In this document: in pieces, positions 1 to 36,545 of the stretch | How positions within the stretch are numbered: the stretch's first letter is position 1 | Layout: the number at the start of each line of letters is the position of its first letter | Source: Rhodospirillaceae bacterium | GTDB taxonomy: Bacteria > Pseudomonadota > Alphaproteobacteria > Bin65 | Assembly: GCA_026709535.1 (NCBI GenBank) | Contig: JAPOST010000199.1 | Coordinates: 1-36,545 of the forward strand | Length of the DNA: 36,545 nt | Direction: 5' to 3' | Made by a program: the position numbers and the translations under genes | Notes under the pieces: model-generated | What the model was told of the DNA's origin: nothing | Seen by the model: the letters and a program-made list of their open reading frames with translations, nothing else | Databases searched by the model: none

Positions 1-22
1 GATGACCGTGAAACCCGCGGTG

Positions 23-168
23 TCATTGGACCTTGCCCACGATCTCCAGGAGGTCGGGAACCTTGAGTTCCTTCAGTCGGTCACGCAGCGTGCTGCCCCT
101 GGTCCCGCCATCGGCAAACACCTTCGAGACCTCCCGAGCCTTGCTCAGGCTGCTACATAGAGCATGAA
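23..168 (-). other. unrecognised open frame ending near the left edge
   Basis: On the minus strand a reading frame closes with TGA at 25-23. Its last ~40 residues look protein-like: charged and helical, containing SKAREVSK, RDRLKELKVP and DLLEIVGKVQ. I do not recognise the family. Further upstream in the same frame the residues become Cys- and Arg-rich and unconvincing, and no start with a ribosome binding site is visible. It may be the 3' remnant of a decayed gene. The remaining bases up to 328 show nothing else. Confidence 0.15.
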
Positions 169-328
169 CTCTTGGCGTTGTGAGGCAAACGCAAGTAAGT
201 GACGGCCGCTTTCGAATGCTTGGACACTTGATGCAGAAAGCGCAATCATATGCCCCACAAAACGCGCTCAGTACTTGTTTTGGTATTCCCCACTTTCCAG
301 TGAGAAAGAGGCGGTACCACGACTTTCC

Positions 329-2299
329 TTATCGCTGCGTCAGCTTGATTTCGATACGTCTGTTCCTCTGAAAAGCTTCTTCGTTCTGGCGCAGATCAAT
401 CGGGTGATGCGATCCAAAACCAGCGGCAAATAGGCGTTTGGCTGGGATACCTGCTTCTTGCAGGAAATTGACTACCGCAATCGCCCGCCTAGTCGAAAGC
501 TCCAAATTGGAGCTTCTTAGGTAGCGCCGAACATCCGTATGGCCGTCAACCCGCAGAATCCAATCTATCTCCGGCGGAATTTTCTTCATGATCTCGTTGA
601 GAGTTTTGGCGACCTTCCGCAGTTCCTCCTTTCCGCTTTGCTGAAGTTTGTCCGAACCGCTCGGGAAGAGGACGGAAGAAGGGAAGACGAAGCGGTCGCC
701 GACAATCTTGACGTCTTTGCGCTCGCCGATGGACTTACGCAACTCGCCAAAGAATTCCGACTTGTACTGTTTGAGATCGTTAACCTGCTGTATAAGCGCC
801 TTTTTAAGGCGCTTGTTAAGGTCACGAATTTGCAAGCGCTGCAACTTGCCTTTTTCCTCGGCTGCTTCTAACGCGCTCTGAATTGACGACAATTGCCGAC
901 GCAACGCCACTAGCTGTGCGTTCAGGACCCAAAGCTGTTTTGTCTGTTCCTTTGAGGCCTTGCGCGCTGCCGCAAATCTGTCGTCCGCCTCGGCGAGCTT
1001 TCGGCCTAACCCACGCCTCTCGACTCGCGCTGCTGCCAGCAGTTCGCGCAAGCTGTTTCGTTCCCTTTCAACTGCTGCCAATCGGGCGATCAGCTTTGCT
1101 TGGTTCTGGCGCAGCGTATCGGTTGCTTCATTCACGGACTTGCGGTCGCGCAGGGCGGCGGTCAGATTCGTTCGCAACTGATTGTTGAACTCTTCGAGTT
1201 CCGCCACACGTCTGAGAAGGTCCGCCTTTTCTTGTTCCAATACCGTGCGCTTCTTGGCAAGGTCTGCCGTACGAACGGATATATCAGCATCGTCCTTCTT
1301 GGCGGCTGACAGTTGTTCAGCGAGGCGACGATTTTCTTCTTCCAGTTCTGAAATTCGTTTCGCTAGAGCCTGGGTTCGAGCGTGCATGTCGTCCCGGACC
1401 TTGGTAAGATCGGATATCCTATTACCCACTGTCGTCCGCGCTGCGACCAGAGCTGTCACTTGGGTCGCCAGTCGTTTGTTATCGGCCTCTATCGCTGACA
1501 GTTGTCGCGTAATCGCCGCCAGGCGATCTTCCAGACTTTGCTTTTCAGCTTCCAGTACCGCAACCTGCTTGGCGAGAATTCTGGCATCGGCGGACAGTGA
1601 TGAAATTCTTCCCTCACTCGACTTGCGGGCCGCTATTTCCGCCGCCAACTGCTTTGCCAAACGATTATTTTCGGCTTGGAGCCGCTCAACTTCAACGACC
1701 AGCTTCTTGCCAAGTGACGTCGCTTTGGCATTGGATTCCTTGCTGGCTTTCACTGCGTCGGCGAGTTGGAGCGCCAAGCGGTTTGCCTCTTTTTCCAGCA
1801 CGGCGATGCGCAACAGCAGCGCCTCCTTGTCTTTTTCCAAGGTGCCAAGTTTGACCAGCATCCCTTCACGGTCTGTACGCAACAGACCGATTTGCCCTCG
1901 TAGCGAGTCACTATCCTTTTCGAGGGCTGCCAATTTTCCACTTAGATCGGTTACGCTTTTTTCCAGGTTGGCCTTGTCGTCGGCCAACTGGTTGTTGGCG
2001 AGCAATGCCGTCTGCAACTCGCGGGCCAAGTCAGTGATTGTTTTTTCCGCCTTTTCGGCGCGTGCGGCGGCCTGCTCACTCTTTTCCTGCTCAAAGGAGA
2101 GTTCCTCGCTGAGCGCAGTGATCTGCGCCGTCAACTGATCGATGGTCTTGTCCCGACCTACCAGTTCTTCGCCCAAAAAGAACTGAGCCGTCATGAAAAT
2201 CATCGAAACGATCACGAAGATGATCAGCAGACCTGACAGGGCATCGACAAAGCCGGGCCAGATGTCAAGATTTCGAGGTGACCGGTTACGTAGCGCCAT
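329..2299 (-). CDS. OmpA/MotB-like peptidoglycan-binding protein with a long coiled coil
   Basis: 656 aa. The N-terminus has one membrane segment (about residues 17-42) preceded by WPGFVDALSGLLI. Asp19 sits where MotB and TolR/ExbD carry their proton-relaying Asp. Residues ~45-500 are an almost uninterrupted heptad-type coiled coil rich in Leu, Ala, Glu, Lys and Arg. From about residue 535 an OmpA/MotB C-terminal domain follows, with DGHTD, the LSTRRAIAVVNFL helix and a closing RNRRIEIKL, which fits peptidoglycan binding. The ATG directly follows the stop codon of the MotA/TolQ-like gene, so the two are co-transcribed and probably form an inner-membrane stator complex. The domain order matches MotB/ZorB-type partners, but the ~450-residue arm is far longer than in MotB. 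Its role is unknown: it could be an envelope-spanning motor, or a Tol-Pal-like or defence-type stator. The fold call is strong and the function is inference. Confidence 0.88.
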   Translation of the reverse strand: MALRNRSPRNLDIWPGFVDALSGLLIIFVIVSMIFMTAQFFLGEELVGRDKTIDQLTAQITALSEELSFEQEKSEQAAARAEKAEKTITDLARELQTALLANNQLADDKANLEKSVTDLSGKLAALEKDSDSLRGQIGLLRTDREGMLVKLGTLEKDKEALLLRIAVLEKEANRLALQLADAVKASKESNAKATSLGKKLVVEVERLQAENNRLAKQLAAEIAARKSSEGRISSLSADARILAKQVAVLEAEKQSLEDRLAAITRQLSAIEADNKRLATQVTALVAARTTVGNRISDLTKVRDDMHARTQALAKRISELEEENRRLAEQLSAAKKDDADISVRTADLAKKRTVLEQEKADLLRRVAELEEFNNQLRTNLTAALRDRKSVNEATDTLRQNQAKLIARLAAVERERNSLRELLAAARVERRGLGRKLAEADDRFAAARKASKEQTKQLWVLNAQLVALRRQLSSIQSALEAAEEKGKLQRLQIRDLNKRLKKALIQQVNDLKQYKSEFFGELRKSIGERKDVKIVGDRFVFPSSVLFPSGSDKLQQSGKEELRKVAKTLNEIMKKIPPEIDWILRVDGHTDVRRYLRSSNLELSTRRAIAVVNFLQEAGIPAKRLFAAGFGSHHPIDLRQNEEAFQRNRRIEIKLTQR

Positions 2300-3598
2300 C
2301 TAACGCTCTGTTTTATGAGATCCCGATCCGCCTTGCATCGCCGTATCGTTGCCGATACGCGACGATATTCTCGTCAGCGTGCGCTCCAAGGCCCGGAATT
2401 CACTGCGCAGTTCTTGGATCAGTTCCTGATTGCGGGCATTTGCATCTTGAAAGACCTGCTGTACGAAAGATTGCTGTCCTAGGTTGATCTCCGTCAACCG
2501 ATTGGTCAGATTGTGGAATTCGCTCCTTAGTGAATTGACCATTTCCTGACGGCCAAATGCCTGTTCGTTGGCCAGCCGATCCAGAACCGGTTGCATTGCC
2601 AGTTGCGATTCGGCAATATTTTTTATGACGGTTTGCTCTCCTCGCAAGTTAGCGGTCAGGATGCCGAGTTCGCTCGTTAATTCGGCAAGGTTGCGATTGG
2701 TGCCAATCCGCTCTGCTTCCGTTTCTTTCAGGGATTGCTGGATGTTTTCCATGATCTCGGCGGTGTGCTCAAGCAGGGCTTGGAGATAAGCCTCCGAAGA
2801 TTGCAGATCGCCCTCCTCCAATTCGGTCGGCAGCGAAGACAGGCGTGTGACCCCCGACAGCCAGTCTTCCAGAATAGTGAAGAATCGATTTTGCGCCTGG
2901 CCAGCCTGCAGATCAAGAAACCCAACAACTAGTGAGCCAGCCAGACCGAACAGGGACGTACTGAATGCCGTGCCAGCGCCGCCGATGGAGTTGAGCAACT
3001 CCTTCTTGAACTGCTCGAAGACATTCTTGAAGTTGTCTCCGCTATCAACCGAGAGATTCTGGATCGCCTTCGATACTGCTTCGATCGTCTCGATCAGGCC
3101 CCAGAAGGTGCCGAGCAGGCCCAAGAATACCAGCAGGCCGATCAGGTAGCGAGATATCTCTCGCCCTTCGTCCAGTCGAGCGCCGACGCTGTCCAGAATC
3201 GATCGCATAGTGCTGGCGTTGAGACGCAAGGGTCGGTTGCTGCGTTCGCCGATCATGGTGGCCATCGGAGCTAACAGGCGCGGCTTAGCTGCCCCTGTGA
3301 TATCCCGATTTTTCTGATAACGCCGGATCCAGCCTACTTCGCGCCAAAGCCGGATCACAAGCCACAGGCAGAACAGAATGCCGATGAACATGACTGCGAC
3401 GATCAACCCGTTCAGAAACCGGTTCGCCGCGAATGCGGCAAGGAGTTGATCCCGGATGACAAAAATGCCGAAGCCGACGACACCCAGAAAGGCAACCATG
3501 CGCAGTAGGTAGCGCGCGGGTATAATCAAGATCGTCGGCTCCGCCGTTTGGACGCTGGTCTTTTGAATTGCATGCGCCGCGGGTTTTTTGCAGTGCAC
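2300..3598 (-). CDS. MotA/TolQ/ExbB-like proton channel subunit
   Basis: 432 aa. Hydrophobic segments lie near residues 30-48, 63-83, 150-170 and 205-229. The last two match the MotA/TolQ/ExbB channel pair: LVFLGLLGTFWGLIETI, then IGGAGTAFSTSLFGLAGS. The C-terminal ~200 residues are predicted helical or coiled coil and cytoplasmic, and could be a tail like that of ZorA-type proteins. The likely start is GTG at 3598; the next Met lies within the first membrane helix, so a later start would damage the protein. The stop TAG abuts the ATG of the OmpA/MotB-like gene. The pair should couple proton flow to work on the cell wall, as MotAB, TolQR and ExbBD do. No flagellar, tol-pal or tonB genes are nearby, so the process driven is unknown. 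Confidence 0.85.
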   Translation of the reverse strand: MHCKKPAAHAIQKTSVQTAEPTILIIPARYLLRMVAFLGVVGFGIFVIRDQLLAAFAANRFLNGLIVAVMFIGILFCLWLVIRLWREVGWIRRYQKNRDITGAAKPRLLAPMATMIGERSNRPLRLNASTMRSILDSVGARLDEGREISRYLIGLLVFLGLLGTFWGLIETIEAVSKAIQNLSVDSGDNFKNVFEQFKKELLNSIGGAGTAFSTSLFGLAGSLVVGFLDLQAGQAQNRFFTILEDWLSGVTRLSSLPTELEEGDLQSSEAYLQALLEHTAEIMENIQQSLKETEAERIGTNRNLAELTSELGILTANLRGEQTVIKNIAESQLAMQPVLDRLANEQAFGRQEMVNSLRSEFHNLTNRLTEINLGQQSFVQQVFQDANARNQELIQELRSEFRALERTLTRISSRIGNDTAMQGGSGSHKTER

Positions 3599-3685
3599 CC
3601 CAGAGTCAGGAGATTGTGGTTACTGTACTGATCGCGATAGCGCCACACAATGGTACGCCACGCTGATTATCGGGGAAATTTTGAC

Positions 3686-4504
3686 CTATTCTGTAGCGTT
3701 TTCGGTGTTGTGAAGCGATTTGCCGACAATTCTGCGCAGATTCCCATGCAGTGCCGTATTGGTGGCCAAAACCTCTGCTCCCGACCACGCGTTGTCACGG
3801 CCAGCCATATCCGAAGCCGAACCTCCGGCCTCGCGTACCAGCAGAAGGCCGGCCGCTACGTCCCACCGCTCAAGGTCGAATTCCCAGAAAGCATCATAAC
3901 GTCCTGCAGCGACCCAAGCCAGATCGAGCGCTGCTGCGCCGAGGCGCCGAACCCCCGCCACCATCGGCAGGATTGCATTCAGCGTCGCCATATAGGATGG
4001 GTGCTTGGGTTTGCCCCGATATGGCAGGCCAGTCGCCAGCAGTGCATCCTGCATATGTTCTCGCGCCGACACACGCAGCCGACGGTGATTGAGGAATGCT
4101 CCACTTCCGCGTACAGCCCAGAACATCTCGTCGGTCAATGGCTGGTATACCAGACCAGCGACGACCGTGCCGTTCTCTTCATGAGCAATGGAAATCGCGA
4201 AATGGGGCACTCCGTGCAAGAAATTGGTAGTGCCATCCAGCGGATCTACGATCCAGCGGTTCTGATTGTCGACGCCCTGTGCGCTGCCGCTTTCTTCCAT
4301 CAACATACTGAAGTCCGGTCGTCCCTTCCGCAATTCTCGCAACAGTGTATCTTCGGCTCGCAGATCCGCAGCGCTGACGAAATCGGACGGGCCTTTACGC
4401 GATACCTGAAGCTGTTCAACCTCGCCGAAGTCGCGCACGAGGTTTCGCGCCGCTTTCCTCGCAGCGCCTTCCATGACATTGATGATGGCAGGCTTCAGTG
4501 CCAT
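3686..4504 (-). CDS. suhB: inositol monophosphatase family protein
   Basis: 272 aa, full length for the SuhB/IMPase family, whose members are Mg2+- or Li+-sensitive phosphatases acting on myo-inositol-1-phosphate and related sugar phosphates in the cytoplasm. Metal-binding motifs are present: EE at 70-71, WIVDPLDGTTNF at 84-95 (Asp87, Asp90) and the second signature WDVAAGLLLVREAGG with Asp215. In bacteria SuhB can also act in rRNA transcription antitermination, but the sequence does not show which role applies here. It lies 37 bp downstream of efp on the same strand and may share its transcript. The gene name rests on family membership; a histidinol-phosphatase-type paralogue cannot be excluded. 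Confidence 0.9.
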   Translation of the reverse strand: MALKPAIINVMEGAARKAARNLVRDFGEVEQLQVSRKGPSDFVSAADLRAEDTLLRELRKGRPDFSMLMEESGSAQGVDNQNRWIVDPLDGTTNFLHGVPHFAISIAHEENGTVVAGLVYQPLTDEMFWAVRGSGAFLNHRRLRVSAREHMQDALLATGLPYRGKPKHPSYMATLNAILPMVAGVRRLGAAALDLAWVAAGRYDAFWEFDLERWDVAAGLLLVREAGGSASDMAGRDNAWSGAEVLATNTALHGNLRRIVGKSLHNTENATE

Positions 4505-4541
4505 GGATGATCTGCAGTTTTAGCGTGGAACTGGCTGGAAG

Positions 4542-5105
4542 CTACTTCGCACGCTCCAAGTAGGTGCCATCGGCGGTGGCGACGAGAACTCTGGCTCCAG
4601 CCTCAATATGTGGAGGGACCATGATGCGCTCGCCATTCTCAAGGATCGCGGGTTTGTAGGAGGATGAGGCGGTCTGGCCTTTGACGACGGGGTCGGCTTC
4701 CATCACTTCCATCACCCAGCTATCGGGAAGTTCGACGCTGATGGGCGAGCCCTCGTAAGAATGAATTGTGACGTTCATGCCATCCTTCAGGTAGACCACC
4801 GGATCGCCGATCATTTCCTTGTTCAGCGTGATCTGCTCGTAGGTTTTGCCATGCATGAAGGTTACTTCGTCACCATCAATGAACAAGAACTGGTAAGCTT
4901 CTTCGTCCAGCCGTACCTTTTCGACGCTCTCTGCGGCGCGGAACCGCTCGTTGAGCTTGGTGCCGTCGCGAATGTCCTTCATCTCTGCCTGGAGATAGGC
5001 GCCGCCCTTGCCGGGCTGCGTATGCTGGATCTTGGCGACGCGCCACAGGCGACCGTTATGCTCGATAATGTTGCCAGGGCGGATCGCATTGCCGTTGATG
5101 CGCAT
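4542..5105 (-). CDS. efp: translation elongation factor P
   Basis: 187 aa, the usual EF-P length. EF-P binds between the P and E sites of the ribosome and relieves stalling at consecutive prolines. The N-terminal KOW-like domain carries the loop QPGKGGAYLQAEMKD. Lys33 is at the position that is beta-lysylated in E. coli (Lys34), so modification by EpmA/EpmB-type enzymes is expected, although neither gene is in this window. Two OB domains follow, with the typical SYEGSPISVELPDSW segment and a C-terminus ending near DGTYLERAK. The start ATG at 5105 gives the canonical N-terminus MRINGNAIRPGNIIEHNG. It lies upstream of suhB on the same strand. Confidence 0.96.
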   Translation of the reverse strand: MRINGNAIRPGNIIEHNGRLWRVAKIQHTQPGKGGAYLQAEMKDIRDGTKLNERFRAAESVEKVRLDEEAYQFLFIDGDEVTFMHGKTYEQITLNKEMIGDPVVYLKDGMNVTIHSYEGSPISVELPDSWVMEVMEADPVVKGQTASSSYKPAILENGERIMVPPHIEAGARVLVATADGTYLERAK

Positions 5106-5749
5106 AGCGAAGTGCTCATGTCAGGGATCTGATGAGTTGTCCGCAGGTGTCGGTGGCCTGCCTGTTACCGGTAACGCACTGATTCGATTTGTACCAGTGT
5201 TTTCATAGCCTGGTGAATTCGCCTGAATCGCGGTCCCATTCGTTCAAAAGGACATATTTCGTGCCGCCAAAGAGTTTACCGGCACTGACTTTTTTCAAGG
5301 ACAGGATCGAATCTGTGCTGGTGTAGGGTCTGGTTTTGTCTTCGCACAGGCTTTGATACGCTATGGCATTACAGTCCTTTATCAACCGGGCCGACTACAG
5401 CGTGTCGCAGGTGCTGCAGCAGTCCACGGATATTGTTCCCTGCTTTTGGCAGTCTTGGCATTAGCGTTCGTCCTTCCAACAGCAAGGTCTTGTGTTTGTT
5501 TGCATTATATCCGCCGACAAGTTTCGGCTCCAAGAAGAACGTACTCCAGAGATGGTACAGCATCAGACATCGGTGATGGGGGGTGAGTTGGCAAGTGACC
5601 AGGCGGATTTGTGCGCCGCTGAGCGACTGCTTCCGTGGACGCGGTAATACTTGAACGATCTTGGCATTCGTAGAACTTAAGGGTAAAGAGCCAGTAGCTG
5701 CGGCCGATCTGCCTCGTGCCTGCATAGAATAAAATATCCGACCGATTAT
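5106..5749. other. gene-poor stretch between rnhA fusion and efp
   Basis: About 640 bp with no convincing gene. On the minus strand a frame ending at 5203 gives a protein-like tail (KLFGGTKYVLLNEWDRD, then SGEFTRL), but it has only a TTG start at 5385 and no ribosome binding site. It could be the 3' end of a decayed gene. A second minus frame over 5369-5725 is Arg/Pro-rich and looks non-coding. No tRNA or clear terminator was seen. The efp promoter should lie near 5110-5250. Confidence 0.4.
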
Positions 5750-6655
5750 TCACATATCTTTAATCATCTTGCGCATCTCTTCGAAGGCGATATCCCTTAT
5801 GTGCTTGCCGAATATCCATCGATGTCCTTCCGGGTCCTCGGCCCTGTATTGCCGTTCACCGAAGGTCTGGTCGGCCGGTTCGGCGGTGATTGTCGCGCCG
5901 TTGTTCCGGGCGCGCCTGAAGTGCGTGTCTACATCGTCGACGTAACAGAAAACCTGACTGTAGTAGCCGCCATTCCCCGGCGGGGCCTGGCCCATCTCGG
6001 GAAAGGCGCTGGCCAGCATGATGATATTGTCTCCAAAGCCCATTTCCGCATGGCCAATCCGGCCATCCTTCATCGCGAAAGCGTTACGCTTGTGAAATCC
6101 GAATGCCTTGGCGAGGAAATCCAGTGCAGCTGATACGTCGCGATAGACCAGCATGGGGATAATCCGCTGCATGACGGTCGGCGGACTTTGGATTCTTGGC
6201 TTCGACAGGAAGGGCGTCATGCCATCCCGTGCGAGTTGATCGGCGCGCTCGTTGCCCTCGCTGCCGGCATGGCCTTTCACCCATTTCCATGTGATGGTCC
6301 GGGCGGCCTGCAGCGTATCCAATGCCTGCCAAAGATCCCGGTTTTTGACCTGTTTCTTGTCGGAGGTCTGCCAGCCTCTAGCCTTCCACCTTGTAATCCA
6401 CTGAGTGATGCCGTTCTTCAAATAGCTGCTGTCAGTATAAAGCGTCGCTGAACCGCCAGGGTTCAGGTTGGTCAACGCCTCAATCGCGGCTTGCAGTTCC
6501 ATACGGTTATTTGTGGTCTCCGGGGCACCGCCCTTCAGCGTTTTTTCGTTATTGCCCTGCCGGATCAAAACGCCCCAGCCTCCTGGGCCCGGGTTGCCAC
6601 TGCAGGCGCCATCGGTGTAGATATCAAGCGGCTCATCTGATGGATCGACGGTCAT
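5750..6655 (-). CDS. rnhA: ribonuclease HI fused to a VOC (glyoxalase/PhnB-like) domain
   Basis: 301 aa, about twice the length of RNase HI. Residues 8-150 are a complete RNase HI, which cuts the RNA strand of RNA-DNA hybrids. The catalytic carboxylates are Asp15 (YTDGAC), Glu53 ([12 protein letters not shown]), Asp75 (YTDSSY) and Asp139 (ERADQLA), with His129 in KGHAG, matching E. coli D10, E48, D70, D134 and H124. After a short linker (~150-160), residues 162-288 form a VOC-fold domain of the PhnB/glyoxalase-like type: [31 protein letters not shown], and the closing [12 protein letters not shown]. The frame is continuous with no stop or good internal start at the junction. The gene begins 15 bp after thrB, the usual thrB-rnhA order of Alphaproteobacteria. 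The VOC domain's ligand is unknown. Confidence 0.93.
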
Positions 6656-6670
6656 GCGCGTTATTCCAAG

Positions 6671-7639
6671 CTAGACCAAACCCAATTCGCCCGGTCGTTT
6701 CGTACCTTGATGAAAGCGAAGCTTGCGGTAGTATTCCAGAGGATCGTGCGGGATGACTAGCGCTCCTTGCGGGTGGTGTAGCCAGTCGTGCATGCGGGTC
6801 AGCAGGAAGCGCAGGGCGCTACCCCTGAGCAGGATCGGAATTGCTTCGAGTTCCTCTTGAGAAAAGGGGCGCACCTTGCGATAAGAATTCAGCATGTGTC
6901 GTGCCTTGGTAACGTTGAAACTGCCATCCTTCTCGAAACACCAAGCGTTGATGCAGATTGCCAAGTCGTAAGCTAGGAAGTCGCTGCAGGCGAAATAGAA
7001 GTCAATCAGTCCCGAAATATCGTCACCCAAGAAGAAGACATTGTCCGGGAACAGGTCGGCATGGATCACGCCACGCGGCAGCGCTTCTTCTCCCAGCCAG
7101 TTTTCTTCCAAAAACTCCAATTCCCGTTCGATTTCGTTGGCCAGGCCGTTCTCGACTTCGTGGGCGCGAGGGCTGCAGTGGTCAAATAGCAATCGCCAAT
7201 CCGGAAGGCTGAGAGTGTTGGTCCGTGTCATCGTGAAGTCATCTGTGGCCAAGTGCATGTCGGCCAATGCTTCGCCCAACGGCGCGCAATGCCTGACGTC
7301 GACCCGGCGCGGTGAAATGCCCTGAAGGAACGAAATGATTGCCGCCGGGCGTCCTGCAAGGGTGCGTAGTGCCTCGCCATCCTTGCCATGGATCGGCGTG
7401 GGACAGGCAATGCCGACCGCCGCGAGATGATCCATCAAGGCTAGGAAGAAGGGCAGATCCGCCAGATCGACCCTTTTTTCATAAAGTGTCAAGATGAAGC
7501 TGTCTTGATCTGTCTGGAGGAAGTAATTCGAGTTTTCGACACCTTCTGCAATGCCTTTGTAGGAAGCCAGCGTGCCGATGTCGTATGCGCAGAGAAACGC
7601 TTCGAGTTCATCATCCGCAACCTGCGTATAGACCGCCAT
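6671..7639 (-). CDS. thrB: homoserine kinase, APH-fold type
   Basis: 322 aa. Phosphorylates L-homoserine with ATP in threonine biosynthesis. This is the aminoglycoside-phosphotransferase-fold ThrB of Alphaproteobacteria, not the GHMP type of enterics. The N-terminus [16 protein letters not shown] and the segment [15 protein letters not shown] are typical. The catalytic loop is [14 protein letters not shown], followed by the metal-binding [25 protein letters not shown] good ribosome binding site (AAGGAG) sits six bases before the ATG at 7639. It is followed at 15 bp by the rnhA fusion. In many relatives ispH precedes thrB; here it is replaced by unrecognised sequence. Confidence 0.93.
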
Positions 7640-8006
7640 AACCGCTCCTTACGCCCCCACTGACAGCGAGGCAACCAGGAAGCGCCAAGCGCTTGATATC
7701 ACGTCAATTTTCTTATATCGCGAGTCTGGTTCCAGGTTCCCCACGTTCTCAGAATGGACGTCTGATGTGACGATCCTTGCGACGGGTTGATGGAGCCGCT
7801 GCGGCATTGGCTGGTACTCGTTGATCTGTCGATGGTCCGCATTGTAGTGGGAAAGTCTCCTGTCTCGAAACGTTCTCACAACGTGCCGATGGGGTTGGCT
7901 ATGTCATGCGGTTAATTCAGCGAAACTTCCATCCTCCGGTACATGCGCATGCCGTTGAATTGCATCTAGACACACTCGAAATCTACCGGTCTGTTCCCAG
8001 TGCTGC
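7640..8006. other. intergenic stretch, no gene recognised
   Basis: About 370 bp between the gamma-glutamyltransferase-like stop and thrB. Short frames on both strands (for example minus 7879-7649) look non-coding. The strong Shine-Dalgarno and presumed promoter of thrB lie at the left end. No hairpin with a T-run was found for the long operon that ends at 8007. Confidence 0.35.
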
Positions 8007-9617
8007 CTATACCGCCATCGCCATGCCGTCGGTTGCCGGATCTGCCCCGCCGTCCCATCGGCCGTCCACGATCCGTATCGCATGGACCCAAGCCGAGGTA
8101 TAGGGGTATGGCTGGCGGATCACCGGATAGCCCATGGCGCACAGGTCGCGTTCCACAGTGCGCAGGATTCGGTTTGACAGTTCGACGAAGTTTGATGTGG
8201 CCGCTATCCGTGGGGCGATGATGGCTTCCTGTGCTGTCATGCCGAAGTCAATGACGTTCAGAATGACCTGCAGATTGCCCAGGGTGATGTAGGTGGCGCC
8301 GGGAGCGCCAAGCACCAGGAAGGGCTCATCATTGTCGAACACGATGGTGGGGGACAGCGCGGTAAACCGGGCCTTGCCCGGAGCAAGAGATCCAGACCGT
8401 CCTGGCCGCGGATCAAAGACCGCCATACCACCGTTATACATGAATCCCAAGCCGTCCGTGACGACGCCGGACGGTTGCCCTAGCGTGTGAGTCATCGTCA
8501 CACAATTGCCGTGCTCGTCGACGACAGTTACTTGCGTCGTGTGCTTGCTTTCCTGACCGCCATTGTTGACCCTTGGTACATCTGCTTTCGCACCGTGCTG
8601 GATACGATCTGCAATTTCCGCCGCGTAGGCCTTTGACGTCAGTTCTTCAATGGGAATGTCGCAGAACTTCGGGTCACCGATTTTCGTGTCCTTGTCGATC
8701 GTGGCAATCTTCATCGCCTCGGCCACAATCCGCACGTATTCGCTGCTGTTGTGTCCGACAGCAGCGAGATCAAAGTTTTCCAGGATATTCAGCATCTCGA
8801 TAAGCATCAGGCCACCGCCGGGCGGCTGGTTGGTCGTGATCCGGTGGCCCCTATACATACCTTCCAGAACCGGATTCTCCTCCGGTCTGCAAGTCGATAG
8901 ATCATCCTGAACAATCAGGCCGTCATTTGCCTCCATGTCCGCAAGGATCATGGAGGCAATATCGCCTTCGTAGAATTCAGCGATGCCTTGATCGGCAATC
9001 CGGCGTAGCGTCCATCCCATGTCCGGGTTACGCAGAATCTCGCCAACCTCGTGAAGCTTCCCGTCCTCACGACAATAGATATCTCGGGTTGCTGGCAGCT
9101 TGGTCACCATGCTGATATTGGCGTCGCGGCCCTTGACCGGCGGCAGGTTCCAGTACTGGCTCATGTGCGGGCGGACCATGACGCCGTCTTCACACCAGGC
9201 GATGGCTGGTTCAAGCAGGCGCGCCAGATCGATCGTTCCCCAGCGGCGCAGGGCCTCGTCAAACGCTGCCAGACTGCGGGGTGTGGTGATGGATTTGTAC
9301 CCAAATTCGTTCACACGGTCCTTCAGGATGAATCCCCACCCATCAAGCGCTTCGTGTTCGATCATGTTCTCCCACATGTCTGGTTTGGTAGCGAGTGGAG
9401 AGCGGCCGTGGAAATCGAGCGTGGTGTGCACGCGCTGGGATGGCAGATAAACCTGCATATTGCCAAAGCCGGCGACCCCGCACATTTGCGGATCCACAAC
9501 AGTCTGTACAAGGGCGCAAGCGATGGCTGCATCAATGGCGTTACCGCCAGCCCTGAATGTGTCGAGCCCTGCTTCAACCGCCTCAGGCTGCGGCGCAGAT
9601 ATCATCCCGTGGGTCAT
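8007..9617 (-). CDS. gamma-glutamyltransferase family protein, cytoplasmic type
   Basis: 536 aa from the ATG at 9617 (MTHGMISAPQPEAVEAG). The frame stays open further upstream, but those residues are Arg-rich and unlike the family. This is an N-terminal-nucleophile hydrolase that self-cleaves into two subunits and transfers or hydrolyses gamma-glutamyl (or acyl) groups. Thr360 in KHTTQVTVVDEHGN is the predicted cleavage site and nucleophile. Other family motifs are NAIDAAIACALVQTVVDPQMCG, NQPPGGGLMLIEML and the GLGFMYNGGM stretch. There is no signal peptide, unlike secreted glutathione-degrading GGTs, so it resembles the YwrD-type intracellular family. It is the last gene of the amide-catabolic operon and may deacylate a gamma-glutamylated or acylated intermediate; the substrate is unknown. 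Confidence 0.88.
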   Translation of the reverse strand: MTHGMISAPQPEAVEAGLDTFRAGGNAIDAAIACALVQTVVDPQMCGVAGFGNMQVYLPSQRVHTTLDFHGRSPLATKPDMWENMIEHEALDGWGFILKDRVNEFGYKSITTPRSLAAFDEALRRWGTIDLARLLEPAIAWCEDGVMVRPHMSQYWNLPPVKGRDANISMVTKLPATRDIYCREDGKLHEVGEILRNPDMGWTLRRIADQGIAEFYEGDIASMILADMEANDGLIVQDDLSTCRPEENPVLEGMYRGHRITTNQPPGGGLMLIEMLNILENFDLAAVGHNSSEYVRIVAEAMKIATIDKDTKIGDPKFCDIPIEELTSKAYAAEIADRIQHGAKADVPRVNNGGQESKHTTQVTVVDEHGNCVTMTHTLGQPSGVVTDGLGFMYNGGMAVFDPRPGRSGSLAPGKARFTALSPTIVFDNDEPFLVLGAPGATYITLGNLQVILNVIDFGMTAQEAIIAPRIAATSNFVELSNRILRTVERDLCAMGYPVIRQPYPYTSAWVHAIRIVDGRWDGGADPATDGMAMAV

Positions 9618-9872
9618 GGTGAGGACTTCAGTTTTCCTTGTTGAAGATGCAGTCAGCGTCGAGCGGGCTGAGAGGTGGCGCCAAGGGTCGTCATGCCGTC
9701 CGTGCGCGGCGCTCGGGCCGGAGTGCATCCCGCAGCGCTGTTGATTGCGGACGGGTTGCATGAACGACCCGTTCCTCGGGGTGGTTCCGTCCACAGAAAG
9801 GCCATGGTGGCGTCTAACACCACGGGAGCGGATCGGCCATTCGTCGGCAGCGTTCTGGATGACGCTGCACGC

Positions 9873-9983
9873 TCACATATTTTCAACAAGGCCTTTGGCC
9901 CTTGAGATTGTGAAAATACCATCCAACCCGCCCTCAAGCTGCTCAAAGCGCCCTGCGGGCGTAGCTGTTTGATGCAGGCCCAT
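9873..9983 (-). CDS. possible 36-residue ORF or gene remnant
   Basis: An ATG at 9983 lies 9 bp after the isochorismatase-family stop, behind a plausible AGGA ribosome binding site. It encodes 36 residues (MGLHQTATPAGRFEQLE ... SRAKGLVENM) before TGA. The composition is protein-like but I recognise no family. It may be the 5' remnant of a gene lost from the operon, or a fortuitous ORF. The rest of the 9618-9992 gap shows nothing convincing. Confidence 0.25.
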   Translation of the reverse strand: MGLHQTATPAGRFEQLEGGLDGIFTISRAKGLVENM

Positions 9984-9992
9984 GACGTTGTC

Positions 9993-10592
9993 CTAAGCGG
10001 TTACCTGGTTCTTGACCGGGATCCGGTTTCGTAACGCCACGACCACTGCATCAGAAGTTGAAACAAGGCCGAAATGCGTGCCGATATCGTAAAGGCTGGA
10101 TTCTTGTTCGCGAGGACCGGTGGCGGCCACCGCGTTTTCCGGTACAATCACGCGATAGCCGTGAAAGAAGGCATCATGGACTGTGGAGCGGACGCAGATA
10201 TTGGTAACAACACCTACTACGATCACTGTGTCAACCTGCATGTCTTTCAGCGACAGGTCGAGGTCTGTGTTGAAGAAGCCGGAATAGCGCCGCTTGATGA
10301 TGTGTAAGTCGCCTTCTTGCTGATCCAGTTCTTCGATTACCTGAGCGCCCCATGTACCCTCGATGCAGTGTGGTGTCCGTTTCAGGAATTCCCGCTCCCG
10401 ACGCGCCTCCGGCCGGTGGCTGTCAATGACGAACGCAACAACCCCGCCGCTTTCCCGAACGGCTCTGATCAGCGCGTTTTGCGGTTCGAGCAGCGCCTCG
10501 TATCCCGGTAGGACCATGGCTCCGCCTTGACGGCAAAAGTCATTCAGCATGTCCACGATGAGGACAGCCGTGCTGGGCGGCGACAGCATCAT
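9993..10592 (-). CDS. isochorismatase-family cysteine hydrolase
   Basis: 199 aa. This alpha/beta hydrolase family includes nicotinamidase, N-carbamoylsarcosine amidohydrolase, ureidoacrylate amidohydrolase and isochorismatase. The catalytic triad is visible: Asp14 (AVLIVDMLNDF), Lys100 (LHIIKRRYSGFF) and Cys133 (VVGVVTNICVRSTVHDA), including the cis-peptide VVT segment. The Cys and the FFNTDLD stretch favour an amidase-type member over a true isochorismatase. It lies in the amide-uptake operon between the acyl-CoA synthetase and the GGT-like gene, which also suggests amide or ureido hydrolysis. Two consecutive ATG codons (10592, 10589) could start it. A perfect inverted repeat overlaps them. 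Confidence 0.9.
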   Translation of the reverse strand: MMLSPPSTAVLIVDMLNDFCRQGGAMVLPGYEALLEPQNALIRAVRESGGVVAFVIDSHRPEARREREFLKRTPHCIEGTWGAQVIEELDQQEGDLHIIKRRYSGFFNTDLDLSLKDMQVDTVIVVGVVTNICVRSTVHDAFFHGYRVIVPENAVAATGPREQESSLYDIGTHFGLVSTSDAVVVALRNRIPVKNQVTA

Positions 10593-10599
10593 GCTGTCG
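10581..10599. repeat. perfect 9-bp inverted repeat over a start codon
   Basis: Arms CGACAGCAT and ATGCTGTCG are separated by one base and cover the ATGATG start of the isochorismatase-family gene on the minus strand. In mRNA this could form a hairpin hiding the start; in DNA it could bind a dimeric regulator. It may also be chance, because part of it is coding. Confidence 0.5.
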
Positions 10600-10664
10600 T
10601 CATTGTATCGATGGGCGGAAAAAGTATCGAGAATCTCGACCTCCGTCCACTGACTCAGGCGATC

Positions 10665-12443
10665 CTATTGTCCTGCAGCCAGCATTTCGATCATTTGGTC
10701 CCGCATGACAAACTTTTGCGGTTTGCCGGTGACCGTCATGGGTAATTCGTCGACGAAACGCACATGGCGCGGGATCTTGTAGTGAGCGATCTGACCCTGA
10801 CAGAATTCTCGGATTGTGTCTTCAGTCTCGCTCTTGCCGTCCCTCAAGACGATCCAGGCGCAGACAACTTCTCCGAGCTTTACATCCGGCACGCCGAACA
10901 CCTGCACTTGTTGAATGCTTTGGTTTTGCAGCAGGAATTCCTCGACTTCGCGCGGATAGATGTTTTCGCCGCCACGGATCAACATATCCTTCACCCGCCC
11001 GACAATATTGCAGTAGCCTTCGGCATCAATGATCGCCAGATCACCGGTGTGCATCCAGCCGTCAGTATCCACGGCTTCTTTCGTACGATCCAGATCGTCC
11101 CAGTAGCCCCGCATGACAGAATAGCCGCGAGTACACAATTCACCACGCTCGCCAACCGGGAGGATATTGCCGTTCGTGTCGACTACCTTGCACTGCACAT
11201 GGGGCTGGATACGGCCGACGGTAGATACGCGCTTTTCGATCGGGTCGTCGGTGGCGCTCTGAAAGGATACCGGACTCGTCTCGGTCATGCCGTAGGCGAT
11301 GGTAATTTCGGACATGTTCATGTCTTTGATGACCTGCTTCATCGTTTCGATGGGGCACGGGGCGCCAGCCATGATACCGGTACGGAGCGCACTCAGGTCG
11401 GCCTCTTCAAAAGAAGGATGAGCGAGTATGGCAACAAACATGGTCGGTACGCCATAAAGACCAGTGCACTGTTCGTTGTTCAGGGCTTTCAGAGTTTCTC
11501 CGGGATCGAATCCCTCACCGGGGAAAACCATCGTTGCGCCCTTTGTCATGCAACCCAGCGTGCCCATCACCATGCCAAAGCAATGGTACAGAGGGACCGG
11601 TATGCACAGCCGGTCCTCAGCCGTCAATCGGATAGCATCCGTAACGAACCGGCCGTTATTGACGATGTTCCGATGTGTAAGGGTTGCGCCCTTGGGAGCG
11701 CCGGTGGTACCGCTTGTAAACTGGATGTTGATCGAATCGTCCGGGGCAAGCGAGGCGCCGATGTCGTCCACCATGCGCAGCGACGCTGGACCACACATGC
11801 CTTCGATGTCCCAAAAATTGAACATGCCCGGTGATGTTTCTGCGCCCATGCGAATCACGGTTCTCAAGTGTGGAAGTTTCTCCGCCTTCAGCTTGCCGGG
11901 CTCCGCTAGATCGAGCTCCGGCGCCAGAGCCTGCAGCATTTCGAGATAATGACTGGTCTTGAATGACTCGGCGAGTATCAGTCCTTTGCAACCAACCTTA
12001 TTGAGCGCGTATTCGAGTTCCGCCAAGCGATAGGCAGGATTGATGTTGACCATTATCAGGCCAATCTCGGCGGTGGCGAACTGTGTGAGCAGCCATTCCG
12101 CCCGGTTCGTGGACCAGATGCCGATCCGGTCTCCCTTTTCGAAACCCAACGACAGCAGCCCGGCGGCCAATTGACGGCTCTTTTCCTTGAGTTCGCCGTA
12201 GCTCCAACGCAGGCCTGAATCACAAAATACAACTGCGGTAGCCGATGGATCTTGCCGGGCGGTTTTTGCGAGCAGATTGCCGATGGTCAGATCAAGCAGT
12301 GGTGGGGTCAGCGCGCCGACCACATGGGATTGGCCGTCGCGCGGAGTCTGGTCGCCAACTTCGCCTGTTTTCCGCACTGATGCCGCCGTTCTGTCGAGGG
12401 AGGTGATTGGTTTGCTCAGGTCAACGGTCCATTCGGTGGGCAT
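10665..12443 (-). CDS. acyl-CoA synthetase (AMP-forming), fatty-acid/aryl type
   Basis: 592 aa. ANL-superfamily enzyme that activates a carboxylic acid with ATP and ligates it to CoA. Motifs are the phosphate-binding loop [11 protein letters not shown] at 242-252, YGMTETS at 384-390, the [21 protein letters not shown] hinge region, and a C-terminal TVTGKPQKF with the catalytic Lys. It is closest in style to the FadD3/medium-chain acyl-CoA synthetase group often annotated fatty-acyl-CoA synthase. The ATG is 2 bp after the stop of the LivF-amidase ORF, so translation is probably coupled. In this context it would activate the acid released by the amidase. The acid's identity cannot be read from the sequence. 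Confidence 0.92.
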
Positions 12444-12445
12444 GG

Positions 12446-14923
12446 CTACAAGGTCCGCCAGTCTTCGTCCTGTTCAAATGCGTGCGCTGCTCGATAGATC
12501 GTCGATTCGTCGTAATGCTTGCCCGTCAGCATGAGGCCAACTGGCAGACCGTCGCTCAGCCCGCACGGCACGCTCATGGACGGGTGGCCTGTAATGTCGA
12601 ATGGCGACGTATTGTTTACCATTTCAAAGGCGCGTTGCAAAATCAAATCCAACGGCGCGTCGGGGCCCGGAATCGGCGGGGCAACCATCGGCAGGGTCGG
12701 CATCAGCAGCAGATCGTAACGGCGCAATGCGTCGTCATACTCCGCACTCAGGCGGCGGGTCAGGTTCTGGGACTTGGCATAGTAAAGGCCCCGATGATGC
12801 TTCAGCATGTATTCGCCGATCATCATCGTGATCTTCAGGCTGTGAGACAACTCGTTGGCCCGGGACCGCCAGTTGGAATGGGCATCCAGGAGACTTGTGA
12901 TATAGAGACCCTTCCAACTTGTGCCAAATGCGTTGCCGTGCATCATCATGTTGGTTGCGCCTTCGAGGGCGATCGGCGTCCAGATGGATATCCCGTCCAG
13001 ATGCATCGGGATGGAAATATCCTCAACTGTCGCACCCATCGCGCGATACCGCTCGGCTGCCGCCCTGACCTTGGCATTCACGCCTGGCTCGCTGTTTTCC
13101 CAGTTGAAGCCTTCCTGAACAACGCCGATCCGCATACCGCCGACGCCGCGGCCCAGCGCTTGGGTGTAGACGTCTACGCGTGGTTTGTATTGCCGTGGGT
13201 CGAGCCCGTCTTCGCCAGCGATCACTTCCAGCGTCAGGGCGTTGTCTGACACATTCTGGGTCATCGGGCCCGTGTGATCGATGGTCGGTTCAATGGGCAT
13301 AATGCCGGTGTATGGCACCAAGCCGTGAGTCGGCTTCATGCCGTAGCAACCGCTGAAAGACGCCGGGATGCGAATGGATCCTCCCTGATCGCCGCCAATA
13401 GCTATGTCGACTTCGCCGGCCCCGACAAGCGCGCCGGAGCCAGAGGACGAGCCTCCAGCCGTGTGTCCGGTTTTCCAGGGATTATGCACGGGTCCGGTCG
13501 CATTCGTGTGGCTGCCGCCGGACAGGCAGAAATATTCGCAATGGGCCTTGCCGGCGATCGTTGCGCCGGCATCCAGCAATCGGGTTACGATGGTTGCATC
13601 CAATTCCGGCGTATAACCCTCCAGCGTCGAAGAGCCGTTCATCATCGGTACGCCGGCGAGACAGACATTGTCTTTCAGCGCAACCCTCTTGCCTTCCAGT
13701 CTGCCACTTGCCGCGCCGGAAACCTCGCACTTGTAGTACCAGGCGTTCATCGGGTTTTCCTTCTCGCCTGGGCGATAGCCCGGCGTACGCGGATACTTCA
13801 CCTTGGGCGGTGTGTCGGGGATGGAGTCGACCCTGTCATAAGCTGCCAGGGTCGGCTCCATGTTATCGAGGAAGAGCTGGATCTCGTTATCGCTCATGCT
13901 CATCCCGAACGAACGGACGATCTCCCGCATCTGTTCCAGGGTCGGTCGTCTAACAGTCATGTAGTTTCCTATCAGGTTGGCTAACGCTGTGTGCTGCTGA
14001 GGTGCAGTGGGCAGGCTGGCAGCGGCGCGGTTTTCATGAGGCGCCGCCAGCATGGTTGGGGTCGATGGACGAGACGAGGTTGCTGGCGGGGTTGTCAGTT
14101 GCGCTCTACCGGTCTCGGCATGGGCGGATACGCTGCCGAGCCCGGCAAATTCCTCGATCAACCCGGTGGCGTCGAACTGGTCGCGCTGGATTTCGGCCTT
14201 CACCGCACCCCGCTCCAAGACCAGGATTCGATCCGACAGCCCGGTCAGGAATTCCAGATTCTGCTCGACCAGCAACAGCGTAATCCCGCGGGTGGAGCGA
14301 ATGGTTGTGAGCGTTTCGGCCATCTCCTCGATAATCGACGGCTGAATTCCTTCTGTCGGTTCGTCCAGCAGCACCAGGATTGGGTCGGCGATCAGACATC
14401 GAGCCACCGCGAGAATCTGCTGTTCGCCACCGCTCAAAACGCCTCCTTGACGGTCCAGGATGGGCACCAGGCGCGGAAATTCCACTACGATACGGTCGAT
14501 TCCAGCTTCTACTGCGCCGTCCCCGGTTTCTTCACTCCAAGCAAACTTGAGGTTTTCCCGGACAGTCAGGTTGGCAAAGATTCCACGGCCCTGAGGCACG
14601 TAGCCAAAGCCAAGCCGACTGCGCTTCCAGGTCGGCATTCGGGTAACAGGCGCGCCATCAAACGTGATCTGTCCCCCTGTCGCAGGAAGGAGACCCATGA
14701 GGGTCTTGAGCAATGTAGATTTGCCCATGCCGTTGTGGCCGAGCAGACCGAGCACCTGGTTTTCCGCTAGCTCCATGGACACGCCGCGCAAAACCGGAAT
14801 ATCGCCGTATCCGGCGCGCAATTTCTCGATTGTCAGGAGGGCGGCGCGCCCTGATGCTGTTTCCGGGATGCTGCTCATTGCGCTGCCACCGGCCGGGCCA
14901 TTCCGGAACGCAACTGCCGTCAT
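12446..14923 (-). CDS. LivF-type ABC ATPase fused to an amidase-signature hydrolase
   Basis: 825 aa from ATG 14923, which overlaps the livG stop as ATGA. Residues 28-262 are a LivF-type ATPase: Walker [10 protein letters not shown] (62-70), Q-loop Gln111, signature LSGGEQQ (163-169), Walker B LVLLDEP (183-189). Residues ~263-321 are a Pro/Ser/Thr/Ala-rich linker. Residues 322-825 are a complete amidase-signature enzyme similar to Rhodococcus/Brevibacterium enantioselective amidases. In amidase numbering its Ser-cisSer-Lys triad is Lys96 (ALKDN), Ser171 (GGSSSGS) and Ser195 ([10 protein letters not shown]). An amidase-only start is possible: ATG 13960 follows AGGA at a good distance, so both a fusion and a free amidase could be made. 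The fusion would place hydrolysis at the inner face of the importer. I found no stop codon in the linker; a sequencing error hiding one cannot be excluded. Confidence 0.88.
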
Positions 14924-15639
14924 TGCGATTTCCCCAGATAAACATCGCGGACTACGGGGTCGCGCAGGACGGTGTCGACGTAGCCTTCCGTGAGAATCCG
15001 ACCCCGATGCAGGACCGTGACCGTATTCGCAAGCTGACGAATGAAATGCATGTCGTGTTCGACAACGATTATGGCCGCTCGTTCGTTCATCTCGCGGATT
15101 ACTGCGACGGCACGCTCGGCTTCGTCTGCAGTCAGTCCGGCGGCCGGCTCGTCCAGGAGGATCAGCCATGGGTTGCCTGCCAGAACGGTACCAAATTCTA
15201 CCAACTGGCGGCGGCCGTGGGCGAGATTTCCGACCAGGTCACCGGCGCTGTCAGCAATGCCGATCCGCTCCAGCGTTTCCGAAACGATCCGGTTGGCGCT
15301 CCGTGTCGTGTTCAGTCGCCGGGCTGCGATCCAGATATTTTCTCGGACCGACAATCCGTTCATCACGCTTGGCACCTGGGTCTTGATGCCGACGCCAAGT
15401 CCAGCGATCTGATGCGGATGTGCTCCGACGCAATCGATTCCGCGAATCCGGATGTCACCTTCCGTGGGTCGGAGCATCCCGGTCAAACATTTGAAGAAGG
15501 TGCTCTTTCCGGCACCGTTCGGACCGATGAGGCAACGCAGTTCATTGTCCGCCAGAGTAAAGTCCACGGATTCGAGCGCGGATACGCCGCCGAAACGGAC
15601 GCCGACGCCCCTTGCTTCGACGACCCCGTCACGCGCCAT
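14920..15639 (-). CDS. livG: branched-chain amino acid/amide ABC transporter ATPase, LivG-type
   Basis: 239 aa from ATG 15639, preceded by AAAGGG. The frame is open further upstream, but those residues are not LivG-like. Walker A GPNGAGKST at 39-47, the signature as LAHGRRQLVEFG, and Walker B WLILLDEPAAGL, with the EHDMHFIRQLA switch region. It hydrolyses ATP to drive the LivH/LivM permease. It overlaps the permease stop by 11 bp and the LivF-amidase start by 4 bp, so this is a tightly coupled operon. The symbol denotes subunit type; by context the cargo is an amide or urea-like compound rather than leucine. Confidence 0.92.
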   Translation of the reverse strand: MARDGVVEARGVGVRFGGVSALESVDFTLADNELRCLIGPNGAGKSTFFKCLTGMLRPTEGDIRIRGIDCVGAHPHQIAGLGVGIKTQVPSVMNGLSVRENIWIAARRLNTTRSANRIVSETLERIGIADSAGDLVGNLAHGRRQLVEFGTVLAGNPWLILLDEPAAGLTADEAERAVAVIREMNERAAIIVVEHDMHFIRQLANTVTVLHRGRILTEGYVDTVLRDPVVRDVYLGKSQ

Positions 15640-16687
15640 TGCGAGCCCTTTCGGACCTCGTACGTCGCCGCATGCCGCTGCCGCTTTTGAAGCGACCAAC
15701 AAGGGATCTGCCAAACCACCCCTGAATGGATGGAACCACTCCGCGCGGCAGGAACAGGACAAACAGGACAAGGATCATCCCGAAAACCAAGGTGGCTTCC
15801 AGAGGGTTTTCCTTGCCAAAAACCTGTTTGATTGACTGTAGACCGAGCACGAATTTGAGGTGACCTAAAACAGCCGCGCCGATCATGGGGCCGATCAGGG
15901 TCCCGGTGCCCCCGACGATGACCCAGATGATGGCTTCCGCAGCGAGACCCAAGCTGAACAACTCGGGTGTCACGATCTCGGCGGCGTTGGCGTAAAGACA
16001 ACCTGCGAGCCCGGCGAGCCCGCCGCCAAAGGCAAAGGCTGCTGTCTTGCGGGCTCGAACGTCGTAACCCAACAGCTCAATTCTCTGTTCGTTCTCGCGC
16101 AGTCCTACCAAAACGCGGCCGAAGGGGCTGCCCAGCAGCCATCGCGTCAGCAGATAACAGACAAAGAGTATGATGAAAGTGAAGTAATACAACTCCTCAT
16201 CATAGATGTTGGCGTCCGGGTTCCCGGGTGTGTGGAGCGTCGGAAATCCGGGAATACCATTGTATCCGCCCATTCTTGCTTCGCCGATGACGTATTCAGG
16301 TCCGGCGGTGGTATTCATGAAGCGGAACAGCAGAAGAGTGACGACGAGAGTTACTACTGCCAGATACACGTCGCTCAGGCGACCATAAAACATCATGGCG
16401 CCCAAGATGGCGGCAAAGATGGCCGGGATGAGGATGGCGAGGAAAAAGCCACCCCAGGCTTCGCCCAGATTAATGGCGGTCATGGCGTACACGTAGGCGC
16501 CCAGACCGTAAAAGGCTGTTTGTCCGAAACAGAGAATGCCGCCATAGCCCCAGACAAATCCAAGGCTGAGCGCAAGAAGCGCGTAGGCGGCATAGGTGGT
16601 CAGGTTCAGAACGTCAAAGAAGACGGGCAACACGAACATGACGATCGCGGCGATGACTACAGACAGGACCAGTTGACGGGATGTCAT
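15629..16687 (-). CDS. livM: branched-chain/amide ABC transporter permease, LivM-type
   Basis: 352 aa. An inner-membrane permease with about nine to ten hydrophobic segments. LivM-family marks include GYGGILCFGQTAFYGLGAY near residues 47-65 and RENEQRIELLGYDVRARKTAAF, the EAA-like loop that contacts the ATPase, followed by GGLAGLAGCLYA and GGTGTLIGPMIGA. The C-terminus has a basic tail rich in Arg. The ATG at 16687 lies 12 bp after the LivH stop. With LivH it forms the translocation pore. Residues ~125-165 (periplasmic, GGYNGIPGFPTLHTPGNPDANIYDEE) resemble the urea/short-chain amide branch of the family. Confidence 0.92.
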   Translation of the reverse strand: MTSRQLVLSVVIAAIVMFVLPVFFDVLNLTTYAAYALLALSLGFVWGYGGILCFGQTAFYGLGAYVYAMTAINLGEAWGGFFLAILIPAIFAAILGAMMFYGRLSDVYLAVVTLVVTLLLFRFMNTTAGPEYVIGEARMGGYNGIPGFPTLHTPGNPDANIYDEELYYFTFIILFVCYLLTRWLLGSPFGRVLVGLRENEQRIELLGYDVRARKTAAFAFGGGLAGLAGCLYANAAEIVTPELFSLGLAAEAIIWVIVGGTGTLIGPMIGAAVLGHLKFVLGLQSIKQVFGKENPLEATLVFGMILVLFVLFLPRGVVPSIQGWFGRSLVGRFKSGSGMRRRTRSERARNGA

Positions 16688-16699
16688 CGAAGCTTCGGT

Positions 16700-17569
16700 C
16701 TATAAGCGGTTCTTGAAGAAACGGCCGGAAATGCCTGTCGGCAAGAGTCGCAACAAGATGATCGCGGCGACCAGCAAACCCAGTTCACCGATAACCGAAT
16801 TCGTCAGGAAGGTCACGATCTGTGTGACAAAACCGAAGAAACCGGAACTTGTAATCAGGCCAGAAACGACGGAGGCACCGCCTGAAATAACAGTGATAAA
16901 AGCCTTGGCGATGTAAAGACTACCGGCATTGGGCCCGATCCCGACCAAGGGCGCCAAGATGCCACCGGCAAGTCCGGCCAATGCGGCGCCAGCCGCGAAT
17001 GTTGCCATGTAGATCCGGGACGCGTCATAGCCGAATGCGGTGGCCATGTCGGCGTTCTGCATTGCTCCGCGGGCAACAAGGCCGGCGCGGGTGAATCGCA
17101 GTATCGCAAAGATCAAGGCAATGACGCCGATCGCCGAAGCGATAATGAAGATATTGTAGCCACTGATGTTGAAAGCGCCGACGGAAATGCTTCCAATCGG
17201 TGCCTTCACGCTGGTCGTTGTGGTACCGAAAATCAGGGAAAAGGAGCCGATCATGGCGAGGCTCAGCCCCCAGGTCGCCAGCATGGTGTTGATCAGACGG
17301 CCGTAGAGAAACCGCACGATCAGCCGCTCGATAACTACCCCGAACACAGCGACAACCACAGGCGCTATGACGAGCATCGAGACGAACAGGTTGATGCCCA
17401 GATTGTTGTGGGCGACGATTGCGGTGTATCCGCCGAGCAGGATGAATTCGCCGTGCGCCAGATTGACTACCCGCATCATCCCGAACACGACCGCGAGCCC
17501 GGCGCTAATCAGCGCCAGAAACGCGATCGTGTAAAGGATCTCGTAGACGACGACTACAGCGAGATCCAT
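16700..17569 (-). CDS. livH: branched-chain/amide ABC transporter permease, LivH-type
   Basis: 289 aa from ATG 17569; a GTG start at 17608 would add 13 residues. Seven to eight membrane segments. The LivH pattern VVFGMMRVVNLAHGEFILLGGY is near the N-terminus. GAMQNADMATAFGYDASRIYMATFAAGAALAGLAGGILAPL is the loop-helix region that contacts the ATPase. The protein ends in the usual GLLV-rich helix and LLPTGISGRFFKNRL. It is in an operon after the substrate-binding protein and before LivM, giving the standard SBP-H-M-G-F order. Confidence 0.92.
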   Translation of the reverse strand: MDLAVVVVYEILYTIAFLALISAGLAVVFGMMRVVNLAHGEFILLGGYTAIVAHNNLGINLFVSMLVIAPVVVAVFGVVIERLIVRFLYGRLINTMLATWGLSLAMIGSFSLIFGTTTTSVKAPIGSISVGAFNISGYNIFIIASAIGVIALIFAILRFTRAGLVARGAMQNADMATAFGYDASRIYMATFAAGAALAGLAGGILAPLVGIGPNAGSLYIAKAFITVISGGASVVSGLITSSGFFGFVTQIVTFLTNSVIGELGLLVAAIILLRLLPTGISGRFFKNRL

Positions 17570-17625
17570 TGGGCGGACGCCGTCCTTTTCCGAGGATCCA
17601 ACAAGCACTCTTCAGTTGATCAAGT

Positions 17626-18846
17626 TCAGATCTTTATCTCGTACTGCTTCGTGTCGTCCGGATTCTTCTGAAGGTCACACACGGCCTGTGTATCCGATGG
17701 CGGAATCTGGCTGTAGCTCTTGATGACATTGAGCTTCTGGTTCTTGATCTCAATCAGATGCATGTCGTGCGTCACATGATGCGTCTTGGGGTCAATGGTG
17801 ACCTTGCCCGTCGGGCCGGTGTAGCTGATGCCGGTCTCTAGCGCTTCGATCACCTTCATCCGGTCCAGTGTTCCTGCCTTCTTGACGCCTTCAGCCCACA
17901 GGCGGACGCCGTCGTAGCTGGACGCGGCAATCTCGTGGATATCGTCCGTGTTACCGAACCTCTTCTTATAGGCCGTCAGGAATGTCTTTACCGACGGGAT
18001 GTCCGCTTCTGGAGAGAAGCTCTGGCAGACCATGATACCGTCGCCTTCGCTTGCCGTCAGGATCCTGTGATCGTTGCCGGAGGACATGGTTGTCGAAGCG
18101 ACGGGGATCTTCCTGTTCATGCCTGCTGCTGCCCATTGGCGATAGAACGACAGGTGCGCTGCGCCGACCAGCACGGCCATTACCATGTCCGGCTTGGCCT
18201 TCTGGATCTTGGCGATCGTCGAGCCAAAGTCGGAGACGTTCAACGGGAAGAAATCGGCCTGGATGACATCGCCGCCCGCGTTCTTTGCATAATGCCTGAT
18301 CCAGTTCGTCGTGATCTGACCGTAGTTGTAGTCAGCTGCCAGGACGTAGATCTTCTTGCCCCATTTCTTGATCGTTTCGGGCACGAGAATTGCCGACTGC
18401 TGGGCCGGTGTGGTGCCTGTGCAGAAAACGTTACGGTCGCACACGCCGCCTTCGTAGGTGGTGTTGTAGAAATACAACGTCTTTGCCTTTCGAAGCGTTG
18501 GCCGGATGGCTTCGCGCGACGCCGACAGGATTCCGCCGTGAATGACATCCACCTTGTCCCGGCGAGTCATGCGGCGGGCATATTGGGTGTACAGAGCCAT
18601 GTTGGACTGGGTGTCATAAGGGATCATCTCGATCTGCCTGCCCAACAGGCCACCAGCTGCGTTGATTTCCTCAACCGCCAGTTGATGCGTCTTTTCCATC
18701 GGTTTGCCGTAGGCTTCGAAGATGCCTGACGTGTCGAGGATGCTGCCGAACTTTATAGTATCGGCTGACTGAGCGACGGATGGTATGGTGGCAAACGCTC
18801 CGGCCGCTGTCGCTCCCTGCATGAACTGTCTGCGATTGATGGTCAT
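17626..18846 (-). CDS. amide/urea-type ABC substrate-binding protein, Tat-exported
   Basis: 406 aa. The N-terminus is a twin-arginine signal (NRRQFMQGATAAGAFATIPSVAQSA), so the folded protein is sent to the periplasm. The mature part is a type I periplasmic-binding fold of the AmiC/FmdD/UrtA branch: IKFGSILDTSGIFEAYG, AVEEINAAGGLLGRQIEMI, the FYNTTYEGGVCDRNVFCTG stretch and ADYNYGQITTNWIRHY. These are more like short-chain amide/urea binders than leucine binders. A strong GGGAGGAG ribosome binding site precedes the ATG. It is the first transporter gene, directly after the flotillin. The specific ligand is unknown; an amide fits the fused amidase downstream. Confidence 0.92.
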   Translation of the reverse strand: MTINRRQFMQGATAAGAFATIPSVAQSADTIKFGSILDTSGIFEAYGKPMEKTHQLAVEEINAAGGLLGRQIEMIPYDTQSNMALYTQYARRMTRRDKVDVIHGGILSASREAIRPTLRKAKTLYFYNTTYEGGVCDRNVFCTGTTPAQQSAILVPETIKKWGKKIYVLAADYNYGQITTNWIRHYAKNAGGDVIQADFFPLNVSDFGSTIAKIQKAKPDMVMAVLVGAAHLSFYRQWAAAGMNRKIPVASTTMSSGNDHRILTASEGDGIMVCQSFSPEADIPSVKTFLTAYKKRFGNTDDIHEIAASSYDGVRLWAEGVKKAGTLDRMKVIEALETGISYTGPTGKVTIDPKTHHVTHDMHLIEIKNQKLNVIKSYSQIPPSDTQAVCDLQKNPDDTKQYEIKI

Positions 18847-18881
18847 GGTTTCACTCCTCCCGGGTTGATGTTCTTAGAGGT

Positions 18882-20459
18882 TCAAGATTTATCGTCTTCG
18901 GCGTCGTCTTCGTCGTCGCCGGCCAGCTGCAAATTCACGCCCAGCTGCTTGCCCAGCTTTTGCATGGCGGGAAGTTGCACCGCCATGTTCAGCACTCCGT
19001 CTACAACCTGGTTGAATGGCGAGGTAGGGGTGCTGGCGTTATCGTTACCTTGCACACCAAGGCCCAAGCCATTCACCTGGTTGATGCGGATCGATTCGAT
19101 CTTCTCGGCAGGCTTGACCATCTGCTCAATGATTGCCGGCATCTTGTCGATGCGGTGTTGCTCCAGCTTCGTGCGCAACACCGCGTCGCTGGTGTCATTT
19201 TCTGCTGCGATCAGCGCAGCTTTGCCTTCGGCTTCCGACTTCAGTTCATGGCGCCGGGCTTCGGCCTTGACGGATGTCGCTTTTGCCTCCGCCTGGACCT
19301 TGTCGAGCAGCGTCTTGACCTCCGATTTGGTCACTTCTTCGGAGACATCCGAATCGCGCTTGGCGCGCATCAGCGCTGTTTCAGCTTCGCGTTGGGCTGC
19401 CAGCTTTTCCTTTTCCAGCCGCATCTTTTCCTGCGCCGCGATAATTCCCGCCCGGCGCAACTCCATTTCTGCCTCAGCATCAAACTCCTCGGCACGCTTG
19501 CGGCTGAGAACGATCTGGCTATCGATCTTTGTCGATTCGGCTGCCAGAAGCGCTTCTGATTCCTCCTGACGCAATTTCAGGTCGCGCTGGATTTCTGCCA
19601 GTCGGGTCTTGCGCTCGGCATCAATGCGCGCGCGGATTGCTTCCTGCTGCGCCTGCTGGCGCGCAGATTCCTCTGCTGCACCGCTGGCCGCTCGGACTTC
19701 TTCAACGGTCTGATGCTGAGCGATTTCCGCCTCTTGTTGTTCGCGTTCAATCTGCAATTTGCGTTTCAGCGATTCGAGCTGAGTCTGCCGGACTGACACG
19801 TCAGCATCTGCTTCGATCGTGGCGCGCTGTTTCTTGTTGGCGGAGATGATTTCTGCAAGTTTGCGCATTCCGACAGCGTTGAACGCATTATTCTCCTCCA
19901 AGGTCGCAAACGATGCCTGATCGAACCGGGTAAGCGATGCCGATTCAAGCTTGAGGCCATTCTGTTCAAGGTTTTCCGCAAGTTGTGCTTCAACTTCTTT
20001 CACGAACGCGGCGCGGTCTTCATGAAGCTGGTCCATCGTCTTGGTGGCTACCACTCCCTGCATGGCGCCGATCAGCCGGCCACCTAGCAGCTCATGCAGA
20101 TTTTCGGGCCGAAGCGACCGGGCGCCGATGGCCTGGGCCGCTGTGGCGACGCCTGTGGGCGTCGGCAAGACGCGCAGGTTATATTCCATCTCCACGTCTA
20201 GGCGCAGCCGATCTTCTGTCATCAGCGACTTGTTGCCGGTGCGAGCGACCTCCAGCGGCATGGCGCGCATGTTGATTTCTTCGATCCGGTGCAGGAAGGG
20301 CAGGGCGATGGAGCCGCCATCCATCACGACTTTCTGGCCTCCGAAGCCAGTCCGGATCAGCGCCGTTTCGCGTGTGGCTTTGCGGTAGAAGCGCTGCATG
20401 AATGCAATGAGGATTGCCAGTACTACGACAATGATGACAAGGACTATGAAGGTCGCCAT
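18882..20459 (-). CDS. flotillin-like SPFH-domain membrane protein
   Basis: 525 aa. One N-terminal membrane helix (residues 3-21, FIVLVIIVVVLAILIAF). An SPFH/band-7 domain follows at about 30-200 (TGFGGQKVVMDGGSIALPFLHRIEEINMRAMPLEV). Residues ~190-440 are a long charged coiled coil with repeated Glu-Ala patterns typical of flotillins. The C-terminus is short and acidic (DDEDDAEDDKS). Flotillins (FloA/FloT/YqiK) oligomerise into membrane scaffolds that organise lipid microdomains and protein complexes. It lies 35 bp upstream of the substrate-binding protein and on the same strand, between it and the AmiC-like gene, so it is probably co-expressed with the importer. That placement is unusual. 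Confidence 0.9.
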   Translation of the reverse strand: MATFIVLVIIVVVLAILIAFMQRFYRKATRETALIRTGFGGQKVVMDGGSIALPFLHRIEEINMRAMPLEVARTGNKSLMTEDRLRLDVEMEYNLRVLPTPTGVATAAQAIGARSLRPENLHELLGGRLIGAMQGVVATKTMDQLHEDRAAFVKEVEAQLAENLEQNGLKLESASLTRFDQASFATLEENNAFNAVGMRKLAEIISANKKQRATIEADADVSVRQTQLESLKRKLQIEREQQEAEIAQHQTVEEVRAASGAAEESARQQAQQEAIRARIDAERKTRLAEIQRDLKLRQEESEALLAAESTKIDSQIVLSRKRAEEFDAEAEMELRRAGIIAAQEKMRLEKEKLAAQREAETALMRAKRDSDVSEEVTKSEVKTLLDKVQAEAKATSVKAEARRHELKSEAEGKAALIAAENDTSDAVLRTKLEQHRIDKMPAIIEQMVKPAEKIESIRINQVNGLGLGVQGNDNASTPTSPFNQVVDGVLNMAVQLPAMQKLGKQLGVNLQLAGDDEDDAEDDKS

Positions 20460-20586
20460 GTGACTCGCCTCTTTCTTGGAACTGTCGCAATTCCGGCCGT
20501 CTGCTCCTGCGGCTCACAATTATCCTTGCGTTATTTTCCATGTCAAATAAATTGTCGGCATGGATCGAGGACATTCCTTGCGGCAT

Positions 20587-21615
20587 CTATCGGGCCAGTT
20601 TTTGAACGATGCAGAAGTCCAATCCATGCGTCTCCGCCAGATAGATGGGAAGTGTCGACGACCCGGCTTCAGCGCGGACACCCATGCGGTCCTGTCCGGT
20701 AATATGCGTCGCCAGCCTGCCCATCCCTTCATAGATCGACTGACCCAGATTGTTCAGCACCGGGGCGCGTTCGCCAAACCGGCCATGATACCGTTCCCGA
20801 AACGCGCCGTTGCGGCGCGTGTCCAGTGCTTCGAAGTAACCGGCGCTGACAAACAGCCCGTTCGTGGCTTCAGAGCCCATGGCAAGCAGCATGTTTTCTT
20901 CAATTGCACAGGACAGCCGCAAGATGCGCTGCGACAAGCCTGCGGCATTGAAGCCACGATTGAAAAGAACCGAATCCTGGCCGATAAGGGACAGCAACAC
21001 GATGTCCGGGCGGCGTTCCTTGATGCGGTCCAGAGTACGGTCGAATCGGTTGTCGTCAGTCGCGCTCGGGGTAAATCCGACGAAATCATTGCCGATGACG
21101 TGATGGCCTCGTTGTTTCAGGGCCCTGGCCGCCAGCGCGTGTGTGACACGCGGCCAGACATAATCGTTGCCGACGAAATACCAGCGGCGCAGTCGGTAGC
21201 GGCTGCCCATCCAATCCAATGCCGGCAAAAGCTGCCGATCCGGCGTCGCGCCGATGCAATGCGCCCCGTCGGCTACCAGGCCTTCATGCAGGGGCGTGTA
21301 GATGTAGGGAATACGATGAGCGACCGCGGCGACGACGGTATCGCGGACGTCGCTTGTGTGCATGCCGACGATGGAGTCGATTGCTCCGGCGGCGATCAGG
21401 CGGGTCGCTGTCCGGGCAACGGTATCCGGGTTGCCGCCAGCGTCGACGAATCGAAGCCGAAACTGCCGGTTGCAAGAATACCGGTCGTTCATTTCTGCCC
21501 CGGCAAGTTCGGCGCTAGCGCGACAGGAGGGTCCCCAGATACCTGCTACGCCGCTGGTCGGGATGAAAACCCCAACAGTATGTATCTGTATCTTGCTGCT
21601 CGTCATGCCTGGCAT
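20587..21615 (-). CDS. AmiC-like cytoplasmic amide-binding regulator/sensor
   Basis: 342 aa (or 339 from the second Met). Type I periplasmic-binding fold without any signal peptide: the protein begins MPGMTSSKIQIHTVGVFIPTSG and goes straight into strand 1. Other family marks are VDAGGNPDTVARTATRLIA, IYTPLHEGLVADGAHCIGATPDRQLLPALDWM and WYFVGNDYVWPR, which resemble AmiC, the intracellular amide sensor of the Pseudomonas amidase operon, and UrtA-type binders. It is the first gene of the minus-strand operon and divergent from a MarR gene. In Pseudomonas AmiC acts by sequestering the ANTAR antiterminator AmiR. No AmiR-like gene is visible here, so its output partner is unknown. Confidence 0.85.
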   Translation of the reverse strand: MPGMTSSKIQIHTVGVFIPTSGVAGIWGPSCRASAELAGAEMNDRYSCNRQFRLRFVDAGGNPDTVARTATRLIAAGAIDSIVGMHTSDVRDTVVAAVAHRIPYIYTPLHEGLVADGAHCIGATPDRQLLPALDWMGSRYRLRRWYFVGNDYVWPRVTHALAARALKQRGHHVIGNDFVGFTPSATDDNRFDRTLDRIKERRPDIVLLSLIGQDSVLFNRGFNAAGLSQRILRLSCAIEENMLLAMGSEATNGLFVSAGYFEALDTRRNGAFRERYHGRFGERAPVLNNLGQSIYEGMGRLATHITGQDRMGVRAEAGSSTLPIYLAETHGLDFCIVQKLAR

Positions 21616-21708
21616 CTCAAGCCAACCCTATATAATCCTATGCATTGTGCGACAGTGTCCGTGGCGGCGGAAGGGAGCATCTGCCATCGATCGATCCGGG
21701 AGGGGTAG
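21616..21708. promoter_or_regulatory. divergent promoter region between the amide operon and MarR gene
   Basis: A 93-bp gap between two divergent starts. The AT-rich core at 21626-21640 contains TATAAT (21631-21636), readable as a -10 for the MarR gene; its reverse complement offers a weaker -10 for the operon. No convincing -35 was found. A MarR dimer would be expected to bind here. The MarR gene has a strong GGGAGGGG ribosome binding site at 21698-21705. Confidence 0.4.
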
Positions 21709-22152
21709 ATGGCATTTGCGGACGGAACCGCCGATACCCTGATACAGGTCGGCCAATCGATTTCAGTAACTTTGGAATCGATCGTGGGCCGCCACGGACT
21801 GACGCTTGCGCAATGGCGCGTTCTTGACTGCCTGCAAGACGGAAGTGGAAAGACCATGTCCAGCCTGTCGTCGGCGTGTGGCATCCGACTCTCGGCTCTG
21901 TCGAGGTTGGTGGATCGGATGGTTGTCCGATCCTTGGTAATGCGCAAACGGGACGAGAATGATCAGCGGGTCATCATCGTTATGGCATCCGATTTCGGGC
22001 TTGAATACTATGCCCGCAGCGCGGCGGCCGTTGATGCCTTTGATGCCTGGCTGGCAGAGCGGATATGCGATTTCGAGCTCGATAATCTCAATGTCCTGGC
22101 GATTGGATCGGAAGATCTTCGATCAAATCCCCTTTACATGGGCTTGGAGTGA
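21709..22152 (+). CDS. MarR-family transcriptional regulator
   Basis: 147 aa. Winged-helix regulator with the MarR pattern: LTLAQWRVLDCLQDG leading into MSSLSSACGIRLSALSRLVDRMV as recognition helix-turn-helix, then the wing RKRDENDQRVIIV with the conserved Asp-x-Arg type contact. Flanking helices would dimerise. MarR proteins usually repress divergent operons and release DNA on binding small, often aromatic, acids or phenols. It is divergent from the amide-transport/amidase operon and converges with a hydratase gene of aromatic catabolism, so it is a likely regulator of one or both. An aromatic-derived inducer would be consistent but is inference. Confidence 0.9.
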   Translation: MAFADGTADTLIQVGQSISVTLESIVGRHGLTLAQWRVLDCLQDGSGKTMSSLSSACGIRLSALSRLVDRMVVRSLVMRKRDENDQRVIIVMASDFGLEYYARSAAAVDAFDAWLAERICDFELDNLNVLAIGSEDLRSNPLYMGLE

Positions 22153-22191
22153 GGCCTCAAAAGGCACCGTGAGGGGCATGTTTCCGCTCTG

Positions 22192-22974
22192 TTATTCGAA
22201 TCCGACGTTGACGACGCCAAGGTTGCCGAAGTCGGCGCGCAGCGTATCCCCGGGGCGGGCCCAAACCGGACGTACGAAGGACCCGGAGAGAACAATATGG
22301 CCGGGCTTCAGACTGGTGTCGTGTTCGCCCAGTTTGTTCGCGAGCCAGGCGATTCCCATTGCTGGATGGCCGAGGACGCCGATGGCGACTCCTGTCTCTT
22401 CGATTTCGGTGTTTCGGTACAGCGCGCCTGGAACCCAGCGGAGGTCGATGTCATGTGGCCCAACAGGATGCCCCCCCATGACGATCCCGGCAGCAGCGCC
22501 GTTATCCGCGATTGTATCGAAGATTTTACGCGGGTTCTGGACGCGAGCATCGATGATCTCGATGGATGGGACGACATATTCCGTCGCCCGCAGCACCTCC
22601 AGAAGGCCGACGCCAGGCCCTGACAGCGATTGGCCCAGAACGAAGGCAAGCTCCAGTTCAACTCTCGGTATGCAGTAATCCGCATGCCGAACGATCGCGC
22701 CATCGGCAACGATCATGTTGTTCATCAGATGGCCGTAGTCCGGCTCATCGATTTCCGATGACCGTTGCATTGCCTTGGAGGTGAGGCCGACCTTGTGACC
22801 GATGACCTGGGCCCCGCCGGCTATCTTGTGGGCTGCAACTTCTGCCTGGATGGCATAGGCGTCTTCAAACGTGATGTCGGGCCAGGTTTTCGAGATCTGT
22901 AGCACGGGCGTGCGGGTTTCCTCGGCCTCAATAAGCAATGCGGCGGCTTTCTTGCGAGCGTCTTCAGAGAGCAT
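22192..22974 (-). CDS. 2-oxohept-3-enedioate / 2-keto-4-pentenoate hydratase
   Basis: 260 aa from ATG 22974; an upstream in-frame start at 23040 adds residues that do not fit the family. FAH-fold, Mg2+-dependent hydratase of the HpaH/HpcG-MhpD group, which adds water to 2-oxo-alkenoates in meta-cleavage pathways. Motifs: IGHKVGLTSKAMQ near 59-71, VELELAFVLGQ with the metal-binding glutamates, IEIIDARVQ, and the C-terminal GHIVLSGSFVRPVWARPGDTLRADFG. Length and GHKVGLTS favour the HpaH (homoprotocatechuate) branch. No other meta-cleavage genes are in the window. It converges with the MarR gene, leaving 39 bp between them. Confidence 0.88.
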   Translation of the reverse strand: MLSEDARKKAAALLIEAEETRTPVLQISKTWPDITFEDAYAIQAEVAAHKIAGGAQVIGHKVGLTSKAMQRSSEIDEPDYGHLMNNMIVADGAIVRHADYCIPRVELELAFVLGQSLSGPGVGLLEVLRATEYVVPSIEIIDARVQNPRKIFDTIADNGAAAGIVMGGHPVGPHDIDLRWVPGALYRNTEIEETGVAIGVLGHPAMGIAWLANKLGEHDTSLKPGHIVLSGSFVRPVWARPGDTLRADFGNLGVVNVGFE

Positions 22975-23010
22975 GGCGTTTCTTGCTGTGTGAGTTGTGA
23001 TCAAGATATT

Positions 23011-23018
23011 CCTATAGG
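23011..23018. promoter_or_regulatory. 8-bp palindrome upstream of the hydratase
   Basis: CCTATAGG, a perfect palindrome, lies 37 bp upstream of the hydratase ATG in an AT-rich context and could overlap a -10 (TATAGG) on the minus strand. It is a short site, so chance is quite possible. Confidence 0.2.
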
Positions 23019-23166
23019 TAAGGATTATGCCGAAGTCCAACTGGCGGCTGACAAGTCGTACGCCTCAGGGATGTGAAGTAGATTGATGCTGTCGTAGCTC
23101 CTGTCTTTCAAGAGGGCTTGACTTGGAGTTTGGTGCCGCGGGGAACACGCCAAAGCTTGTCAGGGC

Positions 23167-23446
23167 ATGAAAGGTTTCAATCACGAAACCGCGGATAATT
23201 CCGTTGGCGAATATGTGCGAGAGATTGTCCACACGAACGGGATCGAATCCTTCCGGACGATGCTGAAACGCGGTTGTCAGGATACCTTCCACCATTTCAG
23301 CGCCAAGCATGGCAACCGCCATGTCGGTGATTTCGCCGGTCGCCACAACAGCCGTGATGCAGATTCTGTTGACATGATGGACACCATAGCGCGGCGTATG
23401 GTTGGAAAGCAGCTGCGGTAACGGGATTTGATAGCTTGATGCGTCC
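23167..23446 (+). pseudogene. IS1595-family transposase C-terminal remnant
   Basis: About 84 residues match, from memory, the C-terminus of ISXO2/IS1595-type transposases: HETADNSVGEYVREIVHTNGIES, then FRTMLKRGCQDTFHHFSAKH, NRHVGDFAGRHN and MVGKQL. Known members read roughly GEYVR..AHTNGIESFWSMLKR.., so the catalytic-domain end is recognisable. After GKQLR there is a TAA, then RDLIA in the same frame and another stop: the family's YRDLIA stretch interrupted by nonsense. Upstream, the same frame is full of stops and lacks the DDE catalytic core. This is a dead 3' fragment. No terminal repeats were located. Confidence 0.75.
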
Positions 23447-23969
23447 GTGCCCTGGCCGTGAGTACCCGTCGTTGACTGGATGGCTATAAAGCTGCCCCCG
23501 CGTTCTGTAGTCCTGCTCTGACACGCGGCAGGTCCGGATTTTGCGCCACCTGGCGCAATCCATTGGGTCATTACAGGTCCGGAAAGCATTGCTACCAACA
23601 CGGCGGCCAGTGGGATGCTGACGCGCCTTACTGGATTCCACCGCGCAAATTTCCGGGGGCATTGTCCAGAATATCGCCGTGTATCTCCCTGCGATTATCG
23701 CCGGGGTCGGCTAGAAGCAGATCATCGCCGCTGGAGTCGCCAGCCGGCTCGTCTCAAGGTAAATCGTCTGTCTTGGGCCGCAATGTCAAGAGAGGAGCAT
23801 CATTACTTTCCAGAACCAAGGATCGCTCACGTCCCTTTCGCTTGACAGGACTGAAGTCTGGAGAACTTCTGCCGCATGCTGTCGAGGCGCCAGGCTTTCG
23901 TCCTGTTTCGCAGCCCACCAAGTTGGGTGCATGGCCTAGGTGCCATGACCGTCTGGAGATCAAGGGTTG
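23447..23969. other. gene-free stretch inside the island
   Basis: About 520 bp between the transposase remnant and the toxin-like pseudogene. Open frames on both strands are Arg/Ser/Pro-rich with no recognisable motifs and no ribosome binding sites. It is probably decayed mobile DNA. No tRNA or attachment-site repeat was seen. Confidence 0.4.
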
Positions 23970-23987
23970 ATTGACTTACATGTCAAT
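23970..23987. promoter_or_regulatory. palindromic operator candidate overlapping a start codon
   Basis: ATTGAC and GTCAAT (6-bp arms) flank TTACAT, covering the ATG at 23980 of the toxin-like pseudogene. TTGACT at 23971 could double as a -35. Autoregulated toxin-antitoxin operons usually carry such a site at their first gene. Confidence 0.35.
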
Positions 23988-24512
23988 AAGTGATGTGCTT
24001 CAGGATGCAGTTGCACGGGGCCTGCTGATCCGGGTGGAGCCAAGGATGTCGAGCGAACCGATGATCCGGGCCTTGTATGCCTCTCCGGCAGTGTACCGTC
24101 TCGTCACCGGGCCTTGGGCAAACTAGGAAGAGGAAATTCGATGCGGCAGGCTTTGGGCAGACTTCGACAGATTCGTCGAGGGGAGGGTGTTCCTGTGGCT
24201 CTGGATAACCCTTACAGCAGGCCGAGTAACGCATACTTATCCCGACTGGATCCTGCCGAGGATGAAGTGTGGGAAATTCGCAGTCGTGCTCCTCGACCGG
24301 CAATCAGGGTTTTTGGTCGTTTTGCGGGGACGGATTGCTTCGCGGCCTTGAACTGGAGGCTCAGGAAGGAACTTGGCGGGCGAGATTGGCAGGAGTTTCG
24401 GCAAGAAGTGCGCAACTGTCTGGCTGCATGGAGGAACTCCTTTTCCTCTTACGACGCATTCAAGGGAGAGACCGTCGATGAATACATCTCAGAAAAAGCC
24501 CTTTCTGTCTGA
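23980..24512 (+). pseudogene. RelE/HigB-like toxin-type protein, broken by a stop and a frameshift
   Basis: ATG 23980 opens 48 residues (MSISDVLQDAVARGLLIRVE ... LYASPAVYRLVTGPWAN) and stops at TAG 24124. The same frame continues with EEEIRCGRLWADFDRFVEGR. The protein then resumes in another frame near 24190 as VPVALDNPYSRPSNAYLSRL, DEVWEIRSRAPRPAIRVFGR, FAGTDCFAALNWRLRKELGG and ends ETVDEYISEKALSV. Read together this is a ~177-residue protein with a RelE/HigB-like C-terminus (IRVFG.FA..D.FVAL.W), carrying one nonsense codon and one frameshift. The distal part also has its own ATG at 24141 behind AGAGGA, giving a 123-residue ORF, so the RelE-like half might still be made. It overlaps the HTH gene by 35 bp. 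Recognition as one family is from memory of similar rhizobial proteins. Confidence 0.6.
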
Positions 24513-25869
24513 GGTTCTTGACGGAGAGAAAATTCCACTCGGAACGCTCTCGTATTTTCGGGAACGTTTCCGTGATCGCCTGTACGACTTGGTTGCGGAA
24601 GAATTTCTCAAGCAAGAGAAGGAAGGTAACTTGACGCGGGCTGAAGTTGCCCGACGGATCGGTCGGAGACCAGAGCAGATTACACGTTGGTTGGCCGCAC
24701 CCGGCAACTGGACTCTCGAAACAGTCAGTGACCTCTTGCTGGCGGTCGCCAAGTCCGAGCCTCAGGTGACTTTGCTGCCTCTTGAGGGAAGAACTGTTCA
24801 CAGCTGTCGCAGTGAATTATCATCAGCCTCACTCCCGAACCAGCCGGAAAGATCCTTGCCGCCCAACTCGACAATCGAGGCAAATGACAAATCAAATGAG
24901 TTTGGCTCGAGCGTCACAGCAAGAGAATTCGATCAGAGGCCAGACAAGCCCGCGGTGATTGCGCATTGCGACTGGAGCATTCGTCCTGAGAAAAGATGGA
25001 TGGCAGTTGCCGTGCGCGAAAATGATCGCTGGACAATCTCTTTACCCGAAAAGGTTCGGGACGTTGGCTCGTTAGTTGAGCGGCTTGAACGTCGAGCATC
25101 GGAACCAGGACCACTGTTCCTAGGGTTTGACTTTCCGATAGGTTTACCTGCGAATTACAGAAAAATGATCGACAAGAAAAACTTCAAAGAGGCTATACGT
25201 GCGTTTGGCGAAACTGGTTGGGAAAACTGGTTCAAGGTATGTGAGACGGCCAGTGAAATTTCAGTTCAAAGACCATTTTATCCTAACAGGCCGCGGAAAA
25301 AAGGAGAGATAAAGCAGTTCCACCTTTATAACGGCTTGAAAATACCCGACGCCGATAGCCTTCGCCGAAGATGTGAACGCCAATCAGCCGCCTGCATGCT
25401 TTTCTGGACACTTGGTCCAAACCAGGTTGGTAAGGCAGCCATCGCCGGTTGGCAGGAATTCATCAAGCCAAATCTCGACCAGATCAGCCTATGGCCATTT
25501 GACGGCTTGCTCTCCGGCCTGTTCTCTCACTCGGGGATCATTGTGGTTGAAACTTATCCAGCAGATGTCTATCGGCAAATTGGACTGCTGAAGAAACCCG
25601 AGTGGAGCAAGAAGACTCGTGAGGGTCGAAAATCTGTTGCTTCGAAACTCAACGGTTGGCTCAAAAAGCGGAACGTGTCGCCGAAGAAGGGTCTCACAAA
25701 AAAGATTGACGATGGATTTGGAAGCGACAACACGGGTGAGGACCAATTTGATGCAGTAGTGGGTTTATTGAGGATGATTGATGTAGCTGAAGGTCATTTG
25801 TCCGAAGGAGTGCCAAACGACCTTGAGGTAACGACGTGGGAAGGGTGGATGCTCGGTATGTCTACCTAG
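24478..25869 (+). CDS. HigA/XRE-like HTH protein fused to a DUF429 predicted nuclease
   Basis: 463 aa from ATG 24478, behind GGGAG and overlapping the preceding gene by 35 bp. Residues ~22-95 match small antitoxin-like HTH proteins: YFRERFRDRLYDLVAEEFLK, then NLTRAEVARRIGRRPEQITR and WLAAPGNWTLETVSDLLLAV. Residues ~96-155 are a low-complexity linker. Residues ~158-460 fit DUF429, an RNase H-fold family of predicted nucleases: HCDWS (Asp165), LFLGFDFPIGLP (Asp218), the VVETYPADVYRQIG strand (Glu358), KKTREGRK (379-386) and GEDQFDAVVGLLR (Asp422, Asp425). These acidic positions are where an RNase H-like active site would be. Codon use is more A/T-rich than in the neighbours, suggesting transfer. 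I know of no described HTH-DUF429 fusion; function is inferred only. Confidence 0.75.
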   Translation: MNTSQKKPFLSEVLDGEKIPLGTLSYFRERFRDRLYDLVAEEFLKQEKEGNLTRAEVARRIGRRPEQITRWLAAPGNWTLETVSDLLLAVAKSEPQVTLLPLEGRTVHSCRSELSSASLPNQPERSLPPNSTIEANDKSNEFGSSVTAREFDQRPDKPAVIAHCDWSIRPEKRWMAVAVRENDRWTISLPEKVRDVGSLVERLERRASEPGPLFLGFDFPIGLPANYRKMIDKKNFKEAIRAFGETGWENWFKVCETASEISVQRPFYPNRPRKKGEIKQFHLYNGLKIPDADSLRRRCERQSAACMLFWTLGPNQVGKAAIAGWQEFIKPNLDQISLWPFDGLLSGLFSHSGIIVVETYPADVYRQIGLLKKPEWSKKTREGRKSVASKLNGWLKKRNVSPKKGLTKKIDDGFGSDNTGEDQFDAVVGLLRMIDVAEGHLSEGVPNDLEVTTWEGWMLGMST

Positions 25870-26383
25870 CAACAGACACTGAGTCTGCTTTAGGTGAGAT
25901 CGTGATCTACGATGAAACCATGGGCGTGAAGATAGAGACCGGACACACGATCGACGACCAAAGTCGGGAACGGAGGGAATTCTGGCGCTGGCCGTATCCA
26001 GGATCGTGATTTCCCCTTCCGGGGCTGGACGAGTTTGAAATCAGGCAACTCCGGACGGGAGCATGAATTCCGCTGAGGCGCCGCGGCTCGACAAGGAAAA
26101 CCAGACTGGAACCGTTGGCCGCTGAAGGTCTTGCCTGACGAAAACGCCTTATCACAGAAGGCTCGAAAAACCCGTCAAATCAGCCAGATAGCAGGACGAA
26201 TTTCTAGGTGGCGACGCGAGAACAAGTCGCAATGGCGGGCAACAAGTACGCATATTATCTGGACTCGGCCAGTTGTGTGAACAGCGCAGGCCTGTCATGC
26301 GAATTGCTTTACGACGCGCGGATGATTTTGTTGATATTGGGAGATGACCGCGGCGCGTCTTGAGGAGATAGCTTGGGGATCTG
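25870..26383. other. gene-free stretch before the D-amino-acid module
   Basis: About 510 bp. The plus frame from 25870 gives a short protein-like run (EIVIYDETMGVKIETGHTID) before stops; other frames are poor. It may be a decayed gene end plus the promoter of the D-amino-acid genes. A GGGGA ribosome binding site lies just before 26384. No terminator hairpin with a T-run was found. Confidence 0.35.
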
Positions 26384-27385
26384 ATGATCAAGACACCGTA
26401 TTTGCTGTTTCTCGGCGATGCGCCGGATCAACTGGCTGCCAAGGTTGCACAGGGGATCAAGGACTGGCGGCCGGAAAATGTGGTCGGTCAGTTGCGTCTG
26501 GAGGGATGTCAGGCTGACGTCGGCATGGCCGACATGACGTTGGAAGAAGCCCGGCAAGCCGATGCCAAAACGCTGGTGATCGGCGTAGCCAATCGCGGCG
26601 GCGTGATTTCGCATCGCTGGAAGGACGTTTTGATCCATGCTTTGGAAATGGGCTATGACTTGGCATCCGGCCTCCACAACTTGTTGCGGGATGACGCCGA
26701 TCTGGTGAAGGCCGCGCAAGAGCATGGCGGTGCCTTGCACGACGTAAGGGTGCCGGATGATGACTACCCCATCGCAAAGGGCAGGCCACGGGCCGGGAAG
26801 CGCTGCTTGGCCGTTGGCACAGATTGTTCAGTCGGCAAGATGTATACTGGACTGGCCATGGATGCCGAAATGCGCCGCCGAGGTCATAGATCGACGTTTC
26901 GTCCCACCGGTCAGACAGGGATCCTGATTGCCGGTGATGGCGTCCCCCTGGATGCTGTTGTTGCCGACTTCATGGCTGGCGCTATCGAGGTTCTCACGCC
27001 CGACAACGATGCTGATCACTGGGATCATATCGAAGGCCAAGGCAGTCTGTTCCACATTTCCTATTCTGGTGTGACAATGGCCCTGATCCATGGCGGCCAG
27101 CCCGACGCCTTGATCTTGTCTCACGAACCAACCCGCAAACACCTGCGTGGCCTTTCAGGCTACCCCGTGCCGCCGCTGGAAACACTACGCGACTTGGCGT
27201 TATCGTTGGCGCGCATCGCCAATCCGTCGTGCGTTGTGGCGGGCATCTCCATCAATACTCAGCATCTTGGCGCCTCGGCTGCCGACGCTCTTTGCCGGGA
27301 GACGGAGCATCGTCTGGGTTTGCCGACAGTGGACCCGTACCGTCACGGTGCTGGTCGTCTGGTTGATGCACTCGCCACATTATGA
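26384..27385 (+). CDS. dgcN: DUF1611 protein, probable D-glutamate N-acetyltransferase (DgcN)
   Basis: 333 aa. A DUF1611-family protein: an N-terminal Rossmann-like region (TLVIGVANRGGVISHRWKDV, 63-82), then a P-loop domain with GTDCSVGKMYTG (145-156) and HGGQPDALILSHEPTRKHLR. In marine Proteobacteria DgcN has been described as the D-glutamate N-acetyltransferase that starts a D-Glu-to-L-Glu route with DgcA. The next gene here is a DgcA-like epimerase overlapping by 4 bp (ATGA), and a D-amino-acid aminotransferase follows, which makes this assignment attractive. The older annotation would be 'NAD-dependent epimerase-like, unknown function'. The family is certain; the enzyme activity is by analogy. 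Confidence 0.85.
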   Translation: MIKTPYLLFLGDAPDQLAAKVAQGIKDWRPENVVGQLRLEGCQADVGMADMTLEEARQADAKTLVIGVANRGGVISHRWKDVLIHALEMGYDLASGLHNLLRDDADLVKAAQEHGGALHDVRVPDDDYPIAKGRPRAGKRCLAVGTDCSVGKMYTGLAMDAEMRRRGHRSTFRPTGQTGILIAGDGVPLDAVVADFMAGAIEVLTPDNDADHWDHIEGQGSLFHISYSGVTMALIHGGQPDALILSHEPTRKHLRGLSGYPVPPLETLRDLALSLARIANPSCVVAGISINTQHLGASAADALCRETEHRLGLPTVDPYRHGAGRLVDALATL

Positions 27386-28344
27386 TCAAGGTGACGCCGC
27401 AATCATTTCGGCTGGCCAGGGCTTTTACGATTTCCCGTGGATCGCGCCTTGAGGCACATGTGCTGACGGTTCGGATTTCCCGGGATGGCGCGACGGGCTG
27501 GGGAGAATGTGTTCCTTACGCACGGTATCAGGAAACTCCGGAAAGCGTTGCGGCGCAGATTGAAAGCCTGCCTCACGACATTGGTCGTGTGGAGCTTCAG
27601 GAAGCCTTGCCGGCCGGCGCGGCGCGCAATGCCGTAGATTGCGCATTATGGGATTGGGAAGCCAAGAAAACTGGCACGCGAGCGTGGAATCTCGCCCGAC
27701 TTCGACCGCCGGGACCAATACCGGTCGCGTTCACCTTGTCCCTCGATACGCCGGAACAGATGGAATATGAAGCGCGGCAACATGCCGGACAGCGCCTGCT
27801 GAAGGTCAAGCTCGGCACGCCGAATGACATTCCCCGCCTGGAGGCGGTGCGCCGGGGAGCGCCAGAGGTGAAAATCATTGTTGACGCCAATGAAGGCTGG
27901 TCGGCAGCGGAATATCAGGATCTCGTACCGTATCTTGTCAATCTTGGCGTTTTGATGGTCGAACAGCCGGTACCTGCGGCAGATGACGGGCTTTTGGCGG
28001 AGATCGATCGCCTCTTGCCGGTCTGCGCCGATGAAGCCGTGCATGATCGCCGGTCGCTGCCGACGCTGGCAGGAAAGTACGACATGATCAACATCAAGCT
28101 GGATAAGACTGGGGGATTGACGGAGGCGCTGGAACTGCGCCGAGAGGCGGAAGCATTGGGCTACGGTATCATGGCCGGTTGCATGGTTGGGTCGTCGTTG
28201 GCGATGGCCCCGGCGACGTTGATTGCCCAAGGTGCGGCATTCGCCGATCTGGACGGGCCGCTGCTTTTGGCAGAAGACCGCGACCATCCATTGCATTACG
28301 ACACCGCAGGGGTTCATCCCCCGGATGTGGCCTTGTGGGGATAG
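27382..28344 (+). CDS. dgcA: enolase-superfamily epimerase, probable N-acetyl-D-glutamate racemase (DgcA)
   Basis: 320 aa. Muconate-lactonizing subgroup of the enolase superfamily with the dipeptide-epimerase active site: KxK at Lys141/Lys143 (LLKVKLG), metal ligands Asp168 (IIVDANEGW), Glu194 (LMVEQPV) and Asp217 (CADEAV), and the opposing base Lys239 (INIKLDKTGG). Two lysines on opposite faces are what a 1,1-proton-transfer racemase needs. Such proteins are often annotated L-Ala-D/L-Glu epimerase. Next to DgcN, the N-acetyl-D-Glu to N-acetyl-L-Glu reaction is more likely. Start overlaps dgcN by 4 bp; it ends 4 bp before the aminotransferase. Confidence 0.85.
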   Translation: MIKVTPQSFRLARAFTISRGSRLEAHVLTVRISRDGATGWGECVPYARYQETPESVAAQIESLPHDIGRVELQEALPAGAARNAVDCALWDWEAKKTGTRAWNLARLRPPGPIPVAFTLSLDTPEQMEYEARQHAGQRLLKVKLGTPNDIPRLEAVRRGAPEVKIIVDANEGWSAAEYQDLVPYLVNLGVLMVEQPVPAADDGLLAEIDRLLPVCADEAVHDRRSLPTLAGKYDMINIKLDKTGGLTEALELRREAEALGYGIMAGCMVGSSLAMAPATLIAQGAAFADLDGPLLLAEDRDHPLHYDTAGVHPPDVALWG

Positions 28345-28348
28345 GGAC

Positions 28349-29203
28349 ATGAGCCGGATCGTCTACGTCAATGGCGACTATCTTCCAGAAGGAGATGCAA
28401 AGGTTTCTGTCTTCGATCGAGGTTTCCTGTTTGCTGACGGCGTTTACGAAGTCACTTCGGTGTTGAACCGCAAGCTCGTCGATTTCGATGGTCATACAGC
28501 ACGCCTGCAACGGTCCCTGGATGCCCTGGACATCAAGGCCCCGGTGAACCGGGATGAATTGCTGCAGATTCATCGACAGCTTGTGACCAGGAACCAAATC
28601 GAGGATGGCTTGGTCTACCTCCAAATCACGCGCGGACCCGCTGATCGAGATTTTGTCTACCCAAAAGACGCCACGCCGTCATTGGTGATCTTTACCCAGT
28701 CGAAACCGGGGTTCGCAGATAGCCCTCAAGCCAGGACAGGCTGGACGATAATCACGGTCGAGGACCTTCGTTGGGGCCGGCGGGATATCAAGACGACACA
28801 GTTGTTATATCCATCAATGGCGAAGATGATGGCCAAGGCCGCCGGTGCGGACGATGCTTGGCTTGTGGAACAAGGGAAGATAACCGAAGGCACGTCCAAT
28901 AACGCCTACATTGTCAAGAATGGAGTCATCATTACGCGTGAGCTGTCGAATGACATTCTGCACGGGATCACTCGAGCGGCCGTCCTGCGAATGGCGGTAT
29001 CCGCCCAAATGCGCATTGATGAACGGCCGTTTACGCCGGCCGAGGCGCAAGCCGCCGACGAGGCCTTCATTACCTCAGCATCCAATTTTGTCATGCCGGT
29101 GGTAGAAATCGATGGCGAGAAGATTGGCGACGGCACGCCGGGTCCGGTCGCGCGCCGCCTGCGCGAAATTTATATCGACGAAGGCCGGAGGACGGCGATC
29201 TAG
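28349..29203 (+). CDS. dat: D-amino-acid (D-alanine) aminotransferase
   Basis: 284 aa from ATG 28349. A fold-type IV PLP enzyme that transfers the amino group from D-alanine and other D-amino acids to 2-oxoglutarate, giving D-glutamate. Marks: YVNGDYLPEGDAKVSVFDRGFLFADGVYE at the N-terminus, PLP-Lys148 in RRDIKTTQLL, ITEGTSNNAYIVKNG and DILHGITRAAVLRMA for the cofactor phosphate, and a C-terminal ITSASNFVMPVVEIDG. It is closer to D-AAT than to branched-chain IlvE (RRDIK, PVVEIDG). As the third gene of the dgcNA operon it would funnel mixed D-amino acids into D-Glu, which DgcN/DgcA then convert. Confidence 0.9.
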   Translation: MSRIVYVNGDYLPEGDAKVSVFDRGFLFADGVYEVTSVLNRKLVDFDGHTARLQRSLDALDIKAPVNRDELLQIHRQLVTRNQIEDGLVYLQITRGPADRDFVYPKDATPSLVIFTQSKPGFADSPQARTGWTIITVEDLRWGRRDIKTTQLLYPSMAKMMAKAAGADDAWLVEQGKITEGTSNNAYIVKNGVIITRELSNDILHGITRAAVLRMAVSAQMRIDERPFTPAEAQAADEAFITSASNFVMPVVEIDGEKIGDGTPGPVARRLREIYIDEGRRTAI

Positions 29204-29362
29204 CCCAGGAATGTCATGAAGCGGATTTCGCTGGGTCCCATTTCGGGTGGCCATCGATCTGGGCACAACCAATTGGGTATAGCAGCGCGGTGGTGACGGA
29301 TGCTCCTTTGGGTCGGCTCTCTCCTGCAGCGTTCAGTACACGCCGGGGCGAGGCGTATCTTG

Positions 29363-29389
29363 ACTTGTCAGGATCAAATCCTGTCAAGT
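29363..29389. promoter_or_regulatory. near-perfect 12-bp inverted repeat upstream of a COG0523 GTPase
   Basis: Arms ACTTGTCAGGAT and ATCCTGTCAAGT are separated by CAA; 11 of 12 positions pair. The repeat ends 6 bp before the ATG at 29396. There is no T-run after it, so it is not a standard terminator. It could be an operator for a dimeric repressor, or an mRNA hairpin hiding the ribosome binding site, since no good Shine-Dalgarno is visible. It does not match the Zur consensus I know. Confidence 0.6.
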
Positions 29390-29395
29390 GGCGTA

Positions 29396-30337
29396 ATGAA
29401 CATCCATAACGGGACGCAAGCCTCTATCCCGGTGACCGTGATAGGCGGCTACCTGGGCGCTGGCAAGACCACTTGCCTGAACCACCTGCTGGGTGGCGAT
29501 CACGGCTTGCGCCTTGCCGTCCTGGTTAACGATTTCGGCGCCATCAACGTTGATGCGCACCTGATTGCACAGCAAGCCGCCGACACGATCGCATTGATGA
29601 ATGGCTGCGTCTGCTGTTCGATAGCCGATGATCTGGGGGCTGCATTGACGGCGCAGGTCGAGCGGATTGATCCTCCGGAGCACGTTCTGATCGAAGCGAG
29701 CGGCGTGGCCGAGCCGGCCAAGATCGGCCGCCTGGCGGGAAACTGGCCGGGCTGCGTCATGGCGGGAATCGTCGTGCTGGCCGACGCCGTTGCCATACGC
29801 GCCCGATCTGCAGACAAGTTCGTCGGCCGTTTGGTCGTACGCCAATTACGTGACGCCGATCTTGTTGCCGTCAACAAGGTGGACTTGGTAAACGGCGCGG
29901 AACAGCAGGCGACGGTGGACTGGATCAAGACGGTGGCGCCGCATGTCTGCCTGATGGAAACGCGACATGGCGCCTTGCCCATTGAAATTCTTGGCGGTGA
30001 TTTGGCGACGGGTAAACGGCACGAAGGTGGCCCGTCGGCCCAACATCCGCTGCTATCAATGGTCTGGATTCCAGAATCTCCCGTTATTCCCGAGGTTTTG
30101 CATCGTGTCCTCAGCAACCTCGCGGATATCCATCGCGCCAAGGGGATCATCCCGACCGCTCATGGACTACGCTTGATCCAGTGGAGCAGTGGCAAATTTG
30201 CCTGTACCGTGTCACCGGGTTCGGCAACGGGATTGGTCGTGATCGGCCCTTTTTCTGCCAGCCGGAAAGCAGTTTTGCAGAGAGCTCTGGCTGCTAGCTC
30301 GGCGGTAGCGCTTTCCGCGAGCACGATGGCTGATTGA
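29396..30337 (+). CDS. COG0523/CobW-family G3E GTPase (metal chaperone type)
   Basis: 313 aa from ATG 29396; the frame is open upstream to 29300, but that part would read through a palindrome and is unlike the family. Walker A GGYLGAGKTTCLN (17-29), the metal-binding GCVCCSIADDL (CVCC at 71-74), a Walker B-like LIEASGVAEPAKI and the guanine-specificity motif VNKVDLV are all present. The C-terminal CobW domain is short. Family members deliver Zn, Co, Ni or Fe to client enzymes. The metal is unknown. Its stop overlaps the alternative TTG start of the MFS gene, so the two are coupled. Confidence 0.9.
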   Translation: MNIHNGTQASIPVTVIGGYLGAGKTTCLNHLLGGDHGLRLAVLVNDFGAINVDAHLIAQQAADTIALMNGCVCCSIADDLGAALTAQVERIDPPEHVLIEASGVAEPAKIGRLAGNWPGCVMAGIVVLADAVAIRARSADKFVGRLVVRQLRDADLVAVNKVDLVNGAEQQATVDWIKTVAPHVCLMETRHGALPIEILGGDLATGKRHEGGPSAQHPLLSMVWIPESPVIPEVLHRVLSNLADIHRAKGIIPTAHGLRLIQWSSGKFACTVSPGSATGLVVIGPFSASRKAVLQRALAASSAVALSASTMAD

Positions 30338-30378
30338 AAGGCGCTGTGGCAATCGCCAGCCGAGACTCTGAAATCAGG

Positions 30379-31638
30379 ATGCTGCCGCCCGACGGCGAAT
30401 CCGATGGGACTCGCGGCCTGTTGTTCGTGTTGGCGGCGGCCTTCATGATCAGCCAGTTCTATCGAACGGCCCCGGCGGTCATCGGCCCGGAATTGCGCGC
30501 AGGGCTGGCGCTGAATTCAGTACAGTTGGGTCTGGCGGCGAGCGCCTTCTTCGTTTCCTTTTCGCTCATGCATGTGCCGATCGGGGTCCTGTTGGATCGT
30601 TACGGTCCGCGACGCGTCATGAGCGCGATGCTGTTGATCGCCAGCGTCGGCGCCGTTGTTTTTTCGCAGGCCGGCAGTGCAACATGCCTGGTCATTGCCC
30701 AACTTCTGATCGGGGCCGGGTGTTCGGCGATGTTTGTGGGCGGACTTGTCGTGGTGTCCCAGCGCTACCCGTCCGAGCGCTTTGGCGGTCTGGCCGCGAT
30801 GTTGACCTCCGCCAGCGGCATCGGCATGATCGCTTCCGGCACGCCGTTCGCGGCATTGACGAAGGAAGTCGGCTGGTCGGCGGCATTTCTGATAGTGGCC
30901 GGGCTGTCCGTTGCGCTGGCGGCGGCCATCTTTTGGGCCGTGCCGCGGCGCGGCGAGCCAAAGCCCGCTGCCGAGACAGAGACCTTTGCGCAATCGGTAG
31001 TGGGCTTGGTCCAGATCTTTCGGCACGGCCCGGTATGGGGCATTATCGCACTCGCCATGGTGACCTATCCATCGGTTATTGCCATCCGAGGTTTCTGGGG
31101 CGGTCCTTATCTGTCTGATGTGCAGGCATCCGATACGATAGAACGCGGCGACATCCTGTTACTGATGAGCTTGGCGACCATGTCCGGTGCAGCTGCTTAT
31201 GCAATTTTCGAGAAACGCACAAATCGGCGGATGCCCTTCATCTACCTGTCTGCCGGGATGAGTTGCGTGGGCTTCCTGATGCTGGCCATCCTGCCGGTTG
31301 CCTCTTCAGCGCAGGCAGCGTTGATATTTTGCTTGATTGGCGCCTTCAGCTTCGGTTCCGTACTGCTTCTTGCCCATGCTCGGGAGATGTTTCCGAGTCA
31401 CCTCACCGGCAGGGCGATCACCTCGGTAAACTTTACCGCTTTCTTGGGCGCCGGCTTGATGCAGTTGATCCCCGGCGTCGTCCTGAGCCTGTGGCAGCCG
31501 GTGAATGGCCATCCCCCGGAAGAGGCCTATCGCGTGGTCTTCGCGGGCATCGCCGGAATCCTGATCTTTTCGATGGGCATCTTCACGTTGGTCTTCCGGC
31601 ACGATATTCTCCGGGGGCTGCGCAGCGGCCGGAACTGA
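30379..31638 (+). CDS. MFS transporter
   Basis: 419 aa from ATG 30379, or 434 from a TTG at 30334 that overlaps the GTPase stop; the later ATG begins closer to the first membrane helix. Twelve hydrophobic segments in two halves. The signature loop between helices 2 and 3 is GVLLDRYGPRRVMS, the classic MFS DRxGRR-type motif. The substrate is not readable; its position after the D-amino-acid genes suggests uptake or export of an amino acid, small peptide or related anion. A ~37 bp gap separates it from the EVE-domain gene. Confidence 0.88.
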   Translation: MLPPDGESDGTRGLLFVLAAAFMISQFYRTAPAVIGPELRAGLALNSVQLGLAASAFFVSFSLMHVPIGVLLDRYGPRRVMSAMLLIASVGAVVFSQAGSATCLVIAQLLIGAGCSAMFVGGLVVVSQRYPSERFGGLAAMLTSASGIGMIASGTPFAALTKEVGWSAAFLIVAGLSVALAAAIFWAVPRRGEPKPAAETETFAQSVVGLVQIFRHGPVWGIIALAMVTYPSVIAIRGFWGGPYLSDVQASDTIERGDILLLMSLATMSGAAAYAIFEKRTNRRMPFIYLSAGMSCVGFLMLAILPVASSAQAALIFCLIGAFSFGSVLLLAHAREMFPSHLTGRAITSVNFTAFLGAGLMQLIPGVVLSLWQPVNGHPPEEAYRVVFAGIAGILIFSMGIFTLVFRHDILRGLRSGRN

Positions 31639-31674
31639 GCAACATCTTCAGAGACAGATTGGAGGAGTACGCCG

Positions 31675-32088
31675 ATGGCCTATTGGCTGGTGAAATCCGA
31701 ACCAGGTGCTTGGTCGTGGGATGATCACGTAAAGGCCGGCGTGGCCGAGTGGGACGGGGTGCGTAACCATCAGGCAGCCAACAACATGCGCGCCATGAAG
31801 ATTGGCGAGCGTGTTTTTTTCTACCATTCGGTTACCGAAAAACGGATCGTTGGCGTGATGGAAGTGGTCAAGGAGGCCTATCCTGATCCTACTGATGAAG
31901 CCGGCGCGTTCATCATGGTGGACTTCAAGGCCTTGTTCCCCGTCGTTCGCCCGGTCACGCTGGCGGAAATCAAGGACGAACCGAAGCTGAAGAACCTTCC
32001 TTTGGTCCGTCACACCCGTCTGTCCGTCCTGCCGGTTAGCGACGAGGAATGGAAGCTTCTGTGCACGATGACCGAAACATCAGCGTGA
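31675..32088 (+). CDS. EVE-domain (PUA-like) protein
   Basis: 137 aa, a single EVE domain: MAYWLVKSEPGAWSWDDHV, then EWDGVRNHQAANNMRAMKIG, VFFYHSVTEKRIVGVMEVV, and LSVLPVSDEEWKLL at the C-terminus. GGAGGAG lies seven bases upstream of the ATG. EVE domains are PUA-related and are thought to bind modified nucleobases in RNA or DNA; in Proteobacteria the stand-alone form is a conserved housekeeping gene of unknown precise role. The aromatic residues of the base-binding pocket (Tyr3, Trp4, Trp13, Trp15) are present. The next gene is acs. Confidence 0.93.
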   Translation: MAYWLVKSEPGAWSWDDHVKAGVAEWDGVRNHQAANNMRAMKIGERVFFYHSVTEKRIVGVMEVVKEAYPDPTDEAGAFIMVDFKALFPVVRPVTLAEIKDEPKLKNLPLVRHTRLSVLPVSDEEWKLLCTMTETSA

Positions 32089-32166
32089 CGCTTTCTTGTT
32101 TTGAGGGATTTTTGATATCTGTGTGTCTGTTGTGTTGAGTTGCGTTCTGTTTGGGGAATAAGGTCT

Positions 32167-32185
32167 TGACAGTTGGTGCCTGTCA
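32167..32185. promoter_or_regulatory. inverted repeat in the acs leader
   Basis: TGACAG and CTGTCA flank TTGGTGC, and TTGACA at 32166-32171 resembles a -35. The repeat lies 39 bp upstream of the acs start in a leader that is extremely G/T-rich on the plus strand. It is a possible operator for acetate control. Confidence 0.3.
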
Positions 32186-32223
32186 GTCCGGCGGTTGTTT
32201 TTTGTGCTGATCTGGAGGGGATG

Positions 32224-34173
32224 ATGTCGGGTTATGCTGTGAGTAACTGGTGGTCTCGTCGGGCGCATGTGGACCATGCGGGTTATCTGTCGATGTACGC
32301 GGATTCGGTTCGCGATCCGGAGTCATTCTGGGCAAAAGAGGCGGGCCGTGTAGACTGGTTTCGGCGGCCGACGGTGATCAAGAACGTGAGCTACGCCTAT
32401 CCGGACGTATCGATCCGATGGTACGAGGACGGGGCGCTGAACATGGCGTACAACTGTCTGGACCGTCATCTGTCGCTGCGCGGGGATCAGACGGCGCTCA
32501 TCTGGGAGGGCGACGATCCGGGCGCCGCGCGGCGGATCACCTATCGCGCGTTGCACGAGGAGGTCTGCAAGTTTGCCAACGCGCTGAAGGGTCTGGGTGT
32601 CGAGAAGGGGGATCGGGTGACGCTGTATCTTCCGATGGTCCCGGAGGCGGCGGTTGCGATGCTGGCCTGTGCGCGGATCGGGGCGATCCACTCGGTGGTG
32701 TTCGGAGGCTTTTCTCCGGAGGCGCTTGCGGGTCGGATTTCGGATTGCGATTCGGCGTGGGTGGTGACGGCGGACGAAGGGGTTCGCGGCGGCCGGACGG
32801 TTCCGTTGAAGGCGAACGTGGACGCGGCGCTTGCGCTTTGCCCGGGCGTGCGCAAGACGATCGTGGTCCGGCGGACCGGCGGGACCATCGGCTGGGTGGA
32901 GGGACGCGACGTCTGGTACGCGGATCTTCTGGCGAACGCTTCTTCGGACTGCCCGGCGGCGGTGATGAATGCGGAGGATCCGCTGTTCATCCTGTACACC
33001 TCCGGTTCGACCGGGAAGCCGAAGGGGGTTCTGCACACGACTGGGGGATATGCGGTCTACACGGCAATGACCCACGCGCTGGTGTTCGACTACCACGAGG
33101 GTGACGTGTACTGGTGCACGGCGGATGTCGGCTGGGTGACGGGTCACAGCTATCTGGTTTACGGTCCGTTGCAGAACGGCGCGGTGACACTGATGTTCGA
33201 GGGTGTTCCGCACTATCCGGACCCTTCGCGTTTCTGGCGGGTGGTCGACAAGCACCAGGTGACGACGTTCTACACAGCGCCGACGGCGCTGCGCGCACTT
33301 ATGCGTGAGGGTGACGGACCGGTTCGGGTGACGGATCGGGGATCGCTTCGTCTTCTGGGCTCGGTGGGCGAACCGATCAATCCGGAGGCTTGGGAATGGT
33401 ATTACCGGGTTGTTGGTGCCAGCCGGTGTCCGATCGTGGACACGTGGTGGCAGACGGAGACGGGGGGGATCATGATTGCGCCGTTGCCGGGCGCGACGCG
33501 TCTGAAGCCGGGCTCTGCGACGCGTCCGTTTTTCGGGATCCGTCCGGAGATCGTGGATGCGGAGGGTCGTGTGCTGGAGGGGGCGTGCGAGGGAAACCTG
33601 TGTATTGCCGACAGCTGGCCGGGTCAAATGCGGACGGTCTACCGGGATCATGCGCGGTTCGTGGAGACCTATTTCAGCACCTACAAGGGCCGGTACTTCA
33701 CCGGGGACGGTTGCCGGCGGGACGCTGACGGCTACTACTGGATCACCGGTCGCGTGGACGACGTGATCAACGTCTCCGGCCACCGGCTGGGGACGGCGGA
33801 GGTGGAGAGCGCGCTGGTGGCGCACGAGCAGGTGGCCGAGGCCGCCGTCGTCGGGGCGCCGCACGCTGTCAAGGGCCAAGGCGTCTACGCCTATGTGACG
33901 CTGGTCGCCGACGCGACGCCGGACGATGCTCTGCGCGCCGAACTGGTCACATGGGTACGCCAGCAGATCGGCCCGATCGCTGCGCCCGACTGGCTGCAAT
34001 GGGCCCCCAGCCTGCCCAAGACGCGCTCCGGAAAGATCATGCGCCGTATCCTCAGAAAAATCGCCGAGGACGACTGCCAGAACCTCGGCGATACCTCGAC
34101 ACTCGCTGAACCCGAAAACCTCCAACTCATCATCAAAGACAGACAAAATCATACGCGGCCAACGCAAAACTGA
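32224..34173 (+). CDS. acs: acetyl-CoA synthetase (AMP-forming)
   Basis: 649 aa from the second of two ATG codons (32221, 32224); GGAGGGG places the second at better spacing. Makes acetyl-CoA from acetate, ATP and CoA. Motifs: [11 protein letters not shown] (about 258-268), [56 protein letters not shown], and the C-terminal [13 protein letters not shown], where Lys604 is the catalytic lysine that is acetylated to switch Acs off in other bacteria. Full length. Base composition is odd: the first three quarters are G-rich on the coding strand, and the last part and the 3' end are C/A-rich. Confidence 0.96.
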
Positions 34174-34388
34174 GCTCAAGTGCGGTCCTGTCCCGAAGCT
34201 GCAGGAGGGCTTTCATCCTGCGCGCCAGGATCCGAAACCCGGGTGCTCCCTGGCCGTCTGCTCCGGGGAAAACCACTGTCTGAAAGCCGATGAGTCAAGG
34301 TAATCGGGCTCAGAGAGTTGAAAGCCGAGGATATCAATGAGCAGGTCGCGGGCTCGCAACGGTGGTCTGAAGACCCGGCAATGATCAG

Positions 34389-35594
34389 TCAGGGAAGAGA
34401 GTTTTCTTTGCCAGTTCTTGCCCCCTCGGACAGTATGGGAACGAGGCGTTCAATAGCGGTTTTCAACTTGTCGAGAGATACTCCGAAACACAGACGCATA
34501 TAGCGCTTCGAATCTTCACCGAAAGCCGAACCCGGGGCGAGACCGACATTGGCTTCGTTGACAAGACGGTAAGCCAGCGCGCGGCCGTCCATTTCCCCGT
34601 CGACGGACAGAAGCATATAGAAGCTGCCGCCCGGCCGCGCAAAATGAACGTTTGGCAGGGGCTCCAGCGCATCACAGACGATATCTCGCCCTTGCCTGCA
34701 TCGGGCGATCATTTCCCTGACGTGGTGTTCGCCTTTTTCCAGGGCCGCCACCGCTCCATGCTGCAAAAAGGTCGGGACGCCCGACGTGTTGAACTGCACC
34801 AGGTTCTCGTATACCTGACCCAGGGCCTCCGGCATGACCAGCCATCCGATGCGCCAGCCGGTCATTGACCAGTTTTTGGAGAAGGTGTTGATGACGACCA
34901 GCCTGTCATCCGGCTCGCAGATTTGGAGAAAGGACGGCGCGACGTCCATTTCGTAAACCATGCGACCGTAGACTTCGTCTGCGATGATCCACAGGCCATG
35001 TTCACGCGCGAAATCCCGAATTGATATCTGGTCTTCCCGCGTCATGATCCAGGCTGTCGGATTGTTGGGCGAGTTTAGAAAGAAGGCCTTGGTCTTGTGC
35101 CCGCAGGAGTCGAAGAGGCGATCGAGATCAAGCGTCCAGCTGGCGTTGCCGTTCTGCAATGGCACGTTGATGACCTGGCCGCCGACAATATCCACGGCCG
35201 CCTTGATATTTGGCCAAACCGGAGACGGTGCCACGATCTCGTCGCCCGGGCCCAGCAGCATCTGGACGGTTTCCATGGTCGCCTGCATGCCGCCGATTGT
35301 TACGATCGTCCGCTCTGGCGAGATATCCACGCCGTAGGTTTTTTTCAGGTACTCGCCGAGTGCTTGGCGCAGAGGCGGGATGCCTCTTTGGTAGGTGTAG
35401 AAGGTCTGTCCGTCACGTAGCGCTTCGATTGCGGCATCGCTGATGAAATCTGGCGTAGCGAGGTCACCTTCGCCAACCCACAGAGGGATCAGGTCTGGTA
35501 TTTCCCTGCCATAGTTGACTAGTTCGACAATCCCGCTCTCAGGCAAGGAGGCGATTCTAGGATTGATGGAAGCGAGCAAATCAATGGCGCCCAT
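34389..35594 (-). CDS. class I/II PLP-dependent aminotransferase
   Basis: 401 aa from ATG 35594, preceded by GGGGA; the open frame extends 67 codons upstream but those residues do not fit. An AspC/AAT-I fold enzyme: GEGDLATPDFISDAA, the FYTYQRGIPPLRQALGEYL stretch, NSPNNPTAW (174-182), Asp206 in ADEVYG pairing with the PLP pyridine, and Lys240 in NTFSKNWSMTGWRIG forming the Schiff base, with the C-terminal RLCFG arginine for the substrate carboxylate. It transfers amino groups between an L-amino acid and a 2-oxo acid; the specific substrate is unknown. It is convergent with acs. Confidence 0.9.
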   Translation of the reverse strand: MGAIDLLASINPRIASLPESGIVELVNYGREIPDLIPLWVGEGDLATPDFISDAAIEALRDGQTFYTYQRGIPPLRQALGEYLKKTYGVDISPERTIVTIGGMQATMETVQMLLGPGDEIVAPSPVWPNIKAAVDIVGGQVINVPLQNGNASWTLDLDRLFDSCGHKTKAFFLNSPNNPTAWIMTREDQISIRDFAREHGLWIIADEVYGRMVYEMDVAPSFLQICEPDDRLVVINTFSKNWSMTGWRIGWLVMPEALGQVYENLVQFNTSGVPTFLQHGAVAALEKGEHHVREMIARCRQGRDIVCDALEPLPNVHFARPGGSFYMLLSVDGEMDGRALAYRLVNEANVGLAPGSAFGEDSKRYMRLCFGVSLDKLKTAIERLVPILSEGARTGKENSLP

Positions 35595-36249
35595 GCGCAG
35601 TCCCCGTGGTGGAGTGAGATTTGGGATGAACCTCGTTTTCCCTATCGCGCGCTTCGTCGTGACGATACCCTGAAGAATGACACAGTGCACGCACCGATGG
35701 TGCCCTTTTCGCCAGCGTCCGTAATCGCCATGAACGGACGAAAACGCCTGCAATTGCAATCTGTTATGGCCTTCTTGCCGTGCATGCTTGACCAAGCTCT
35801 GCCCGCATCTGGCGGACGCTCATATCGGCGAAATGGCCGGGCACATCTCCGCGATCGTTGGCGTGGCGATATCGAGCGGCCGGGAACAGAAGGGCTGAAG
35901 CATGGTGCACAATCCCGCGGAGAAGCCATTGGCCCAGAAGGCCATCGCTGCCTATGCTGTGCTAGGAGAGCCGGGCGGTATATCCGAAATTGGTTGGTGG
36001 AAGCTCCTTGGCCCGAACGAGCGATCCCCGGAACGCGGTCAGCGACCACCCTTGCAATATGGTCTTGCCCCATGCGAACCAGCGCCTTACACCTTCCCGG
36101 TCCATGAAGCCCTTCTCGTGCGCGTTGCGGATGGCGCGGTTGCGTTCGGGAATCGTGAACTGGCGAGAACATTGTGAATTGTCTGGTTGAGGTACCATGC
36201 TGATTGTCGGCTTCGGTTGCGGGCAGCTGCGTTCGCGCGTCGAAGCGGG
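35595..36249. other. gene-free stretch beside a transposase remnant
   Basis: About 650 bp upstream of the aminotransferase. Long frames on both strands are Arg/Pro/Ser-rich shadows. A minus-strand run near 36150-35965 (FTIPERNRAIRNAHEKGFMD, then RRWFAWGKTILQGWS) looks more protein-like but has no start or ribosome binding site and no family I know. Probably decayed mobile DNA plus the aminotransferase promoter. Confidence 0.35.
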
Positions 36250-36545
36250 TCACGCGGCCTTCCTGGTGGGTGTCTCGATCGGTGTTGGCGATCGTCCTGG
36301 TCGCGGGCCAGACAGCTTGGGCCGGCGCGCGTTCCGTCGGGACATTCGTGAACCCTGACCTTCGCCTTGACGAAGTGATGGCGCCGGGATCTGCAGCGCC
36401 AGACCCTTGGTCGGGCACCCGTGTTGTCGTTGCCGACGACGCGCTCTTCCCGAAGGCACAGGATCTCGCGCACAGACCCGGCAAGGGGTCCGAAAGTCGG
36501 CGTCATCCTCGGGCGCCCTTGACGAACCCGGGGCAGCCGTTTCCG
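36250..36545 (-). pseudogene. ISNCY-type transposase 3' remnant, frameshifted, cut by the window edge
   Basis: Reading leftwards from the edge, the minus strand gives PLAGSVREILCLREERVVGNDNT, a shift to KGLALQIPA, a shift back to HHFVKAKVRVHECPDGT, then SCLARDQD. This matches in order the C-terminal part of ISNCY/integrase-core transposases, which read approximately EILCLQEERVVGNDNTV..L.LQ.P....HFVKA.V.VHEYPDG..AVFHGPRCLARYD. Two compensating frameshifts and later decay mark it as dead. The catalytic core, if present, lies beyond the window. Confidence 0.6.

Follow-up and report, generated by a model that had tools for sequence, protein, structure and literature searches.

The putative cytoplasmic amide-sensing protein of the solute-binding protein (SBP) fold encoded at 20587–21615 (− strand) probably works with a divergently encoded MarR-family regulator rather than with AmiR, MarR repressing the adjacent operon and the SBP relieving this repression in the presence of an amide. 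According to the proposed mechanism, MarR would bind a 20-bp dyad at 20531–20550, which covers the −35 box of a promoter-like site, and the bound MarR would block the flotillin/urea-type ABC transporter/amidase operon at the DNA. Once in the cytoplasm, the amide substrate or a similar small amide would be bound by the SBP, which would change its state, and the amide-bound SBP would then relieve MarR repression, probably through direct contact with MarR; both this contact and derepression as the sign of control are presumed here. A broader proposal, which is advanced tentatively, is that an exported urea/amide SBP has been recruited as a cytoplasmic sensor at least twice, with ANTAR and with MarR partners, and that the latter make up a split pair, widespread in Proteobacteria and Actinobacteria, in which the SBP senses and lifts MarR off the operator. 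If this is true, the anti-repressor role would be unusual for the SBP fold.

Gene Content of the Locus

The window, i.e., the whole stretch of 36,545 nucleotides analyzed, is one contig of a 3.67-Mb assembly with a completeness of 96.2%. The ORF of the SBP-fold protein (a putative UrtA/AmiC-type sensor according to Pfam and structure matches) is present on the − strand, starts with ATG, and encodes 342 aa. The gene for the MarR-family regulator (147 aa), its conserved partner, lies at 21709–22152 (+), and the intergenic gap between the two (21616–21708) holds a + strand promoter-like site (21609–21636). The genes that follow on the − strand code for a flotillin with Band_7 and Flot domains (18882–20459) and, based on domain and family models, a UrtA-like SBP that carries a TAT-type signal (weak match) and is likely the exported binder (17626–18846), UrtB-like (16700–17608) and UrtC-like (15629–16687) permeases, a UrtD-like ATPase (ORF 14920–15771, the true start of which probably lies inside the listed ORF), and a UrtE-like ATPase fused to an amidase in one ORF (12446–15169, with a true start near 14.84 kb suggested by the domain match). 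The urtA, B, C and E models all match the transporter genes, with every match below the model cut-off.

The fusion of the transporter ATPase with the amidase is apparently conserved, the UrtE-like ABC ATPase and the amidase being a single ORF in 55 of the 62 loci that have both genes, and it may couple uptake to hydrolysis. Flotillin is common in the amide-transport operon, and is found between the genes of the cytoplasmic and the exported SBP at 63 of the 80 loci described below; a separate SBP is encoded in the operon at 68 of the 80 (tblastn). Elsewhere in the window, an ORF at 5750–6655 (−) unusually combines RNase H and glyoxalase-type domains, and at 26384–28344 (+) the genes of a DUF1611 protein and an enolase-superfamily protein overlap by 4 bases. 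Genes of these two families are usual partners at dipeptide epimerase loci.

Fold, Location and Conserved Residues of the SBP-Fold Protein

Residues 13–298 of the protein match Peripla_BP_6 (E-value, 2.4e-52) and Peripla_BP_5 (E-value, 3.2e-41) of Pfam, and its sequence relatives in the PDB include the urea-binding protein 8tg1 (3.4e-27) and AmiC 1pea (2.5e-18). The AlphaFold model (mean pLDDT, 89.3) matches urea-binding proteins and AmiC (1qo0, 1pea) with TM scores of 0.83–0.86, including 0.85 for a urea-binding protein and 0.83–0.84 for AmiC 1qo0/1pea. As modeled, the protein has the type I SBP fold and belongs to the urea/amide group. By sequence inspection, no export signal was found in the window protein or in its same-genus orthologues (6/6), all of which have an ATG at the domain start or within a few residues of it; the orthologue L005 has two GTG codons further upstream as well. 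Signal-like starts were also absent, on inspection, across the sensor family. A hydropathy test for signals (>1.6 in 4/80 sensors and 19/67 downstream SBPs) is crude and was given no weight. Judged from its sequence, the protein is cytoplasmic, and the signal-less SBP-fold protein described in the first-pass annotation is borne out.

Ten residues (S88, Y104, Y106, T107, P108, E111, D151, Y152, W154 and P155) are invariant in 59 aligned members and belong to segments aligning with YPTPYEG and GSDYIYPR, motifs of AmiC that line its amide pocket. An amide is presumably the ligand of the SBP-fold protein as well.

Pairing of the Sensor with MarR

The divergent MarR protein, also seen in the first-pass annotation, matches PF01047 with an E-value of 9.8e-12 (45.0 bits versus a cut-off of 24.6), and fold matches confirmed the winged-helix domain. 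Its top structural matches include proteins with bound benzoate, salicylate, and indole-3-carboxylate; many MarR proteins bind small ligands themselves.

Relatives of the sensor were sought in the genome contigs of 84,980 species, and the best 80 of 229 relatives were kept. These best 80 loci span Alpha-, Beta- and Gammaproteobacteria and one Pseudonocardia, and they are not a random sample because most sequences in the query alignment were MarR-linked. The MarR profile found a partner at 77 of the best 80 of 229 loci, divergent at 74 and upstream on the same strand at 3, and at the other three merely 42, 95, and 322 bases were available upstream of the domain. Flotillin was not found downstream at 17 of the 80 loci; MarR is retained in 15 of these, and the two without a counted MarR are L071 (cut) and L078 (partial MarR match). 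The SBP–MarR pair is kept at L066, L098, L101 and L114, where window-like flotillin or transporter genes were not found. In 200 genomes of the Pseudonocardia order, MarR is present at the best 30 of 30 sensor loci (one of which, L136, repeats L114 of the 80 loci), at 10 of the 11 next-best ones, and at none of the six weaker ones (L178–L183).

A less selected sample of 385 genomes of the class, in which five candidate places per genome were scored for the sensor and counts were read from tables, yielded 30 sensor members at an E-value of 1e-60. MarR lies within 1 kb of 25 of them and at 2.1 kb from one (G025), and the remaining four are tandem sensor copies situated a few kb from an SBP–MarR pair. 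In the same sample, all of the 18 best MarR-profile matches are less than 2.2 kb from a sensor gene; at ranks 19–30, a sensor was found within 1 kb in five cases, at 2.7 kb in one and not at all (E-value, 1e-60) in six, and the partner MarR subfamily is not exclusive to sensor-linked loci. Only one of the 21 Peripla_BP_6 matches in the own genome, that at this locus, has a MarR match within 1 kb. Chance linkage of the SBP and MarR genes is rejected by this figure and by the adjacency observed in the class sample.

No adjacent MarR was found beside the family members L176, L217 and L220; L220, on the Aminobacter plasmid pUSP2, is an orphan case: its gene and those of a nitrile hydratase are divergent, and its surroundings gave no MarR match. 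Six other genomes of the genus and one of the same family (L025–L030 and L011, respectively) carry a second sensor (~40% identical) with its own MarR, and no second copy was seen in the own genome.

A single subfamily of partner MarRs, set apart from 12 other own-genome MarR rows, is compatible with the MarR tree (AU p 0.475), which used 12 of the 16 own-genome MarR stretches and contained the poor rows L236 (mostly a low-complexity match) and L078 (partial). The window protein belongs to the MarR-linked SBP sensor family by its clade, by the adjacent MarR of the partner subfamily, and by the motif at the structural promoter. Linkage, together with a motif shared by both intergenic gaps, makes the AmiC-like/MarR partnership well supported at the sequence level. 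The first-pass annotation had suggested such a partnership as a new one: the pairing stands, and the novelty is lost to the Rhodococcus and M. smegmatis precedents discussed below.

Descent of the Sensor Family

For phylogenetic analysis, 278 SBP matches were reduced to 258 by removal of duplicates and short sequences and to 70 by clustering at 60% identity, and the window protein was added; six long-branched own-genome SBP rows (L035–L040) were then dropped, leaving 65 rows in the careful tree. The eight AmiC rows were hand-picked as signal-less SBPs beside ANTAR. In the 65-row tree, these eight AmiR-linked sequences cluster with SBPs of the UrtA type (100/99); a 98/89 split separates them from the MarR-linked family, on whose side six non-MarR-linked rows also fall. 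A single clade of all cytoplasmic sensors was rejected (AU p 0.0033; 1.9e-5 with strictly MarR-labelled rows), and the MarR-linked family as one clade was not (AU p 0.691; 0.716 with L012 and L217). The strictly MarR-labelled rows were rejected as one clade (p 5e-49) because the tree places L166 (MarR at 2 kb), L099 (at a contig end), L220 (without MarR), L012, and L217 among them. L166, L099, and L220 were added to the family after the first tree, and the sensor-joining tests were likewise post-tree.

An AmiC orthologue is ruled out, since AmiR-linked AmiC groups with UrtA transporters and the joint sensor clade is rejected. The description of the protein as AmiC-like is thus correct in fold and location and fails in descent. 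Given the tree split and the rejected joint clade, SBPs appear to have become cytoplasmic sensors on at least two occasions, within the limits set by the root, the model, and the hand-picked groups.

Putative Operator and Promoter

The putative MarR operator, proposed from motif conservation, is the sequence TTATTTGACATGGAAAATAA (20531–20550, − strand), which has dyad symmetry with arms TTATTT/AAATAA. Its 20 bp are identical in all seven genomes of the genus (7/7) while the flanks diverge, and in the own genome it is unique at up to 3 mismatches. Lying between the sensor gene and flotillin, it shares bases with a promoter-like site (TTGACA-16-GATAAT, 11/12; 20519–20546, − strand), the −35 of which lies within the putative operator; two promoter-like sites were found in the scanned region, with 0.7 expected. 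Since this conserved promoter-like site and the putative operator are located between the sensor gene and flotillin, the sensor gene is probably not heading the main transcript. Judged by the position of the −10 box, that transcript would start near 20512. The earlier statement that it heads the operon therefore holds for the gene string, in which it is first, and probably does not hold for the main transcript.

An unguided search revealed 12-mers shared by 53–54 of the 81 sensor-to-next-gene gaps (best shuffle word, 12) and by 41 of the 73 MarR–sensor gaps (best shuffle word, 13), using 6000 words per set and one set of first-order Markov shuffles, with 2 of 75 MarR–sensor gaps dropped by length. 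With held-out matrices, the best site of the whole locus fell in either gap at 51/55 alphaproteobacterial loci (matrix from Beta- and own-genus loci), and at 14/16 beta and 6/6 own-genus loci (Alpha-trained matrix), some best sites in these counts being weak (7–9 bits). By the same rule, the score was 0/3 for gammaproteobacterial and 0/1 for actinobacterial loci; the gammaproteobacterial loci do have sites, 458–615 bases past the sensor gene and ahead of the flotillin match. In two of the four alphaproteobacterial misses, L080 and L101, the best site is ~100–200 bp before an amidase match. The held-out matrix scan found no motif site at L108 and L110.

At a threshold of ≥12 bits, and with the training loci included, 131 sites were found in the 19.4 kb after the sensor gene and 48 in the 23.7 kb of MarR–sensor gaps, as compared with 13 in 1147 kb elsewhere; 70 of the 81 loci have such a site after the sensor gene, and 4 of the 81 have none anywhere. 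Denitrobaculum tricleocarpae (L049) and Ruegeria marina (L094) are examples of species in which the same operon comes with a clear site. At 8 bits, sites were present in 7/11 further family loci, 3/8 plasmid loci, and 4/30 actinobacterial loci, and none was found at L010, L031, L166 or at the plasmid loci L134, L218, and L219. The same threshold gave a site in 1/18 stretches around AmiC–AmiR-type ANTAR genes (two of them without an SBP match and four places fetched twice), in 1/30 other ANTAR loci, and in 0/7 other SBP loci of the own genome. In the own genus, the MarR–sensor gap was without an operator-like site at the 6/6 loci scanned, and autoregulation is rejected there, no site having been found. 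The paralogous pairs of L011 and L025–L030 (7/7) have a variant site in the MarR–sensor gap, e.g., TTCCTTGAAATGTAAAATAT.

The search of Actinobacteria revealed no common motif clearly above shuffles (best word, 24/39 versus 20). An operator-like dyad (12.8 bits) is located at 4748–4767 of L133 (R. rhodochrous pNit), ~54 bp before the aliphatic amidase gene, giving a slight indication that Rhodococcus may share the motif. The plasmid pBAM1 (L132) has an 11.6-bit site at 1899–1918, the sole one >4 bits in 17 kb, which is situated >5 kb from MarR and ~156 bp upstream of an amidase gene; this position suggests that the SBP–MarR pair of pBAM1 controls its amidase gene. Aminobacter pBAM1 encodes the dichlorobenzamide amidase BbdA, as reported in PMC8460812, and the amidase CDS near the site is presumably bbdA. 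Based on its conservation and position, the site at 20531–20550 is predicted to be bound by MarR; the motif could belong to another regulator.

Alternative Explanations

It is extremely improbable that the protein is a canonical AmiC with its AmiR encoded elsewhere in the genome, although it shares the fold and cytoplasmic location of AmiC and some ANTAR gene was detected (E-value 1e-4) in 30 of the 50 sensor-carrying genomes that were searched. No ANTAR was found in the other 20 genomes, nor, using a purpose-made ANTAR profile, in the stretches retrieved for the 80 loci, and AmiR-linked AmiC belongs to a different clade. A search that covered the own genome and 10 others gave no above-cut-off ANTAR match in the own genome or the six others of its genus (7/7 negative), as the first-pass annotation had noted for the visible sequence, and gave 56.5 bits in G043, beside a signal-less AmiC-type gene. 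The distant AmiR that the same annotation proposed to look for is rejected for the own genus, the 17.6-bit match in C15 (L001) being below the cut-off of 27.3; as the own assembly is 96.2% complete, this absence is strong, not absolute. At the mixed locus L234, an SBP gene has both an ANTAR (724 bp) and a MarR-like ORF (527 bp) nearby. Control by a leader RNA (antitermination or riboswitch) partnered with the SBP, the other option raised at the outset, is scarcely to be expected either. The flotillin leader folds only slightly better than shuffles (z −1.5, 13/200 equally good), but for the sensor leader folding is poorer than in shuffles (z +2.0), no terminator-like site was found in 20400–21800, and the suggested search for ANTAR-type paired hairpins gave no A1/G4 hexaloop hairpin with a stem ≥4 in either leader. 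Rfam gave no match at the gathering score, and the nearest ones were weak and at chance level.

An exported SBP that has lost its signal, or has been given a wrong start, and plays no regulatory role is very unlikely: the fold is typical of exported SBPs, and L012 and L217 are placed within or next to the clade, L012 with a TAT-type signal, but the family shows no signal-like start on inspection, its residues are still conserved, and most of the operons carry a further SBP gene. A more serious competitor, though still an unlikely one, is that MarR alone senses an acid or amide and that the cytoplasmic SBP is non-regulatory, acting as an acceptor or buffer that feeds the ATPase-fused amidase or as a tuner of the transporter from the inside. 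The aromatic acids bound by structural neighbours of MarR (benzoate, salicylate, indole-3-carboxylate), the position of the sensor gene, mostly preceding the transporter/amidase genes, the frequent UrtE–amidase fusion, and the partner-type MarRs without a sensor nearby are all consistent with it. On the other hand, the pair persists at the four loci where window-like flotillin or transporter genes were not found, and it also occurs in Rhodococcus beside genes for nitrile hydratase and aliphatic amidase. M. smegmatis AmiC, moreover, is reported as a positive regulator (PMC12719403), which would count here if it belongs to the same family. Relief of MarR repression by the amide-bound SBP is the reading preferred here.

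Comparison with Known Systems

The usual view is that MarR proteins sense their ligands themselves. That one MarR group is mostly encoded near a cytoplasmic binding protein suggests that this task can be passed on to a separate SBP, in which case SBPs would be interchangeable sensor modules; with the motif and promoter defined, the idea can be tested directly. The literature search retrieved no paper on a MarR–SBP pair, NhhC/NhhD, or a flotillin/amidase operon, the original Rhodococcus and M. smegmatis work being outside its reach. The breadth of the pairing, its separate origin from AmiC, the motif, and the flotillin/ATPase–amidase context were not found in that search, and absence in print is not claimed.

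Like the UrtABCDE-type urea-amide ABC transporters, the window operon has matching transporter genes (below the cut-offs) and an SBP of the same superfamily, and it differs from them by the addition of flotillin, the ATPase–amidase fusion and the extra cytoplasmic SBP, which, in contrast to the transported UrtA, has no export signal. The window SBP resembles that of the Pseudomonas aeruginosa AmiC–AmiR system (1pea, 1qo0) in its fold (TM 0.83–0.84), cytoplasmic location, association with an amidase operon, and aligned motifs. However, it is only 20–22% identical to P. aeruginosa AmiC and 26–31% identical to the products of four AmiR-linked AmiC genes of the class, belongs to the other clade, and has a MarR partner instead of ANTAR and a putative DNA operator instead of a leader RNA.

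The M. smegmatis acetamidase has AmiC and AmiD as positive regulators and AmiA as a negative one, according to a passage of PMC12719403. Much as proposed for the window locus, an amidase is under AmiC and a separate negative regulator, and no AmiR is named in that passage; the operon is a different one, and the likeness is one of regulator roles. The positive role of AmiC and the negative one of AmiA described there fit an SBP that counteracts a repressor, provided that AmiC is of the same family.

The closest arrangement is that of Rhodococcus plasmids, in which an SBP-fold gene adjoins a MarR gene beside genes for nitrile hydratase subunits (L218), an aliphatic amidase (L133, L219), or an amidase and an AmiS-type transporter (L134); the SBPs of L133, L134, and L219 belong to the same clade as the window SBP. 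NhhC/NhhD of R. rhodochrous J1 are reportedly a regulator pair of the SBP–MarR type. Unlike the window, the MarR gene is convergent in 3/4 of the Rhodococcus plasmids, and these stretches have no annotated flotillin or urea-type ABC genes. Given the Rhodococcus SBP–MarR pairs, the partnership is not unheard of, and with actinobacterial precedents known, it is as such not new. The SBP–MarR pair offers a common frame for the regulation of Rhodococcus nitrile hydratases and amidases and for the pesticide-residue amidase plasmid pBAM1.

Follow-up and report, generated by a model that had tools for sequence, protein, structure and literature searches.

Proteins of the DUF429 family (PF04250; COG2410/COG4328/COG4923) have been placed in clade D of the RNase H-like superfamily, with acidic residues conserved on the first strand, on later strands and in the final helix. 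Most of them are single-domain proteins, and in the available text of this survey, which describes a few fusions to NUDIX or RelA/SpoT domains, a fusion to an antitoxin-type helix-turn-helix (HTH) domain is not mentioned (PMC3985635). RelZ (MS_RHII-RSD) of Mycobacterium smegmatis combines a DUF429-type domain, for which RNase HII and R-loop activity was reported, with a second, regulatory or stress domain, a (p)ppGpp synthetase (PMC7591505; PMC4429107). Among toxin-antitoxin systems, HigBA of Streptococcus pneumoniae (PDB 6AF3/6AF4; 6AF4 is identified as HigBA in PMC7984235) has the toxin gene first and the HTH gene second, the latter overlapping the toxin end, while HipB antitoxins carry an XRE-type HTH.

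In this study, we analyzed a window of 36,545 nucleotides, the whole stretch of DNA considered here, taken from a 203-contig draft assembly. Exactly as the first-pass annotation had proposed, an open reading frame of 463 aa is present at 24478-25869. It lies behind the remains of a HigB-like toxin gene. The features of the locus are as follows.

23970-23987, no strand assigned: almost perfect palindrome of 18 bp, ATTGACTTACATGTCAAT, which overlaps the ATG at 23980-23982 with which the toxin gene starts
23980-24183, plus strand: HigB-like toxin gene, N-terminal part, interrupted at 24124-24126 by an in-frame TAG (relatives as tblastn queries, lowest E 7.6e-14)
24183-24512, plus strand: HigB-like toxin gene, C-terminal part in another frame, following a frameshift near 24183 (tblastn E to 9e-33)
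24478-25869, plus strand: HTH-DUF429 fusion gene, a single open reading frame from ATG to TAG, 463 aa
24478-24792, plus strand: HTH part, residues 1-105, HipB/XRE-like, motif at about 48-87
24793-24948, plus strand: linker, residues 106-157, mostly predicted to be disordered (model pLDDT <50)
24949-25866, plus strand: DUF429 domain, residues 158-463, RNase H/RuvC-like, candidate active site D165, D218, E358, D422 and D425

The joining of an XRE antitoxin-type HTH to DUF429 is a new combination of domains of known kinds. In RelZ, the partner domain sits at the other end, and the protein has neither an HTH nor an operator or a toxin neighbor. Unlike HipB antitoxins, the HTH is found with a HigB-like partner instead of a HipA kinase, and in contrast to HigBA, the toxin is broken and the HTH fused to DUF429, the latter in this window only.

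The C-terminal domain matched Pfam PF04250 with E=8.7e-5 and 22.8 bits, just short of the 23-bit gathering cut-off. As one stand-alone DUF429 relative scored 21.6 and another was not matched, the Pfam model is weak for this subgroup. Since the C-terminal 305 residues share 36-56% identity with stand-alone relatives over the whole domain, the match was accepted as real; identity to a protein annotated as 'DUF429 domain-containing protein' was 39.7% over 300 aa. In sequence and topology, the domain resembles the clade D proteins (PMC3985635). A search of NCBIfam gave no match, and the PDB sequence search with the fusion as query returned 0 matches.

A structure model was confident over residues 158-463, with a pLDDT of about 96 for most of the domain, and its RuvC/RNase H-like topology bears out the RNase H fold suggested in the first-pass annotation. 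In the model, D165 is located at the end of the first strand (160-165), D218 just after the strand 213-217, E358 at the end of the strand 354-358, and D422 and D425 in the last helix. With this core, and with acidic residues placed both at the ends of strands and in the final helix, the modelled domain is RNase H-like. RuvC-type nucleases have a characteristic layout of acidic active site residues, including a D-x-x-D spacing in the last helix. The modelled placement agrees with such a site, the D-x-x-D spacing being alike. The five acidic positions named beforehand as conserved are all invariant in a set of 36 rows, and D165, D218, E358 and D425 are so in 16 divergent relatives as well, but D422, conserved in most of these, is replaced by H in two divergent rows. 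RNase H-like proteins dominated the Foldseek matches of the model, none of which reached E<1e-3. Fold and last-helix D-x-x-D are shared with RuvC and poxvirus Holliday-junction resolvases and with phage terminase nuclease domains, from which the DUF429 domain differs by a large insertion (about 219-350), with no significant E-value and no sequence similarity. The DUF429 domain is a predicted nuclease with putative catalytic activity.

For the N-terminal half, Pfam HTH_3 gave a marginal match (E=0.065), so that the proposed HMM search detected both domains by weak matches. A profile of the N-terminal HTH family matched HipB antitoxins of solved structure with E=3e-5, and stand-alone genes of this family are found repeatedly; in view of both, the weak HTH_3 match is real. 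Together with the homology of the DUF429 domain, this confirms the proposed antitoxin-like N-terminus joined to DUF429. When HTH and DUF429 rows were aligned together as input for the model, the HTH rows were wrongly placed by MAFFT and were dropped; consequently, the HTH part of the fusion model is a single-sequence prediction, and its quality is poor. The segment at about 92-151 is disordered in the model (pLDDT <50), and the linker matches the tails of the stand-alone HTH proteins, which are variable and of low complexity. Membership of the HTH in PADLOC PDC-M64 was considered and rejected, because the matches were weak, also for relatives, and the partner genes failed to match.

In all nine stand-alone HTH loci (9/9), a toxin-type gene of about 180 codons directly precedes the HTH gene and overlaps it with its end, and DUF6941 is often the third gene, after the HTH. 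The same toxin/HTH/DUF6941 trio is present on IMG/VR contigs, including phage contigs. The module was observed in alphaproteobacteria and IMG/VR at the loci L022-L030, L111, L113-L115, L177, L181, L183, L185, L191, L204, L206 and L209-L211. A model of a relative's toxin (mean pLDDT 68, core >80) had S. pneumoniae HigBA (6AF3/6AF4) as clear best PDB match, with a probability of 0.95-0.98 for the top three and a TM-score of 0.6 by target, and shows a HigB-type fold. In these relatives, a toxin of the HigB/RelE fold thus shares an operon of overlapping genes with an HTH antitoxin; compared with HigBA, they differ in the frequent third gene DUF6941 and in a probable operator placed on the toxin start codon. 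We found no name for this module in Pfam, PADLOC or the literature searched, and viral scans with toxin alignments and single toxins as queries yielded nothing new. A remnant of DUF6941 was not found in the window.

In the window, toxin homology detected by tblastn starts at 23971, reads through the TAG to about 24183, shifts frame there and ends at 24509. The RelE/HigB-like gene noticed ahead of the fusion is therefore real, given the HigB-type fold of the relative's model, but broken in this genome. Its C-terminal part is open as ORF 24141-24512. This ORF, in which the family's N-terminal part is missing, matches the genes preceding the HTH in 9/9 loci (phmmer 1e-11 to 1e-26) and keeps 10 of the 11 invariant residues of the toxin C-terminal part. 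Another toxin copy, at L030:988-1505, looks frameshifted near the N-terminus and stands beside an intact HTH. The intact toxin of a type II toxin-antitoxin system is missing here, owing to the TAG at 24124 and the frameshift near 24183, and with two disabling lesions the idea of a new toxin-antitoxin type did not hold. It is unlikely that ORF 24141-24512 still acts as partner of HTH-DUF429 as antitoxin and/or nuclease effector, in a working toxin-antitoxin or anti-phage system. The retained toxin residues, the occurrence of the module on phage contigs and the location of Rhizobiaceae DUF429 genes beside an AAA/M41 pair in an island with an integrase speak for it, but stop codon and frameshift cost the toxin the N-terminal part of the modelled fold, defence genes are absent nearby and the fusion does not recur.

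The palindrome was found at 10 of 11 related loci; L114 has a degenerate copy. In the relatives it has the form TTGAC(A/T)TANATGTCAA, a near-perfect palindrome overlapping the toxin ATG. Its right arm overlaps conserved Met-Ser-Ile codons, while the left arm falls outside the gene, so that coding constraint cannot account for the symmetry. The 16-bp core was absent from all examined loci other than toxin-HTH loci, and the palindrome is intact in the window, where its core is the sole match in the own genome at ≤1 mismatch. In a blind IMG/VR scan with 17 palindrome bases, 47 contigs were obtained, 12 of them carrying the module, three of which were already known from an earlier IMG/VR module search; in all twelve, the palindrome is located at the toxin start codon. 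A DNA hairpin at this position was rejected as not better than shuffles, and the palindrome is therefore read as a probable protein-binding site. Its occurrence in the related loci and in the blind scan strongly suggests that it is the operator of the HTH, and the predicted operator is located at the operon start, as in type II toxin-antitoxin systems.

The fusion gene has 0 lesions in 463 codons, compared with two lesions in about 180 toxin codons; at the toxin's rate, which is very uncertain as it derives from two events, about five would be expected by a rough hand estimate. Both halves retain all residues that are invariant in their own close alignments (8/8 in the HTH, 40/40 in DUF429), with one I-for-L change in a more divergent set. 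The broken toxin beside an intact fusion with kept invariant residues suggests that the fusion gene has been retained. The G+C content is about 0.49-0.51 inside the gene and about 0.59 around it.

As the fusion is a single example from an assembly of 203 contigs, an assembly or sequence error could have created the fusion, the toxin lesions or both. We regard this as decidedly improbable, since the reading frame is unbroken through the junction, frame is seldom preserved in chimaeras, and the toxin-HTH overlap, the operator and the gene order are as in the relatives. Production of two polypeptides, with DUF429 also made alone from an internal start, has a still smaller chance of being correct: by inspection, an in-frame TTG is present at residue 125 and a GTG at residue 160, but a start at GTG160 would truncate the first strand (160-165), the native start of the stand-alone genes is missing, and a good ribosome-binding site was not seen by eye.

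Upstream of the locus, genes for an FAA hydrolase, a MarR protein, a periplasmic binding protein and flotillin are found, and downstream those for a DUF1611 protein, an enolase-superfamily enzyme, a class IV aminotransferase and cobW. The latter row, with a cobW-like gene, spans 26384-30337, and we take it to resemble a D-amino-acid/D-glutamate pathway cluster. Coding density around the locus is low. Directly flanking the fusion locus, 23041-23970 and 25870-26383 are without recognisable genes, which suggests a decayed insertion site. The downstream gene pair is present in two congeners and the upstream patch in none, so that no clean empty site could be defined. PADLOC returned weak HTH matches alone at the locus (E 0.002-0.006). 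A defence island was rejected on account of the metabolic neighbors and because defence genes were not found nearby; with metabolic flanks and weak PADLOC matches to the HTH, the suggested defence effector is not borne out either.

Among 385 genomes of the class, about 20 contain the C-terminal half only and about a dozen the N-terminal half only, the stand-alone HTH proteins having 130-200 aa; the window alone has both. A second HTH-DUF429 fusion was not detected in 783 class- and phylum-level genome draws (385 + 398), nor in 11 family/order genomes, plasmids, phages or the best 80 of 249 genome-contig relatives. Within the own order, the DUF429 half is missing from all other genomes, and the congener G357 has the HTH half alone. 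In a phylogenetic tree, the DUF429 domain of the fusion groups with Jannaschia seohaensis (support 96/88), and the surrounding clade mixes Roseobacteraceae, Rhizobiaceae, Massilia, Methylobacterium and a planctomycete, as would be expected from horizontal spread. The neighbors of the Jannaschia gene encode a resolvase, the small subunit of a phage terminase and an integrase. DUF429 generally occurs on its own and frequently resides on mobile elements; as it is mobile-element cargo in the closest relatives, a role of the fusion in mobile-element conflict is possible.

In about 20 Rhizobiaceae (L033, L034, L037, L042, L049, L058, L116 and others), DUF429 belongs to a conserved island, a candidate mobile or defence island, which also holds a DUF3102-like protein, an AAA ATPase (IetA-like in PADLOC, E=1.7e-20), a separate M41 peptidase, a 776-aa protein and a tyrosine integrase. 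In a Peptococcaceae locus (L084:6001-8222), an unrelated XRE/HigA-like gene adjoins DUF429, with a second DUF429 fragment beyond. Other joins of DUF429 were seen as well, all known from open frames and not from expression. In the complete genome of Pseudooceanicola spongiae, DUF429 and a D-2-hydroxyacid dehydrogenase share one open frame (L032:5071-7122). On the minus strand of L003, L005 and L007, the open frame of DUF429 continues into a HIT domain (Pfam E=6e-15 in L005), and on the minus strand of L013, L015 and L016, DUF429 forms the end of a long open frame that also encodes a cyclase-like domain (Guanylate_cyc E=0.0014 in L013, short of the cut-off).

Our preferred, though tentative, reading, to which we give somewhat less than an even chance, is that the fusion is an autoregulated, operator-bound nuclease derived from an antitoxin-type autorepressor, and not a toxin-antitoxin pair. 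A stand-alone, horizontally mobile DUF429 gene would have been joined in frame to the end of an antitoxin-type HTH gene, thereby taking the place normally held by DUF6941 in the HigB-like/HTH/DUF6941 module, and the toxin gene would have decayed after the fusion or earlier. We infer that the fusion protein would bind via its HTH to the palindrome on the former start codon of the toxin and repress its own transcription, and that the flexibly tethered DUF429 domain may cleave nucleic acid, with R-loops, RNA-DNA hybrids or branched DNA as putative substrates. This reading is supported by the recurrence of both halves as separate genes, by the intact and unique palindrome and by the intact fusion beside a broken toxin, and further by the RuvC-like placement of the acidic residues, the RNase H-like fold matches and, by analogy, the activity of RelZ. 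It is weakened by the occurrence of the fusion in one draft genome only, by the seemingly haphazard joins of DUF429 elsewhere, by fold matches that all stay above E=1e-3, by the poor HTH model, by selection not being measurable from a single sequence, and by a likeness to RelZ that is one of analogy.

Nearly equal to it we hold the possibility that the fusion is a by-product. In this case, a DUF429 gene would have inserted after a toxin-antitoxin locus already in decay, and loss of the stop codon of the HTH gene would have joined the two; DUF429 would keep its stand-alone role, with the HTH as a vestigial leader that provides promoter and ribosome-binding site and does no targeting. The toxin is already broken, the join was seen once, coding density around the locus is low, and the joins to a 2-hydroxyacid dehydrogenase, HIT and a cyclase indicate that end-to-end joining of DUF429 may be common and meaningless. 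Against this, the invariant HTH residues are all kept and the operator is intact, and a vestigial leader would need neither. A further possibility, in which the HTH would guide the RuvC-like nuclease to palindromic operators, including those of incoming phages or mobile elements carrying the same module, and thus serve as an operator-directed weapon against related elements, is very unlikely in our estimate.

The locus probably represents a rare fusion of genes and not a new defence system. In alphaproteobacteria and on phage contigs, its analysis uncovered a conserved HigB-like/HTH/DUF6941 module whose probable operator lies on the start codon. If functional, the fusion would show how an antitoxin can outlive its toxin as built-in repressor of a nuclease, and the operator left behind would record the change from antitoxin to repressor. 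With its binding site and its catalytic residues both predicted, the fusion may also offer a simple test of the function of DUF429, a widespread and little studied family.
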